A stretch of DNA of 63,441 bases from the NCBI GenBank assembly GCA_016927425.1, contig JAFGMR010000039.1, positions 1 through 63,441 of the forward strand, given 5' to 3'. The number at the start of each line of letters is the position of its first letter. The stretch's first letter is position 1. Made by a program: the position numbers and the translations under genes. Positions 1 to 63,441 of this stretch are shown here, in pieces. Below the pieces are notes generated by a model. It was not told the DNA's origin, searched no databases, and saw only the letters and a program-made list of their open reading frames with translations. Source of the stretch: Methanotrichaceae archaeon. GTDB taxonomy: Archaea; Halobacteriota; Methanosarcinia; Methanotrichales; Methanotrichaceae.

Positions 1-1
1 A

Positions 2-430
2 GCCGACTCAACAGCAAACGTCATAATCACTGTTATTGTGAAACCTACAATCAAATTAATTTACACGAACGAGACTACTACTTGGATGCTCTTTCCAACC
101 ATGGCAGGCAACGAGACAAGATCGGGGTTGCTCACAATTAAGGCAAATACAGACTGGCTGCTGATTGCTGAGGACATAAGTCCTGAAACATCTGGCTACA
201 TGACTGAGTGGGATGGCGAGAGATACAGCTCCTCGAAGCTTGCCCTGCCGTTGGTGGTATCGGCTGAGAGGAAGGTTGCGCTTCCGGTAGGTGGCGTAAT
301 CCAGACTGGATCGCGTACAACAGGGCAACAGGTGGATATCTTTCTCATACAGAGGGTCTTAACCGAAGAGCTTCCTAAGCAGGGAAACTACCGGATCGCA
401 ATCACCCTCAGGGGATCGCCCCTCGTCTGA
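2..430 (+). CDS. Secreted beta-sandwich protein, 5' end outside window
   Basis: The reading frame is open to the left window edge, so the start and probably a signal peptide lie upstream. An internal GTG at 38 is not a convincing start because coding-like sequence precedes it. The visible part is about 142 residues, rich in beta-prone stretches. It has a central KANTDWLLIAED segment and a C-terminal GNYRIAITLRG strand; both positions are matched by W-containing and GTY-type strands in the next genes (694, 2099). I read it as a small cell-surface subunit of a five-gene secreted cassette. No enzymatic motif is seen. The family is unknown; resemblance to WxL-type surface domains is inference from the motif layout. 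Confidence 0.6.
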   Translation, partial: ADSTANVIITVIVKPTIKLIYTNETTTWMLFPTMAGNETRSGLLTIKANTDWLLIAEDISPETSGYMTEWDGERYSSSKLALPLVVSAERKVALPVGGVIQTGSRTTGQQVDIFLIQRVLTEELPKQGNYRIAITLRGSPLV

Positions 431-693
431 GTGGATGATGGCGGCTGACTCTGAGAATCACAATTGAGACGGATATGCCCATCAAGTCCTCTCATCCCCC
501 CTTTTAAAGGCCGATCCATAGTCCCAGATGTGGGCGTTCATATTCCGGAACCGAGATTGGCCGCTTCACTTGTTGGATCTACAATCTAATAATTTTGACA
601 TATATACACATGTGGATGATCTATACGCTAACGTGCAGCGAGATAGCCGCAATCATCCATATCAATAATGATGTCTCTCCCGGAATGTAGGGG
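431..693 (+). promoter_or_regulatory. Intergenic region with candidate TATA promoter for the secreted cassette
   Basis: AT-rich sequence around 588-612 contains a TATATA-type box (about 600-607), the best archaeal promoter in this gap. It lies about 90 bases upstream of the ATG at 694, leaving a leader of about 65 bases. A second, independent promoter for the four downstream genes is therefore likely. No small gene is visible in the gap. Confidence 0.4.
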
Positions 694-1194
694 ATGAATA
701 TGTTCGAGAGGTTAGCATGTGTCCTTTGTATAGCCATCCTGGCTCTGACCGGAGCTTGCAGCGCTGCTGAGGGTACGACTTTAGTCTCGGCTTCGATGGG
801 AGAGCACATCTGGATCAGCGCTCCTGAATCGATCGAGCTGACTCTCACGCCAGAGACCACAGTTGAAAGCGTTCGACATGTACTGGTTAAGACCAATAAG
901 AACTTGGATTGGACTGTCACTGCCAGCATGAATCGTGATGATGGAATATTAATAGACGATACTGTCAACCCCTCAGTCGCGCTCTCTGATGCCCTAACTC
1001 TTACTACTACGTTGGAAGGGACAAAAACTCTAGAGGCCGAGAAGACGATTTATGATGATCCAGATGGGGATCACAAGACAGGTGGGCAGCAAAGGGATAT
1101 ACCGGTTACCTTTGGGCAGTACAGCACTTACGTCGATGAAGAAGGCACATACACCGGTGTGATTACGTTTACGGCCGAGTATAAGCAAACTTAA
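694..1194 (+). CDS. Secreted WxL-like beta-sandwich protein
   Basis: 166 residues. A classic signal peptide (residues 1-23, ending near GACSAAEG) is followed by one domain of about 140 residues. Visible elements are ESIELTLTPE at the N-terminus, a central NLDWTVTASM strand, and a C-terminal GTYTGVITFTAEY strand. This W-plus-terminal-GTY layout is that of small WxL/fimbria-like immunoglobulin-fold surface proteins, but no WxL motif is exact. An ATG at 700 is an alternative start with a GGGG element upstream. It lies 49 bases before the next secreted gene and is probably co-transcribed with it. Extracellular subunit by inference; no catalytic residues seen. Confidence 0.65.
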   Translation: MNMFERLACVLCIAILALTGACSAAEGTTLVSASMGEHIWISAPESIELTLTPETTVESVRHVLVKTNKNLDWTVTASMNRDDGILIDDTVNPSVALSDALTLTTTLEGTKTLEAEKTIYDDPDGDHKTGGQQRDIPVTFGQYSTYVDEEGTYTGVITFTAEYKQT

Positions 1195-1243
1195 GGATCA
1201 TCTCAAATCCATTTGTCAAGGATGGCAGGAAGATGATGTTAAT

Positions 1244-2065
1244 ATGAGAGTGCAAATATCCATCTGGGCGGCTAGAGCCGCTTTTATGAGCTGTATCCTC
1301 TTCCTTACCTCCGTACCGCCAGCCTCCGCCGGCTTTGACGTCGGAGGTGCGATATGCGTCCAGGAGGTAAACCCTGGACAACATATCATCCATAGGATGA
1401 CCGTCTTGATGGATAAGGGGGGTCAACCGATCGATATGGAGGCGAAGGTCTGGGGAAGGACACAGGGACTCGCAGATGAGCTACTGCTGATCGATCCTGC
1501 CGAGGATCAGAGCCCCTTCTCGGCAGCTCCATTCCTGAGGGTGGCTCCGGAGAGATTATATATCGAGCCTGGAGTCGTACAGGAGATCTTGCTCGAGGGG
1601 GATATCCCATTCGATGCCTGCCCTGGGACGTTTATAGCAGCAGTGCAGTTCAAGACTATTCCTGTCGACAATGGTGCTGTAGCGATTGCTTCTGCGGTGA
1701 ATGTGCCGATTAAGCTCATCGTGAAGAGCTGCAACCTTTCTATCACTGGTGAGATTGCGGATATCAATATCACAGGTCCTGAGCCCACTGGAAATGCCAT
1801 AGAGGTCTCATTTATTCTCAATAACATCGGAAATGCCAACTATTTCCCGATAGCCAATGCCACGCTCAAGGATGATTTGGGCAACGTTCTGGCGACGGAA
1901 TTGGTTGAGGCTTCCAATACATTGCTTCCAACCTATTCCAGGCAGTTTAACCTCTCGCTTCGGCCCGATGGGGAGCTTGGTCCGGGAAGATACAGCGTGA
2001 ACGTATCTGCAATGACGGAGGATGGCATTTTCTTGGCAAGCGAGGAGATGATGATCGAGGTATAG
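1244..2065 (+). CDS. Secreted two-domain Ig-fold protein (DUF916/chaperone-like)
   Basis: 273 residues. Signal peptide at 1-29 (ends PPASAGF). Residues about 30-145 form a beta-sandwich with the pattern FLRVAPERLYIEPGVVQEIL followed by PGTFIAAVQFKT, which recalls the first domain of DUF916/PapD-like proteins. Residues about 155-273 are a second CARDB-like domain (EVSFILNNIGNANYFPI). Cysteines near residues 37, 125 and 164 could form disulfides. In Gram-positive WxL cassettes a DUF916 protein accompanies small and large surface subunits, and the neighbours here parallel that. There is no C-terminal membrane anchor, unlike DUF916-DUF3324 proteins. Adapter or assembly partner is inference. Confidence 0.6.
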   Translation: MRVQISIWAARAAFMSCILFLTSVPPASAGFDVGGAICVQEVNPGQHIIHRMTVLMDKGGQPIDMEAKVWGRTQGLADELLLIDPAEDQSPFSAAPFLRVAPERLYIEPGVVQEILLEGDIPFDACPGTFIAAVQFKTIPVDNGAVAIASAVNVPIKLIVKSCNLSITGEIADINITGPEPTGNAIEVSFILNNIGNANYFPIANATLKDDLGNVLATELVEASNTLLPTYSRQFNLSLRPDGELGPGRYSVNVSAMTEDGIFLASEEMMIEV

Positions 2066-2098
2066 GCGGAGCTTTGCCTGCGCTATATAGTAATCGAT

Positions 2099-2740
2099 AT
2101 GCATCGACATTATGTATGGGTGATATACATTGAGGATAAGGCCGCCCAGAGCATTGGCGGCCATCTAATCGGCGTCAATATCGGCCCTCGTCCTTGGGTT
2201 GCCATCCTCTCCGCGTTCCTCATCCTGTCTTTTGCAGCCCATCCAGTTGCCACAGAGTCTCTCTCCTCCAATTTCATCCGAGCATCACCTGGTGAGCCGG
2301 TGATGGATCTTATAACGTTGGACGTAAGAAGCGGCGTGGAGAATGTAACAGCCAACATAGAGTTTGGCACTCTCTGTCCTGAAGAGACGTGCTCTAAGAT
2401 TGGAACGCTTGAGGTCAAGGGAGGCGGAGAATGGAGCGTGGAGGTCTTCTCGGATGGTGAGCCGATTCAGGGTCATATGTCCGAGTACGATCCGGTAGAA
2501 TGCGAGTACATCGGAGAGAGTGGCAGGCAGCTTGCAGATCCCTTGAAGATCCAAGCCTATGATCAGCAAGGGGCCTTTGTAGGCGAGGTCGATCTGGAGA
2601 GAGGGGGGGCAATCATACAAGGGGGGGGCAATGGGCCTGAGTTTTACACGTTATACTTCAATCAGACTGTTTGGTGGTGCGACGAGCCGCTTTCTCAGGG
2701 CCATATCTATCGAATAGTAGTGACTTTCTCCTTTGAGTGA
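2099..2740 (+). CDS. Secreted beta-sandwich protein of the surface cassette
   Basis: 213 residues. The hydrophobic export segment (PWVAILSAFLILSFAAHP, about residues 31-49) is preceded by an unusually long polar N-terminus, so the true start may lie downstream of 2099. The mature part has Cys pairs (GTLCPEETCS), a GGGEWSVEVFSDGEP strand and a C-terminal GHIYRIVVTFSFE strand. This is the same W-strand plus terminal YxIxxTF layout as the genes at 2 and 694. A glycine-rich stretch (IIQGGGNGPEF) lies near the C-terminus. It ends 9 bases before the giant DUF11 protein, so translation is probably coupled. Function unknown; surface structural role inferred. Confidence 0.6.
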   Translation: MHRHYVWVIYIEDKAAQSIGGHLIGVNIGPRPWVAILSAFLILSFAAHPVATESLSSNFIRASPGEPVMDLITLDVRSGVENVTANIEFGTLCPEETCSKIGTLEVKGGGEWSVEVFSDGEPIQGHMSEYDPVECEYIGESGRQLADPLKIQAYDQQGAFVGEVDLERGGAIIQGGGNGPEFYTLYFNQTVWWCDEPLSQGHIYRIVVTFSFE

Positions 2741-2749
2741 TGTTCGATC

Positions 2750-5700
2750 ATGAGAATCTGCCGCTCAGCTCATATCTACCTGAAGGTTCTCTTGGATGGA
2801 GTCGGATCTTCGAAGAAGGCTTTAAGACTTTCTCGCATTCCAAAGACTGCAGCTCTTGCCATCGCCATCCTTCTTGCGCTTATGCATGCAACCTCCATCG
2901 GATCGGGTGGAATGGATGTCCGGAATGCATCGGATAGCCTATATACCCTGCAGGTTGACCTTCCCTCTAAGGTTGTCTGCGACGTTGCAGTCTCCTATGC
3001 CCTTCCGGCAGGTTTAGCCTTCAGATCCGATAGCTTTATGATCTCTGGAGCGGCAGACGATGCCCTTCTGACAATCGATGGTCCAGCCGATGGAAGCCGA
3101 GTCTCTATTATGACCTGGAGCTTTGGCGACCTAGATAACTCGTGGAACAAAGACCTGAGGATCCAGTTCGCTGTAACCGTTGCCAACATAGCGTCCAACA
3201 GGGACGGTGTGACGATCGAGCCCGGAAGTGCGAGCCTGAGATGGATGGACAGGGAAGGAGAGCCTCACACTATCTCCTACCGATCGAGATCGGTGAAGGT
3301 AGTCGAGCCCGATCTATCGATCGACCGAGAGTTTGAGCCTTCGAGCGGCTGGCGCGGAGATGAGGTAATCTGCACTCTCTTAATCTATCATTCGCCAATC
3401 AGCACCGCAGATGCCTACGATGTAGATGTCCATGAGGGCCTGCCGGAGGGTCTTACCTACGTGCCTGGCTCATTAGAGGTGCTGGAGGGGCCTTTTGAGA
3501 TGATAGAGGATGGAGATGAGCTTGGATGGCGATTTTCGCATGTCGAGAGATCCTGGAATAAAGAGAATAAGATCCGGCTCAGGTACAGGGCTACGATCGA
3601 AGAGAACGTCCGGGCAAACGACTCCTTGGACTACATGGCAACTTTGACATGGACGAGCGCTCCAGGCAAAAATTCAGACGAGAGGAGTTACTCGCGATCC
3701 ATTGAAGGCCAAATCGTTCTTGTTCCTTGCGAGCCGGACCTCATGATCACTCTTGGCGACGATCCAGATCCTATAAGGCCGGGGTGGATGCTGAACTACA
3801 CAATCGCCTACCTGAATAACGGAAGCTATGCCCTCGATCCGGTCGTTGAGGTCGACTACGATCAGAACCTATCCTTCGTCTCGGCAGACCCAGATCCGGA
3901 TCGCGGGACAACCAACCGCTGGAGCCTGGGGGGACTGAAGAGTGGTGGCTCCGGAGTCATAAGGATCTCGATGCTTACAAGCCCATCGATCCCGAATGGA
4001 ACAACGCTTGTCAGCTTGGCTAAAATCTCCAGCTCGGATGACGCAGATGCCATTGCCGTGGCAAGCACCCGAGCGGATCGAAACGCCTCTTCTCTTTACA
4101 TAAACGCGACCGCATCAAGCCCAATCATCCGGCCCGGAGGCACTCTCAACTACACGATCGACTACGGAAATGGCGGACGAGTCATCACGAGAAACGTTAC
4201 CATAACCGATATCATCGATCCGCACCTTGCCTTCGATCCAGGGGGGTCTTACCCGCAGCCGACCAATTTATGGTCTGACGAGGAGGGAACTCATCTTTAT
4301 TGGGATTCCGAGCGGCTGAGATCGGGCTCTTTTTCCCCTGGCGCCTCGGGAAAAATCGAGATCCAAGTATCCCTTCCCCCGATCCCAGAGCACCCTGACC
4401 CCGATTTTATCTATAACCGCTACAAGATAGACTCCGAAGAGACCGATGGCGACTTCAGCATCTTGGAGACCTTCGTAGTCCACTCGCTCTACATCAAGAA
4501 GTGGGCGGATAAGGACGTCTACTCCAAAGGAGAGATCGTCAACTATACAATACTCTATGGAAATGAGCTGGCCTTGGACGCTACCGAGGCAGTCATCCAC
4601 GATCTTCTGCCCGATCTGGAATTCCTAAGGGCAGACCCCCCTCCAAGCTCGATCGATAAAAGCAGATTGACCTGGAAGATCGAGACCTTGTCTGCCAAGA
4701 CGAGCGGCATAATAAGGCTATATGCCAGAATCAAAGACGATCTAAGGGGAATCGAATTCATAAACTGCGAGGCTGTATCAGGATATGGTTATGTGAGAAT
4801 AGATCGCAAGTTCTCAACCTCAGTCAGGTCCAATGATCTTGTGAACTATGCAGAGATCAGGGCAAATTATGGCGACCTGCCCGACTTCGACAGCTGCACT
4901 GCTGCCATAAGGCTTTCGGACTCCGTTGGATCCGAGGCGAAGATCCGCGAGCATGGAAGCGGACAATACTCCCGCGAGGACGAGACGAATCTTCTGACCG
5001 AGAAGAATCTCATCCGGGTCGAGACGAATATGACGGCGAGATATGGGACCACATCCTTTGAACTGCCGGGGAACAGATCGATCGACTTCGCATCCAGATG
5101 GTCAGAGGCCTATTCTTCCAAGAACTATAGGACCGGGGCTTCGATCAACGAGCGATACATGTATGCAACAAGCATTGACCGGGAAAGCACTCTCAACCTG
5201 GACGAGAACGGCTCTACTCTTGCCACAGAGACCTCATTCGTTGGGAAAGGCCATATGGGCGTGCTCAAGAAGGCAAGCACCAAAGAGACCGTCAAGGAGA
5301 CCCCCATCTACGAGTCAGAGGAGGAGTACCTGGGAAGCTTCAGGATCCATGTCGATGTAGATGAGTACGGCAAGAACGTTGCAGCCGGCCGTTCCATCTC
5401 GGGCATAGGAATGGTGGCTGTGGAGAAGAGCCTCGGCAAGAGCCAGAGGTCTTACGAGTCGGGAACCGGCTCATATCAGGTCGAGGACCGGATCGAGACG
5501 CAGACGAGCTACATGGCCAAGGAGATAAACGTCTCCTGTGAGCCTGTGGAGTGCGTCCTCGCTCCCCAAGTCGAGGCGAATCCCGATCTGAGATGGCATG
5601 AGGGAATGTGGTCGAAATCCGGCACTATGCCCTCCAAGGGTTCGAACAGCTCGAATCCTGCAAGTTTCATAGGCGAGGAGTTCTCCGAGGTAGACTACCT

Positions 5701-6805
5701 CAATAAGAGCACTGTTGCAAGGGGCCTTTCCGAGATGGAGACCGAGGCCGAGTTCTCCGGCCGCGCTGAGTTCGAGACGTCATATGTCTCAGGCCCACCC
5801 AATCAAACCCGCATTGAAACAAGCCTGGTCGATGAATATCTGGGCAGATATGAGATTAGGCGAAAGACGGCGATCGGAGGAGCTGCGCGATTCGCCGAGC
5901 CGCACATCAGCGTAAGCGTTCTCGGCAGGATCGATCCTGAGCAAGGCAGTTTGGTCAACTACGTCATAACCGCGGTCAACGATGGCAACCGCGCTCTTGG
6001 GCCTGTCCATGTATTGGATCTCTTCCCGACGGAGACGGAGTATGTTTACTCCTCTTTGCGGCCCGACAACATCACAGAGAGCTCAGCCTCCTGGACGCTG
6101 GTCAACCTGGGCATCGGGGCGAATACCAGCATAGATCTGTTGCTCAACGTCACAGGAGAGACGGCTGGCCTCGTGAACTGCGTGGAGATCCGGGGAGGCT
6201 ACGACGATCAGTGGATCCAGGCCCAGAACTGCTCCGTCCTGCAGCTCAACTGGCTGACCTGCTGTCCCGCGGGGATTTCGGCGGCCAAGGCCGGTTATGT
6301 GGATGGCAACGATAGCATGCTTGTGCACTACAGGATCGCGCTTGAGAATCGCGAGAATTACATAATGGCGGTCTCCGTCGCAGACAGCCTCCCTGGCGGG
6401 ATGGCCTTCATCAACTCCACGCAAACGCCTGCGGACTACAGGTCAGATGAGGTGAGATGGAATATAGTCGACCTCTTGCCAGGCGAGACGAGGATCATCG
6501 ACTATCTGGCCAGGGCATCGTACGCCGGAAGCTTCGTAAACGAGGCCCACATAGAGGCGGTCTCGGTTGAGAGCGGGGATATTGCGACAGCGGATGTTTC
6601 ATGCCAGGTAACGATCGACGGCGGATATCATCAGGCCGCAAGCTCAGTGTGGCAGCCTCCTGATTGCTTCGGCTTGAGTTGCGTCCTGCCAGATCTCGAT
6701 GAAGAGTGGATCTCCTGCAATCCCTGTGGGAATCTCGAACCGCCATCCTTGGAGACGAACCTCACCTCCTCCACGTCGGGCAGCGAATACGATCTGTATA
6801 TCTAA
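2750..6805 (+). CDS. Giant secreted DUF11-repeat surface protein
   Basis: 1351 residues. A hydrophobic export segment at about 34-48 follows a long basic N-terminus, so a later start is possible. Residues about 60-690 hold around five DUF11/CARDB-type Ig modules, recognisable by repeated NYTI-Y-N-G starts and by strands of the L-P-x-L-F/T-Y/F-V type. Residues about 734-873 and 903-1040 look like two copies of one unrecognised domain; each starts with a G-S/T-G-x-Y-x-x-E-D motif and ends with EYLGxF/YxI. Residues about 1050-1270 return to two DUF11 modules. N-glycosylation sequons (NxS/T) are abundant, consistent with AglB elsewhere in this window. No C-terminal transmembrane anchor is visible. 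Probably a surface layer, sheath or adhesion protein. Confidence 0.8.
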   Translation: MRICRSAHIYLKVLLDGVGSSKKALRLSRIPKTAALAIAILLALMHATSIGSGGMDVRNASDSLYTLQVDLPSKVVCDVAVSYALPAGLAFRSDSFMISGAADDALLTIDGPADGSRVSIMTWSFGDLDNSWNKDLRIQFAVTVANIASNRDGVTIEPGSASLRWMDREGEPHTISYRSRSVKVVEPDLSIDREFEPSSGWRGDEVICTLLIYHSPISTADAYDVDVHEGLPEGLTYVPGSLEVLEGPFEMIEDGDELGWRFSHVERSWNKENKIRLRYRATIEENVRANDSLDYMATLTWTSAPGKNSDERSYSRSIEGQIVLVPCEPDLMITLGDDPDPIRPGWMLNYTIAYLNNGSYALDPVVEVDYDQNLSFVSADPDPDRGTTNRWSLGGLKSGGSGVIRISMLTSPSIPNGTTLVSLAKISSSDDADAIAVASTRADRNASSLYINATASSPIIRPGGTLNYTIDYGNGGRVITRNVTITDIIDPHLAFDPGGSYPQPTNLWSDEEGTHLYWDSERLRSGSFSPGASGKIEIQVSLPPIPEHPDPDFIYNRYKIDSEETDGDFSILETFVVHSLYIKKWADKDVYSKGEIVNYTILYGNELALDATEAVIHDLLPDLEFLRADPPPSSIDKSRLTWKIETLSAKTSGIIRLYARIKDDLRGIEFINCEAVSGYGYVRIDRKFSTSVRSNDLVNYAEIRANYGDLPDFDSCTAAIRLSDSVGSEAKIREHGSGQYSREDETNLLTEKNLIRVETNMTARYGTTSFELPGNRSIDFASRWSEAYSSKNYRTGASINERYMYATSIDRESTLNLDENGSTLATETSFVGKGHMGVLKKASTKETVKETPIYESEEEYLGSFRIHVDVDEYGKNVAAGRSISGIGMVAVEKSLGKSQRSYESGTGSYQVEDRIETQTSYMAKEINVSCEPVECVLAPQVEANPDLRWHEGMWSKSGTMPSKGSNSSNPASFIGEEFSEVDYLNKSTVARGLSEMETEAEFSGRAEFETSYVSGPPNQTRIETSLVDEYLGRYEIRRKTAIGGAARFAEPHISVSVLGRIDPEQGSLVNYVITAVNDGNRALGPVHVLDLFPTETEYVYSSLRPDNITESSASWTLVNLGIGANTSIDLLLNVTGETAGLVNCVEIRGGYDDQWIQAQNCSVLQLNWLTCCPAGISAAKAGYVDGNDSMLVHYRIALENRENYIMAVSVADSLPGGMAFINSTQTPADYRSDEVRWNIVDLLPGETRIIDYLARASYAGSFVNEAHIEAVSVESGDIATADVSCQVTIDGGYHQAASSVWQPPDCFGLSCVLPDLDEEWISCNPCGNLEPPSLETNLTSSTSGSEYDLYI

Positions 6806-6899
6806 GGATGTCGAAGCAAGGGTTCCGAAACAACCGTAGGCCATAACCCATATTTCACATATCGGCGGCCTCTCGATGCACCGCACGTAAAAGCCTCTA

Positions 6900-6963
6900 A
6901 GTGGCTAAAAAAGAAAATCCAGGCCGAAAGGGCAGAGGCCCCTTTTGGGCCCCACGCTCGGAT
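6900..6963 (-). terminator. Terminator region of the RNAP/ribosomal operon
   Basis: Immediately after the rps7 stop, the reverse strand carries a GGGCC/GGCCC inverted repeat (6940-6956) and then a T-rich run (TTTTCTTTTTT, about 6906-6916). T-rich tracts terminate archaeal RNA polymerase. The forward DUF11 gene ends at 6805, so this is a convergent boundary. Confidence 0.55.
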
Positions 6964-7521
6964 TTAACGGGCTGCCTTTGCCACCCGCTCGGCGCTGTCC
7001 TTTCTGTTCACGGCATAGCTCTTGATATCGTAGTTTGCCGCGGAGATGATCTCGTCAGCGAGAGCGCTCTGGGCCGACCGCTTCTTCTTGAAGGAGGCCT
7101 GCCATGCCCCCTTGGTAAGGAGCATCAAGGCCACATCCACCCTTCGCTGGGGAGAGGTATCCACTGCCTTTGGAACGGTGATGCCACCGTACTTCAGCCG
7201 GACAACCTCCTCGCGGGGACCGGCGTTGGATATCGCCTGGGCCAATACGGTGAGGGGATTCTCCTTGGTCCTCTGATGGATTATTTCGAAGGCCTCCTCC
7301 ACGATCTTGTAGGCGACCTGCTTCTGGCCGGAGTTCCTCTCCTTCCTCATCATCTTGTTCATCAGACGCTCTACTATATGCTGCTCCGACTTCTTGAACT
7401 GCTGCTTGGCATGCTTGCCGCCGGAGTGGAGGACAAGCTTTGGGGAGAGGTTCATGTAGCCCTTGATGCTGACATCAGCGATCTCCGCCTCCGCCGGATC
7501 CCATTTGCCGAATACCTTCAT
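6964..7521 (-). CDS. rps7: 30S ribosomal protein S7
   Basis: 185 residues from the ATG at 7521, chosen because GAGGTGAGG lies just upstream; a GTG at 7530 is also in frame. S7 binds the 3' major domain of 16S rRNA and nucleates 30S head assembly. The archaeal/eukaryal-type S7 sequence is clear: LRYGG-like [18 protein letters not shown], the [10 protein letters not shown] helix and a Lys/Arg-rich C-terminus. The rps12 stop lies 6 bases upstream of this start. In most euryarchaea fusA and tuf follow; here the operon stops. Confidence 0.97.
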
Positions 7522-7526
7522 ATGCC

Positions 7527-7955
7527 TCACCTCACGGGCTTCTCCTTGCGCCCGGATACCATCTCCATCAAGGATACGTTGTTTACACCTACGACCTTGA
7601 ATCGCACACCTGGAATGTCGCCCATCGATCGGCCCATCCTGCCGCCGATGCGCTCCACGACCACCTCATCGTGCTCATCGATGAACCCTATGGCCCCGTC
7701 ACCTGGACAGAAGGCGGTCACCTGCCTGCCGTTCTTGATCAGCTGTATCCGCACGCACTTCCTGATGGCGGAGTTAGGCTGCTTGGCCTCGACTCCAACC
7801 TTCTCCAAGACAATTCCCCTCGCCATGGGAGCTCCGCCGAGGGGATCTGCCTTGATCTTCATCCCTGAGGCTCGCCTGATGTAATGAGGATCGCTCCACC
7901 GCAGGGTTTTCCTGTCGCTCTCCAGCTTTCTGGCAGCATAAATTCCCTTGCCCAT
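7527..7955 (-). CDS. rps12: 30S ribosomal protein S12
   Basis: 142 residues, the usual archaeal length. S12 lies at the decoding centre and controls accuracy. Diagnostic segments are [19 protein letters not shown], the [15 protein letters not shown] loop and the [19 protein letters not shown] tail. An AGGTGA SD precedes the ATG. It follows nusA after a 70-base spacer and is directly followed by rps7. Confidence 0.98.
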
Positions 7956-8025
7956 TATTTCACCTGATTGATTGTGAATGCCCGTCCTGCCCCTGGCCGC
8001 CGCGACTGGGGAATTCCGGCCAATC

Positions 8026-8457
8026 CTATTGAATTATTATATCGTCAACACCGTGATGCCTAGAAGCGAGCATCTTGGCCTTCAAGATATTCCGGCCGTC
8101 CCGCCCAATGGCAATGCCCTTGTCCTTGTTCGCTACCTCTACATAAGCCAATCGCTTATTGTTCTTGTTGACCACAGATACGTTCTTGATCTCGGCCGGC
8201 TGGAAGAGGTTCTCCAAGAACTCGTTTACGTCCTCGCTGTACTCCACGATCTCGATCTGCTTGCCTATGGACTTCTTGACCCGGTTTATATTGCTTCCCT
8301 TCCGGCCAATCGCCGCCCCCATATCCCCCTTCTTGATGACGAATATGATGCGGTCGTTCTCATCGTCCACGATGCAATCCCTGGCCATGCCCCCTGTCAG
8401 GCTCTCGAATAATGCAATGTATCTGATACCCTCGGTAGTGAGCTTGAACTCACTCAT
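8026..8457 (-). CDS. nusA: NusA-like transcription factor (KH domains)
   Basis: 143 residues starting at [10 protein letters not shown]; an upstream in-frame ATG at 8505 is rejected because the region is inside rpl30e. Archaeal NusA consists only of the two KH domains. Visible KH signatures are [20 protein letters not shown] and [17 protein letters not shown]. It is thought to bind RNA and act in transcription elongation or termination. The start overlaps the rpl30e stop by 8 bases, supporting translational coupling in the RNAP operon. Confidence 0.93.
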
Positions 8458-8761
8458 TCTCAACACCTCGAATCTCTCGAAGCAGGGCCATGACCTCGGA
8501 CTCACCGGGATCGATTATGGCGAGAGCAGAAACTGAAAACGGCTTTCCACAAGCGGATCCAAGGTCCTTGCCACGGCCCTGGTACCTATAGACCGGAATT
8601 TCGAGGCCCAATAGATCGGTTTTGACATGCTGAGGGCAGTCCTCCGCATATATGATAAGCTTCGCCTGCCCATTTGTTCCGAACTCGAGCGTCTGGTTCG
8701 ACCCTAGAACCACCTTTCCAGTCCTTATCGAACTTCTTAGCGCTCTATCTATGTTTATCAT
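8450..8761 (-). CDS. rpl30e: 50S ribosomal protein L30e
   Basis: 103 residues, normal length for the L7Ae/L30e/S12e RNA-binding fold. KLIIYAEDCPQHVKTDLL, IPVYRYQGRGKDLGSACGKP and SALAIIDPGES match the family. It binds kink-turn RNA in the large subunit. Its place between rpoA2 and nusA is the conserved archaeal order, with 9 bases to rpoA2 and an overlap with nusA. Confidence 0.96.
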   Translation of the reverse strand: MINIDRALRSSIRTGKVVLGSNQTLEFGTNGQAKLIIYAEDCPQHVKTDLLGLEIPVYRYQGRGKDLGSACGKPFSVSALAIIDPGESEVMALLREIRGVENE

Positions 8762-8770
8762 CGTATTACC

Positions 8771-12543
<3,773 letters not shown>

Positions 12544-12545
12544 GG

Positions 12546-14369
12546 TTACACCGCATCCTCCAGTATGAGACGCGGAGCCACGCCCAGAGACTTGATCTCG
12601 TCGAGCAGCAACTTGAAGGCGTAGCTCATCTCCACCGGATATATCTCCGTGTCCGCGCCGCAGACCGGGCAATAGTCCGCGTTCCTGCGTTTGTCATGTA
12701 TGGCGATTACACCACAATGGCTGCAGACGAGCTCAGTCACCTTGTCCGACTCGTCGACCAGCCGCTCCTTCAGTGCCAATGCAGCCCCGTGGGCGATGAG
12801 AACATCCCTCTCCATCTCTCCGAACCGGAGGCCGCCCTCGCGGGCCCTTCCTTCGGTAGGCTGCCTCGTGAGCACCTGTACCGGTCCTCTGGAACGAGCG
12901 TGCATCTTCCCCGAGACCATATGGTAAAGCTTCTGGTAGAGGATGACTCCCATGAAGACGTCGGCCATCACCTGCTCTCCGGTGGTGCCAAAGTAGAAGA
13001 TCTCCCTGCCCGTGTGGGAGAACCCGAACTTGGTCAACGCATTGCGAAGGTCCGGCTCGGTCTCCCCCAAGAAGGCGGTAGCATCAACGAATCGGCCCTC
13101 CAAGGACCCAACCTTTCCCCCTATCATCTCAAGCACGTGGCCCACCGTCATCCTCGATGGGATGGCATGCGGATTGAGGAGGAGGTCAGGGACCATGCCG
13201 CTCTCAGTGAAGGGCATATCCTCGGGCGGCACGATCAGGCCCAATACGCCCTTCTGGCCGTGTCTGGATGCGAACTTGTCCCCGAGCTCGGGCACCCTCT
13301 GGTCCCTGGACTTCACCTTGGCGAGCCGGTTCCCATTCTGGGACTCGGTCAGTATAACCATATCCACGACGCCCTTCTCATTTGAACGCATGGTGACCGA
13401 GGTCTCCCTACGCTGCTGGGGCGTTATCCCAAACTCGCTTGGCTCCTCCAGGAAACGGGGGGGGCTGGTCTTCCCTACGAGCACGTCGTTTGGACCCACA
13501 TAGGCATTGGGGTTCACAAGGCCGTCGTCGTCGAGCTGTTCGTATGTTTCCGAGCCCCTTGCGCCGCGCACCTCGAGGTCGGGGATCTCAAACTTGTCCT
13601 CCTGGCCTCCGGGGTACTTGCGCTCCTCGGCCTCCGATACTCGGAAGAAGTGGCTGCGGGCAAGGCCGCGCTCGATTGAGCCCCTGTTCATGACGAGGGC
13701 ATCCTCGATGTTATACCCCTCGTAGGAGAGGACGGCCACCACGAAGTTTTGCCCAGCCGGCCTCTGGTCGAAGCCAATCGCCTTCGCGGTCCTGGTGCGA
13801 ACCAGTGCCTGATGAGGATAGTGAAGGTAGTGGCCCCTGGTGTCCGGCCGAAGCCTCATGTTCGCCATGGACATTCCAAGACACTGCTTGACCATCCCAG
13901 CTCCCATGGTGTTGCGAGGGCTTGCGTTGTGCTCAGGATAAGGCACTAGACCCGTGCATATGCCCAGTATCAATGAAGGATCCAGCTCCAGATGGGTATG
14001 CTCGGATGTTAGATCGCCCTCCCAGATGGCGATCAGAGTGTTCTCCTCCTCCTCAGCATCGAGATACTCGATTGCGCCCATATCGACGAGGTCGCCAAAG
14101 GTCATCTCCCCCCTCTCCACCATCGAAACCTGCTCCTCGGTCACCATGGGATGGCCGCGTTCCACATTAATCAAAGGCCTGCGAGCCCGTCCCGAATCGG
14201 TATTGATCACAATCTCCCCGGTGCGGTCGAAGAAGGCTATATTGACCTGGTTGCTTATCTGGCCACAACGCCTAAGACGTCTCATCTCTGAGACGAGCTC
14301 CTCGGGCTGGGGATGATGGCCTACGATCTCCCCGTTCAGGAATACCCTTGCGCTAGCCACCGTAATCAC
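12546..14369 (-). CDS. rpoB1: DNA-directed RNA polymerase subunit B' (C-terminal half of B)
   Basis: 607 residues with a GTG start. The B subunit is split in methanogens and haloarchaea; this half carries the hybrid-binding and anchor regions: [21 protein letters not shown], the [20 protein letters not shown] motif, and a C-terminal zinc ribbon ([23 protein letters not shown]). It overlaps the end of rpoB2 by 17 bases, consistent with translational coupling. Confidence 0.97.
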
Positions 14370-15843
14370 CCATCGGTATCACGCCCATCTCGTAAAGCAT
14401 CCTTCTTACATCCTCATAATCCTCCGTCCCCTTGGAGAGCTCCACCGCCTGGGCGAAGTTCTTCACGAGGCCACAGTTGGGGCCCTCCGGCGTCTCGCTG
14501 GGACAGATCCGACCCCACTGTGTAGCGTGCAGATCGCGTGCCTCGAAGTGAGGCTGGGACCTGGACAAGGGAGATATGACCCTTCGAAGATGGCTCAGCG
14601 CTGCCATGTAGTCGGTCCGGTCCAAGAGCTGTGAGACGCCCGTCCTCCCGCCGACCCAGTTGCCTGTAGCAAGGGGATGGATCATCCTCTCGGTCAAGAC
14701 GTCCGCTCGAACGGTGGTGATGACGTTTAGGTCGCGATTCCTCATGCTCGCCCGCTCCAGCTGGTATTTTATGTCCCTCGTGAGCCTGTTGAAAGCCACC
14801 CTGAATAGGTCCTCCATCAGGTCCCCGGAGAGTTTCAACCTCTTGTTGGAGTAGTGGTCCTTATCGTCCTCGCCACGATGGTTGAGTGCGAGCTCAAAGC
14901 ATGCCTCGGCCATCCGGGCGAGGAATAAGGACTTTGCGTAGCGGTCCCCTTCATCGACGCCGATATGCGGAAGCAAGTACCTGTCGAGGACATATGTAGC
15001 CCTCTTCCTTTGGTACTCCTTCGCCTGGCCCGCAGCAACGCGGGAGCCGATCTTCTCAAGGGCTTCATCGTTGGTGGAGACCTCTGCTTCCTCCAAGTTC
15101 TCCAGCATGAACTTGATGATCTCGGGATTATCGGATACCGCTTTCACGATGTCCATATCGGTCTCCATCCCAAGCGCGCGAACAAGAGTTACGAAGTTCA
15201 GCCGTCCTGATACGGAGGGGAATGAGACCTCCAGTATCGATTTCTTTCCCCGCTCGACGATCACAAGCGATCTGTATCCCTGCCTCTGGCTGAATACCTT
15301 GGCAACCTCTATATTCTCATCATACCTCTGGTTGAACTCGACGAGGATCTTGTTCGGAGCCAGATCCTCGAGCGTCATTATCACCCTTTCAGATCCATTC
15401 ACCACGAAGTAACCGCCCGGATCCATGGGGTCCTCCCCATAGGTCACCATCTCCTCTGCCGAAAGGTCTACCATGTTGCAGACCTTGGACATGAGCATGA
15501 TGGGAAGCGTGCCAATCTCCGCATCGACCATATCTTTCTCCCTCTCCCCCTCGACTATGGTCATCTCCAGCTTGATGGGAGAGGAGTAGGTCAGGTTCCT
15601 GAGACGGGCGTCATTGGGGTAGAGACGCTCGACCGACCCGTCGGCCTCTCGCACCATCGGCCGGTCGACATGGATGCGCCCCAACCTAACGTAGGTATCC
15701 TCGATGTTCGTCTCTATTATCCCCACCTCGTCGATGACCTTCTGCAGGCCCCTATCGATGAACTCGTTGAACGAATTTATGTGGTGATGCACCAGCTTGT
15801 CCTTGGTAAAATAAGCCGTATAAAGAACATTTCTATCCAGCAA
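14353..15843 (-). CDS. rpoB2: DNA-directed RNA polymerase subunit B'' (N-terminal half of B)
   Basis: 496 residues. The first codon is TTG, followed by [11 protein letters not shown]; no upstream ATG fits between this and rpoH. It holds the protrusion and lobe: [38 protein letters not shown] and the fork-loop [20 protein letters not shown]. The protein ends where the split in methanogen B subunits normally falls. It lies 18 bases after rpoH. Confidence 0.97.
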
Positions 15844-15861
15844 ACCCTCAATCCACCCTTT

Positions 15862-16098
15862 TCAATCTATCACGAGCCTGTAGAATACCGACTCCTTGGC
15901 TGTCGGGCTGTGCCTGATCACCTTGATAACGTCACCCACCTTGGACCCTATCTCCTTTGCCACCGGGTCGTTCACATGGACCTTGGGAAGCTGTGGAGCC
16001 TGCACGTTGAACTTGTGAAGGACTTCTTCAGCCTCCTCCGGTGAGAGCAGGATATGGGGGGGTACCAGCTCATGATCCAGCACGGAGAACTTCTTCAA
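15862..16098 (-). CDS. rpoH: DNA-directed RNA polymerase subunit H (Rpb5 C-terminal homologue)
   Basis: 78 residues, the normal archaeal size. DHELVPPHILLSPEEAEEVL and the C-terminal DVIKVIRHSPTAKESVFYRLV are family signatures. The start is TTG, supported by a strong GGAGGAGG SD 5-8 bases upstream. It is the first gene of the RNAP-ribosomal operon, transcribed leftward to 6964. The promoter must lie in the short gap before the tRNA-Lys gene or upstream of it. Confidence 0.96.
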   Translation of the reverse strand: MKKFSVLDHELVPPHILLSPEEAEEVLHKFNVQAPQLPKVHVNDPVAKEIGSKVGDVIKVIRHSPTAKESVFYRLVID

Positions 16099-16133
16099 GC
16101 GACCTCCTCCTATATCTCAGAATCAGCTATAAG

Positions 16134-16224
16134 CGGGCTCGAAGGGATTTGAACCCTCGGCCACCTGGTATCTTCATCCAAAAATTTAAAAGCCAGGCGC
16201 TCTGCCTAACTGAGCTACGAGCCC
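16134..16224 (-). tRNA. tRNA-Lys (UUU) with a 17-nt intron
   Basis: The acceptor arms GGGCTCG (16218-16224) and CGAGCCC (16135-16141) pair fully, with discriminator G. D arm, T arm (GAGGG/CCCTT around TTCAAAT) and anticodon stem CCTGG/CCAGG are complete. The anticodon TTT is at 16188-16190. The gene is 91 bases, 17 longer than a standard 74-base tRNA-Lys. The excess lies exactly after position 37 (16170-16186), the canonical archaeal intron site. Removing it restores the 7-base loop CTTTTAA. Confidence 0.93.
16170..16186 (-). other. Putative tRNA-Lys intron
   Basis: Seventeen bases inserted between tRNA positions 37 and 38. The exon-intron flanks are expected to fold into a bulge-helix-bulge for the archaeal splicing endonuclease; I did not establish a perfect motif by eye, so it may be a relaxed form. 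Confidence 0.75.
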
Positions 16225-16315
16225 ATATGAGCGATTCAGCCCATCTTCGTTCCGTCTTGGACTGCACTATGCAAGGATTAAAGTTGTCCAGCATAAAGCT
16301 TTTTCCCTTAATTCC

Positions 16316-17443
16316 TCACGACTCCTTGATCAACCTGGCCACCTCGTCGCCCACCTCGGACGTCGTGGAGGTCCCGCCGAGGTCGTAAGTCCTTATGCTG
16401 CCTTGCCTGAGATTGGCCTCGATTGCTGCGACCACATCCCTTGCAGCATTCGGCTCGCCGAGATGTTCGAGGAGTAGTGCCCCCGACCAGATGGTGGCTA
16501 TCGGATTGATCTTATTCTGACCCTTGTACTTCGGCGCTGATCCATGGATAGGCTCGAACATGCTCGTCCCCTCCGGGTTCAGGTTTGCGCCAGGAGCAAG
16601 CCCTAGGCCGCCCTGTATCATCGCTCCGAGATCGGTTATGATATCCCCGAACATGTTGGGGGCAACGACCACATCGAACCACTCGGGATTCTTGACGAAC
16701 CACATGGTGATGGCGTCGACGAAGTTGAAGTCGGTTGCAACTCCTGGGTACGTCGCGGCGGTCTCCTCGAATATCTCCCTCCAGAAGCCGTAGATATCGC
16801 TCAACACGTTCGCCTTGTCGACGCTCGATAGATGGCGATCCGGTCTTGACGCGGCAAGCTCAAAGGCATACTCCATAACGCGGCGACAGCCCTTTTTGCT
16901 GACCATGCCGATCTGAAAGGCGATCTCATCACCATCTGACTCGATATCCAGGCCGAACTTGACATGGTAGAGGCTGCGCATCACCTCGAATTCCGCCCGG
17001 CTTCGTCCGGCCTTTGCCCGGCCTCCCTGGCCGATGTAGAAGTCCTCGGTGTTCTCTCGCACCACTATGAAGTCGATATCCTGGGGCCCCTTGTCCTTGA
17101 GGGGAGTCCAAACCCCTTCGAGCAGCTTGACCGGCCTGAGGTTGATGTATTGGTCGAAGTAGAACCTCATCGCGAGAAGGATGCCCTTCTCAAGGACGCC
17201 CGGCTTGACCCGCGGATCGCCGATCGATCCAAGGTATATGGCCCTGTAGCGACCAAGCTCTTTCAGCGTCTCCTCGCCAACGAGCTCGCCCGTCTCGAGG
17301 AAATGCTCCGCTCCGAGTGAATGCTCCATCCATTCGAGGCCAAAGCCGTGCTTATCCGCTGCGGCCTCCAAGACCTTCTTGCCCTCGGCTATGATCTCGG
17401 GCCCGATTCCGTCGCCGGGGATGACCGGCACCTTGTATATCAT
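16316..17443 (-). CDS. leuB: 3-isopropylmalate / homoisocitrate dehydrogenase family protein
   Basis: 375 residues, a decarboxylating NAD-dependent beta-hydroxyacid dehydrogenase. Family motifs: [12 protein letters not shown] at the N-terminus, [13 protein letters not shown] (substrate loop), [15 protein letters not shown], and [20 protein letters not shown] with the metal-binding aspartates, then [13 protein letters not shown]. It overlaps the leuD-like gene by 4 bases, so the pair probably acts in consecutive steps. Methanogens have paralogues for leucine and for 2-oxosuberate (coenzyme B) synthesis; sequence alone does not decide which, and tartrate-dehydrogenase-like relatives are also close. 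Confidence 0.88.
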
Positions 17444-17925
17444 GCTGTACCTACCTGTCTCTTGGTGTACTGGATCAGCCCACCCGCCTCAACGATCTCC
17501 TGAAGGAAGGGGGGGAGGGGCGTGGTATTGTAGTCCTCAAGGCGATCCAGATTGTGGATGATCCCTCGGTCCAGGTCCAGGCTGAGGCGATCTCCATCCC
17601 TTATCATATCCACATCATCGCATACCAGCAGGGGGAGGCCCACGTTGATGGAGTTGCGGAAGAATATTCGGGCGAACGATCTGGATACGACGGCCTTCAC
17701 GCCCGCCCCCTTCAGGGCCAAGGGGGCATGCTCCCTGGAGGAGCCGCATCCGAAATTGCTGCCTGCAACGATCACGTCGCCAGGCTCGACTTGGCCCGCG
17801 AACTGGGATCGAGTCCCTTCGAAGGCATGTTTGGCCAGCTCCTCGGGATCGTTCATCACCAGGTAGCGACCAGGTATGATGGCATCGGTATCTATATCGT
17901 CTCCGAACTTCCAGGCTCTTGGCAA
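17440..17925 (-). CDS. leuD: 3-isopropylmalate dehydratase small subunit family (LeuD/HacB)
   Basis: 161 residues from a TTG at 17925. Evidence for this start: a GGAGAGGGT SD lies about 4 bases upstream, the protein then begins [22 protein letters not shown] as family members do, and a TATATA box covers 17971-17979, so an ATG at 17970 would sit inside the promoter. Motifs [20 protein letters not shown] (swivelling-domain active site) and [16 protein letters not shown] are clear. The large subunit (leuC/hacA) is not adjacent. Either leucine or coenzyme B (2-oxosuberate) pathway. Confidence 0.88.
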
Positions 17926-17970
17926 ATTACCCTCTCCAGCCGGTGAACTATCTACCAACCCAGTGGACAT

Positions 17971-17980
17971 ATATAAACAT
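17971..17980 (-). promoter_or_regulatory. TATA box of the leuD-leuB operon
   Basis: The reverse strand reads GTTTATATA, a near-consensus archaeal TATA box. A transcription start about 25 bases downstream (about 17946) gives a leader of about 20 bases before the TTG start at 17925. Confidence 0.6.
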
Positions 17981-18067
17981 GATGCAACCCTCATGGCGCC
18001 CGCGTCCTTCGCGACTCATGACCGCACCCTTTTTAGCGGTGGATGGCATAAGTTGGATACTCAGATA

Positions 18068-18463
18068 ATGGTGGTTTCCGTGAAGGCGATAATGATCTCT
18101 GGACGAACCCTGGGGCAGGGTGCGGCTTGCGAGGCAAAGATGTCCCCGGACTACTTTCGGGAGGCCTCCTCCTGCTCGCTCTCACAGGCGGACTTGCGCG
18201 GGCTTGGGATCTCCCCGGGCGAGAACCTGGAGGTGACGAGCGAGCATGGCACCGTCATCCTAACACCACAGGAGGACCGAGGCCTTGATCCCGGCCTTAT
18301 ATTCATCCCCATGGGTCCCTGGGCCAACTGCCTGGTGGGTCCGGATACATCAGGCTGCGGCACCCCCCAGTACAAAGGAGTGCATGTGGAGGTGAAGGTT
18401 ACAACCTTCCCAGTCCTCGCTATTCGAGAGCTTTTCGGCCGATTCGGGGGGACGAGGACTTGA
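18068..18463 (+). CDS. fwdD: Formylmethanofuran dehydrogenase subunit D
   Basis: 131 residues; the molybdopterin-dinucleotide-binding beta-barrel domain carried by a separate subunit in this enzyme. The N-terminal MISGRTLGQGAACEAK and the later FIPMGPWANCLVGPDTSGCG segment are characteristic. The start at 18068 is the first ATG after the promoter region; an internal ATG at 18092 is possible. First gene of the fwdDBAC operon; its stop overlaps the TTG start of fwdB. Confidence 0.9.
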   Translation: MVVSVKAIMISGRTLGQGAACEAKMSPDYFREASSCSLSQADLRGLGISPGENLEVTSEHGTVILTPQEDRGLDPGLIFIPMGPWANCLVGPDTSGCGTPQYKGVHVEVKVTTFPVLAIRELFGRFGGTRT

Positions 18464-19764
18464 TCCAAGAGGACGTCGTCTGCTCCTTCTGTGGCTGTCT
18501 CTGCGACGATATCAGGGTTGAGACGAACGATGAGGGCATAGTAAAGGCAAAGGGGGCCTGCAGGCTTGGCTCCTCCAAGATCTTAGGGCACGGTCCCGGA
18601 CACGGGCGGATATCCAAACCCATGATCCGCCAAGATGGCGAGCTCGTCGAGGTCGAGTATCAGGTGGCCTACGACCGGGCGGCTCGCATTCTAAAGGCGG
18701 CGAAGCGACCCCTCCTTTACGGCTGGGCATCCACGGTATGCGAGGCCCATGAGGAGGGGGTCCTCCTAGCTGAGGAAGTAGGCGCTGTGATAGACTCCAC
18801 GGCGACCGTCTGCCATGGCCCTTCCGTCATCGGCGTAGAGGAGAAAGGGCTTGCCGGGGCCACCCTTGGCCAGGTGAAGAACAGGGCCGATCTAATACTG
18901 TTCTGGGGATGCAATCCGGCCGAGGCACATCCTCGCCACATGCGCAGGTACTCCTCCAACTCCACTGGGCGCTTTACCCCGGAGGGGCGAAAGGGGAGGA
19001 CGGTCATAGTTATCGACGTGAGGGAGACTCGCACCGCAAGGCTGGCCGACCGATTCATACGGATCGATCCGGGGACCGACTACCAGGTTATAAGCGCCCT
19101 TCGCCTGATCCTAGCGGGCAAGGCCGAGATATTGGGTGACGAGGTATGCGGCATCTCCAAAGGAAAGCTCGTCGATCTCGTTGATATCCTCAAGAAGGCG
19201 CGTTTTGGGGCCATCTTCTTTGGCCTGGGCCTGACCCACAGCCGAGGAAGGTACAAAAATATCGATTGCGCCTTATCCCTAACGGCGGAGCTCAACGCCC
19301 ACACCAAATTCATGATCATGCCCATGCGCGGCCATTATAACGTGGCGGGGATTGGCCAGGTGATGGCTTGGGAGGGAGGATATCCGATGTCCGTGGACTA
19401 CTCACGAGGAGCGCCATACTTTAACCCCGGGGAGACCGCTGCATGCGACCTGCTCGCTCGGAGGGAAGCCGACGCAGCCTTGATCATAGCTGCCGACCCT
19501 GCCTCGAACTTCCCGAGGTCGATCGTAGAGGCCCTCGCGGAGATCCCCGTCATCCAGATCGACCCTTATGAGAACCCCACGACGCTGCTCGCCGATGTGG
19601 TGATACCGTGCGCCATCGCCGGCGTGGAAGTCGAGGGCACCGCCTACCGCATGGACGGCCTGCCCCTTCGGATGAGGAAGGTCATCGAGCCGGTCCATCC
19701 AAGCGATGAGGAGATATTGAAGGAGATTAGGGAGAGCGCAAGGAGGCTTCCTGATGATCATTAA
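18460..19764 (+). CDS. fwdB: Formylmethanofuran dehydrogenase subunit B (W/Mo catalytic)
   Basis: 434 residues, TTG start overlapping the fwdD stop. The catalytic subunit binds a bis-pterin cofactor and a [4Fe-4S] cluster, reducing CO2 to formate at the W/Mo site. Visible: the cluster motif CSFCGCLCDD with a fourth Cys about 20 residues on (GACRLG), and STATVCHGPS, in which Cys (not selenocysteine) is the expected metal ligand. The order D-B-A-C is that of tungsten-type fwd operons in Methanosarcina, so W rather than Mo is a guess from gene order. No fwdE/F/G polyferredoxin gene is adjacent. Confidence 0.96.
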   Translation: MIQEDVVCSFCGCLCDDIRVETNDEGIVKAKGACRLGSSKILGHGPGHGRISKPMIRQDGELVEVEYQVAYDRAARILKAAKRPLLYGWASTVCEAHEEGVLLAEEVGAVIDSTATVCHGPSVIGVEEKGLAGATLGQVKNRADLILFWGCNPAEAHPRHMRRYSSNSTGRFTPEGRKGRTVIVIDVRETRTARLADRFIRIDPGTDYQVISALRLILAGKAEILGDEVCGISKGKLVDLVDILKKARFGAIFFGLGLTHSRGRYKNIDCALSLTAELNAHTKFMIMPMRGHYNVAGIGQVMAWEGGYPMSVDYSRGAPYFNPGETAACDLLARREADAALIIAADPASNFPRSIVEALAEIPVIQIDPYENPTTLLADVVIPCAIAGVEVEGTAYRMDGLPLRMRKVIEPVHPSDEEILKEIRESARRLPDDH

Positions 19765-21445
19765 AGGCGGCGTCGTCTACGACCCGGCAAACGGGGTGCT
19801 CGGCGAGGAGATGGACATCTGCATCGATGCGGGAGCGGTCGCCGAGGCCGCAGGGGGTCCAACGATCGACGCTCGAGGCATGCTGGTGCTGCCTGGGGGC
19901 GTCGACGCCCATTCCCACATCGCCGGCCCCAAGCTCAACGCCGGAAGGATCATGCGGCCTGACGACGGCCGCATAGGGACCGAGCCGCGGCGCGGCCTCT
20001 GCCGACCATGCACTGGATACACGGTTCCAAACTCCTCTGCAATCGGCTATCGCTATGCTCGCATGGGATATACGACGGTATTCGAGGCAGCAACCCCCAT
20101 AATCGAGTCTCGCCATACCCACGAAGAGCTCGAGGCGATACCCATACTGGACAAAGGGGCCTTGACCCTCTTTGGGAGCAACTGGACGGTGATGGAGTGC
20201 GTCGGCGAAAAAGACCTCCCCAAGCTCTCAGCCTATGTGGCCTGGGGGCTTCGTGCGAGCAGGGGCTACGGCGTGAAGATAGTAAATCCCGGCGGAGGCG
20301 AAGCCTGGGGATTTGGCTCCAACGTCAAAGGGCTGCACGATCCCGTGCCCGAGTTCAACGTCACCCCAGCCGAGATAATCCATGAGCTCGCAAGGGCAAA
20401 CGAGAGGCTCTGCCTTCCCCACTCCATCCACCTCCACTTCAACAACCTCGGAAAGCCTGGCAACTACTCAACAGCCATCGAGACGCTCGATCTATTGAAG
20501 GATATAGTTCCGAGCCGGGACCGCCAGGCGGTTCACGTGACACATATGCAGTTCTCGGCCTACGGCGGGACGGGTTGGAGGGACTTCGAATCCAAGGCCC
20601 CGGAGATCGCCGATTACTACAACAAGAACGATCACGCGACGATGGATATGGGCCAGATCATATTCGGAAGCGCAACTACAATGACAGCTGACGGCCCTCT
20701 GGAGTATGCAAACGCTCGCCTGCTCCACCAAAAATGGTCCAACCACGATATCGAGCTCGAGGAGTCGAGCGGCGTTGTGCCACTCGTCTACATCAGGGGA
20801 AGTCCAGTTAATGCTGTGCAATGGGCGATCGGACTCGAACTCGCCCTGCTCACCGAGGATCCCTGGAAGGTGCTCTTGACAACAGACAACCCGAACGGTG
20901 GACCGTTCGTGAAGTACCCGGAGGTGATCGCGCTGCTCATGAGCCACAAGCGCCGAGAGGAGGAGATGGCAAAGCTCCCGGAGTTGCTATCGAAGCGATC
21001 GGTTATTGGAAGCATCGAACGGGAGCTTGGCTGGGGGGAGATCGCCGTGATGACAAGGGCGGCTCCCGCCCACGTTCTTGGGCTCAAAGAGAAGGGCCAT
21101 CTGGGCGTCGGAGCGGACGGAGACGTCTCCATCTACGAGATCGATCCCCGGGAAGTAGATCCAGGAAGCGATCCCGCGCTCGTCGAGAGGGCTTTCACCC
21201 AAGCGAAGTACACAATCAAGGCGGGGGAGGTCGTCTCCCGCGATGGTGAGATCGCTGGCATTCCACAGGGCCGGACCTTCTGGACCGACGCGAACGTGCC
21301 AGAGGAGGATATGGCCCGGCTGATGGCATCCTTAAAGGAGAAGTTCGAGAAGTACTACAGCATCCAGATGTCGAACTACATGGTCCAGGAGGCCTACCTC
21401 TCCCGCCCGGTTGCGGTCAGGGCCGGTGTGGAGGTGGCCCAATGA
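19754..21445 (+). CDS. fwdA: Formylmethanofuran dehydrogenase subunit A (amidohydrolase)
   Basis: 563 residues, normal length. This subunit condenses the formate delivered by subunit B with methanofuran through a binuclear metal amidohydrolase site. Motifs: GGVDAHSHIAGPK (first metal-binding HxH), the PHSIHLHFNNLGKPGN region, and VHVTHMQFSAYGG. A perfect AGGAGG SD lies 7 bases before the ATG, inside the end of fwdB, which it overlaps by 11 bases. Third gene of the operon. Confidence 0.96.
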   Translation: MIIKGGVVYDPANGVLGEEMDICIDAGAVAEAAGGPTIDARGMLVLPGGVDAHSHIAGPKLNAGRIMRPDDGRIGTEPRRGLCRPCTGYTVPNSSAIGYRYARMGYTTVFEAATPIIESRHTHEELEAIPILDKGALTLFGSNWTVMECVGEKDLPKLSAYVAWGLRASRGYGVKIVNPGGGEAWGFGSNVKGLHDPVPEFNVTPAEIIHELARANERLCLPHSIHLHFNNLGKPGNYSTAIETLDLLKDIVPSRDRQAVHVTHMQFSAYGGTGWRDFESKAPEIADYYNKNDHATMDMGQIIFGSATTMTADGPLEYANARLLHQKWSNHDIELEESSGVVPLVYIRGSPVNAVQWAIGLELALLTEDPWKVLLTTDNPNGGPFVKYPEVIALLMSHKRREEEMAKLPELLSKRSVIGSIERELGWGEIAVMTRAAPAHVLGLKEKGHLGVGADGDVSIYEIDPREVDPGSDPALVERAFTQAKYTIKAGEVVSRDGEIAGIPQGRTFWTDANVPEEDMARLMASLKEKFEKYYSIQMSNYMVQEAYLSRPVAVRAGVEVAQ

Positions 21446-22218
21446 GGACGATAACCTTGCGGCCGCTCGCCTCCCACCTTGTCCCGATCGAGGCCGAGGG
21501 ACTTACCCCCGACGGCCTCGCAAAGCTCTCCATCGAGGAGATGGAAGCGCTCGATCTGTGGCTTGGCAACCGGAGGACGAGGCTATGCGAGCTCTTCGCA
21601 ATTGAAGTTGATGGGAAGCCGGCTCCAATCGAGGAGACCACGGTAATCCTGGATGGCGACTTCTCCCGTGTGAAGAGGATCGGCGAGAGGATGTCAGGAG
21701 GGATGATTCAATCTCTCGGCGATCTTGGAATGCATGCTGGAGCCGGCATGTCTGGCGGCAACATCCTAATCAAGGGATCGGCTGGCGACTGGTTGGGACG
21801 GGAGATGCGCGGCGGATCGATCGAGGTGGAGGGAGATGCCGGAAACTACGTGGGATCGGGCTACCGGGGAGAGAGGTGTGGCATGCGCGGCGGATCCATC
21901 CTAGTTCGTGGCAATGCAGGCGTCTTCCTGGGGGAGCATATATGCGGCGGAAGCATCCACGTCTCGGGCAATGCCGGTGACTATCCGGGGGCCGCAAACG
22001 GTGGAGGCACCATATCGATTGGAGGGGATACCCATCTCCCTGGAGCGGAGATGACAAAGGGGAGCATTAGTGTAGGGGGCCGCACAACGGTCCTTCCCGG
22101 GTTCCAGTTTCAGGATGAGGTCGAGTTGGAGGGCTTGACCTATCAGCGCTACGTTGGCGACCTGGTGGAGAACGGCAAGGGCGAGCTTCTGCTCGCCTTG
22201 GCCCAACAGTCAGCTTGA
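21442..22218 (+). CDS. fwdC: Formylmethanofuran dehydrogenase subunit C
   Basis: 258 residues. The protein is a right-handed beta-helix of the glutamate-synthase GXGXG type: repeated GGxIxVxGxAGxxxG turns are visible from about residue 90 to 220 (for example GGSIEVEGDAGNYVGSGYRG). It scaffolds subunits A and B. The ATG overlaps the fwdA stop (ATGA). Last canonical fwd gene of the operon. Confidence 0.95.
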   Translation: MRTITLRPLASHLVPIEAEGLTPDGLAKLSIEEMEALDLWLGNRRTRLCELFAIEVDGKPAPIEETTVILDGDFSRVKRIGERMSGGMIQSLGDLGMHAGAGMSGGNILIKGSAGDWLGREMRGGSIEVEGDAGNYVGSGYRGERCGMRGGSILVRGNAGVFLGEHICGGSIHVSGNAGDYPGAANGGGTISIGGDTHLPGAEMTKGSISVGGRTTVLPGFQFQDEVELEGLTYQRYVGDLVENGKGELLLALAQQSA

Positions 22219-22273
22219 TATGTGAGGATGCATCCAGATTGAAATGGGCATCGTCGTTTTGAGGTGTTTCGAC

Positions 22274-23416
22274 TTGATCGATCGCAGCAGAATTTTTGAG
22301 ATTTTGGATGAATACGACCTGAGCGATCCGCTCATAGGCCTGATCGCCTCCCATTCCGCCCTGGACGTTTGCGACGGCGCGGTAGAGGAGGGATTCAGAA
22401 CGCTCGCCGTATGTCAGGAGGGACGGGAGAGAACATATGCCAATTACTTCCGCTCGGAGCACGTGGATGGCAAAAGGATCAACGGGATGATAGATGAGGT
22501 GACCGTGCTAAAGGGCTTCAAGGAGATCCTGGACGGAAAGGAGCAGGAGATGCTTCGGTCCAAGAACGTCCTCTTCGTGCCCAATCGCTCCTTCACCTCC
22601 TACTGCGGCATAGACGCCGTCGAGGATATCTTCTCCGTGCCACTTGTGGGCTCCCGAAACCTACTGCGCTCCGAGGAGCGGGGCGACAAAAGGGATTACT
22701 ACTGGCTTTTGGAGAAGGGCGGCCTCCCCTACCCGGAGCAGATCGACGCGGAGGATATCGATTGTCTGGTGATGGTCAAGCTGCCGCACGCGGTCAAGAC
22801 GTTGGAGAGGGGCTTTTTCACCGCGGCGAGCTACGAGGAGTACTACGAGAAGGCCGACCTCCTCCTCAAGCAAGGGGTGATCGACCAGGACGGCCTGGAG
22901 CTTGCGAGGATCGAGAGGTACATCGTAGGCCCCGTCTTCAACCTGGACTTCTTCTACTCCCCCCTATCGCGGAGGATAGAGCTCTTAGGGATTGACTGGC
23001 GCTTCGAGACGAGCCTCGACGGACATGTCCGCCTACCAGCCCCCCAGCAGCTGCGGCTAGGGGAGTTACAGATCAATCCCGAGTACACCGTCTGCGGTCA
23101 CAACTCGGCAACGCTTCGGGAGTCCCTTCTAGAGAAGGCATTCGACCTTGCGGAGAAGTATGTGGCAACCACCCAAGAGTATTACGGCCCCGGGATCATA
23201 GGGCCCTTCTGTCTCCAGACCTGCGTCGACAAGGACCTGAACTTCTACATCTACGACGTGGCCCCCAGGATCGGCGGGGGAACCAATGTGCATATGGCTG
23301 TCGGCCATCCCTACGGAAACGCGCTTTGGAGGACCAGCATGTCCACAGGCAGGCGCCTTGCCCGCGAGATTCGCATGGCTCTCGATAGGGACCAGCTGGA
23401 GAAGATCGTCACCTGA
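22274..23416 (+). CDS. purP: FAICAR synthetase (formate-dependent AICAR formylation)
   Basis: About 380 residues from a TTG at 22274, chosen because GAGGTG lies 7 bases upstream and the protein then aligns by memory with the MI-(S/D)-x-x-x-I-x-EIL start of archaeal PurP; the ATG at 22244 would add ten atypical residues. PurP makes FAICAR from AICAR, ATP and formate in purine synthesis. ATP-grasp features: FVPNRSFTSYCGIDAVE, LVGSRNLLRSE, and GPGIIGPFCLQTCVDKDLNF near the C-terminus. It sits 55 bases after fwdC in the same orientation, so it is probably in the same transcript. Confidence 0.92.
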   Translation: MIDRSRIFEILDEYDLSDPLIGLIASHSALDVCDGAVEEGFRTLAVCQEGRERTYANYFRSEHVDGKRINGMIDEVTVLKGFKEILDGKEQEMLRSKNVLFVPNRSFTSYCGIDAVEDIFSVPLVGSRNLLRSEERGDKRDYYWLLEKGGLPYPEQIDAEDIDCLVMVKLPHAVKTLERGFFTAASYEEYYEKADLLLKQGVIDQDGLELARIERYIVGPVFNLDFFYSPLSRRIELLGIDWRFETSLDGHVRLPAPQQLRLGELQINPEYTVCGHNSATLRESLLEKAFDLAEKYVATTQEYYGPGIIGPFCLQTCVDKDLNFYIYDVAPRIGGGTNVHMAVGHPYGNALWRTSMSTGRRLAREIRMALDRDQLEKIVT

Positions 23417-23457
23417 ACGTGTCGTCCATGGATGGAGAGATGGGTGGAGAGGCCGGG

Positions 23458-23847
23458 ATGGAGATTCCAAAGAAGCTTCGAAGAACGGTCGGCAAGATGG
23501 CGAGGCAGGGGGAAGAGCCCCTCCTCATCGTCCCCGCCCTCGTTGAGAGACTCTGCAACCAGAGGATGCTCGCCATGGCCAGGATCGGCATGGGAGAGGC
23601 GAAGATCTTCAGCTGGCTTGTGATCACGGAGAAACATCTGCATATCGTCTGGCCTGGGCTCCTCTGGGACAAGGTGCAGACCGTCCCACTAGAGGAGATC
23701 AAGGATATAGAGTACGTGAAGGAGTTTCACAACAACAGCTTAAAGCTCATCTTTGAAAAGGGCGCTGAGAGCATAATCTTCTACGACGATGCCGATGGGA
23801 TCAGGTTCTATCAGTTCATCAAGTACAAGAGATGGAAGGACCGATGA
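23458..23847 (+). CDS. PH-domain-like protein, function unknown
   Basis: 129 residues from the ATG at 23458, which has GGAG about 8 bases upstream; in-frame GTG 23419 and ATG 23428 are alternatives. The body (FSWLVITEKHLHIVWPG, then TVPLEEIKDIEYV and LKLIFEKGAESIIFYDD) has the strand pattern of bacterial PH-like (YokE/bPH) domains, which bind lipids or proteins. No membrane segment. Its stop overlaps the next start (ATGA), linking it to the TudS-like gene and the fwd-purP transcript. Confidence 0.6.
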   Translation: MEIPKKLRRTVGKMARQGEEPLLIVPALVERLCNQRMLAMARIGMGEAKIFSWLVITEKHLHIVWPGLLWDKVQTVPLEEIKDIEYVKEFHNNSLKLIFEKGAESIIFYDDADGIRFYQFIKYKRWKDR

Positions 23848-24287
23848 CTCGGGATAGCATCCATCTGATAGCCCATTGTCTTCTAAATCCCCATACAAGG
23901 TTAAAGGGGCTGCAGCCACCGGCCTTCGAGCCGGAGGGGGCGGTAGTCCAGCTTCCATGTCCTGAAGCCCTCCTCTTAGGCCTCGATCGATGGGCTGTAA
24001 CCTTTGAGCAGTTGGACCATCCGATCTTTCGCCGCCTGGCTCAAGAGCTGATCCGCCCGGTTGCGGACTTAGCCGAGATGTTCTCGGATAACGGCCATCG
24101 AGTCGTCGTTGTAGGCGTTGCAAAAAGCCCGAGCTGTGGGATATTCACGACGACCTTTGGCTTCGAAGGCGGCCTTCCACGGACTGCAGAGCACCGGCAT
24201 GTCGCCGGTCCGGGCGTATTCATGGAGGAGCTGGCCCAGGAGCTTGCAGAGCGAAGGATAGAGGTAGAGTGGATGGAGGTTGGGTAG
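23844..24287 (+). CDS. TudS/DUF523-related cysteine-motif protein
   Basis: 147 residues. Three spaced cysteine motifs, HCLLNPHTR (N-terminus), QLPCPEALLLG and KSPSCGIFTT, match the pattern of DUF523/TudS proteins, where three Cys hold an iron-sulfur cluster used in desulfuration of thiouracil. The spacing is not identical to TudS, so the substrate is open. It starts inside the stop of the PH-like gene (ATGA). A role in sulfur chemistry is inference. Confidence 0.6.
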   Translation: MTRDSIHLIAHCLLNPHTRLKGLQPPAFEPEGAVVQLPCPEALLLGLDRWAVTFEQLDHPIFRRLAQELIRPVADLAEMFSDNGHRVVVVGVAKSPSCGIFTTTFGFEGGLPRTAEHRHVAGPGVFMEELAQELAERRIEVEWMEVG

Positions 24288-24295
24288 GGGGCGGA

Positions 24296-24985
24296 TCAGC
24301 GATCCATCTTCTCCGCGGCCTTCTTCATACCTTCCATCCATTCCATGAAAGCCTTCTCGAAATCATCCTTGGATCCAAGCTCGCGGGCGACCTTATCGAG
24401 CACCTCCGTCGAGATCCGGCCAACGGATGCCATCTGGCGGCCGGCCTCCCTTGCAGCGGCGATTACTGCCTCTGCCCGTTCACCCTCGGGCCCTGCAAGC
24501 ATCTGCTTCATCATCTCGGCATGGGGCCGCAGAAGTGATCCTGCGAGATGCTCCCTGAATATCGCCTTCATCTGGGCAAGCATGGGCGAGAACGCCTCCA
24601 TCTCCCATGCACTGCAGCTAGATATCAGGACGGCCGACTGCTCCCTCACAGGCTGGCCTGGGATGTAGAGGGGAATCAGCCGGTCGATCAGGTTCTTGAG
24701 TGGACCGGTGATTCCAGCGTAGTAGACGGGGCTCGCGTAGACGACGACGTCTGCCTCCCGAAGCTTTGGGTAGAGGATCTGCATATCGTCCTTTATCGAG
24801 CACTCGCTAGGGGTCTTCATCCAGCAGTTGAGGTCGCCCATGCAGGGCAATATATTCAGCTTTCGGGTATAGAAACACTCGACATCCGCTCCCGCCGACC
24901 TCATGCCATCGAGAAAGGCCGTGAGGATGAGGCCAGTATTTCCCTCGTCCATGTGAGGGCTTCCGTTCAACGCCAGAACCTTCAT
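24296..24985 (-). CDS. NAD(P)H-dependent FMN reductase / flavodoxin-fold protein
   Basis: 229 residues. The N-terminus KVLALNGSPHMDEGNTGLIL is the FMN phosphate-binding loop of the iron-sulfur flavoprotein/NADPH-FMN reductase family, followed by ADVVVYASPVYYAGITGPLKN. Cysteines at PCMGDLNCWMKTPSECS recall the CxxCxxC site of iron-sulfur flavoproteins, but the spacing is looser, so a cluster is doubtful. The C-terminal 60 residues are a charged helical extension. Transcribed convergently to the upstream TudS-like gene. Confidence 0.82.
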   Translation of the reverse strand: MKVLALNGSPHMDEGNTGLILTAFLDGMRSAGADVECFYTRKLNILPCMGDLNCWMKTPSECSIKDDMQILYPKLREADVVVYASPVYYAGITGPLKNLIDRLIPLYIPGQPVREQSAVLISSCSAWEMEAFSPMLAQMKAIFREHLAGSLLRPHAEMMKQMLAGPEGERAEAVIAAAREAGRQMASVGRISTEVLDKVARELGSKDDFEKAFMEWMEGMKKAAEKMDR

Positions 24986-25045
24986 TTACGATCACCACAA
25001 ATGGGTGACATCACAATGGTTTATACCAATTCCCGGAGGAAGGCC

Positions 25046-25777
25046 ATGGTCTCACAGCTCGATATCGCGCCTACGATTGCGCGCGTGCTTGGAATCACAA
25101 TGTCGACGCATGGACGTCCGATCGAGGGTGTGGAGGGATGGGGCTGCAGTGATGTCATATTGATCATAGCAGACAGCTTCGGATGGTCTCTATACTTTAA
25201 CTATTTGACGGACACGAAGACGATATCATGCCTTACGAGTACGGGAAGGCTCTATGCAGTGCGATCGGTCTCAAGCCGGACATCGCCTGCGATTGCGTCC
25301 ATCCTAACAGGCCTTCCGCCAAAGCAGCATAAGATCACCGACACCGAGCGGGCTAGGTGCTCCACCCTTAAGAGCATCGTCGAGAGGGCATCGGAAGCGG
25401 GGCTCAAGACGGCGGTGATAATGGAGGCGGAGGGTGCAGCTACCTTTCGAGGGCTCGTCGATATCGAAAGAGGCGTCTCAAAGAGCCTCGAACCTGCACA
25501 ATTCGACGAGGAGATCCGCCGCGAGACGATCTCCGCGCTCTCCCTATTCCCGAGGCTTACGGTCTGCCACTTTCTAGGTATTGACCGGGCAGCGCATGAC
25601 GGAGGCGGGGAGGATGTTATGAGGGAGAGGGCGCTTGCAATCGATTCACACGTAAGAGCGATCTGCAAAGCCGCGCGACAAAAGACGCTTCTCATATTCA
25701 CAAGCGACCATCAACCGCATGCCGGGCCCTTCAAGACCGAGGGAAAGGCGCTGCCGCTGATACTCGCGCGGATCTGA
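25046..25777 (+). CDS. Alkaline-phosphatase superfamily protein, permuted layout
   Basis: 243 residues from the ATG at 25046, which has GGAGG 5-9 bases upstream. Metal and nucleophile motifs of the superfamily are present: ILIIADSFG (Asp), TSPAIASILTGLP (Ser/Thr nucleophile region), FLGIDRAAHDGGG and IFTSDHQPH (Asp-His). The motif LDIAPTIARVLGI, normally near the C-terminus of sulfatase/phosphatase relatives, is here at the N-terminus, and the protein ends soon after the DHQPH motif. Likely a phosphodiesterase or phosphatase; substrate unknown. No signal peptide, so cytoplasmic. Confidence 0.75.
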   Translation: MVSQLDIAPTIARVLGITMSTHGRPIEGVEGWGCSDVILIIADSFGWSLYFNYLTDTKTISCLTSTGRLYAVRSVSSRTSPAIASILTGLPPKQHKITDTERARCSTLKSIVERASEAGLKTAVIMEAEGAATFRGLVDIERGVSKSLEPAQFDEEIRRETISALSLFPRLTVCHFLGIDRAAHDGGGEDVMRERALAIDSHVRAICKAARQKTLLIFTSDHQPHAGPFKTEGKALPLILARI

Positions 25778-26213
25778 TGTTGGACATATGTGCCTTCTCA
25801 CAGCCGCGACAAGCTGAAGGGCGTTCAAATGCGCTTCTGCCCTCGATAATTACCGGTGATATCAATTGAGTCCTTAGCCCTTTCTCCCTAGCCGCAGATT
25901 CTCCGCCCTCCAATTCCGGAACGAAGCCATTGGTCATCGGTTAAGGAAATGGCTGCATAATAATGTACCACTAATTTTCCAGGTATCCGACCAATGATTT
26001 TCAATAAAGCACCTGTCGGCACAATTTAGAGATTATTATTACTACTATTAAGAGTATTTTGTCAAAATATTTGCATCAATTATTGCACCAAATCCCTTAA
26101 CCGAAGACGAATGGGAACGAAGCTGGACATTTTTTTTTTTGGGCAAGGAAATGCTTATTGCTTATTGAAAACCATCAAGATTTATCGATCCGGGGGATCG
26201 ATGGGGAGATTGT
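25778..26213. other. AT-rich intergenic region, no gene seen
   Basis: 436 bases. The sequence is markedly more AT-rich than its surroundings between 25960 and 26180, with a run of thirteen T at about 26129-26141 that could terminate transcription. No open frame of convincing composition, RNA gene or repeat array is seen. Confidence 0.6.
26179..26208 (+). promoter_or_regulatory. Promoter and palindrome upstream of the metacaspase gene
   Basis: A weak TATA-like box (GATTTATCG, 26179-26187) overlaps a perfect inverted repeat CGATCC-GGG-GGATCG (26186-26200). GGGGAG (26203-26208) is the SD for the ATG at 26214. The palindrome lies between box and start, where a repressor could act. Confidence 0.4.
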
Positions 26214-27044
26214 ATGGCAGGGAATAAGAAAGCACTATGTGTAGGAATAAACAAGTTCAAGAATTTTCCCTCTGCGGCTCTGCAGGGATGCGTCAACGAC
26301 ACCTTGGATATGGTAGCGGTTCTGACCAAGTATCTGGAATTTGGAGATAAGGATATCGTTACCCTGACCGATGATAAGGCCACCAAGGAGAACATAATGG
26401 CGAACCTGAATGAGATGGTGGATGGAGCCAAGGCTGGAAAATACAACTACTTGGTCTTCAGCCTCTCCAGCCATGGAACTCAGGTTCCTGATTTGAGTGG
26501 AGATGAGCCAGACAAAGCAGACGAGGCCTTCTGCCCAACTGACCTGGCACAGAAAGGGGATATATGGGATCCTGCTCACATCATCGTGGACGATGAGCTG
26601 CACGATCTATTCGTCCAGATTCCCGCCAATGTGTTGCTCGAATGCTATCTCGATACTTGCCACAGCGGCACAGGGTTAAAGGCTATCGACCTCCTGCTCA
26701 ATCGCAGGCCGCGTTATCTGCCACCGCCCTCCCTTGCGGCATTTGAAAAGGTTGAGGGAAGAAGCTCTCGTGGCTTGCACCAGGCCTTGCTGGAATCAGG
26801 ATCATCCAACCACATTCTCTGGGCAGGGTGCAGGTCCGACCAGACCAGTGCTGACGCCAAGATCGAAGACACCTGGCACGGTGCCTTTACATACTATCTC
26901 TGCAAGCATATCAATGCCTCCGGGGCCAAGATCACTCGCAGGGAGCTATTGAAGAAGGTTCGTGCAGACCTGAAGGCCGGCAAGTATACTCAGGTTCCGC
27001 AACTGGAGACGAAGGCCGCCAAGAGGAAAGAGTCTATTAGCTGA
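26214..27044 (+). CDS. Caspase-fold cysteine peptidase (metacaspase/orthocaspase)
   Basis: 276 residues, essentially one p20-like caspase domain. It begins NKKALCVGINKF, typical of clan CD peptidases. The catalytic His is in VFSLSSHGTQVPD (about residue 93) and the catalytic Cys in LECYLDTCHSGTG (about residue 150); EAFCPTDL is also a metacaspase feature. Family members cleave after Arg/Lys, often calcium-dependent, and act in stress or cell death. No signal peptide, membrane segment or extra domain, so a soluble single-domain protein. Isolated gene flanked by gene-poor DNA on both sides. Confidence 0.9.
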   Translation: MAGNKKALCVGINKFKNFPSAALQGCVNDTLDMVAVLTKYLEFGDKDIVTLTDDKATKENIMANLNEMVDGAKAGKYNYLVFSLSSHGTQVPDLSGDEPDKADEAFCPTDLAQKGDIWDPAHIIVDDELHDLFVQIPANVLLECYLDTCHSGTGLKAIDLLLNRRPRYLPPPSLAAFEKVEGRSSRGLHQALLESGSSNHILWAGCRSDQTSADAKIEDTWHGAFTYYLCKHINASGAKITRRELLKKVRADLKAGKYTQVPQLETKAAKRKESIS

Positions 27045-27340
27045 AGTGGCAGGAATAATAATTTTTTTGGCGGGTCATAACGCCCGTAAAGGCTTGGGCC
27101 AGGGCTATTTCTGTGACGAAGAGCCGCTTTTTCTCGTTATCATAGGCGATACAATCTCCGAGGTCTAGATCCATCTACCCACCCTTTACCGCCATGGCCA
27201 CCGGGAGATCATCGCTCGATCGGGCCCCTTCAACCTCATATGAGGCCCATGTGATCCCTCCAATGAGATTTATATGAAGCTTAACAATTTAAATCTCCAA
27301 CGGCGAGATCCCTTTGGGATGCCACTCCCAGGAGACCAGA
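27045..27340. other. Intergenic region, terminator-like T run, no gene
   Basis: A T-run (ATTTTTTTGG, about 27060-27068) 15 bases after the metacaspase stop is a likely terminator. The remainder up to the curlin-like gene shows no convincing open frame. AGGAG with spacing suited to the ATG at 27341 closes the region. Confidence 0.55.
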
Positions 27341-27934
27341 ATGAGAAAGATATTGATGATCGCAGCCTTGATCGCCCTCTCCTGCCCGGCCTTCGCAGGC
27401 ACCTTCTATGGCGGGGAGAAAAGCGCCCCCCATGGCTGGGATGCCCCTTCTTACGGAATGAATGTAGGACCTCACGGAAGGGATGCCACCCCTTCCGGAA
27501 CAGGGTGGGAAAGCCACGGAGCCGGTGTCATGACGCGGGCGCCCCTGGCGGCCTCGCAGGACGGCCCGCGGCGGCAGGAGGCGGCCGCCTGGAATGAGGC
27601 CGGCCTCTACGGAAACGGCGGCGGATTGGATCAATCCATCCGCCAGACCGGTTACTGGGAAGATCAGCGAGCCGGCAATATAGCGCTTGTCTACGGAAGC
27701 GGAAACGTAATCGAGCAGAGCATCTATCAGGAGGCCTACGGGGGGAGCCAGTGGGCTTTCAACCAGGCGGAGGTCCACGGCGGGCCTAACTACGTGGACC
27801 AGAGGATCGAGCAGAGGTCGCAGGGGATGAGGATCTCTCTATACCAGAGCGGAGTCCTGAGCGATGGGACGATGACCCAGAGCGCATACTCGAGCTCGAA
27901 TAGCGCATGGATTCAAAGCGGAGTTACGATCTAG
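27341..27934 (+). CDS. Secreted curlin-like repeat protein
   Basis: 197 residues from the ATG at 27341 (GGAG upstream; an in-frame ATG at 27314 would precede an ordinary signal peptide with nine odd residues). Signal peptide MRKILMIAALIALSCPAFA. A Gly/His/Pro-rich segment (about 20-85) leads to three imperfect repeats of about 27 residues, consensus N-x-A-x-V-Y/H-G-x-x-N-x-V-D/E-Q-x-I-x-Q (for example GNVIEQSIYQEAYGG), then a degenerate fourth. Asn/Gln ladders of this type characterise CsgA/CsgB curlins, extracellular amyloids. No curli secretion genes (csgEFG) are nearby. Confidence 0.65.
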   Translation: MRKILMIAALIALSCPAFAGTFYGGEKSAPHGWDAPSYGMNVGPHGRDATPSGTGWESHGAGVMTRAPLAASQDGPRRQEAAAWNEAGLYGNGGGLDQSIRQTGYWEDQRAGNIALVYGSGNVIEQSIYQEAYGGSQWAFNQAEVHGGPNYVDQRIEQRSQGMRISLYQSGVLSDGTMTQSAYSSSNSAWIQSGVTI

Positions 27935-28234
27935 GCTTTGCCCCGCCCTTCCGCCTCCGGCGGTATTCGGCGCGGGCGGTCTCTGGCGGGAGACCGCCCC
28001 TCTTCCTCCACCCCCACCAGATCGTCAGGTAGATCAGCGCCGCACAACTCGCTCGACCTCCTGCATACTGCCCGAAAAGGGCCTCTGTACACATCCGTTC
28101 AGATCAAGCATCTATATTTAGGACAATGATCTGGTAGATCAAGCCTTTGCATAGAGATGCTTTGCATGGGGATGAGCAGGGATCGAGGTTGATCCTTATT
28201 CAAGAACATGGCGATGATATATTTACAGGTGGTG
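27935..28234. other. Intergenic region with strong hairpin, no gene
   Basis: About 300 bases between the curlin-like and TPR genes. GC-rich in its first third with a perfect hairpin, AT-richer near the TPR gene, with a possible TATA box GATATATT at about 28213-28220. No supported coding frame. Confidence 0.5.
27974..27999. repeat. Perfect 10-bp inverted repeat (hairpin)
   Basis: GGGCGGTCTC (27974-27983) and GAGACCGCCC (27990-27999) are exact reverse complements around a 6-base loop, 40 bases after the curlin-like stop. It could protect or terminate that transcript. Confidence 0.7.
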
Positions 28235-28729
28235 ATGATCGAGATGGTTGCTGCAGTTGAATCCAATAAGGCCTCCGGAGAGGTCGCGCTCCAAAATGCG
28301 GTTCGCCTGCTTTCCTCCGATGGCCTGGATGGTGCCATGATGGTCGTTGACCAGGAGCTGGCCGGAGATCCCGAGAGCTGGGAGGCATGGGCGGCTAAGG
28401 CGGATATCCTCTACCTCCAGGGCGACTTCTCTGGGGCGAAGAGCAACTGCAAGAGGGCGCTTGAGCTGAATCCCGATAATGCGCTTGCCTGGAACACGCT
28501 TGGAAACTCTCTCTACAGGCTTCACGAGCTGGAGGAGGCAATAGACTGCTACGATCGGGCAATCGACCTCGATCCCCTACTCGCCAAGGCCTGGCACAAC
28601 AAGAAAATGGCGCTCGACATAAGGCTTAGCCGGATCCGTCCAAGGTTCTCCCTCCCGAGGGCCTCGCGTGGGGATGGGCACCGTGACGGGGACGGCTCGC
28701 TGCGCCTGAGGGTCAGCAAGGTCCGGTGA
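28235..28729 (+). CDS. TPR-repeat protein
   Basis: 164 residues from the ATG at 28235, preceded by AGGTGGTG. At least three tetratricopeptide repeats cover residues about 20-125: ALQNAVRLLSSDG, WEAWAAKADILYLQGDFSGA, then AWNTLGNSLYRLHELEEAI. The C-terminal 40 residues are basic and look unstructured (RPRFSLPRASRGDGHR). TPRs mediate protein contacts; the partner is unknown. Followed 50 bases later by the EF-Tu-like gene in the same orientation. Confidence 0.85.
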   Translation: MIEMVAAVESNKASGEVALQNAVRLLSSDGLDGAMMVVDQELAGDPESWEAWAAKADILYLQGDFSGAKSNCKRALELNPDNALAWNTLGNSLYRLHELEEAIDCYDRAIDLDPLLAKAWHNKKMALDIRLSRIRPRFSLPRASRGDGHRDGDGSLRLRVSKVR

Positions 28730-28778
28730 GGTCTCCCCTCACCGCAAGCCTATTATCCCGAGCCAGGCAGGGCCCTGC

Positions 28779-29750
28779 ATGGCAAATCTCAATGTGGCGG
28801 TCCTGGGCTCTCCCGGCTATGCCAAGGAGCTGGGAAAGAAGGGCACAGAGAGCGACCTTACATTCTACAACCTCAAGAGGGGGGAGGACAGCGTCACGAT
28901 GATCGAGCCCTCTCGTTATCCGGAGAAGCTTTCCCCCCTATTCTATGCGATCTCGCTAGCCAAGAAGGCCATCCTTGTGGTGGAGAAGATCGATCCGGCC
29001 TTCGGCGAGACGGTACTCATGCTCGATTGCATCGGGCGTAGCGATGGTCTGATGGTTCTAAGGAACTTCATAGCGCTCGAGCAGATAGCACCCCTGATCA
29101 AAGGGACCGCCCTCGAGGGGTATCGAGTCGTAGAGGACGACCCAATAGCCATCAGGGAGGCGTTGCTGGAGGAAGCTACGTCCATGCCCCCATCGGATGG
29201 GGCGAACTGTGGGACGATGCCGGTGGACCACTTCTTCAACGTGAGGGGAATTGGGACTGTCGCCCTGGGAAGCGTGGTCCAGGGGACGATTAAGAAGCAC
29301 GACGTCCTCTCGGTCCTTCCGGGAGAGAAAACCGCCCAGATCCGCTCCATCCAGAAGCACGACCAGGACTTCGACTGGGCAGGGGAGGGGGATCGCGCAG
29401 GAGTCGCGCTGAAGGGCTTGGATGTGGACGACCTGGATAGGGGAACGATCCTCACAAACGACGGCACGATCCAGACGATATCCAACATCTCGGCAAGGGC
29501 AAGGCTTGTGAAGTACTGGCCAAGCCCCATCAAGGAGGGGATGGTGCTACACATTGGCCACTGGACGCAGTTCTTGCCGGCCCGGGTCCAGGCGGTCTCA
29601 GTCGATGGGGACTGGCACGAGCCTACCCTCTCGCTCTCCCTAGAAAAGCCCCTCGTCTGCCGGCCGACCGATCGCGCCGTTCTCACATATCCGGAGGGGG
29701 GAAAGCTGCGAGTAGCAGGGACGATCGAGATCCCACAGAAGAATGAGTGA
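28779..29750 (+). CDS. EF-Tu/SelB paralogue with degenerate G domain
   Basis: 323 residues. Residues about 145-323 resemble EF-Tu domain 2 and a following beta-barrel (VDHFFNVRGIGTVALGSVVQGTIKKHDVLSVLPG, AQIRSIQKHDQDFDWAGEGDRAGVALKGL), closest in style to SelB. The N-terminal 130 residues occupy the position of the G domain, but the P-loop consensus GxxxxGK(S/T), DxxG and NKxD are all absent. GTP hydrolysis is therefore unlikely. Similar SelB-like paralogues occur in archaea lacking selenocysteine; their role is unknown. FwdB in this window uses Cys, consistent with no Sec machinery. Confidence 0.75.
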   Translation: MANLNVAVLGSPGYAKELGKKGTESDLTFYNLKRGEDSVTMIEPSRYPEKLSPLFYAISLAKKAILVVEKIDPAFGETVLMLDCIGRSDGLMVLRNFIALEQIAPLIKGTALEGYRVVEDDPIAIREALLEEATSMPPSDGANCGTMPVDHFFNVRGIGTVALGSVVQGTIKKHDVLSVLPGEKTAQIRSIQKHDQDFDWAGEGDRAGVALKGLDVDDLDRGTILTNDGTIQTISNISARARLVKYWPSPIKEGMVLHIGHWTQFLPARVQAVSVDGDWHEPTLSLSLEKPLVCRPTDRAVLTYPEGGKLRVAGTIEIPQKNE

Positions 29751-29822
29751 GAGACAAGCTATCAATCGAATGATGGCAACGGTCTAAACCGCTCAATGAG
29801 AGGTGGTGGTGGTGGGGAGACC

Positions 29823-30617
29823 TCACTGCGTCAGGCCAACGCGCCAGCGCAGGAGCCGGTCCTCCACAAGGAACCTGAAGGCCCTGTCCATGGTCAGACC
29901 GATGAGGCCCAGCACGATCATGTAGAGCAGCACCAGGTCCATCCGATGCAGGCTGTAAAAATGCCAGATCTTGAATCCGAGACCGCTAGTGCTCACCCCA
30001 AACATCTCAGCGGCCACAAGGCACATCCAGGCGATCCCCATTGCGATTCTAACTCCCGCAGCAATGGATGGAAGTGCAAACGGGAATGCCACGTAGCGTA
30101 TTAGGTCTCGATCCCTTGTGCAGCCGAGGACCTTTGCCGACTCGACATAGATCATAGGAAGGCTTCGAAATCCAGTGTATGTGTTGATCATTATCGGAAA
30201 GACCGCCCCTACGAAGACGATGAACCCGGCGGACTCGTCGGTCAGCCCGAACCAGATTATGGCAAAGGGGATCCAGGCAAGAGGAGGAATCGGCCTCAAT
30301 AGCTCCACTAACGGATCGAAGATGCGGTCTGCAACCTTGAACCAGCCCATGGCCATGCCGATCGGAAGGGCTACCATGACCCCTCCGATCAGGCCTATGA
30401 AGAAGTGGATCAGGCTGATTGGCAGATCCTCGAAGAGGATCGCCTGCCATTGCCTCAAGAACCCGCCCACCACCTGGAGGAAGCTGGGGAGGAGGAGGGT
30501 GTTGTCCATGATCTGGGCTGCGATCTGCCAGATAACCAGCAATCCTGCTATGGAGAGGGCCTCGATCCCGTATGCCCCCCCGATCGACCCAATCCTTCCC
30601 TCAAGCCTCCTTCTCAT
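29823..30617 (-). CDS. ABC transporter permease (nitrate/sulfonate/taurine type)
   Basis: 264 residues with about six membrane segments. The cytoplasmic EAA-type loop VLGCTRDRDLIRYVAFPFALP is typical of the SsuC/TauC/NrtB class. It forms the membrane channel of an importer with the binding protein encoded 8 bases upstream. No ATPase gene follows: the next 70 bases lead into an oppositely oriented gene. The substrate is not readable; the adjacent coenzyme M genes suggest a sulfonate. Confidence 0.9.
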   Translation of the reverse strand: MRRRLEGRIGSIGGAYGIEALSIAGLLVIWQIAAQIMDNTLLLPSFLQVVGGFLRQWQAILFEDLPISLIHFFIGLIGGVMVALPIGMAMGWFKVADRIFDPLVELLRPIPPLAWIPFAIIWFGLTDESAGFIVFVGAVFPIMINTYTGFRSLPMIYVESAKVLGCTRDRDLIRYVAFPFALPSIAAGVRIAMGIAWMCLVAAEMFGVSTSGLGFKIWHFYSLHRMDLVLLYMIVLGLIGLTMDRAFRFLVEDRLLRWRVGLTQ

Positions 30618-30625
30618 CCGATCCC

Positions 30626-31606
30626 TCAGGCTACTGAATCGTAGAAGCTGGTATCGAACAGCTCTTCCTCTGTGAGGTTCTTCGTCGAGAATCCCAGATC
30701 GTAGTTCACCGCTGCAAACTCAAGCGTCGAGGAAATCTGCACGTGGGGATCGGTGATTAGCTTTCCGTCCCAGTTGGCAAGCGAGTGCTCGACGACCGAC
30801 AAGTCCTCGCCGGTCCTGTTGGAGAAGATTTTCGCAGCCTCCTGCGGGTGGTCGTTGGCATATTCGGTGGCCTTGATGTGAATCCTGATTATCTCCTCGA
30901 GAAGCTCCGGATGCTCCCTCATCAGCTCGCCGCTAGCAACGAGACAGCAGCAGGAGTGGCTCGGCCACATCTCGCCCGAGGCGACGACCGATACGCCGTT
31001 CCCCTCGAGCTCGATCTTGGATGGGCTCGGCGTTGGAAGGAAGACGCCTGCAACCTTGCCCGCAGTAATCGCGGTGACCGCATCACCCGGGCCCATGGGG
31101 AGTATCTCGACATCGTCAGGATTGACGTCGTTATCCATCAACCACTTGCGAATGACCGTGCTCTGGATGGAGCCAGGCGGAAATGTCGCTATCTTCTTTC
31201 CTACAAGCGACTTCGGCCCGTCGTAGGAGATCTCGGGGCGAAGCACCAGGTTGGAGCCGTTGATCTGGGCTGCGGCGACTATTCTAGCGTCGAGCCCCTG
31301 CGCTATTGCCGATATGGGCGGCGCCGACCCTACGTATGCTATGTCTAGGTCGCCTGCGAGCATCGACTGCATCTCAGGCGGGCCGGAGGGGAACTGGTAC
31401 TCCTCGATCTTCTCTATTCCGAAGGGCAAAAGGTCCTCCTCCCACCAGCCCATCTCCATGGCTACCATCTCCGCAACCTGGTGGGTGCTCGGCTGATAGC
31501 CAATCCGCAGCGTTGTCATCTTCTTCTCCTCCGGGCCGCCGCCGATACAGCCCAGCGAGGCTAAGACAACCGCCGCAACCATCACAAAAATGATCTCTCT
31601 TCTCAT
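30626..31606 (-). CDS. ABC transporter substrate-binding lipoprotein (SsuA/TauA-like)
   Basis: 326 residues from the ATG at 31606; earlier in-frame ATGs at 31618 and 31612 only lengthen the signal. Lipobox ASLGC at about residue 16-20 indicates lipid anchoring outside the membrane. LRIGYQPSTHQVAEMVAMEMGWW and DIAYVGSAPPISAIAQG are typical of the NMT1/THI5-like sulfonate, taurine and nitrate-binding family. Operon with the permease. It is transcribed divergently from the COG1900-ferredoxin gene across a shared 150-base promoter region. Confidence 0.9.
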   Translation of the reverse strand: MRREIIFVMVAAVVLASLGCIGGGPEEKKMTTLRIGYQPSTHQVAEMVAMEMGWWEEDLLPFGIEKIEEYQFPSGPPEMQSMLAGDLDIAYVGSAPPISAIAQGLDARIVAAAQINGSNLVLRPEISYDGPKSLVGKKIATFPPGSIQSTVIRKWLMDNDVNPDDVEILPMGPGDAVTAITAGKVAGVFLPTPSPSKIELEGNGVSVVASGEMWPSHSCCCLVASGELMREHPELLEEIIRIHIKATEYANDHPQEAAKIFSNRTGEDLSVVEHSLANWDGKLITDPHVQISSTLEFAAVNYDLGFSTKNLTEEELFDTSFYDSVA

Positions 31607-31618
31607 CAGCATCACCAT

Positions 31619-31761
31619 CAGAGCGATATCGTGTATCTCCTATCGCCGATCCAGTGAAGGGAGGCAGTCGGTATAAAGGCGTTTCCAGTCGGCAGGCTAT
31701 ATATTCCCCGATAGGAAGATATCGACCATGCGTTCTACAATAGTACGGAAGGGATAACGCC
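31619..31761. promoter_or_regulatory. Divergent promoter region with shared motif
   Basis: The reverse TATA box CCTTTATACC (31670-31679) serves the ABC genes, and the forward TATA box CTATATAT (31697-31704) serves the COG1900 gene. Downstream of each lies a related element: CGATAGGAAGATATCG forward (31709-31724) and CGATAGGAGATACACGATATCG-like on the reverse strand (31646-31625). Both begin CGATAGGA and end GATATCG. This suggests one regulator for both directions. SD for the forward gene is GGAAGGGAT. Confidence 0.5.
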
Positions 31762-33024
31762 ATGTCAAGGCTGGATACGATATTGGATCGCGCAAGCAAA
31801 GGAGAAGCGGTCGTGATGACGGCGGAAGAGGTCTGCCGCTTATCCCGGGAGGGCGAGGAGATCTCCCTCGATGACGTGGACGTAATAACAGCTGCGACGA
31901 GGGCCGTTATGAGCGGAACCTATGCCGTCCTCTCCTTTCCAGTCGAAGGCCAAACGTTCTCAAGGGCGAGAGCAGCCTATCTGAACGGCGTCCCGGGCGA
32001 GATCGGACCCTGTCCAAACGAGAACCTATCCATCCTCGACATGATCGTATTTGGAACTGCTCGATCCAGGGAGGACCCCCGCTACGGCGGAGGCCACCTC
32101 TTTCGCGATCTCGTCGGAAAAGATAAATTGCGAGTGGATGTGGAGACCATCGGGGGCCGCTCCTTCTCTACAGAGATCGCAATAGACGAGATCCCTTGCG
32201 CCCGGCTCTTCGGCACACGTCACTGCTTCTCGAACTACTCGGCCTTCGTCAATCGAGGGAGCGCCCCTCTCTCGACCATATTTCATGCGAGCGATTTTGG
32301 CCCCTTGCTCAGCGAGTGCACCTTCTCGGGATGCGGCCAGATAAATCCCCTCAAGTGCGATCCCCTCCTCGACACGATCGGGGTTGGATCTCGCATCCTC
32401 ATGAACGGAGGGGAGGGCTTCGTCATCGGCCAGGGAACCCGAAGCACCCATGCGCGGCCAAACCTTTCCGGGTTTGCGGATATGCATGAGATGAATCCTG
32501 AGTATATGGGAGGATTCAACACGTCCGCCGGGCCCGAGTGCGTCTGTTCTTGGGCGGTCCCAATCCCGGTGATAAGCGACCGCGTGCTCGATGCGGTAAG
32601 AAGGACGGACAGGGAGATTCCAGTCCCTGTGATGGACGTTTCTACGAGAAAGGAGATCGCGAGAGCAGATTACGGCAACCTCTGGGGGGGAGTGGATCTC
32701 AAAGTTGGCTTCCATCCGAGTCGCTGCCGAGGATGCAGCAGCTGCAGGGCTGAAGAGCTCTGTCCGACCGATGCTATAAGCATTCGGGAGGGCGTCCCCA
32801 TGCTCGACAAAAGGAGATGCTTCAACTGTGGCCTCTGCACGAGAGCCTGTCCTGATGGCGTCTTCTCAGCAAGGCTTGGCAGGATAACGCTTGAAGGAAG
32901 GGAGATCCCTGTAGCGCTGCGCCAATCAGACAGGCTTCGAGCCCTTCGGCTTGCTCGGGATCTCAAGAGGCGGATACAAGAAGGCTCCTTCAAGATGACC
33001 CGGATGGTGGAAGGGATCCACTGA
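31762..33024 (+). CDS. COG1900 (DUF39) sulfur-insertion protein fused to 2[4Fe-4S] ferredoxin
   Basis: 420 residues. Residues 1-330 are the COG1900/DUF39 domain found in homocysteine synthesis proteins of methanogens (conserved Cys near ECTFSGCGQ and GPECVCSWAVP). Residues about 318-375 carry two [4Fe-4S] motifs, CRGCSSCRAEELCP and CFNCGLCTRACP. The family converts an aldehyde plus sulfide, via persulfide chemistry, to a thiol. Located head to head with comDE and overlapping comE by 35 bases at the 3' end, it more likely makes the coenzyme M thiol from sulfoacetaldehyde than homocysteine. That assignment is inference. Confidence 0.85.
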   Translation: MSRLDTILDRASKGEAVVMTAEEVCRLSREGEEISLDDVDVITAATRAVMSGTYAVLSFPVEGQTFSRARAAYLNGVPGEIGPCPNENLSILDMIVFGTARSREDPRYGGGHLFRDLVGKDKLRVDVETIGGRSFSTEIAIDEIPCARLFGTRHCFSNYSAFVNRGSAPLSTIFHASDFGPLLSECTFSGCGQINPLKCDPLLDTIGVGSRILMNGGEGFVIGQGTRSTHARPNLSGFADMHEMNPEYMGGFNTSAGPECVCSWAVPIPVISDRVLDAVRRTDREIPVPVMDVSTRKEIARADYGNLWGGVDLKVGFHPSRCRGCSSCRAEELCPTDAISIREGVPMLDKRRCFNCGLCTRACPDGVFSARLGRITLEGREIPVALRQSDRLRALRLARDLKRRIQEGSFKMTRMVEGIH

Positions 33025-33550
33025 ACCGCTCCAGTATCTGCGCTGGCGAGAGGTCGATTATTGGAACGGGCGCGTTTCCTTTATCGACTCGAACAAGGAG
33101 GGCTCCGCTTCCCGCGAGGGCATGCCGCAGCCCTTCCGCGTTATTTGCCTCCCGCACGTCGGATACCCCTGCCCCCCGCGCGATTCCCGCGAGATCGGCG
33201 CATCCGGCTGTGCAGGACGGCTGCGATCCCGTCGATCCATAGCAGCAGTTGTCGAGGATCACGAGGAGGTAGTTCTTCCGAGCGTGTCTGGCAATCGTTG
33301 CAAGCGTCCCCAGGTTCATCAATACCGACCCGTCGCCGTCGATTGCCATCACTCGAAGACCAGGCCGCGCAAGGGAGAGGCCTAGGCCAATCGATGATGC
33401 AAGGCCCATCGATCCGAGCATGTAGAAGTTCGCCTGCCTGTCGCCTACTGCGTAAAGCTCCCGGCTTGGGTAGCCGATGTTTCCGATCAATGCCGCGCCC
33501 TGGATCTCTGCCTCCTCTGAGACGATCCTTATGGCATCGATCCTTTTCAT
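32990..33550 (-). CDS. comE: Sulfopyruvate decarboxylase beta subunit
   Basis: 186 residues from MKRIDAIRIVSEE at 33550; the frame is open upstream inside comD and rejected. Thiamine-diphosphate binding domain: IDGDGSVLMNLGTLATIARH ... LDNCCYG, the GDG-N motif. With ComD it decarboxylates sulfopyruvate to sulfoacetaldehyde in coenzyme M synthesis. Its ATG overlaps the comD stop (ATGA). The 3' end overlaps the convergent COG1900 gene by 35 bases. Confidence 0.93.
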   Translation of the reverse strand: MKRIDAIRIVSEEAEIQGAALIGNIGYPSRELYAVGDRQANFYMLGSMGLASSIGLGLSLARPGLRVMAIDGDGSVLMNLGTLATIARHARKNYLLVILDNCCYGSTGSQPSCTAGCADLAGIARGAGVSDVREANNAEGLRHALAGSGALLVRVDKGNAPVPIIDLSPAQILERFSGSLPPSGSS

Positions 33551-34050
33551 CCGCCCCTCCAAAAGGTTATGTCGAGGAGGACTGCGGCTGGCCTCGCTTC
33601 GACTGCGGCGGTGTTCCAGGCGCGGGCTATCGCTCCCTCGGCATCCTCCGGCCGGGGCGTCGAGAAGGGGATCTCCATCGCGTCGAGAAGCGCTGGCGTA
33701 AGCCGGCCCATGGGTACCTGGGCTGATATGCTCTCGCCCTCGCCTCCGCGATGGCTTATGATCATGAGAAGCGGAATCCCATAGAGCTGGTCGAGGGATG
33801 CGAGGGCATTGATGCTGTTTCCAAGGCCGGAGTTCTGCATCATCAGTGCGGGCCTTCTTCCTCCGATCCAGGCGCCTGCGCATATCCCCACGCCCTCCTC
33901 CTCCCTCGTCGCTGGAACATGAACGATTGCCGGATCCGCCTCCACGAGGAGGAGGAGGTCTTTTAAGTTGATGCAAGGGACGCTTGCCACGAAGTCGATT
34001 GCCGCCCTTTTCAGGCCCCGGTAGACTGCAGCGGTGGGGTCGACTGTCAT
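33547..34050 (-). CDS. comD: Sulfopyruvate decarboxylase alpha subunit
   Basis: 167 residues from MTVDPTAAVYRGLK at 34050. It has the PYR-domain pattern of ComD: IDFVASVPCINLKDLL, TREEEGVGICAGAWIGGRRPALMMQNSGLGN (with the Glu that activates thiamine). Two separate subunits are found in methanocaldococci; Methanosarcina has a fused ComDE. A TATATA box lies only a few bases upstream, too close to serve this start, so its promoter is unclear. Confidence 0.92.
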   Translation of the reverse strand: MTVDPTAAVYRGLKRAAIDFVASVPCINLKDLLLLVEADPAIVHVPATREEEGVGICAGAWIGGRRPALMMQNSGLGNSINALASLDQLYGIPLLMIISHRGGEGESISAQVPMGRLTPALLDAMEIPFSTPRPEDAEGAIARAWNTAAVEARPAAVLLDITFWRGG

Positions 34051-34135
34051 GATGTATATAGCGGCTCTCGATCCCAAAAAGCCCTTCGCCCGGATGGGCG
34101 AGAAAGGCTTTTCCCTTATTGGGGATTCGGGATCG
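34051..34135 (+). promoter_or_regulatory. Divergent comD / Dph6-like intergenic region with hairpin
   Basis: A symmetric TATATA box at 34053-34060 suits forward transcription of the Dph6-like gene. Downstream, AAAAGCC ... TCGCCC (34077-34091) pairs with GGGCGA ... GGCTTTT (34096-34112), forming an interrupted stem-loop around GGAT. Confidence 0.5.
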
Positions 34136-34816
34136 ATGATGATCGAGAGCTCCACTTCCAACGAGGGCTGCAAGGGCAAAGTCGTCGTCTCCTGGACTGG
34201 CGGCAAGGATGGATGTCTAGCCGCCTGCATGGCGATTGACGAAGGATATGAGGTGACGCATCTGCTCAACTTCAGCGATGTTCGCAGATACAGGTCGCAC
34301 GATATCGATTCCGATCTTTTGAATGCGCAGTCGGCGGCGGCGGGGATTCCCCTTATCAGGAAGGGATTTACCTCCTACGAGGTGGAGTTCAAAAATGCCG
34401 TGCGGGATCTGATGGCGGACGGGAGCCCGATTGACGGCGCGGTCTTCGGTCACATCGAGACGCATAGGGATCTAGTCGAGAGGATCTGCAGGGATCTAGG
34501 GATCGACCTCATCCTTCCGATCTGGAAGCAGAGCTCGGAGGGGATCATAGAGGAGATGGTGGACTCGGGATTCGATATAATGCTTGCAAGCGTTAAAGCC
34601 GATCTGCTGGGGAAGGAGTGGCTAGGGCGAAGGATCGACGCCACCTTCGTGGATGACCTGAGAAGATGTGACCCATCGATCGATCTCTGCGGCGAAAACG
34701 GCGAATTTCACACGATCGTTGCCGACTGCCCCATCTTCAGCCATCCGGTGAAGATCGCCACTGGGAAGGCGACTTTGAGGGAGGGATATTGGCAGCTGGA
34801 GATGCGGGTTGCCTGA
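34136..34816 (+). CDS. Dph6/DUF71-family ATP pyrophosphatase
   Basis: 226 residues from 34136 (a second ATG follows at 34139). The PP-loop VVSWTGGKDGCLAA is at about residue 16. VFGHIETHRDLVERICRDLGI and LPIWKQSSEGIIEEMVDSGF are DUF71 signatures, and CGENGEFHTIV is the conserved C-terminal motif. Dph6 adds the final amide of diphthamide on EF-2, but archaea often have several DUF71 paralogues with unknown substrates. A diphthine synthase (dph5) is in the same window at 49.9 kb, which leaves a diphthamide role open. Confidence 0.85.
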   Translation: MMIESSTSNEGCKGKVVVSWTGGKDGCLAACMAIDEGYEVTHLLNFSDVRRYRSHDIDSDLLNAQSAAAGIPLIRKGFTSYEVEFKNAVRDLMADGSPIDGAVFGHIETHRDLVERICRDLGIDLILPIWKQSSEGIIEEMVDSGFDIMLASVKADLLGKEWLGRRIDATFVDDLRRCDPSIDLCGENGEFHTIVADCPIFSHPVKIATGKATLREGYWQLEMRVA

Positions 34817-35547
34817 TGCAAGAGCTGCTTTACAGGCGGCCGAAGCAGCAACGGATAGGCTCCATCGGTTGATTCCCACGCCACCTTCGTCCCCTGGGCA
34901 AGGCACCGATGGGCATCATTGGGTGACGAGGAGTGAATGGTTTTCTCGAGAGAAATCCAGGGGCTGGACCGCGCCAGCAAAAAGAACTGCTGGATCTCTT
35001 CCATCCGGCTGCGCGTGAAAGGTATCTTGCCTGGTGGGAGAAAATAAGAGAAGAGTTGCAGCAGGACCTGGACCCATGGCGGCACTTGGCTATGAAGGGC
35101 GCCGATCCGATTCCGTTTGTGCCTATGAAATGGAAGGCTTGCGGTGCTCAATGCAGCCGCCGATCGTCTCCGCCCTTCAACAGGGATGTCTTCGAGCTGG
35201 CCTTCGAATGAGACCCTGCAGAGCTTTGTGGCCCGGGAACAAAGAAGTCTCGAAGGGACCCGGCGGCGCCCGATAGGTTCGCCCGCTGCAGCTGCCGGGG
35301 GCCAAAGGCCGGCGGGCTTGCGTAGCAAAAGTTGCCATCTAAGACGATCCTGAACATGAACGGACAGGGATTTCAGAGATGAGAGAAGAACGGGAACTCA
35401 TTATTCAATGAAGTTCGATATCGTCAACTATATTATGCAGTCCAGGCGGCAAGAAAATATTCTGATGTTACCCCTTATGTAGTTGTCAGGCACATTATTA
35501 TATGAGTTGATCTATCTTACTTAGACAAAGAATAGGGGAGACCCATC
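34817..35547. other. Gene-poor region, possible decayed coding sequence
   Basis: 730 bases. From 34933 to 35211 a forward frame beginning with GTG encodes a protein-like stretch (LAWWEKIREELQQDLDPWRH, then IPFVPMKWKACG), but its end looks random and no SD is correctly placed. I consider it a remnant. Between 35370 and 35545 the DNA is AT-rich and holds a candidate TATA box (about 35497-35505) for the next gene. No RNA gene or repeat array was seen. Confidence 0.45.
34933..35211 (+). pseudogene. Possible remnant ORF, unrecognised
   Basis: 92 codons with a GTG start. The first 65 residues have protein-like composition (Trp, Leu, Glu, acidic/basic balance), while the last 25 look out of frame. 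No family recognised. Could be a small real gene with an atypical start or a decayed one. Confidence 0.25.
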
Positions 35548-36765
35548 TTGAACCTTAATATGAGTAGAATGGGATCAGTATTTGTGTCTATAGCGCTGAT
35601 GGAGATGGCCATCATTGGCGCACTGGCAATAGCAGAGATAGATCAGGACCTGATCGGTCTGGAAGACGACCAAGCCCAGGTAATTAGGATAGGAGCCATA
35701 TACAACCTAGAGGGGTCGCAGTCGCCCCTGGATCTTCCGTCTGCCAGGGGAGCATGGCTTGCAGTCAAGGAGATCAACGCCCTTGGAGGGATCGGCGGAA
35801 GCGAGATCGAGCTGAACTTATGCGATGGAAAGAGCGATCCTGAACTGGTTAGCGAATGCGCTGAACGCCTTCTCGATCTGAATATCTCGGCGATGATGGG
35901 CCTTAGCGACACTGATATGGTTCTGGCCGCAGCGCCAGTCGCAGCTCTAGCTGAGGTACCCTTTGTTACCTCGGGTGCGACCTCACCGCGGCTGGTAGAG
36001 GAGTATGAGGGCCTATTCCTGGCCTGCTTCGGCGATAATGTCCAGGCTAGAGCTGGAGCTGAATATGCCTATAATGAGATGGACCTTAAAACATGCTCTC
36101 TTCTTGTGGATGGCGATATGGAGTACGCCCGCCTCCTGGCTGGCTACTTTAAGGAGCGCTATCTGGATCTGGGAGGAGAGATCACCATGGAGGCCTTCGT
36201 CAACGGCTCAGTTCTGGATAGCCTGAGCCAGTCCATTGGGGATCGGAATCCAGATATGATATATCTAGCAGTAGGACCGGATAAGGCTAGGACCATAGTC
36301 GAGGTGGTGCGCAAGGCTGGGATTCACTGCCCGATCTTTGGAGGCGACAGCCTTGACTCTCCCGAGCTAAGGGAGGAAGGCATGGGCAGGATCATCTTCT
36401 CGACACATGCTCTACTCGATGAGGACTCCTCCACCACGGGGGAATTTTTCAGGGCCTATCAGGCGGAGTATGGTCATCCCCCTGAGAATGCTTTCTCTGC
36501 CCTTGGATATGATACGGTCAACCTATTGGTTGAGGCCATAGATAGGGCCGGCTCGGTCGATCCTCAGGCGATTCATGAGGCCCTTCAGAATACCTCTCGA
36601 TTCAGGGGAGTCACAGGGGAGATAAGCTACCAGATTGGTGGCCGCATCCCCAACAAGGGAGTGACCATGATCTTGCTGATCGATGGAGAGATCGCAGGCT
36701 CGGAGATCATAACGCCAGAGCCCGCCCTATCTGAGACAGATGCTGCGCCATCGATAGCGACCTAG
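35548..36765 (+). CDS. Periplasmic binding protein, branched-chain amino acid (HAAT) type
   Basis: 405 residues from a TTG at 35548 with GGGGAG about 9 bases upstream; ATG 35560 is an alternative. An N-terminal hydrophobic segment (about 8-28) acts as signal or anchor. The type-1 binding-protein fold is clear: IRIGAIYNLEGSQS, ARGAWLAVKEINALGGIGG, VPFVTSGATSPRL, and FSALGYDTVNLLVEAIDRAG. In transporters it delivers amino acids or amides to LivHMGF permeases, none of which is nearby. It may serve a distant transporter or be a receptor. Confidence 0.88.
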   Translation: MNLNMSRMGSVFVSIALMEMAIIGALAIAEIDQDLIGLEDDQAQVIRIGAIYNLEGSQSPLDLPSARGAWLAVKEINALGGIGGSEIELNLCDGKSDPELVSECAERLLDLNISAMMGLSDTDMVLAAAPVAALAEVPFVTSGATSPRLVEEYEGLFLACFGDNVQARAGAEYAYNEMDLKTCSLLVDGDMEYARLLAGYFKERYLDLGGEITMEAFVNGSVLDSLSQSIGDRNPDMIYLAVGPDKARTIVEVVRKAGIHCPIFGGDSLDSPELREEGMGRIIFSTHALLDEDSSTTGEFFRAYQAEYGHPPENAFSALGYDTVNLLVEAIDRAGSVDPQAIHEALQNTSRFRGVTGEISYQIGGRIPNKGVTMILLIDGEIAGSEIITPEPALSETDAAPSIAT

Positions 36766-37399
36766 AGATAGCCAATTTGGGGGAAGAAGTGATCAGTTCT
36801 CCGCGAGGATCTCGAATAGCATACTACCGCCAGCCCTATCGCCCAAGCTGCCGATTGGCAGGGCCTCACCCCCAAGCCCGCCCGCCGGCCCGCCCCCTCC
36901 GTCGCGCCTCGACGGCGCAGATCCTGCGGCCGCTTCTTGCATCGAGAAAGCGGCAGAGCCCAGCCCCAGGCGCCGCAAGCATCTTCCCCGCCCGTCCTGC
37001 TGCAGGTCCCGCCGCGATCGCTGCGAAAGGGCGCCTGGCTTGCGGCGCGAAAGCTATGATTGCGAAGCAGCCCCGGCCTTGGGAGGCCGCTTGCGCCCGG
37101 AGTGGGGCGACCATCCCACAGCCGGGCGCCCCTCCATGACCCTCGCATGAGCGCATTGTATGCCAGGATGGCATCCCCGTGCCATCGAGAGAAGCTCCTG
37201 CAGGTCGATAAACGATCCGACCGGGGGCATCTCATCGATCACGCTCTAGCGCAGGATATTTTATCCGTCCCTCTGCCAATAGTCGATGTCTCTATTCTGG
37301 ATCTGGAACCGAGGCGAAATACTTTCGGGACTCTACAGGGATATTAATAGGGCGGAAAAAGCTAAAGAGAATCAGCCAAAGGCGTAGTGAGGTGAGTGT
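36766..37399. other. GC-rich region with possible frameshifted reverse pseudogene
   Basis: Bases 36830-37140 are strikingly GC-rich. On the reverse strand a frame from 37242 starts MIDEMPPVGSFIDLQELLSM and continues protein-like to about 37080. It then appears to shift into a second frame (about 37080-36870, Ala/Arg-rich). No family recognised. The last 60 bases hold the promoter and SD of the next small gene. Confidence 0.35.
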
Positions 37400-37537
37400 A
37401 TGCCAACGAGTAAGAAACAGATGGAGAAACTGAACAAGGCGAAGAAGGCCAAGGCAGAAGAGCTCTCGAAGCAGGCAGCTTCGGGTAGCAAATCCGCCAA
37501 GAAGAGGCTCAAAAAGCTTGAGAAAAAGATCAAGTGA
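37400..37537 (+). CDS. Small basic lysine-rich protein (45 residues)
   Basis: A short gene from ATG 37400 to TGA 37535-37537, with SD GAGGTGAG 4 bases upstream. The protein, beginning MPTSKKQMEKLNKAKKAKAE, is about 40% Lys/Arg and almost certainly helical (KKRLKKLEKKIK at the end). The regular charge pattern and strong SD argue that it is real. It could bind RNA, DNA or ribosomes. Function unknown. Confidence 0.65.
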   Translation: MPTSKKQMEKLNKAKKAKAEELSKQAASGSKSAKKRLKKLEKKIK

Positions 37538-37993
37538 GCCGCCTGGCCTCTCCACCCATTTTTATTACATTGGGGGCGCAGAGGGTCACGAATACCCCGA
37601 CCTTTAGGTCGGGGATGAAGTGAACCCTCGCCGTTTTTACGCTAACTTAAGCCGATCGGTCGTGAATTCGTTATGGGTTGGAATTTGGGCCGTGGGTGCA
37701 GGCAATTGAAAGGAATCGCAAGAATCGGTAGCCTGCTGTCAATTTTTGCCAAAATCCTCGCAAGGTCGATCGCTAGCGGTTTTAAGTAACTCTCACACAC
37801 GACCAGAATTTGGATCTGCCTTGCAATACGGCATCAATGGATATCGATTCTCCCAGAGAATCCCTCGTAATGACTTTTTATGAGATCGCAAGCTGCAGAC
37901 CGATTATGGAAACTCCAACCTATTTCAGAATCACGACCTAGAAATGACCGTGATTCATTATCATCTTGCTGCTAGATATTACCTGTAATATTA
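37538..37993. other. Intergenic region with mobile-element end remnant
   Basis: 456 bases between the small basic gene and tRNA-Ser. It contains the IS200/IS605-type hairpin at 37595-37614 and otherwise AT-moderate sequence without a supportable gene or transposase fragment. Confidence 0.5.
37595..37614 (+). mobile_element. IS200/IS605-type right-end hairpin (orphan)
   Basis: CCCCGACC-TTTA-GGTCGGGG is a perfect 8-bp stem, the form commonly seen at the ends of tnpB-carrying IS200/IS605 elements in archaea. No tnpA or tnpB is present on either side, so this is a solo end, a short non-autonomous derivative, or chance. It may also terminate the small gene upstream. Confidence 0.45.
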
Positions 37994-38078
37994 CGCCGAG
38001 GAGGGGATTCGAACCCCTGAGCACCGGAGGTGCACAGGTTTAGCAAACCTGCGCCTTACCAAGCTAGGCTACCTCGAC
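37994..38078 (-). tRNA. tRNA-Ser (GCU)
   Basis: The acceptor stem GTCGAGG/CCTCGGC (one G-U pair), anticodon stem CAGGT/ACCTG with loop TTGCTAA (anticodon GCT), a long class II variable arm (about TGCACCTCCGGTGCTC), and TTCGAAT T-loop are all present. Length 85 bases, no CCA encoded, discriminator G. No intron. Confidence 0.95.
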
Positions 38079-38132
38079 CCGCCCTCTACTCGCTCCTCTC
38101 GATATTTAAACTCTGCGTCGCCCCGTGCATCA

Positions 38133-38423
38133 TCATGCACCGCCCATCTCCTCTATGTCAGCAAGGCCTGCGGCTTCGCCGTTTGGCGTCAGCTTGTAGA
38201 CCTTGTCATCGAGATTCACGATGACATATCCTGCCTTGGGCGTGGCGTCGAAGTCGTGGGTAGCCAAGAAGAATGCGAGGTCGTACGAGGTCATGTGGGG
38301 GTCGTCGAAGCTCATCACAAGCTCCATCAGATCCTCCCCCGCGAAGGCTCCTTGGGCTGCGAAGGCCAGAAGGAGCATAACGCTTGTCACAGACCTGCAT
38401 AAAACGATCCTGTCCATGATCAT
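38133..38423 (-). CDS. Small secreted protein, unknown
   Basis: 96 residues from 38423 (AGGA 6 bases upstream and a TATA box near 38441-38449 support this start; a longer frame upstream is not needed). Signal peptide: about 28 residues ending AAQGAFAGED. The mature part, about 68 residues, includes DDPHMTSYDLAFFLATHDFD and GYVIVNLDDKVYKLTPNG. No known domain. Exported, probably soluble. Confidence 0.6.
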   Translation of the reverse strand: MIMDRIVLCRSVTSVMLLLAFAAQGAFAGEDLMELVMSFDDPHMTSYDLAFFLATHDFDATPKAGYVIVNLDDKVYKLTPNGEAAGLADIEEMGGA

Positions 38424-38532
38424 CAATCCTATTCTTCTTGATTTATAGACGACTGTGACCACTGTATCGGTCGACATTGACCGAGCTCTTGAATGCATTC
38501 GATCGCGCCCGATTGGCCAGCGTGATCCAACC

Positions 38533-38826
38533 CTATCTTCCCCCATTCTTTTTCTGCTTATCTAGCCAGGCTATGCCAACAGGCGTGAGAGCGTAGCCTC
38601 CTTCGTCCAACCTGACCAGATGGGACCCCTCGAGGACGCCCAGGTGGTACTTGGCCTCCGCCTCGGAGAGGCCCAGGGGAGCGTCCAGATCCTTCGGAAG
38701 GCACGGCCTTTTGGCCATCAGCTCCAGGATCCTTCGCCTGAGTGGGAGCTGAAGGGCTAGCAGTGCCTTTCGATGATCCTCGGCGGTCACCCATCCCTCC
38801 ATGCTTTCCGTTGGATCAAGCGGCAT
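38533..38826 (-). CDS. Winged-helix DNA-binding protein
   Basis: 97 residues with GGAG 6-9 bases before the ATG. RKALLALQLPLRRRILELMAKR and GLSEAEAKYHLGVLEGSHLV form a winged HTH of the ArsR/marR-like archaeal kind, followed by a wing GGYALTPVGIAWL. Likely a transcriptional regulator; target unknown. Lies between the small secreted protein and the CBS protein, same strand. Confidence 0.8.
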   Translation of the reverse strand: MPLDPTESMEGWVTAEDHRKALLALQLPLRRRILELMAKRPCLPKDLDAPLGLSEAEAKYHLGVLEGSHLVRLDEGGYALTPVGIAWLDKQKKNGGR

Positions 38827-38857
38827 GATATCTCCATAAGGTCGATCATATATTCGA

Positions 38858-39250
38858 TCACTCCACGCACTTCAAGAGGTCCTTGCTCGTGATAATCCCT
38901 ACGAGCGCCCCACCTTCCACAACCGGCAGCCTCCTGATGCCGTGCTCCACCATCAGCCGCGCGGCTTTTGAGGTCAAGGCCTCGGGCCCGATGGTGATCA
39001 GAGGGGCAGGGGTCATCATCTCAGAGACCTTCACCTGGGCCGGGTCGAGCCCCCGGGCGAATACCTGGCGGAGTATCTGGCTCGTGGTCACTATCCCCTC
39101 CGCCTCCTTGAGCAACCCCTCCCTGGCAACCAATACGCACCCCCTCCTCCCCTCGGCCATGAGCTTGATTGCCTGCATGACGGTGGCCTCAGGCCGCACG
39201 GTGGAGATGGGGTATGACATCAGCTCCATCACCTTCATCATCGATCCCAT
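38858..39250 (-). CDS. CBS-domain pair protein
   Basis: About 130 residues from ATG 39250 (39241 is also possible). Two CBS motifs: VMELMSYPISTVRPEATVMQAIKLM...GCVLVAREG and VSEMMTPAPLITIGPEALTSKAARLM...RRLPVVEGGALVGIITSKDLL. Such stand-alone pairs bind adenine nucleotides or S-adenosylmethionine and regulate other proteins. Twenty bases after the phosphoesterase stop. Confidence 0.88.
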   Translation of the reverse strand: MGSMMKVMELMSYPISTVRPEATVMQAIKLMAEGRRGCVLVAREGLLKEAEGIVTTSQILRQVFARGLDPAQVKVSEMMTPAPLITIGPEALTSKAARLMVEHGIRRLPVVEGGALVGIITSKDLLKCVE

Positions 39251-39269
39251 GAATAGATGGCATCCAAGG

Positions 39270-39950
39270 CTAATAACTTTGTCCACTCGGACCGATCCAG
39301 ACGACACTGATATCCCCGTTCATCTCGATGAGGGCAGAGTGGCCCATCCTCATCTCCCCTACGTTGACGATCGTAGTCGGACCCAACTTTGCGACCCCTC
39401 GCGCCTCGTGAATATGGCCGCAGATGTGAAGGTCGGGCTTGTACTCCTCGATGAACCTCTTCAAACCACGCGAGCCCGTCACCGCGCCGTCATAGGTCAG
39501 ATCGAGGATGCCTTGCGGCGGCTGATGTGTCAATAGTACTTTTCGCCTACATTCGGCGATATCCGAGAAGGCTTCGATGAGTGGGGGGCCGACATCATCT
39601 TCCCTATGATAGAATCGATCGTGATCGCCCAGGCGGCTGGGATTTCGGGCAACGATTCCTCCCATTCCCACAAATCCTGCATCGCGAAATCGGTGCGACC
39701 GCCGATGGAGAACGACGAGCCCCTCATCCTCCCAGAGGGGGATGGAAAAATCCCTAGGGTCCATATTTCCCGGGACTATCAAGACCGGAGCCCCTAGCTC
39801 CGCCAGGGCCCGGGCAACCTGCCTTGCCTCCTTTCGAGTTCCAAGGTTATGGAGATCGCCGCAAAAGGCGATCAGATCCACGTCCAGGCCGGTGATTGGG
39901 ATGAGCCGCTCCATTCGACCGTGTAGATCGGCCATCCCCAATATTCTCAT
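39270..39950 (-). CDS. Metallophosphoesterase
   Basis: 226 residues. The calcineurin-like metal site is complete: GMADLHGR, FCGDLHNLG, VPGNMDP, LLTHQPP and CGHIHEARG. The substrate could be a nucleotide, phosphoprotein or RNA end; the sequence does not tell. In line with pheT upstream (4 bases) and CBS protein downstream. Confidence 0.9.
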   Translation of the reverse strand: MRILGMADLHGRMERLIPITGLDVDLIAFCGDLHNLGTRKEARQVARALAELGAPVLIVPGNMDPRDFSIPLWEDEGLVVLHRRSHRFRDAGFVGMGGIVARNPSRLGDHDRFYHREDDVGPPLIEAFSDIAECRRKVLLTHQPPQGILDLTYDGAVTGSRGLKRFIEEYKPDLHICGHIHEARGVAKLGPTTIVNVGEMRMGHSALIEMNGDISVVWIGPSGQSY

Positions 39951-39953
39951 CTC

Positions 39954-41573
39954 TCATAGACCTCCCACTCTCAGCTCGAATCCTACGACTGGCTGCTCCA
40001 GGCCGAACCCCTTGATCACGAGGGGATGGAGCTCGCCGAAGCATCCGATCCTCTGGCCGTCGATGAGGAGGTCCGCTCCCCTCCCCGAAAGGAAGGCTGG
40101 ATCCTCGGAGGAGACGATCTCCGCCACAATTGCAAGCTCCCTCATCACCGTCTCGGCGAGCGCCCTTATCTCAGAGAAGCCAGCAGAGCTGTGGATGGAG
40201 GCTGCGGCTAGATTGGTCCGCGTCCGCCCGCCTTCGACGACATCGCCCACGGCGAAGATCCTCTGAGGGAGCGGATGATGCTGGTTGAGGGCGAAGATCT
40301 CAAGGAGGCTTGGAAGGATGGTCGTTCTCACCATGTCATGCAGCTCGCTAATCGGATGGAGGACCTTGGTCTCGCCGCACCGGGGCCGCCTCATCCAATC
40401 GAAATGGACCTTAACGCTAGTCAGCGTGAAGGGCATCGTCTCCAGGTATCCAAGGCCGGCCATCACCTCCCTGATCTCCCCTTTGCGTCGCTCAAGAGGA
40501 TGGCGGCTTGCTACGGTGACGGTGACCGGGAGCTTTGCCTCGAGATTATCGTATCCATATCCCTTGGCAGCATCCTCGAAGATATCCCATGAATGCATTA
40601 TGTCTGCCCTATAGGCCGGGATCTGCACTTCCACGCTTCTATCATCCAGGGGACGAGCGCCAATGCGCATCCTCTCCAGGCAAAGCGCTAGCTCCTCCGC
40701 CGTCAGATCGAAGCCGATGAGCCCGTTTGCCTCTTCGACATTCACAAGCCGCTTCGTGGGGGCGAGGTCAGGTGTGATGATCTCGCGAGCCTCCCTTCTG
40801 ATGATCACGCTCTCGATCTCCCCTCCTCTCTCGGCAAGGGCGGAGACGACGATGTTGAGGGCCTTATAGACCACGGGGTCGGTCCCGGTCACGTCTATGA
40901 AGAGGTCCTTTGTCTCCTCCCTCACCCGAGTCAGCTCTCCGTTGATGATTGGAGGAAATGAGAGGACGCGGTCTTTGGCGTCCACTATGAGGGGATAGCG
41001 CTCAAAGCCATCCAGTATGTGGCCATAGCCTTTCCCCTTTGGATGGAGCTTGAGGATCTCTCCCATCGACATCTCCTCTTCGAAGTCGAGGGGAACGAAG
41101 CCTCTCTCCGGAGGCGCTGCGAGATAGCGAAACGGCGGGCTGACTCGGGAGATGTCGTGCACGCCAATTGCAACCTTCCTCCTGTTGCGCCCTAGTCCCC
41201 AATGCAGGTCTTCTTGTAGGTCCATCAGTGACTCGATCGCTGGATCGCTGAACGCAAGCCCCCTCACAACGGCGCAGCCGATGATCGGCCGGACCAGATC
41301 CACGGATCTCTCGACCTGCATCACGATCCCGCTAGGCCTCACCCGGTAGCTAGGAAGCCCTGGCTCGATTCCCAGGAATCCTCGCATGGCCCTTGCTACC
41401 CCTTCAGTGCTGTAGAGATCGGGCCGGTCGGGGAAGAACTCCACGTCCACGCGATCCTCCTCGGCGCTCTTTCCGATGTCAGCCCCGATCATGGGAAGTC
41501 GGCTCATGATCTCCTCCCGGGAAGCGCCTACAAGCTCTTCTAGATCCTGATAATATAACCTCACGACAGGCAT
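39954..41573 (-). CDS. pheT: Phenylalanyl-tRNA synthetase beta subunit
   Basis: 539 residues, the archaeal/eukaryal short form. Start at ATG 41573 (MPVVRLYYQDLEELVG) because GAGGTG precedes it by 6 bases; an in-frame GTG at 41582 lies inside the SD. B3/4 editing domain around residues 90-260, B5 (YRADIMHSWDIFEDAAKGYGYDN) and a catalytic-like core (MPFTLTS, ELHDMVRTTILPSLLE). Forms an alpha2-beta2 enzyme with PheS, encoded 11 bases upstream. Confidence 0.96.
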   Translation of the reverse strand: MPVVRLYYQDLEELVGASREEIMSRLPMIGADIGKSAEEDRVDVEFFPDRPDLYSTEGVARAMRGFLGIEPGLPSYRVRPSGIVMQVERSVDLVRPIIGCAVVRGLAFSDPAIESLMDLQEDLHWGLGRNRRKVAIGVHDISRVSPPFRYLAAPPERGFVPLDFEEEMSMGEILKLHPKGKGYGHILDGFERYPLIVDAKDRVLSFPPIINGELTRVREETKDLFIDVTGTDPVVYKALNIVVSALAERGGEIESVIIRREAREIITPDLAPTKRLVNVEEANGLIGFDLTAEELALCLERMRIGARPLDDRSVEVQIPAYRADIMHSWDIFEDAAKGYGYDNLEAKLPVTVTVASRHPLERRKGEIREVMAGLGYLETMPFTLTSVKVHFDWMRRPRCGETKVLHPISELHDMVRTTILPSLLEIFALNQHHPLPQRIFAVGDVVEGGRTRTNLAAASIHSSAGFSEIRALAETVMRELAIVAEIVSSEDPAFLSGRGADLLIDGQRIGCFGELHPLVIKGFGLEQPVVGFELRVGGL

Positions 41574-41583
41574 GATATCCACC

Positions 41584-43050
41584 TCATATTCCGGTCGATA
41601 GCGGCGTCTCCCTCAGCCAGCCCATGTCCGACTGGTACAGAAGCCTCAGATCCTTCAATCCAAGCCGCAGCATGGCGAGCCTGCCAACTCCAAGCCCCCA
41701 GGCGAGCACGGGATGCTCTATGCCGAAGGGGGCCGTCACCTCCCGGCGGAAGACCCCTGCTCCTCCAAGCTCTACCCATCCAAGGCCGTCTATGTACACC
41801 TCCGGCTCGACGCTCGGCTCGGTGTAGGGGAAGTACCCCGGCCTGAACCTGACCTCCGAAAAGCCCATCTTTGAGTAGAACTCCTTGAGCACGCCGAGGA
41901 GGTTTGCGAATGTTGCGCCCTCGTCCATTATCACCCCTTCCAGCTGCTCGAACTCAGGCAGGTGGGTGGCATCGATCGCCTCTCTGCGGTAGGCTCGGTC
42001 TATCGAAAAGGCCTTGACAGGTGGATCCGTATGCTCTGCCAGGTACTTTATCGTGACAGCGGTGGTGTGGGTTCTAAGGACCTCCCGCCTTGCGACATCC
42101 GGGCTCCAGCTTCCGCCCCATCCAGTCGACCCTATCTCTCCGCCGCTCTCATGCATGCTCTTGATGCTGGAATAGTCGGGGATATCCGCTTTTCCATCCA
42201 GGTAGAAAGTGTCCTGCATCTCCCGTGCCGGATGGTCCTGGGGCTGGAAGAGGGCATCGAAGTTCCAGAAGCTTGACTGGACGATCTCCCCCTTGATCTC
42301 TGCAAAGCCCATCTCAAGCATGATCTCGCGCATGCGGTCGAGCATCCTCTGGTAGGGATGCCTCTTTCCGGGGAATATCGGCTCTGCCTTGAGGGTAACG
42401 TCGTACGGGCGGACCTGGTAAGTCCTCTCCCCATAGCTAACGAGGTTGCCCACCCATTGCCCTGCTTTGATCAGCTCGGGAGTTATATGGGTAAGGGTCT
42501 CGGCAGTAATGCCGGCGCTGCTTCCTTCCTTCCTTCCGGCATCTGTTGCTCGATAGAGCCATGACTTGGACGTTACTGAGGTTACGAGCCCGCGTCCCTT
42601 GAGCAGAAGAAGCCCTTCCTTTGGCAGATGGGAGGATTCAATCGGTCCTTCGAGCAGCATGGAGAGTGCTCTCTCGTCCTCGCCCCTCTCGGCTTCGGTT
42701 GCGGGAACGATCATCCCCCTCTCGATCGAGGCCCAGCCCTTTCTCTTCAGCCAGCCAAGGCCGATCTTTAACGAGGGGTCCTTGAGATCGCTAATCGGCA
42801 TGCCTTCTCCAATCACCTCCAGTATCCTCCTTTCCGGCAGGCCCTCTCTTGCGTAGAGCTCTCCTTCTGGCGTCAGCGAGAAGGCCTCCTCGACGGTCTT
42901 CTCCACATGGATAAACCCATTCTCGCTCAATGAGTCAGCGGTCGACCTCACCGCCTCGATCTTCATTCCCGTCAGATCGGCGATCTCCTTGGGGTCGAGA
43001 TGACCAATGGATATCGCTCTTAGAACCTTGGCCTCGCTTTCGGACAACAT
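41584..43050 (-). CDS. pheS: Phenylalanyl-tRNA synthetase alpha subunit
   Basis: 488 residues. The N-terminal 170 residues are winged-helix-like DNA/tRNA-binding modules (EAKVLRAISIGHLDPKEIAD). Class II motif 2 (RTHTTAVTIKYL ... FSIDRAYRREAIDATHLPEF) and motif 3 (GLGVGRLAMLRLGLKDLR) form the active site. Charges tRNA-Phe with phenylalanine. First gene of the pheST pair. Confidence 0.97.
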   Translation of the reverse strand: MLSESEAKVLRAISIGHLDPKEIADLTGMKIEAVRSTADSLSENGFIHVEKTVEEAFSLTPEGELYAREGLPERRILEVIGEGMPISDLKDPSLKIGLGWLKRKGWASIERGMIVPATEAERGEDERALSMLLEGPIESSHLPKEGLLLLKGRGLVTSVTSKSWLYRATDAGRKEGSSAGITAETLTHITPELIKAGQWVGNLVSYGERTYQVRPYDVTLKAEPIFPGKRHPYQRMLDRMREIMLEMGFAEIKGEIVQSSFWNFDALFQPQDHPAREMQDTFYLDGKADIPDYSSIKSMHESGGEIGSTGWGGSWSPDVARREVLRTHTTAVTIKYLAEHTDPPVKAFSIDRAYRREAIDATHLPEFEQLEGVIMDEGATFANLLGVLKEFYSKMGFSEVRFRPGYFPYTEPSVEPEVYIDGLGWVELGGAGVFRREVTAPFGIEHPVLAWGLGVGRLAMLRLGLKDLRLLYQSDMGWLRETPLSTGI

Positions 43051-43170
43051 GATATCATCTCATGGGCAGCGCCATCCTATACGGATACATCTATATAAGC
43101 TGCCCGTCGGGCGGCTGCGGCATCAGGACTGCTAAAAGAGAAACGGCTTTGGATGAATCGCGTTTCGGCT

Positions 43171-43878
43171 TCAAGGAGCTGGATAGCTCTCCAGCTCCTC
43201 TATCGCCTCTATGACGCCTTCCACCGCTGCCTGGAAGAATGCCTCGCCCTTCTCCCTGGTGGCCTTGGTGGGGTCGCCAATGATGCCTGAGCCCATCAGG
43301 GGGCGCATATCCTTGAGGATAAGGTGCTTTGGCCTCTCAGGGAACTGGCCTTGTGGGAGCCCCTTTACGAGCTCCTCTCGATGGAGCAGCATACGTGAGG
43401 TCTCGATCTCCCCGGCGTGTCCATCTCCCGGAGTCTCCGCGATGCCGTGCACAAGCTCGAAGTCCGAGACGAGCGATATCCTGAGGTCGACGACGTCGAG
43501 CGCCCTCGCTGCAGCCTCCCTGAGAGAGGCCATATGCTGGCTTCCTGCATGCCCTGTGAGGATTAGCACATTGCGAAATCCCGTCCAGTGGAGGGATACC
43601 AGAATGTCCTTGCTGATAAGCCGTAAGGAGGCCTCTCCGATGGAGATCGTCCCTGGAAAGGCCCTTGTGCTCATGCAGACCCCGTAAGGCATCGATGGGG
43701 CGACGAAGACCTCTCTATGCCTTGCCACCTCCTTTGCCACCTCCTCCGCCTGGATGGTGTCCGTGGAGGTGGGCAGATGAGGGCCGTGCTCCTCGGTCGC
43801 CCCCATCGGGAGTATTATCGTCCTCGTGCGAGAGAGCCCTTCCACGATCTCGACCCAGGTCATCTCCTCGAGCATCAT
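43171..43878 (-). CDS. arfB: Creatininase-family amidohydrolase, ArfB-like
   Basis: 235 residues. The metal site motif PMGATEEHGPHLPTSTDT and later LTGHAGSQHMASLREA and GDGHAGEIETS match the creatininase fold. In methanogens a member of this family (ArfB) deformylates the first intermediate of riboflavin and F420 synthesis, which fits the organism. Other members act on creatinine or mycofactocin precursors, so the symbol is a best guess. Stands 12 bases before aglB in the same direction. Confidence 0.7.
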   Translation of the reverse strand: MMLEEMTWVEIVEGLSRTRTIILPMGATEEHGPHLPTSTDTIQAEEVAKEVARHREVFVAPSMPYGVCMSTRAFPGTISIGEASLRLISKDILVSLHWTGFRNVLILTGHAGSQHMASLREAAARALDVVDLRISLVSDFELVHGIAETPGDGHAGEIETSRMLLHREELVKGLPQGQFPERPKHLILKDMRPLMGSGIIGDPTKATREKGEAFFQAAVEGVIEAIEELESYPAP

Positions 43879-43890
43879 GGCCTAAACCCC

Positions 43891-46665
43891 TCAGGAGACC
43901 TCGATTGCGGAGCCCTGGAGCACCATCTCCTCTGGGATGCGGATCTCGTAGACGGTCTCCCCCACGATCAGCCGATAAGGTCCAGACGGTCCGACGTCGA
44001 AGTTCGTCCCCTCGGGCACCGGTCCCTCGGTCGAGTAGGGAACGACGAGCGTGTACTCCCCGTCGGATACCGTCGACTGGACGTAGTTGAAGGTGCGGTT
44101 GAAGTTGGTGACGATCGCAGCGGTGATGAACACCCTCGTTCCAGCCGGCGCCTTCCCCGTCAGAGCGACGCCTGGGACGTGCTCGAACGTCTTGACGTGC
44201 CCGTAGTAGTTCATGACCGGCCCCGATTCATGGACCAGGCGGTAGTGCTGGAGGGCCTCTACCGGCACGCATGGCGCAGCCGGGCTTCGGCTGACGATCG
44301 CAGCGGTGAGCCCTTGGCCCAAGCTCTGGTTGACGAACTCGCGGAGTTCGGAGAGGTTGGCGGAGATCTCGGGGGCAGATACCATGACTGGCACGCTCAT
44401 CCCATCTTGCACCTCGATCGCCTTGTAGGCGATGCCTACCGCGTCGGTGATTGGGGCCTCGCTTCCATCGAACATATGGAGCCTCGCAACAATCGTCTTG
44501 AAGTAGGGCTCCTGCCAGAACTGGATTGGCACAATTGTTTCTCCCTGGGGTTGGTAGACCGCCCCAGAGTAGCGGTTGTAGGGAATGGCGCTCCAGGCGG
44601 CGATCGCGTGGAACTTGCCTAGAGCCATGGAGTCATCCGTCATGACGAATTTGGTGTTCATGTATGGGGATCGGTTGAGGTCAAGGTTGGAGAGCACCCT
44701 CTCGGCCTCCTCCTCGGACTCCGCCAAAAAGAAGGGCGACGATCCGGGAACGCCAGCTGTCTTGTTGCCTATGCCCTCTTGGAAGGGATTGGCATTGGGA
44801 TAGCGCCCGCTTATCGTCTCGATGAGGTGTCCATAGTCCCACCACGACATGACACCATATGCCGTATCCGGGTATGTGAAGGCCTCTCCTTCAGGCGGCC
44901 GCTCGTAGATCTCGTAGATGCCGAGCCCCGGTTCGGGCGTGTTGTTTCCTAGCCACATGATTGAGTTGTACCAATCCCTATCCGGGCCTCCTACCGAATT
45001 TGCCATGAGGTTGGACATGCTCAGGCTGGGGTATACCAAGAGGAGCGCCACAACGATGAGTGCTGCCAGATGCTGGACCTTCACGTCTTTGACCATCTCT
45101 TTGGGCTCTTTCGTCCATGCCACGATCCTCCCGTCCAGATCCTCGATATGCACGAGTTCCAGGAACCTGATTCCGAAATATCCGCATAGGATTGCTACAT
45201 TCACGCCGAAGTAGTAGGCGGACCGGTTGGCCGAAAGCGTCGCTCCGAGGATTATCAGGCTCCACACAACGACCAGAAGGTCGGAGGCGCGGAGATCCTT
45301 TGCATATCGGAGGATGAGAAGCGCAATGCCTACCAGGGCGAAGAAGAACGTCGTAGTTATGATATCAAGCAAGGCAGGCGGATTTGCCATTACCAAATTC
45401 AGTATGCCTGGGAAGTTTCCGGCGATGCCGTTGTTATACCATAGGGGCGAGAGCTCCTGAACGGTTGCTGCCCCGCCTGCCCTTGGTAATAGGTAGAACG
45501 GGATCGCTTCTTTCAGATAGCTGATGAAGCCTGGGGATATCACGAAGGCAAGCGCCAGATCCAGGACTGCCACGCCCACGATGGAGAGGGGGAATCCGGC
45601 AGCGCCTCCGATCTTCTTCCCTCTGAGATAGCGCGACGCCGCGGCTATTTCAACCACCCAGATCGCCCCCAGAAGCAACATCATGGGCTGGAAGAGGGAG
45701 TACTGGATGACGCTGAACCTGTTCTGTGGATTTGCGAATGGGACGACTGTCAAGAGAGCCAGGGGGAAGGCAATGCCCAGGATGATTGCCAGATAGTCGA
45801 TATTCTTCCCTCGGTGATGGTCTATCATGGCCTGGATGGTCACGAAGATGAGTATGATGCCCTCGAATAGGACTCCCATGGCCCAGGAGTCGATGTATAG
45901 CCCGAGGAAGATCCCGGCGAGTCCGGCCAGTATGAGCGATCTTCGAACATTGGTCCTCTCGATCTGTCGAATGGTGGAGAGGTTGAGGTCCCTGCCGCTT
46001 CTCAGAGCTAGCATCAAAAAGAGCATGGCAAGCGTGCTCAACAGGGTCTCCGTTGAGTGGTGATCCGTGAATCCAAGCGTCGTTCGCGAGAATAGCTGAC
46101 CTGGCAGGACTGCGACTGTGATTGCAGCGATAAAGCCGCATCCTCGGCCGCCGATCTCCTTTCCGATCCAGTAGACTGGAAGGATCAGGAGCGTCCCCAT
46201 GATCGCTGGCCAATATGCTCCAACGACGTCCACCGTGTGCAGGCTGGGGTGGCCGAGTCCCACGATATAGGAGAGGATGGTGATCCCCCAGCTGACGAAG
46301 GGGCCGAAGTGCAGGCTGGTGCCGTAGGGGAAGTATGTGAGTGGATCGAAGAAGGTGCGATGAAGGTTGAGCATTGTGCTCTTTGCGAGCATCATATGAT
46401 ACCATGCATCGCTCTCGCTTGAGAACATCACAACATCGCCCTGGAAGACCCGGCTCCAGGGGATGATAGCCCTGAGGTAGAGCGAGAAGATCATGACCAC
46501 AATGATTGCCGCATACCAATACCGGTCCGGGCTATGGACCTGCTTCCTTGGGGGCGCGGGCTTGGGGATGGCCTGCTTTTGGGGGGGGGACGCAGCAGCT
46601 CCTGGCTGGCCCTTATCCACCCCCTTCTTCCCCCTTTGCATCCTATCCGGGGATCTCTTTGACAT
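43891..46665 (-). CDS. aglB: Oligosaccharyltransferase (N-glycosylation)
   Basis: 924 residues from ATG 46665, which has a TTTAAAAAG TATA-like box about 30 bases upstream; upstream in-frame ATGs (46749) are rejected. Residues 1-50 are a charged, disordered cytoplasmic tail. Roughly 13 membrane helices follow, with the acidic motif ESDAWYHMM in the first outer loop, FTDHHSTET, and the catalytic WWDYGH motif at the start of the extracellular C-terminal domain. AglB transfers a lipid-linked glycan to NxS/T of secreted proteins; the large DUF11 protein at 2750 has many such sites. Confidence 0.96.
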   Translation of the reverse strand: MSKRSPDRMQRGKKGVDKGQPGAAASPPQKQAIPKPAPPRKQVHSPDRYWYAAIIVVMIFSLYLRAIIPWSRVFQGDVVMFSSESDAWYHMMLAKSTMLNLHRTFFDPLTYFPYGTSLHFGPFVSWGITILSYIVGLGHPSLHTVDVVGAYWPAIMGTLLILPVYWIGKEIGGRGCGFIAAITVAVLPGQLFSRTTLGFTDHHSTETLLSTLAMLFLMLALRSGRDLNLSTIRQIERTNVRRSLILAGLAGIFLGLYIDSWAMGVLFEGIILIFVTIQAMIDHHRGKNIDYLAIILGIAFPLALLTVVPFANPQNRFSVIQYSLFQPMMLLLGAIWVVEIAAASRYLRGKKIGGAAGFPLSIVGVAVLDLALAFVISPGFISYLKEAIPFYLLPRAGGAATVQELSPLWYNNGIAGNFPGILNLVMANPPALLDIITTTFFFALVGIALLILRYAKDLRASDLLVVVWSLIILGATLSANRSAYYFGVNVAILCGYFGIRFLELVHIEDLDGRIVAWTKEPKEMVKDVKVQHLAALIVVALLLVYPSLSMSNLMANSVGGPDRDWYNSIMWLGNNTPEPGLGIYEIYERPPEGEAFTYPDTAYGVMSWWDYGHLIETISGRYPNANPFQEGIGNKTAGVPGSSPFFLAESEEEAERVLSNLDLNRSPYMNTKFVMTDDSMALGKFHAIAAWSAIPYNRYSGAVYQPQGETIVPIQFWQEPYFKTIVARLHMFDGSEAPITDAVGIAYKAIEVQDGMSVPVMVSAPEISANLSELREFVNQSLGQGLTAAIVSRSPAAPCVPVEALQHYRLVHESGPVMNYYGHVKTFEHVPGVALTGKAPAGTRVFITAAIVTNFNRTFNYVQSTVSDGEYTLVVPYSTEGPVPEGTNFDVGPSGPYRLIVGETVYEIRIPEEMVLQGSAIEVS

Positions 46666-46861
46666 CGAGGTTGTCAGAGACCGTTCCCACTTTTTAAACG
46701 TTCTGATGGGCATCGATATTGGCCCGTTCACAGGGCTTGCAGACCCCATCTCCCCTCGGCAGCTTCATCGAAGGACCAGGGAGCGCGCCACTGGCGACAA
46801 TGGGGAATCGATCTCCTCACAAGTATTAAGGCCCATGAGGACTAACAGTTGGATGATCAAT

Positions 46862-47317
46862 ATGGCTGAAGCTAAGGACTTATCGGGACTTGGAGGAATG
46901 CTGAACGGCTTTAGAGATATGGTGAAGGATGACAAGAAGATCACATTCGTGGGAACGCCCGGATTTTGCACCCCTTTTGCCCTATTCTTGGGATTTCCCG
47001 TACGCGATAAGGAACTTGCATTCGTCCCCAATCTCAACATCGATGGCACGAGGGCGCTTGTGGCTACCGAATACGGCCTGGAGCTGGGCGGCCCAGTTTC
47101 GGCAGCTGCAGATGCTCTCGTGATACTGGGCGGCATGGCCATGCCAAAGATCGGCGTGAGCCTGGAGGAGATGGAGGCATTCCTCAAGGTGGTGGAGCAC
47201 AAAAAGCTGATCGGCGTCTGCTTTATGGGAATCTTCGATAAGGCAGGCTGGTGTCAGAGGTTGAAGTACGATATGCTAATGAACGTGGACCTCAGGGGGG
47301 ATATCATCAGATATTGA
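46862..47317 (+). CDS. DUF2124 family protein
   Basis: 151 residues from ATG 46862 (MAEAKDLSGLGGML), with alternatives at 46853 and further upstream inside aglB. The sequence KKITFVGTPGFCTPFALFLGFPVRD and DALVILGGMAMPKIGVSLEEM is of a methanogen-specific family of unknown role. Cys at GFCTPF and GVCFMG are candidates for a functional site. No signal or membrane segment. Followed by tRNA-Ile on the other strand. Confidence 0.75.
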   Translation: MAEAKDLSGLGGMLNGFRDMVKDDKKITFVGTPGFCTPFALFLGFPVRDKELAFVPNLNIDGTRALVATEYGLELGGPVSAAADALVILGGMAMPKIGVSLEEMEAFLKVVEHKKLIGVCFMGIFDKAGWCQRLKYDMLMNVDLRGDIIRY

Positions 47318-47363
47318 AATCCCTACTTTGATATATTCTCAGCAACTAATATGAAAAAACGAG

Positions 47364-47437
47364 TGGGCCCGACGCGATTTGAACGCGTGACCTCACGGTT
47401 ATCAGCCGTGCGCTCAACCAGGCTAAGCTACGGGCCC
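47364..47437 (-). tRNA. tRNA-Ile (GAU)
   Basis: Acceptor GGGCCCG/CGGGCCC is fully paired with discriminator A. The anticodon loop CTGATAA carries GAT between stems CACGG and CCGTG. T-loop TTCAAAT sits on an ACGCG/CGCGT stem. 74 bases, no intron. Confidence 0.96.
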
Positions 47438-47553
47438 GACCTGCTCCTTGATTACCCATCCCATTAATAACATTTTCCCTAGGATGGGGCAGGGGGCCCT
47501 CCTTTCGACAGGCTTAAATCGAGAGCATCAGAGGTGCGCATGGTGATATTATC

Positions 47554-47925
47554 ATGGGGGCTCCTAAAGAGGACAAATCAGAGGATCTGCGAGGACTCTA
47601 CGACCTAGCCATACCGCTTGGCATGCCAGTGAGCGTCATACGGGAACTTGTGGAGAGCTTCGAGCTTGAACCGGTTCGAAGGAAGGCCAAGGTGGATATG
47701 GTTGGAGAGGCGGAGGAGAGGGAGATCCTGGTACTTCGTGGCGACCTTGAAACCGTTAGGGCGGCTGAGAAGCACATGTTCGAGGCCCTGGACAGGAAGA
47801 TTGAGGAATGGGATCGCTCCACCCGCTACAGGGATCTTGCTCCCAAGGAGGGCCAGCCTGAGGGGGCAGAGCCGACAGAGGCTGGGTCGCTAGAGGGTGA
47901 GCCGACAGAGACGGGGAAAGAGTAG
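47554..47925 (+). CDS. Conserved-looking hypothetical protein
   Basis: 123 residues, preceded by a TTAAAT box (about 47510) and GGTGAT near the ATG. The first 90 residues are helical and acidic/basic balanced (LYDLAIPLGMPVSVIRELVESF, VRAAEKHMFEALDRKIEEWD). The tail has imperfect repeats of GAEPTEAGS / GEPTETGKE and looks disordered. I do not recognise the family. Single gene, convergent with queE. Confidence 0.7.
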   Translation: MGAPKEDKSEDLRGLYDLAIPLGMPVSVIRELVESFELEPVRRKAKVDMVGEAEEREILVLRGDLETVRAAEKHMFEALDRKIEEWDRSTRYRDLAPKEGQPEGAEPTEAGSLEGEPTETGKE

Positions 47926-47959
47926 GGCTGCTCGCAGAAGGGGGGGAATAGGATCCTTC

Positions 47960-48721
47960 TCATTGGATGCCCATCAATCGGTGTACCTGGGGTATCACCA
48001 TCACTTTTCCACTTCCCAAGTAATTCGATGCCAGCTCGTGCATACGGAATACCTCCTCCATAGCGGGGGCGTCCACTGATGCCGGCTGGATCACAAGGGC
48101 AGAAGGATCCACCAATTTGGAGCAGGCCTCCTCGATCTCGAAGGGAGAAGTGCTCCGAGTTACCACAACCTTGGCGATGGAGTAGATTCCAGCCTCGCTT
48201 GCGGAACGGAGGCAAGCAATCTCGTTTCCGATCAGGTCTGCCCACGACTCGTTAGAGCATGCTCTATGGCTTCGAAGCTTCAGATCTATGCAAGCGAAGT
48301 CGATGTAGTCGCTTACCATCTCGAATCGCTTGACCGAGTATCCATTGGACTCCAGATAGACTGGATAGCCCGAGACCTGGCAGGTTCTGGCAAGCGATCC
48401 CAGGAAACGATGCTGGCATAGGGGCTCTCCGCCCGTCATCGATACGCTATGAGTTCCCGCAACCCAAAGGTCGTGGATGGCGGCCATCACTCCCCCAACT
48501 CCCAATGGATTGTCCAAAGCTGCACGCCCGGTCCCTATCTGGCAATTCATCGGGGGCTGATGGAAGCTCCTCGTATCGCAGTAATAGCAGTTGAGGTTAC
48601 AGCCAGCGAGCCGGACGAAGACCTGTCTTCGTCCCACAAGGGGCCCCTCCCCCTGGAAGCTCGAGAAGATCTCCCCAACCCAGCCCTCAAAGGTATGCGG
48701 TTGGATCCTCAACGCCTGCAT
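47960..48721 (-). CDS. queE: 7-carboxy-7-deazaguanine synthase (radical SAM)
   Basis: 253 residues. The radical SAM motif is [13 protein letters not shown] with short CxxxCxxC spacing, preceded by [17 protein letters not shown], and [10 protein letters not shown] is the GGE motif. It converts 6-carboxytetrahydropterin to 7-carboxy-7-deazaguanine, a step toward preQ0 and archaeosine in tRNA. AGGGGG about 8 bases before the ATG supports the start although it overlaps queC by 35 bases. Last gene of the RHH-queD-queC-queE operon. Confidence 0.96.
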
Positions 48722-49373
48722 CTATAAACCCCCTGTGGCGATGCTGGCACGACTCACAGACGCCGCAATGCAGATCGCCGTCCAAATAGCAGGACCAGGT
48801 GAGGTCCATCGGCGCCAACACATCGCATCCCAGCCGAACGATCTCTGGCTTCATCATATCGATCAATGGAGCCTCTATGCGCAAAGGCCGGCTGAATGAG
48901 GCCACGGCCTTCTCCAGAAGCAGGTTGAACCGATCTCTGAACTCCGGGCGATTGTCGGGATACGATCTCCCCTCCTCAGCGTTGAAGCCCACATAGATCT
49001 TCTCCGCCCCCAGGTGCTCTGCATAGGCGGCTGCCAAGGAGACGAATACCAGGTTTCGACAATGCACCCAGGTGGGCGGAGTGAATGATGCCTCCATATC
49101 GACATCCGCACCGACCGGTATGGCCGCTCCTGGGGTGGTCAGGGCGGAAAGGTTCTTGAATATATCCAGGTTCACAGATACGAGCTCCTCTGCCCCCAAG
49201 GCCACCTTCAGCCTCTCCATAACCTCTCGCTCCTTCGCCTCAGCTCTCTGGCCATAGCTTATGTGGAAGAGGTGGATGAGGTGCCCTTCCCTCTTGGCCA
49301 CGGTCGCGGCAACGGTCGAGTCGAGCCCGCCGGAGGTGAGGCAGACTGCCCTCCTCAATCTATCATCACCCAT
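48687..49373 (-). CDS. queC: 7-cyano-7-deazaguanine (preQ0) synthase
   Basis: 228 residues. The PP-loop [18 protein letters not shown] is at the N-terminus and the zinc site CGVCESC at the C-terminus (followed by [14 protein letters not shown]). It uses two ATP and ammonia to convert the carboxylate to the nitrile. The start overlaps queD by 19 bases. Confidence 0.97.
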
Positions 49374-49705
49374 TTGCCTCTTCCCTCCCAGAGCTTTATG
49401 GAAACAAGACGGAGAGACTCTCCCTCCAGACGGCCCGAGATCTCCTCCCAGATGTACTGTGCTATCCTCTCAGCCGTTGGATTTGGCATTACATCGTTTA
49501 GGTCATGATGGTCCAGCCTCTCCAGGGCGGAGCCCATCAGGGCCTTGAGCCTATAGAAATCGACAACCATGCCGCTTTCCTCCTCAACGTCCCCCTCGAA
49601 CACAGCCTCTACCTTATATGTATGTCCGTGAACCCTGGCGCAGCTGCCCTCGTATCGAGGAAGGTGATGGGCGGAATCGAACTCCGCCTCCAGTCCGATC
49701 TTCAT
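49355..49705 (-). CDS. queD: 6-carboxy-5,6,7,8-tetrahydropterin synthase
   Basis: 116 residues, the normal length. Zinc-binding histidines are in FDSAHHLPRYEGSCARVHGHTY. DHHDLNDVMPNPTAERIAQYIW is also typical. It makes the pterin precursor for QueE. Its ATG overlaps the stop of the RHH gene upstream (ATGA). Confidence 0.96.
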   Translation of the reverse strand: MKIGLEAEFDSAHHLPRYEGSCARVHGHTYKVEAVFEGDVEEESGMVVDFYRLKALMGSALERLDHHDLNDVMPNPTAERIAQYIWEEISGRLEGESLRLVSIKLWEGRGKWVMID

Positions 49706-49878
49706 CTCTCCATCTCCAGGCGCCCATGGCGGCGGTCAACCTCGTCGAGCTGATCCAGCATCTTTCGTAGAGCCGTCCTCACGGCGTCGGAGAAGTTGAC
49801 GAACTTCTTTCCGTCGCCCACATGCTCGCTCACATCATCTATGATGTGCTGAGGGATCTCCACTGTAACCTTGGGCAA
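49702..49878 (-). CDS. Ribbon-helix-helix (CopG/Arc-type) regulator heading queDCE
   Basis: 58 residues from a TTG at 49878, with a strong GGAGG SD 6 bases upstream. The protein starts (M)PKVTVEIPQHIIDDVSEHV: a short strand, then two helices with NFSDAVRTALRKMLDQL, the usual RHH dimerisation and DNA-binding unit; the tail is basic. Its TGA overlaps the queD ATG, so translation is coupled. Being first in the operon and directly beside a palindrome suggests autoregulation. RHH nucleic-acid binding is clear; the target is inference. Confidence 0.8.
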   Translation of the reverse strand: MPKVTVEIPQHIIDDVSEHVGDGKKFVNFSDAVRTALRKMLDQLDEVDRRHGRLEMER

Positions 49879-49889
49879 TGTATTCCTCC

Positions 49890-49926
49890 AGTATTCCTGG
49901 GGGAATACTCATGGCTTATTTAAGCC
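49890..49926 (-). promoter_or_regulatory. Promoter and palindromic operator of the que operon
   Basis: The inverted repeat AGTATTCC (49890-49897), spacer TGGG, GGAATACT (49902-49909) is perfect, with another TATTCC at 49881-49886. Just upstream (reverse strand) GGCTTA-AA-TAAGCC (49913-49926) is a TATA-like palindrome (CTTAAATAAG). The predicted start falls in the first repeat, so protein bound there would block transcription. Confidence 0.65.
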
Positions 49927-49933
49927 TTCGCCC

Positions 49934-50731
49934 TCAGATCTCCGCTTCCTTCACGATCTCCTCCGGGGCTCGTGCGAGTGCCATCAGTGCTCGTCCTTCC
50001 ATGAAGTGCAACTTAGCCGGGATCACCAAGATATGCAAGGGCCCGCCGAATGGATGATGGACGAGCTCTTCCAATCGGTCAGCCCTCACCGTAGCATCCT
50101 CAGATCCTGCCCTAGCTATCCCCACGCCGAGCGTCGATCCGAGGAGACCGTCGCCCCGATCTCTGTCGACTTCCAGCAAGATCTCAACCCCATCGTTTAC
50201 GGTCATGCATCTCTCCTCCTGGAGGTCGAGGTAAAGGAGGGTGTGGAGGTTCAGCCTTCGGTTCTCCATGGCGACATGATAGGGCGTCTCCGGGACCACC
50301 CTCCTCCCCCGGGCGGTATAGGGAAAGGGGATCGATGTGGATCTTCCGAAGCGATAGTTCTGCAGTCCGGTAAGGCCCGATACGGCGGGAAGGATCGTGG
50401 ATGCATGGATGATCCTAGTCTCGATCCCCATATCAAGAGCCCTCAACCGCAAGTCCAGGTGGGTTGTGGATATCATGGGGTCCCCTCCCACAAGGAAGGC
50501 AACATTGCTATGTTCGGCCTTGGAGAGCCAGGCCGGGTCCACCTCCACATCCTGCCTGGAGAGCGGCACTACCTTTCGGCCGTAGAATTCCTCCAGCCTC
50601 TCGATCGATGCTCCCATCAGCCGGGAGGTGTAGAACTCGACATAGACCAGATCCGCCTTCCTTACAACATCCAGGCCCTTGATCGAGATGTCCCTCTCGT
50701 CATAGAGCCCCAAGCCTACAAAGAAAAGCAT
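49934..50731 (-). CDS. dph5: Diphthine synthase
   Basis: 265 residues from [16 protein letters not shown] at 50731. Tetrapyrrole-methylase fold: [18 protein letters not shown] (SAM-binding loop), [23 protein letters not shown], and [19 protein letters not shown]. It methylates the modified histidine of EF-2 on the way to diphthamide. The promoter region of the que operon lies directly downstream. Confidence 0.95.
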
Positions 50732-50772
50732 GGCCAACAATTGCATTGTGATACTAGATATCCCATGCGGCC

Positions 50773-51621
50773 TCAGATCACGCCGCGATAGAAGGCAAGC
50801 CTTCGAGCATATGGCCGAAAAATCTTTAGAAGAACTTCCTGCTCGTCGAGGGGCATGGGGCGGAAGTTGCGTCCGACCTTTGCGAGTATCATCACCTCGG
50901 CAGGCGATGAGCAGCCAACGGTGGCTAGGGATATCTCCTGGCTCAACGCAAAGCGGATCAGCAGCTCCGCCGTAACTCCCGCCTTTGGGTTTAGATAATG
51001 GGATGCCCCAAGGAGCTTCATGCCGATTACGGCGATCCCCTTCTCTCGTGCAGCAGCCAGCGTCTGATCCAGAAAGCCTCCTACGATCGCCTCGACGGGA
51101 TTGACCGGCATGAGCACGGCGTCGATTGGCCAGCTCTCGACGGCATGCCTGAGCACCGTAGGATCGTGATGGCCTGTGACGCCTATGAACTTCACCATTC
51201 CGGCATCTTTGGCCTGGAGGAAGGCCTCGAGGGCACCGCCCGAGGACTCTATCCTTTGGAGATCGTCCCAGGTTCGCAGATCGTGGATCTGCCAGAGGTC
51301 CAGGTGGTCGAGCCCCAACGTCGAAAGCGTCCTATCCAGGTCGGCAAGCGCTCCTTCGCCATCCCTGCTCGATGATTTGGATGCCTGGAATATGTCTTTC
51401 CGCGCCGTCTTGTGACCCTTCCAAAAGAGGCCGTAGTAGCCCTCGGACCCGGCGTAGGCTGGAGCGGTGTCGAAGTAGGCGATGCCCTCATCGAGGGCCT
51501 GTTCGATCACCGCGAGGGCTTCCGAGCGACGCCCATTGGTGCGCAAGACGCCCTCTCCACCTAATCCCAAGCTGGTGACCCTTCTGCCGGCATTCCCGAA
51601 CGGTCTTGTTGGTATTGCCAT
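50773..51621 (-). CDS. Aldo/keto reductase
   Basis: 282 residues (ATG 51621; 51633 also in frame). TIM-barrel AKR features: [25 protein letters not shown] (catalytic Asp and Tyr), QASKSS (Lys) and LWQIHDL (His), then VGCSSPAEV near the C-terminus. NADPH-dependent carbonyl reduction; substrate unknown. It lies 70 bases after tex. Confidence 0.88.
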
Positions 51622-51694
51622 GGATCTACCCATACGTTCTGACGCGCCCCCTGGCCATAAACTGTTCCATTCCCCGGAAGAAGTAGGATCTCCT

Positions 51695-53827
51695 TTAGAG
51701 CGTCCCCGCCAGATCCTTCATGGACAGGGAGATGCGCTCCCTCTCCAGGTCCACATCCAAAACCCTGACAGTCACCCCTTGGCCTGTGCTTATGACATGG
51801 GCCGGGTCCCTGACGAATTCATTGGAGAGCTGGCTTTTGTGCACAAGGCCGTCCTGATGCACGCCAATATCGACGAAGGCCCCAAACGCGGTCACATTGG
51901 TGACCATCCCCGGGAGGACCATGCCCGGATGAAGGTCGTCTATGGAGCCGACGCGAATGGAGAAGCTGGAAGGCTCGAGCCTCTGGCGGGGATCTCGTAC
52001 CGGCCGGTCTAGCTCATCCATGATCGCCTTGAGCGTGGCATCTCCCACGCAACCATTAGCATAGCGCGAGAGGTTCACATTTCGCCGAAGCTCCTCGTTT
52101 GCCAGGAACTCGCCGATGGATGCACCGAGGTCTCCTGCCATTTGCTCAACCAGATGATAGCTCTCCGGGTGGACTGCTGTGGCATCGAGGGGCTCGTCCC
52201 CATCAAGCACCCTCAGGAAGCCGGCTGCCTGTTCGAAGGCCTTGGGCCCCAGCCGGGGGACGTTGAGCAGCTCCCGACGGGTTCGAAAGGGTCCCAAATC
52301 CTCCCGGAAATCGACGATCTTCTTCGCAAGGGTCGGGCCAAGGCCGGGGATATATGTCAATAGGGGGGCGCTTGCGGTGTTCAGGTCCACCCCAACGACG
52401 CTCACGCATGCCTGGACGACCTCGTCGAGCCTCTCCTTCAGGGCCTTCTGGTCTACGTCGTGCTGGTACTGGCCCACGCCCAGCGCCTTTGGCTCGATCT
52501 TAACGAGCTCCGCCAGGGGATCGATGAGCCTCCTGCCAATGGAAACAGCCCCCCTCATGCTAACATCCATGGATGGCAGCTCCTCTCTCGCTTGCGCGGA
52601 TGCGGAGTAGACCGAGGCCCCTGCTTCGCTCACCATCACACAGGGGATGAGGAGCTGAAGACTCCTTACGAAGGACTCGGTCTCCCGGCCTGCCGTACCG
52701 TTTCCAATTGCGATTGCAGAAACTGCAAACCGCTCGACCATCTCCGAGACGATCTCGCCCGCCTTCCTGGTCCGACCGATGGGGGGATGGGGGTAGATCG
52801 TCTCCCAGTGGAGGGGCGTTCCCTGGCCGTCGAGCACGACTGCCTTGCAGCCGCTTCGAAATCCAGGATCGATGGCAAGCACGGTTCTACTCCCGAGGGG
52901 GGGCGAAAGGAGGATTTGGCGCAGGTTCTGTGCAAAGAGGGATATGGCCGTCTTGTCGGCGCGCTCCTTTGCCCATGCCAGCATCTCCCTCTCCAACGAT
53001 GGAAGGAGAAGCCTTCTATAACCATCCTCGATGGCGAGGCGCACCTCTTGAGTGCAGGGTCCCGATCCGTCGACGAATTGGCGTTCGAGCAGCGCAATCG
53101 CCCTTTCCTCCGGCGGGACTATGTGGAGGCTGAGGATCTTCTCCCTTGCCCCGCGCATCATAGCGAGGATCCTGTGCGACGGCACGGTCGATAGCGGTTC
53201 CTCATATTCGAGGTAGTCGCGATACTTGCCGCCGTCGCGTCCAGAAAGCCCCGTTGTGCGGACGAGTCCGCGTGTATGCATCAGATTGCGCAAGGCCGCC
53301 CTTGCTTTCACATCCTCGCTGATCCACTCGGAAACGATCTCCCTTGCCCCGGCGAGGGCCTCCTCTGCCGATGTAACGCCCTTTTCGGGATCGACGAAGG
53401 CCTCAGCCTCGCGAGAGGGCTCGAGGTCGCCCTGATGGAGGACGATGCGGGCAAGCGGCTCGAGGCCGCGTTCCCTTGCAATGTTCGCCTTGGTTCTGCG
53501 CTTGGGCCGATAAGGCCTGTAGATGTCCTCGAGGGCGGAGAGGCTCTCTGCCGCGAGGATGCGCGCCCTCTCCCGGGACAAGAGTCCTCTTTCATCCAGG
53601 GAGCGCATTATGGCGGACCTTCGCTCCTCGATTGCCCTGAGCCGGCCGATCTCGTCCCTGACATTCGCTACCGCCACCTCGTCGAGCCCCCCGGTTCTCT
53701 CCTTCCTGTAGCGGGCGATGAAGGGAATGGTCGCTCCTCTGTCGAGCAGCTCCATTGTAGACCTGACCTGGCGCGTGGAGAGGCTAAGCCCATCGGCCGC
53801 CCTCTCGATTAGATCGGCTTCGCTCAT
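51695..53827 (-). CDS. tex: Tex-family S1 RNA-binding protein
   Basis: 710 residues from MSEADLIERAADG at 53827. N-terminal helical domain (FIARYRKERTGGLDEVAVANVRDE), YqgF-like RNase H domain (AIDPGFRSGCKAVVLDG, AIGNGTAGRETESF), helix-hairpin-helix (YIPGLGPTLAKKIVDFRED), and C-terminal S1 domain (LHPGMVLPGMVTNVTAFGAFVDIGVHQDGLVHKS). Related to eukaryotic Spt6, acting in transcription/RNA metabolism. Uncommon but known in archaea. Confidence 0.96.
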   Translation of the reverse strand: MSEADLIERAADGLSLSTRQVRSTMELLDRGATIPFIARYRKERTGGLDEVAVANVRDEIGRLRAIEERRSAIMRSLDERGLLSRERARILAAESLSALEDIYRPYRPKRRTKANIARERGLEPLARIVLHQGDLEPSREAEAFVDPEKGVTSAEEALAGAREIVSEWISEDVKARAALRNLMHTRGLVRTTGLSGRDGGKYRDYLEYEEPLSTVPSHRILAMMRGAREKILSLHIVPPEERAIALLERQFVDGSGPCTQEVRLAIEDGYRRLLLPSLEREMLAWAKERADKTAISLFAQNLRQILLSPPLGSRTVLAIDPGFRSGCKAVVLDGQGTPLHWETIYPHPPIGRTRKAGEIVSEMVERFAVSAIAIGNGTAGRETESFVRSLQLLIPCVMVSEAGASVYSASAQAREELPSMDVSMRGAVSIGRRLIDPLAELVKIEPKALGVGQYQHDVDQKALKERLDEVVQACVSVVGVDLNTASAPLLTYIPGLGPTLAKKIVDFREDLGPFRTRRELLNVPRLGPKAFEQAAGFLRVLDGDEPLDATAVHPESYHLVEQMAGDLGASIGEFLANEELRRNVNLSRYANGCVGDATLKAIMDELDRPVRDPRQRLEPSSFSIRVGSIDDLHPGMVLPGMVTNVTAFGAFVDIGVHQDGLVHKSQLSNEFVRDPAHVISTGQGVTVRVLDVDLERERISLSMKDLAGTL

Positions 53828-53834
53828 GGAATGC

Positions 53835-54116
53835 CTATCTCTTCCCAAGGACCTTGATTATATGATATCCGAACTGGGTCTTGACCGGCCCAATGACTGC
53901 CCCCTTCTCCCCCTCGAATGCTGCCTTCTCGAACTCGGGGACCATGCGGCCCTTGCCGAACCATCCAAGGTCGCCCCCGCTCTTTCCCGACGGGCAATTC
54001 GACTTCCTCTTCGCAAGCTCTGCGAAGCCCTCGCCTGCCTTCAATTTATTAAGGATCTCGCGTGCCAGCTTCTCGTTCTTGACCAGTATGTGGGCGCAAT
54101 GGACCTCTTTTGTCAT
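53835..54116 (-). CDS. Parvulin-type peptidyl-prolyl isomerase
   Basis: 93 residues, a single rotamase domain without signal peptide. CAHILVKNEKLAREILNKLKAGEGFAELA, GGDLGWFGKGRMVPEFEKAAF and TQFGYHIIKVL are the parvulin hallmarks. Cytoplasmic folding helper. Start at MTKEVHC (54116). Seven bases before tex. Confidence 0.95.
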   Translation of the reverse strand: MTKEVHCAHILVKNEKLAREILNKLKAGEGFAELAKRKSNCPSGKSGGDLGWFGKGRMVPEFEKAAFEGEKGAVIGPVKTQFGYHIIKVLGKR

Positions 54117-54153
54117 GGACACGTTGATGGCTCAAGGGGATAAAAGGATGACC

Positions 54154-54351
54154 TCAGCTCAGGATCTCCTGAACCCTTCCAACCTTGCCATCTTGGAGTC
54201 GCACCTTTATGCCATGAGGATGATTGGCCGAGTTGGTTAGTATCTTCTCGACCACTCCACGCGTCCTCTTTCCGCTCCTTTGATCCTCTTTCATCACGAT
54301 CTCCACTTCAAGGCCGATCTTGATATCCGACCTCTTTCTTCCGTTCATCAT
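54154..54351 (-). CDS. YwbE-like (DUF2196) protein
   Basis: 65 residues. KIGLEVEIVMKEDQRSGKRTRGVVEKILTNS and HGIKVRLQDGKVGRVQEI match the small DUF2196 family, predicted beta-barrel RNA-binding. The ATG overlaps the stop of the membrane protein gene (ATGA). Function unknown. Confidence 0.85.
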   Translation of the reverse strand: MMNGRKRSDIKIGLEVEIVMKEDQRSGKRTRGVVEKILTNSANHPHGIKVRLQDGKVGRVQEILS

Positions 54352-55430
54352 TCGGCAATCGCCCCGGCCTTACTTATCGCTTGCTCCTCGATCTCCTCCT
54401 CCTGGCGGATCATGTAGCGCAGAACGGCTAGGGTGAGGATGTTAGTCGAAAGGCCGAATATGGCGTAGAGCTGGTCGGCGTAGAAGGAGAAGACCTGTAC
54501 GAGGAAGATCTGTACCAAAACCGCCCTCTTGAACCTCCTGTAGGCCTGAAGGCGGTCCTTGTGGATAACCAGAACCCCCCTCAGGACAATCAGGGCTGCA
54601 AGGGCAAGGGAGGCCGTGCTCAGCCATTCAGCCGTCGTCAGGGAGACGACCTCCATCTCCAGCATCGACTCGAGCATCTTCATCAGAATGAGCGCGAGCG
54701 TCTCGAGCAGGGTGAGGAGGGATACCAGGACGAAGGCCGCGACGACGGCTGTTGTGAACCATCTCTTTCGAACAAGGCCGAGGTATATGCGCCTTGCCGT
54801 CTCCTTGAGCCTTTTGTAGGGGCCAGGGCTCTGCACCGGCACGGCCAAGGTTGCGTCGAGCATCTCTTTCAGGGCTGGCGCAAGTGGATGTGGGGGATCG
54901 CCTTCTCGGAGCAGGTCCAGGGCGCGATTGCGATCCTGGATGTCCATATTGTTGAGGACGGCAGATTTGGCGATATCGAGGACGTTGATCGCCCTTTCCT
55001 CCGGCGTGAGGTCTCTCTTCCCGTTTATCGCCTGGAATCCGAGGTAGAGCAGGATGAATGTGATGTATATCAAGGCGACTGTGGGCTGGAAGAAGTAGTC
55101 GTTATCGCATGTGATGAACTTCCCAAGCTCGTCGATGAAGGCCCCAAAGCCGAATCCCCCGATCACTGCTGCCAGGTCGCGAGAGTACTCGTCGAGGTAG
55201 GCGAGCAGGATCACGATGGATACCATCATGAATAATCCGCCGAGGAGGACGTGGGCGATGTGGAGCCCGCCGCCGCTGAGCTGGGGGTAGCCAGTCATCT
55301 CCAATGTGAAGCGGATGGCGAGGATCGAGGCGACGGCCGTGACCAGGAAGGACTCCAGCCGTCTGTCGGCTTCGATGCTGCGGATGAACGGCCGGCGAAT
55401 CAATGAGCCTATGGGCTGTCGGGACACCAT
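54348..55430 (-). CDS. Integral membrane protein, unknown
   Basis: 360 residues. About seven hydrophobic segments: three or four within residues 25-135, then a soluble helical segment (about 140-210, LTPEERAINVLDIAKSAV), then three or four more from 225 to 345. The conserved-looking motif GGFGFGAFIDELGKFITCDNDYFF in the second group may be functional, with Asp, Glu and Cys in a membrane setting. No transporter family recognised. Co-transcribed with the YwbE-like gene. Confidence 0.7.
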   Translation of the reverse strand: MVSRQPIGSLIRRPFIRSIEADRRLESFLVTAVASILAIRFTLEMTGYPQLSGGGLHIAHVLLGGLFMMVSIVILLAYLDEYSRDLAAVIGGFGFGAFIDELGKFITCDNDYFFQPTVALIYITFILLYLGFQAINGKRDLTPEERAINVLDIAKSAVLNNMDIQDRNRALDLLREGDPPHPLAPALKEMLDATLAVPVQSPGPYKRLKETARRIYLGLVRKRWFTTAVVAAFVLVSLLTLLETLALILMKMLESMLEMEVVSLTTAEWLSTASLALAALIVLRGVLVIHKDRLQAYRRFKRAVLVQIFLVQVFSFYADQLYAIFGLSTNILTLAVLRYMIRQEEEIEEQAISKAGAIAE

Positions 55431-55486
55431 ATGATCCAGATCTAATGGAGGCCTTGGATTGTCATCGAGAGCGTCGCCATGTTAGG

Positions 55487-56182
55487 TCATAGGGGATGGC
55501 CGTCGTCGCCTGTATGCAGTGACTGGGTCTCGAACTTGGTCAGCAGGACGGAGAGACGTGGCTCTGGATCGGAGTATTCCAGGAGAAGCCCGCCGTCCTG
55601 CCATATGCCGTTCTCGTAAGCGAATGGGCTCTCCACCGGATCGCCCTGTGTCATATGCACGTTGTGCACACCTAGGCCGGTATCGTAAGGCTCGCCGAAT
55701 ATGTAGATCCTGGCAACGCTCGTCAGGTAGTACTCCATGAGCTGCACCAGGTCGAGGCCGCTCTCGCGCCACCATCTGGTACAGGGGCATGTACGGCCGA
55801 TCCATCCGCGGCGCAGCTTCTGGCTCCTTGGAATCTTGCGATGGGGAACCCTCCATGGGAGGGGAAGGATGTAGCGCGGATCCTTCAATCCGGGGTGGCG
55901 GATTACGTCCAGGGCGCCGGATCCTGGCTTGCTCTCCAGGCGATGGAGGCCATCGGGAAGCTCCAGGATGGGGGAGAAGTGTCTGCGTTGCTGGTTTCGA
56001 AAGTCCCTATACTCGATCTTCACTTCGGTTCGGGACTTGAGGTTTACCACGCACTCGTAGCGTCCGGCCGGTGTATCTACGAAGATCTGATAGTGAGGCC
56101 AGCGACCCTCCTCGTCCGGAGGCTCGATCTTATGGCCGGCAAGCGTTCCGACCACAACGCCGTAACCGTTGCTCAGTGGCAA
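55487..56182 (-). CDS. DUF2278 family protein
   Basis: 231 residues. NGYGVVVGTLAGHK at the N-terminus, GRYECVVNLKSR, and the diagnostic IFGEPYDTGLGVHNVHMTQGDP followed by NGIWQDGGLLLEY identify DUF2278 (YukJ-like). Role unknown. The central part (about residues 100-130, HRKIPRSQKLRRGWIGRTCP) is unusually basic and unlike the family, so a compensated frameshift pair there is possible. Confidence 0.8.
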   Translation of the reverse strand: MPLSNGYGVVVGTLAGHKIEPPDEEGRWPHYQIFVDTPAGRYECVVNLKSRTEVKIEYRDFRNQQRRHFSPILELPDGLHRLESKPGSGALDVIRHPGLKDPRYILPLPWRVPHRKIPRSQKLRRGWIGRTCPCTRWWRESGLDLVQLMEYYLTSVARIYIFGEPYDTGLGVHNVHMTQGDPVESPFAYENGIWQDGGLLLEYSDPEPRLSVLLTKFETQSLHTGDDGHPL

Positions 56183-56195
56183 AACGTATCACCAA

Positions 56196-57959
56196 TTATC
56201 CGGTCTCATCGAGAGCATAATAATATTCGCCTCTTTCGCGCTGTGCCCTGTCGAGCCTTGAACCAGGCTTGTTGACGCGGGGTCGTCGGGTGTCCTCATC
56301 CCTGCGAAACGTTATCCCAATTCCAGCTAGGAAGCGGTTCATGCCCTCGCGCATCTCATAAGGCGGGTGGGCGATTCCCATCTCGCCTGGCAAGCCATCG
56401 AAGACTATCAGCCGCTCGGAGAGAAGGTCGATCGTGTATATATCGTGGTCCACGACCATCACCGAGCGTTCCGTGGATTCCGCAAAGCGCCTCATGACCT
56501 TCGCAGTCATCATCCTCTGCTCGACGTCGAGGTGCGCGCTCGGTTCATCGAGGAGGTATAGATCGGCCTCCCTAGTGAGGCAGGCGACGATTGCGACCCG
56601 TTGTAGCTCACCTCCTGATAGCTCGGGAAGCTCTTGGTCGAGGAGCGGCTCTATCGCCATGGGCTTGATCATCTCAGACTGGTAGTAGCTCGAGTTGAAT
56701 TCCTTGGAGAGTCCTCTTAGCAATGCCTCGACAGAGATCCCCGCGTCGGCCTTCAGATACTGGGGCTTGTAGGATATCCTGAGCTTCGTATCCATCTTGC
56801 CCGACGAGGGCTTCTCAACGCCTCCTATGACCTTGATGAAGGTGGACTTGCCGATGCCGTTTGGGCCGAGGATTCCCACGACCTCTCCCTTGCGGATCGA
56901 ACCTGCCTCCGCGATCAGATGGAATGTTGGATACTTCACCTGGAAGTCCTCGTAGCGCACAAGGTCGGGGATCTCCTTCTCCATGCGCGGTGCGTGGACC
57001 TCGAACTCGATTGCTTCGGGCCGGATCCTGACGTTCTCCTCTGGAAGGAATCCGTGCAGATACTGGTTGATCCCCACTCGGACGCCCTTTGGCCGGGTGA
57101 TCACGCCGTAGGCCCCGGCCACTCCAAAGACCACGTGAACCGACTCGGCGAGGAGGTCCAGAAGTGCTAGGTCGTGCTCCACGACCATCACGGCACTTGA
57201 TGAGGCTAGATCCTGGAGCACGCGGGCCACGTTTATTCTCTGATAGATGTCGAGGTAGGGGCTAACCTCATCGAAGAAGTAGACCTCGGCATCCCTTGCG
57301 GCGCATGCGGCGACAGCCACCCGCTGGAGTTCTCCGCCGCTTAGGCTCTCGACCTCCCTCTCCATGAGGTGAGCGAGGCCGAGCCTCTCCACAAGGTCTC
57401 CCAAGGCCCCGCGCTCGTCCGTCTTATCGAGCAGATTGCTCACGCATCCCTTGTAGCTCTTGGGGATGCGATCGACGTACTGCGGTTTAAAGCTCGTCCT
57501 CACCCCTCGATCGGAGACCTTCCTCAGGTAGTCGCCGAGGGCTGAACCCGCGTATCGGCCTAGTACCTCCTCGCATGTAGCGCCCCTCCCCAGGTTGGGG
57601 AGAAGGATTCCGGTGAGGATGGAGACTGCGGTGGACTTGCCGATGCCGTTTGGGCCGAGAAGGCCAGTGACCTTGCCGACAACTGGGAGGGGCAGGCCGT
57701 AGAGGGCGAATCCGTTCTGTCCGTAGCGATGGATGGGGGATTCCAGCTCCTGGGGCAGATTGATTATTGTGATGGCCGCAAATGGACACTTATGAGCACA
57801 TATACCGCAGCCGACGCATAGGTTCTCGGTGATGACCGGCTTTCCCCCCTCGAAGACTATGGTCTCGTCCCCTGTGCGCACGGGGGGGCAGAAGTACTCG
57901 CACTCCTTGGAGCATTTCCGTGGCTGGCACCTGTCCCTGTTGATGACCGCTATGCGCAT
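56196..57959 (-). CDS. ABCE1 ribosome-recycling ATPase (RNase L inhibitor homologue)
   Basis: 587 residues from MRIAVINRDRCQPRKC at 57959. Two [4Fe-4S] clusters at the N-terminus (CQPRKCSKECEYFCP and CVGCGICAHKCP), two ABC ATPase domains with Walker A GPNGIGKST (about 105 and 365) and signatures LSGGELQR twice. ABCE1 splits 70S ribosomes after termination. Ends with a short C-terminal tail rich in Arg. Directly follows the Emc6-like gene. Confidence 0.97.
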   Translation of the reverse strand: MRIAVINRDRCQPRKCSKECEYFCPPVRTGDETIVFEGGKPVITENLCVGCGICAHKCPFAAITIINLPQELESPIHRYGQNGFALYGLPLPVVGKVTGLLGPNGIGKSTAVSILTGILLPNLGRGATCEEVLGRYAGSALGDYLRKVSDRGVRTSFKPQYVDRIPKSYKGCVSNLLDKTDERGALGDLVERLGLAHLMEREVESLSGGELQRVAVAACAARDAEVYFFDEVSPYLDIYQRINVARVLQDLASSSAVMVVEHDLALLDLLAESVHVVFGVAGAYGVITRPKGVRVGINQYLHGFLPEENVRIRPEAIEFEVHAPRMEKEIPDLVRYEDFQVKYPTFHLIAEAGSIRKGEVVGILGPNGIGKSTFIKVIGGVEKPSSGKMDTKLRISYKPQYLKADAGISVEALLRGLSKEFNSSYYQSEMIKPMAIEPLLDQELPELSGGELQRVAIVACLTREADLYLLDEPSAHLDVEQRMMTAKVMRRFAESTERSVMVVDHDIYTIDLLSERLIVFDGLPGEMGIAHPPYEMREGMNRFLAGIGITFRRDEDTRRPRVNKPGSRLDRAQRERGEYYYALDETG

Positions 57960-57967
57960 GAATATCC

Positions 57968-58363
57968 CTAATTGATCAGTATGGTCCAGGTGACCAGCCA
58001 TAGGTCGATGGCGATGAACTCCACATAGATCCAGTCCTTGGCCTTAAACTCCATCACCTCGATCCCTATCTTGGGGTAGATCACCCTCTGAATTATCAAA
58101 GTGATCAGCAGGAAGTTCAGGACAACGAAGTGCCATGGATAGTTGGCGCTTATATCGGGCATGCCACTGATGGCGAATCCACCCATGACCCCGAGCACGG
58201 CAGGCATCAGGGTCTTCTTGATCCCATCTATCTTGCTCTTGCGACGATCGGCATCCGTTTTGGCCTTGATCTTCTTGGCCGAGGCTGCCGGGACCTCCTT
58301 CTCATTTGCTGCCTTGCTGGATCGCTTATCAGCCTTGCTGCCCTTGCTCCTGCTCTTCGCCAT
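57968..58363 (-). CDS. Small membrane protein, Emc6-like
   Basis: 131 residues. The N-terminal 50 residues are Lys/Ser-rich and basic; three hydrophobic helices follow (LMPAVLGVMGGFAISGM, FVVLNFLLITLIIQRVIYP, WIYVEFIAIDLWLVTWTIL). The layout fits Emc6-type proteins, whose archaeal members accompany ABCE1 or ribosome genes and are thought to help membrane protein insertion. The basic tail could contact ribosomal RNA (inference). Confidence 0.6.
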   Translation of the reverse strand: MAKSRSKGSKADKRSSKAANEKEVPAASAKKIKAKTDADRRKSKIDGIKKTLMPAVLGVMGGFAISGMPDISANYPWHFVVLNFLLITLIIQRVIYPKIGIEVMEFKAKDWIYVEFIAIDLWLVTWTILIN

Positions 58364-58559
58364 GGGGTATCCCAGCCCTGAAGAGCATCATACGTTAATA
58401 GCGTTTTGGTCAGATCTAGAGCGGTGCCGCAAGCCACGGCCCGCTACGACTTGCCATTCGGCTTCTTCGAAATTTATATACTCGGATTTCTGATTAAGAG
58501 TTGTGCCCTGATCCACGGCCCAGTAAGATCCAAGTAGTATAAATCCCAAGGGCGTTAGG
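58364..58559. promoter_or_regulatory. Divergent promoters between Emc6-like and nob1 genes
   Basis: A near-perfect BRE-TATA (CGAAATTTATATA, about 58468-58481) can serve either strand. Another TATA-like box TAGTATAAAT (about 58537-58545) lies just before the nob1 ATG. No small gene seen. Confidence 0.5.
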
Positions 58560-59015
58560 ATGTGTGCGTACATCGTGGCCGATGCGTCGGTCTTCATATT
58601 GGGCAAAAGGATGGAGGGGGAGCTGATTACCGTCCCATCGGTGGAGAGGGAGCTCAAGGATATTCGCTCCCGCATGGCTTTGCAGATCTCCAATGTCCGC
58701 GTGGAGGCGGCAACCAAAGGGGCGCTTTCGCTGGCGGTAGAGGCCGCGAGGGAGACGGGCGACATCGCAGTCCTCTCCCCGGCCGATCTCGAGTTGCTGG
58801 CCAAAGCCGTGGAGCTCAAGGCAATGTTAGCCACGGACGACTATGCCATGCAGAACGTCGCTTTGCACATGGGGCTGAGGATCTTGCCCGTGCTACAGCC
58901 GGGCATAAAGAGGGTGCAAAAAAGGGTAGAGCGCTGTCCTGCCTGCGGCCGGAGGCATGGGGAGGAGGTCTGTCCGGTCTGCGGAACGCCTAATGCTAAA
59001 AGGAAGAGAGGATGA
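58560..59015 (+). CDS. nob1: rRNA maturation endonuclease Nob1
   Basis: 151 residues. PIN domain acidic residues are in VADASVFILG, PSVERELKDI and LATDDYAMQN; C-terminal zinc ribbon CPACGRRHGEEVCPVCG. Nob1 cuts the 3' end of 16S rRNA. Four bases before the gfcR start. Confidence 0.94.
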   Translation: MCAYIVADASVFILGKRMEGELITVPSVERELKDIRSRMALQISNVRVEAATKGALSLAVEAARETGDIAVLSPADLELLAKAVELKAMLATDDYAMQNVALHMGLRILPVLQPGIKRVQKRVERCPACGRRHGEEVCPVCGTPNAKRKRG

Positions 59016-59019
59016 ATCC

Positions 59020-59637
59020 ATGAAGAACATTGAGACTTTGATGAAGAAGGCGGCCGAACTGAAGTCCGAAGGGCTTGTAGAAGGCCAGATATCCGAGGAG
59101 CTGAACGTATCGAGCGAGACCGTAACCTGGTTGCTCACCCATGCGGAGAAGGCGGGGGCGGTCCCAGGTCCAAAGGACGTCTCCGTCGATTGGTCCATGA
59201 TAGGCAAGAGCGCCTATCGGCTGGGACACGTCTCCCAGGCCATGACCGATATGGTCTGCGATGTCCTCGACAGGAACAGCTGCGATCTGGATGTTGTGGT
59301 GGGAATCGCTCTAAGCGGACTTCCCCTGGCAACCCATGTGGCGACGGAGATGGGAGTCGACCTCGCGGTCTACATGCCGAGCAAGCAGCTGGTCTCTGGG
59401 GATGCTGGCCAGAGACACGGCAATCTCAGCGCGAACTTCTCCGAGGTGAAGGGCAAGGAGTGCGTCATCATAGACGACGTGATAACGTCCGGACGGACCA
59501 TGGAGGAGAGCATAGGATATCTCTTCGATCACGAGGCAAAGACCAACGCCATAGCAGTTCTGATCGACAAGAAGGGCATCGATGAGATATCTGGTGTGGA
59601 GGTCTGCTCCATGTTGAAGATGCTTCGGGTGAACTAA
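59020..59637 (+). CDS. gfcR: GfcR-like regulator (HTH + PRTase)
   Basis: 205 residues from ATG 59020. Residues 1-45 form a helix-turn-helix (EGQISEELNVSSETVTWLL); residues 60-200 are a type I phosphoribosyltransferase with PRPP loop CVIIDDVITSGRTMEES. This orotate-PRTase-like family includes GfcR, a sugar-catabolism activator of haloarchaea; in methanogens the targets are unknown and nucleotide sensing is plausible. It overlaps the convergent UPF0248 gene by 4 bases. Confidence 0.85.
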   Translation: MKNIETLMKKAAELKSEGLVEGQISEELNVSSETVTWLLTHAEKAGAVPGPKDVSVDWSMIGKSAYRLGHVSQAMTDMVCDVLDRNSCDLDVVVGIALSGLPLATHVATEMGVDLAVYMPSKQLVSGDAGQRHGNLSANFSEVKGKECVIIDDVITSGRTMEESIGYLFDHEAKTNAIAVLIDKKGIDEISGVEVCSMLKMLRVN

Positions 59638-59921
59638 TCCCCCCTGGGATCCCCCTTCACCAGGTCCGACCGGCGAAATATCGTCTTCCCTTCGAAGGCG
59701 ATTAGAGTGATGCGGTGGTAGGGGATCTCAACGCCTCCCAAAAGAAAGGTGGACCGCCCAAGGTCTATCTCGCTTGCCGTGACCTTCATCCTGTCATGGG
59801 GGGCGCCCCTATGGAGTATTTCCACCTGGCAGCGGTCCAGGGAAAGCCCCCTCCACTTGATCTCGTTGAGGATATGCCTTGGGTGCCGGCTCCTCGGCCG
59901 GAACTCCATAGAATCTTCCAT
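59634..59921 (-). CDS. UPF0248/DUF504 family protein
   Basis: 95 residues. RHPRHILNEIKWRG, EILHRGAPHD and the C-terminal IPYHRITLIAFEGKTIF fit the archaeal UPF0248 (MJ1316) family, predicted to recognise RNA ends. ATG 59909 is an alternative start. Sits between gfcR (convergent) and alaS (divergent). Confidence 0.85.
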   Translation of the reverse strand: MEDSMEFRPRSRHPRHILNEIKWRGLSLDRCQVEILHRGAPHDRMKVTASEIDLGRSTFLLGGVEIPYHRITLIAFEGKTIFRRSDLVKGDPRGD

Positions 59922-59977
59922 TCAGAAACCTTTTAGTGCTGATCGGATATGGGCCTTGCTATCCTTGGTTGATACAT

Positions 59978-62722
59978 ATGATCCCTGACGAATATAACTT
60001 GAAATTCTTCGCCAAAAACGGGTTTCGCCGGGTCACGTGCGAGAGATGCGGCGGTCACTTCTGGACGAGGGATTCATCTAGAACCACCTGCGGCGATCCA
60101 CCTTGCGACCCCTATACATTCATAGGCCAGCCGACCTTCTCCCGAGAGTGGGATCTCACATCCATGCGGGAGCACTACCTGAGCTTCTTCGAGGAGCGAG
60201 GCCACACGCGCGTGGGCCGCTATCCCGTGGTTGCCCGGTGGCGAGATGATATCTACCTGACGATAGCCTCGATCGCCGACTTCCAGCCCTTCGTCACATC
60301 CGGAGTGGTTCCGCCTCCCGCAAACCCCCTGACCATATCCCAGCCATGCATCCGCCTCGACGACCTCGACTCCGTCGGCCGAAGCGGCCGGCATCTCACG
60401 ACGTTTGAGATGATGGCGCATCACGTCTTCAACGGCCCGGGAGAGGAGATCTACTGGAAGGATCGGACGGTCGAGCTCTGCGACGAGCTGTTGCTCGGGC
60501 TTGGCGCCGACGAGTCCGCGATCACCTACAAGGAGTCCCCGTGGGCTGGCGGGGGCAACGCCGGCCCAAGCGTCGAGGTCATGGTGGGGGGGCTTGAGCT
60601 TGCAACGCTGGTCTTCATGGATCTCAAGGTCGATCCCGCGGGAAGCCAGAAGATAAAGGGGGAGAGCTACAGCAAGATGGAGAACTACATAGTCGACACG
60701 GGCTACGGCCTCGAGAGGTTCGTCTGGGCTTCAAAGGGTACGCCTACGATATACGATGCCATCTTCCCGGAGATGGTCGAGCACGTCTCGCGTCTTGCCG
60801 GGCTCTCGCATATAGTAGCTGACCCTGACTGCGCAGAGATCATGGCGAGAAACGCGCGCCTTGCAGGGATGGTCGACCTGGAGGCTGCAAGCCTCAGGGA
60901 TCTGAGGGCAACGATTGCGTCGAGCATAGGAATCTCGCCAGAACGGCTGGAGGAGACGATAGCGCCTGTTGAGAGGATCTATGCAGTAGTCGACCATACG
61001 CGCTGTCTAGCCTACATGCTTGGAGATGGAATTATTCCATCGAACGTCAAGGCCGGGTACCTCGCGCGGCTCGTCATCCGTCGGACGCTTCGACAGATGA
61101 GGGATCTAGGCCTTGACTCGCCGCTCTCGGATCTTGTCGAGATGCAGCTCTCAAGCCTCGACTATCCCGACTGGAAAGAGCGGATGGTAACGATTGGCGA
61201 GATCCTGGGAATCGAGGAAGGCAAGTACGCAGAGACCTTGGAGAAGGGACGCAGGCTTGTTAGAAAGACCGCCGGGCATTTCGCCAAGAAAGGCGAGGCG
61301 ATTCCTCTCCAGGAGATGATCTCCCTATATGATACGCATGGCATCCCGCCAGAGGTTGCAAAGGAGGTTGCAGAGGAGCTCGGGGCAAGTGTGGATCTTC
61401 CTGATAACTTCTACTCGATGGTTGCTTCAACCCACATCAGGGCTGAGAAGGCAGGCGAAGCCGAGGTCGAGGTCCCAGGCGAAAAAACCCGTCTACTATT
61501 CTACAGCCAGCCTTTCGAGGAGGAGTTCGAGGCCTCGGTGGTTGGAGTCTTCGAGGGCCAGCTCATCCTAGACCAGACGCTCCTCTACCCCGAGGGCGGA
61601 GGCCAGGGCGCGGATCACGGCTGGATCGATGTTGGAGGCCGAACGATTGCAATATTGGACGTCCAGAGCAGGAACGGTGTTGTGCTCCACCGGCCCGAGC
61701 GCCCGGAGATGCTGGAAGGCCTCCGGCCTGGGGATGCCGTCACGGGCCGCGTGGATATGCATCGCCGCTTGGCGCATGCCCGCCATCATACTGCAACCCA
61801 CCTCGTTCACGACTCGGCCCGGAGGATTCTAGGCGACCATATATGGCAGGCAGGAGCTGCGAAGAGCGAGGATCGAGCCCGGCTCGACGTCTCCCACTTC
61901 AAGAGGATCACGATTGAAGAGCAGAGGGCGATAGAGCTCGAGGCTAACCGCAGGGTTATGGAGATGGTCCCAGTCGAGACGTCGTTTATGCCCCGGTCCG
62001 AGGCGGAGAAGCTCTTCGGGTTCCAGCTCTACCAGGGTGGCGTTCCTCCTGGAAAGGAGATCCGGGTCGTGAAGGTGGGATCCGACATAGAGGCATGCGC
62101 CGGAACCCATGTTACGAACACGGGGATGATTGGCTCAATCAAGATACTTCGATGCGAGCGGATACAGGACGGAGTCGAGAGGATAGAGTTTGCCGCAGGC
62201 GAGGCTGCAGTGCACCGAAGCCAGGAGAGGGACGATCTCCTCTTCGAGGCTTCCGACGTTTTGCGCGTGCCGCCGGATCTCTTGCCGAAGACTGCGGGCC
62301 GCTTCTTCGATGAGTGGAAGGGGCAGCAGAAGGAGATCGAGCGGCTCAAGGATGCTCTTGCCAGAGCAGGGCTCGAAGGCCTCATCAATTCAGCCGTGGA
62401 TGTCAACGGCCTGAAGGTCGTCGTCGAGGATATGGGCGGGGCAGACGTAGACGAGCTCGTCAAGGCCGCCGGGCTTCTCGCCGAGAGGGACTGCGTGGCG
62501 CTTCTCGGCTCTGCAGGCGAGAGGGCCATCCTCGTCGCAGCGGTCGGGGCAACGGGCCTCTCGCGGGGGATTAAGGCTGGCGATATCATCAAGGCGGCAG
62601 CGGGGCTGCTAGGCGGCGGAGGCGGCGGCAGGCCGGAGCTTGCGCAGGGAGGCGGGCCGAAGGTCGAGGCGCTGGCGGAGGCGCTGAAGGCTGGGATGGC
62701 GGCGGTGCGGAAGCGGGGGTGA
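59978..62722 (+). CDS. alaS: Alanyl-tRNA synthetase
   Basis: 914 residues from MIPDEYNLKFFAKNGF at 59978; upstream ATG 59936 lies in the promoter region. Archaeal type: an N-terminal Cys-rich zinc-like segment (CERCGGHFWTR, CGDPPCDP) precedes the catalytic core. The editing domain has HHTATHLVH and CAGTHV. The C-terminal DHHA1 part ends in a Gly-rich loop GGGGGGRPELAQGGGP. An imperfect repeat of this tail lies just after the stop. Confidence 0.97.
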   Translation: MIPDEYNLKFFAKNGFRRVTCERCGGHFWTRDSSRTTCGDPPCDPYTFIGQPTFSREWDLTSMREHYLSFFEERGHTRVGRYPVVARWRDDIYLTIASIADFQPFVTSGVVPPPANPLTISQPCIRLDDLDSVGRSGRHLTTFEMMAHHVFNGPGEEIYWKDRTVELCDELLLGLGADESAITYKESPWAGGGNAGPSVEVMVGGLELATLVFMDLKVDPAGSQKIKGESYSKMENYIVDTGYGLERFVWASKGTPTIYDAIFPEMVEHVSRLAGLSHIVADPDCAEIMARNARLAGMVDLEAASLRDLRATIASSIGISPERLEETIAPVERIYAVVDHTRCLAYMLGDGIIPSNVKAGYLARLVIRRTLRQMRDLGLDSPLSDLVEMQLSSLDYPDWKERMVTIGEILGIEEGKYAETLEKGRRLVRKTAGHFAKKGEAIPLQEMISLYDTHGIPPEVAKEVAEELGASVDLPDNFYSMVASTHIRAEKAGEAEVEVPGEKTRLLFYSQPFEEEFEASVVGVFEGQLILDQTLLYPEGGGQGADHGWIDVGGRTIAILDVQSRNGVVLHRPERPEMLEGLRPGDAVTGRVDMHRRLAHARHHTATHLVHDSARRILGDHIWQAGAAKSEDRARLDVSHFKRITIEEQRAIELEANRRVMEMVPVETSFMPRSEAEKLFGFQLYQGGVPPGKEIRVVKVGSDIEACAGTHVTNTGMIGSIKILRCERIQDGVERIEFAAGEAAVHRSQERDDLLFEASDVLRVPPDLLPKTAGRFFDEWKGQQKEIERLKDALARAGLEGLINSAVDVNGLKVVVEDMGGADVDELVKAAGLLAERDCVALLGSAGERAILVAAVGATGLSRGIKAGDIIKAAAGLLGGGGGGRPELAQGGGPKVEALAEALKAGMAAVRKRG

Positions 62723-62725
62723 GGT

Positions 62726-62800
62726 CGGAGGCGGCAGGCGGCGGCAGGCCCGACCTTGCACAAGGCGGCGGGGCCGCTAGGCGACGGAGGCGCTGCAGGC
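62726..62800 (+). repeat. Degenerate copy of the alaS 3' end
   Basis: Bases 62726-62800 repeat the Gly-rich alaS tail: GGCGGCGGCAGGCCCGACCT and following bases resemble alaS 62620-62690, translating as GGRPDLAQGGG, the usual AlaS motif. It is outside any supported gene and looks like a partial duplication or a former extension of alaS. Confidence 0.6.
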
Positions 62801-62906
62801 AGGGGTGAGCGCCTTCGGGCAGCCGGGCCGACGGGGGAGACAGCTGCAGATCCCCGCTCCGGGCACTATCCCAGCATGCAGCCTTTTTATAACATGTCAA
62901 CGAAAG

Positions 62907-63441
62907 ATGATCTACATGCAGCGAGTGGAGATCCTTGCCAGGGGAGATGTCCAGAGGGTAGGATTTCGGGATGTGGTCCAGAAGATCGCCCGGGACCAAG
63001 GCATCTCGGGGACGGTGGAGAACCTGGAGCCATATGATGTAAGGATCGTGGCTGAGGGCCAGGAAGATGCCCTGAAGGGGTTCGTAAGGGCTATTAGAGT
63101 TCAGAAGAGGCCAATCAAGGTACAAGAGCTCGAGGTCAGCTGGGCAACTGCCACAGGCGAGTTTCCCTACTTCAAGATCGTGAGGGGAAAATGGCAGGAC
63201 GAGCTAGGGGAGAGATTGGATTTTGCGTCTGGAATTCTTTACAGAACTGCGGATCTCGTCGAGGAAAACCTGGCGATAAGCAAAGAGAACCTGGCAGTTA
63301 GTAAAGAGAACCTGGCAGTTAGTAAAGAGAACCTAACGATAAGCAAAGAAATCTTGGGGATAAGCAAAGAGAACCTGGGGATAAGCAAAGAGAACCTGGG
63401 GATAAGCAAAGAGAACCTGGGGATAAGCAAAGAGAACCTGG
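62907..63441 (+). CDS. Acylphosphatase-domain protein with heptad-repeat tail (3' end outside window)
   Basis: At least 178 residues, open at the right edge. ATG 62907 or 62916 (MQRVEILARGDVQRVGFRD); TTTTTATAAC at 62884-62893 is a TATA box, giving a nearly leaderless message. Residues about 5-95 are an acylphosphatase-like domain: GDVQRVGFRDVVQKIARDQGI, where Arg and the later Asn (SGTVENL) are the catalytic pair, although V-R-G-x-V-Q-G is altered to ARGDVQRVGF. From about residue 120 the protein is a run of 7-residue repeats (ENLAISK, ENLAVSK, ENLGISK). Confidence 0.85.
   Translation, partial: MIYMQRVEILARGDVQRVGFRDVVQKIARDQGISGTVENLEPYDVRIVAEGQEDALKGFVRAIRVQKRPIKVQELEVSWATATGEFPYFKIVRGKWQDELGERLDFASGILYRTADLVEENLAISKENLAVSKENLAVSKENLTISKEILGISKENLGISKENLGISKENLGISKENL
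63264..63441 (+). repeat. 21-bp tandem repeat encoding heptads
   Basis: Units of 21 bases begin at 63264, 63285, 63306, 63327, 63348, 63369, 63390, 63411 and 63432 (cut off by the edge). Core is GAGAACCTGGGGATAAGCAA. The last units are almost identical, earlier ones diverge (GCGATA, GCAGTT), so recent expansion is likely. It stays in frame. Confidence 0.95.

Follow-up and report, generated by a model that had tools for sequence, protein, structure and literature searches.

Which putative surface system do five adjoining genes at the edge of a methanogen contig encode, and how is it related to the WxL operons of Gram-positive bacteria? The window, the whole stretch of DNA analysed here (63,441 nucleotides), is an entire contig of a Methanotrichaceae genome (2.3 Mb, 99% complete). 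A first-pass annotation of its letters had likened the five genes to a WxL operon, in which small and large WxL proteins are combined with a DUF916 partner.

Layout of the Cassette

Of the five proteins of the cassette, C is WxLIP-like, E is a DUF11 giant, and A, B, and D have one domain in common. The common domain is a small C-terminal domain of about 140 residues and is named S here. All five open reading frames (ORFs) lie on the + strand where the first-pass annotation had placed them:

2 to 430, + strand: protein A, S-domain protein; ORF open at base 1, 142 aa visible, N-terminus and signal peptide missing
694 to 1194, + strand: protein B, small S-domain protein; 166 aa including signal peptide, S profile match
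1244 to 2065, + strand: protein C, WxLIP-like docking protein (putative); 273 aa, signal peptide followed by two Ig-like domains, membrane helix at the C-terminus lacking
1661 to 1723, + strand: putative donor element of C, a hairpin plus strand (DNGAVAIASAVNVPIKLIV, residues about 140-160); aligns to the hairpin region of WxLIP, proposed role only
2099 to 2740, + strand: protein D, S-domain protein; 213 aa, signal peptide, start at 2099 or 2120, subtype that occurs between C and E
2750 to 6805, + strand: protein E; 1351 aa, conserved domain at the N-terminus and DUF11 repeats, S domain absent, no anchor found at the C-terminus

Base 1 is the contig edge, and the start of protein A is therefore absent. 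The gaps A-B, B-C, C-D, and D-E measure 263, 49, 33, and 9 bases, in keeping with the same-strand, closely spaced arrangement described earlier. Because the last three gaps are so short, B to E look co-transcribed, with A set further off. One C gene and three S genes thus lie within 2.7 kb of the window, the S genes being WxL-like. The cassette converges on apparent rps7, rps12, and RNA polymerase genes of the - strand.

Protein C, a Remote Relative of WxLIP

By profile and fold comparison, protein C is a remote homologue of WxLIP (DUF916-DUF3324; PF06030 plus PF11797), the docking protein of Lactobacillales. In both, a signal peptide precedes two tandem Ig-like domains; the folds match, and both are encoded beside secreted beta-sandwich partners. 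Profile-profile comparison with hhalign joins them with a probability of 94-97% overall, with and without signal peptides, over 228-288 columns that span both domains. Seven WxLIP from lactic acid bacterial plasmids gave 96.5% over 228 columns, twelve WxLIP gave 96.5%, and a C profile enlarged with distant archaeal C sequences gave 97%. The alignment scores 64; when columns or blocks of these profiles are shuffled, the score does not exceed 27. A reversed-WxLIP control reached 2%.

Pilus chaperones and pilins served as further comparisons. Eight E. coli K-12 pilus chaperones gave 1-21% with C; the early similarity of 21% was discarded, having dropped to 1-2% on trimming of the signal peptides. 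The pilin control gave 1-5%. Between WxLIP and the pilus chaperones themselves the score is only about 1%, which makes the signal between C and WxLIP specific.

The AlphaFold2 model of C, built from 19 Methanotrichaceae sequences, is a two-domain beta sandwich with a pLDDT of 87.8. In a Foldseek search of the PDB, chains of Enterococcus faecium WxLIP (9i25, 9i1y), in free and WxL-bound form, rank first, second, and fourth, with E-values from 1e-10 to 1e-9. Chain 9i25_C, WxLIP bound to a long WxL protein, matches the model with E 1e-10 and TM-scores of 0.56/0.60. The fimbrial chaperones CfaA, Caf1M, CsuC, and FimC rank just below. A PDB sequence search with the C profile likewise placed WxLIP first (E 0.11). 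The best match of C to a solved structure is thus WxLIP, ahead of the fimbrial chaperones, and the earlier call of a two-domain DUF916/PapD-like protein stands on profile-profile comparison and fold, with no Pfam DUF916 name attached.

Several features set C apart from WxLIP. It falls below the Pfam cut-offs: none of 41 relatives exceeds that of PF06030, and the 19 C proteins yield only weak matches to PF11797 (E 0.016) and PF06030 (E 0.03). WxLIP carries the motif NQIDKxxxYFDLK near its N-terminus (PMC10599100). This motif is absent from C, and the equivalent stretch of the C alignment reads EVxPGExIxHEMxV. A contig search with window C alone returned no relative, and one with a Methanomicrobiales alignment succeeded. 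A profile of C from outside Methanotrichaceae matches window C with E 1.7e-43.

The S Domain

Two S profiles were used, one of 95 related domains with the window rows left out and one of 51 domains, all from outside Methanotrichaceae. Both match exactly three of the 550 six-frame ORFs in the 63 kb window: A (E 3.5e-24 and 6.2e-17, respectively), B (5.6e-17 and 1.2e-13), and D (2e-29 and 1.5e-19). The leave-family-out result rules out chance sharing of motifs, and on these profile matches A, B, and D belong to one family. The W-containing middle strand and terminal GxY...ITF strand that the first reading had noticed in the three small proteins are accordingly common to them. Pfam and NCBIfam scans of A-D in the window gave no family name.

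Conservation among 98 distinct S domains falls on W-x-[VL]-x-[VA] (W 84%), G-x-M (90/86%), and L-x-x-P (91/63%), along with a near-invariant Q (98%) and D (94%). The final strand reads Y-x-x-x-[VLI]-T-F (98/68/75%). In 96 of the 98, S ends no more than four residues from the C-terminus of the protein. Most S-bearing proteins (72/98) are small and contain little beyond a signal peptide and S; the other 26 are large (277-1530 aa), nearly all from outside Methanotrichaceae. S occurs as a single copy at the end of these large multidomain proteins. In three that were scanned, the domains N-terminal of S are ice-binding-like (L091), Big_5 (L163), and CARDB (L172). The combination of small and large S proteins is absent from the window and is found in Methanomicrobiales and Dehalococcoidia relatives.

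The AlphaFold2 model of protein D is a beta sandwich (pLDDT 80.6). Protein B has a weak direct match beside C in another genus. At L091:8474-9727, near C in a Methanomicrobiales-type genome, an ice-binding-like PF11999 domain is fused to a C-terminal S. An S protein on the opposite strand near the cassette is conserved in two Methanothrix genomes (L040:11527-12060 and L042:7444-7983).

S Compared with the WxL Domain

S and the WxL domain (PF13731) are both secreted, C-terminal domains with small forms (domain only) and large forms (adhesin plus domain), and are encoded beside C and WxLIP, respectively. The rule that the domain is C-terminal in small and large WxL proteins (PMC9772566) is followed by S. 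Both have an early W-x-L/V strand and a last strand of the type Y-x-x-x-[LV]-T-[WF]. S differs in being shorter (about 140 vs 160-190 aa) and in lacking the second W-x-L motif. It has Y-x-x-x-[VLI]-T-F instead, with F for W and no L two residues on; the first W (84%) is kept as W-x-[VL].

Searches did not join the two domains. The Pfam WxL model matches none of 37 S proteins and nothing in the genomes of 41 relatives, and hhalign gives a probability of 1-7%. The best alignment covers 99 columns and pairs W with W and the final Y-x-x-x-[LV]-T-[FW] strands; 7 of 150 block shuffles score as high, and one of 150 reaches its length. The WxL search query was an approximate consensus, and only database records retrieved with it were used afterwards. 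PDB sequence searches with the S profiles returned noise only, as did tblastn of one S protein against plasmids. Foldseek of the D model against the PDB found nothing better than E 2e-3, with scattered GOLD, CUB, and other sandwich folds and no WxL among the first 50 matches. A difference in topology between the large and small WxL domains has been reported (PMC9772566), so the folds of S and WxL may have to be compared in the bound form. An early similarity of S to pilins (12-36%) was set aside, since it fell to about 2% once signal peptides were trimmed and looked like a signal-peptide effect.

Anchors of C and the Role of Protein E

WxLIP ends in a C-terminal membrane helix (PMC10599100), and the distant archaeal homologues of C share this feature: all 17 examined have a C-terminal hydrophobic helix followed by a basic tail. 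By contrast with WxLIP, window C and all Methanotrichaceae C lack the helix, and they have no SLH repeats in its place. One bacterial C (L163:3099-4493) carries three SLH domains instead of the membrane helix, and tblastn of this protein against plasmids returned mainly SLH repeat matches. Such a swap of anchors fits a docking function for C.

These anchors bear on the reading of the cassette as a chaperone-assisted pilus, in which C would be a PapD-like chaperone, the S proteins pilins assembled by donor-strand exchange, and E the tip or base. Chaperones of the chaperone-usher pathway (PapD, FimC, Caf1M, CsuC, and CfaA) resemble C in their two Ig-like domains, in fold (below WxLIP), and in a likely G1-type donor strand. 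Several S paralogues, up to four or five, occur per cassette, and donor-strand filaments exist in archaea. A soluble chaperone would, however, not be anchored in the membrane, as C is in 17 of 17 Methanomicrobiales-type homologues, or by SLH domains, as in one bacterium, and S is a single copy that ends large multidomain proteins. No usher was noticed in the gene lists of the window and of Methanotrichaceae C loci or next to C in any archaeal locus that was read, and an usher would need an outer membrane, which archaea do not have. The profile similarity to K-12 chaperones is also far below that to WxLIP and at background without signal peptides. The pilus is an unlikely reading.

Protein E contains five DUF11 stretches (PF01345, E 3e-44; also TIGR01451). 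The annotation had placed this giant at the position of the large WxL protein, a proposal now rejected: E has no S domain, the S profiles matching only A, B, and D among the window ORFs, and among the loci examined its N-terminal domain is confined to C loci of Methanotrichaceae. The middle region of E (window 4860-5870, about residues 700-1040) lies between the DUF11 repeats, is rich in S, E, R, and Y, and is unlike DUF11.

A Candidate Docking Mechanism

The cassette is probably a methanogen version of non-covalent surface docking, in which C captures secreted proteins tagged with S. Such proteins carry S at their C-terminus, and A, B, and D consist of little else. C would bind the S domains and keep them on the cell surface; the likeliest way is for its N-terminal domain to contribute a beta strand to the S sandwich. 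In most relatives, the membrane helix at its C-terminus would fix C; in one bacterium, SLH repeats would do so. Because S domains end large adhesin-like proteins in relatives, the system would serve to display cargo. The C proteins of Methanotrichaceae are unanchored, and there E probably provides length or a hold on the sheath. It counts against the docking reading that window C lacks an anchor and that S is absent from E.

AlphaFold2 models of the Gram-positive proteins show a DUF916 hairpin becoming a strand of the WxL sandwich (PMC10599100), and the deposited structure 9i25, known here as a database match only, is of WxLIP bound to a long WxL protein. Residues about 140-160 of C align with the WxLIP hairpin region in hhalign. 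Within this stretch, residues 141-150 have a local pLDDT of 74, lower than their surroundings, and the alternating hydrophobic pattern is kept in 19 homologues. By analogy, C may capture S domains by strand donation and hold them at the surface.

Like the csc/WxL clusters of Gram-positive bacteria, the cassette combines one docking protein with at least two partners on one strand at short spacing. It differs in that no LPxTG protein or sortase was noticed beside C in the window and in that the DUF11 giant E occupies the place of the large WxL protein in Methanotrichaceae. The WxL-like reading as a whole is supported by the homology of C and WxLIP, the co-occurrence of C and S, and the small-plus-large forms in relatives. 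Two of its parts do not stand as first put: E is no large WxL counterpart, and kinship of the small proteins with WxL proper is at most possible (1-7%).

Distribution and Phylogeny

In the phylum of the window genome, full-length C (E < 1e-30) is found in 19 of 394 genomes, four of the 19 being Methanotrichaceae. S (E < 1e-6) is found in 15 of the 394, and all 15 belong to the 19 with full-length C (hypergeometric p = 8e-24, a value that the relatedness of the genomes makes weaker). The S matches in these 15 genomes adjoin C. A pattern scan of GTDB contigs with the Methanomicrobiales alignment gave 37 named loci in Methanoregula, Methanolinea, Methanocella, Methanoculleus, and Methanothrix, plus three in bacterial bins. 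S lies beside C in 35 of the 37, and C is near a contig end in the other two. Co-occurrence in relatives, put forward earlier as a check, is strongly positive. The C-S pair recurs in Methanomicrobiales, Methanocella, and Dehalococcoidia. The C proteins of L172 (Dehalococcoidia UBA6808) and L181 (Methanotrichaceae UBA9297) differ, with 330 and 279 aa.

The bacterial cases look genuine. L156 (Dehalococcoidales) has apparent ftsA and ftsZ genes next to it, a second C is present in two of the bacterial genomes, and S stands next to C in further loci of the L156 phylum (L221-L224).

Within Methanotrichaceae, 16 of 50 genomes have C, with one to five S proteins around it and usually E where the contig is long enough. 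This patchiness is evidence against the docking reading. It also counts against a second alternative, that the S proteins and E are building blocks of the Methanothrix sheath or S-layer with C as a folding helper, since a sheath part would be expected in all genomes. In its favour, Methanotrichaceae are sheathed filaments, and their cassettes carry E together with an unanchored C. The C-S pair is, however, common in Methanomicrobiales and present in Dehalococcoidia, and the sheath reading is rather improbable, slightly more so than the pilus.

The tight linkage of C and S likewise bears on a third alternative, convergent assembly of common Ig-like secreted proteins with a superficial likeness to WxL. 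Tandem PapD/Ig-like proteins are indeed common among bacteria; in one phylum, 45 of 300 genomes have them, mostly in the company of other partners. The 41 relatives have no Pfam WxL match and no DUF916 match above cut-off. Set against this are the WxLIP-specific profile signal with its controls, the first rank of WxLIP in the fold search, and the same logic of two components, a C-terminal domain, and a membrane anchor. Convergence has already been made unlikely and is given little credence here.

In a maximum-likelihood tree (80 C-type domains, 6 WxLIP), the S-associated C proteins fall into one group of 63 rows (support 98/98). It comprises a Methanomicrobiales-type subgroup (35 rows, 95/90), a Methanotrichaceae subgroup (20 rows, 99/86), and a further 8 rows from bacteria. 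WxLIP stands apart on a long branch of its own, and the deep order is unsure because the tree has several such branches.

WxL domains have been described as peptidoglycan-binding, and these methanogenic archaea, the hosts of C, have no peptidoglycan. The WxL domain has also been described as exclusively bacterial (PMC9772566). Searches of open-licence papers on WxL or DUF916 with archaea, Chloroflexi, or the methanogen surface found no such system and no experimental work on these archaeal proteins, and within that literature the earlier statement that none had been described for methanogens is upheld. The cassette suggests WxL-like surface fixing in archaea, hitherto described only in bacteria. 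There is an even chance that a two-part docking system, a WxLIP-type anchored receptor with a C-terminal docking domain, is older and wider than WxL, extending over Methanomicrobiales, Methanotrichaceae, Methanocella, Dehalococcoidia, and a few other bacteria, with Gram-positive WxL as one branch. Peptidoglycan binding would then be secondary rather than the core of the system, because the archaeal branch works without peptidoglycan.

If docking is confirmed, archaea gain a named and testable mode of surface attachment without sortase-type or archaeosortase-type chemistry, and a family of secreted proteins that bear no Pfam or NCBIfam name (A-D in the window) can be named. It would raise the question of what WxL-type domains bind where there is no peptidoglycan, with a bearing on the adhesion of methanogens and their bacterial neighbours in granules and sediments.

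Distant C-like proteins also occur in other settings. In the phylum of genome G433 (L227, L228, L231, L233, L234, and L240), C-like tandem proteins of ~550 aa belong to a different cassette. They adjoin secretin-like proteins ending in ...PLLGDLPLLxxLFSSTxx...ETExVIxITPxI and small secreted proteins ending in ...YEDTATITL.... At L229:2103-7243 and L230:1-5099, a distant C-like protein is followed by a protein of 1380-1410 aa, which may be a chaperone-usher relative.
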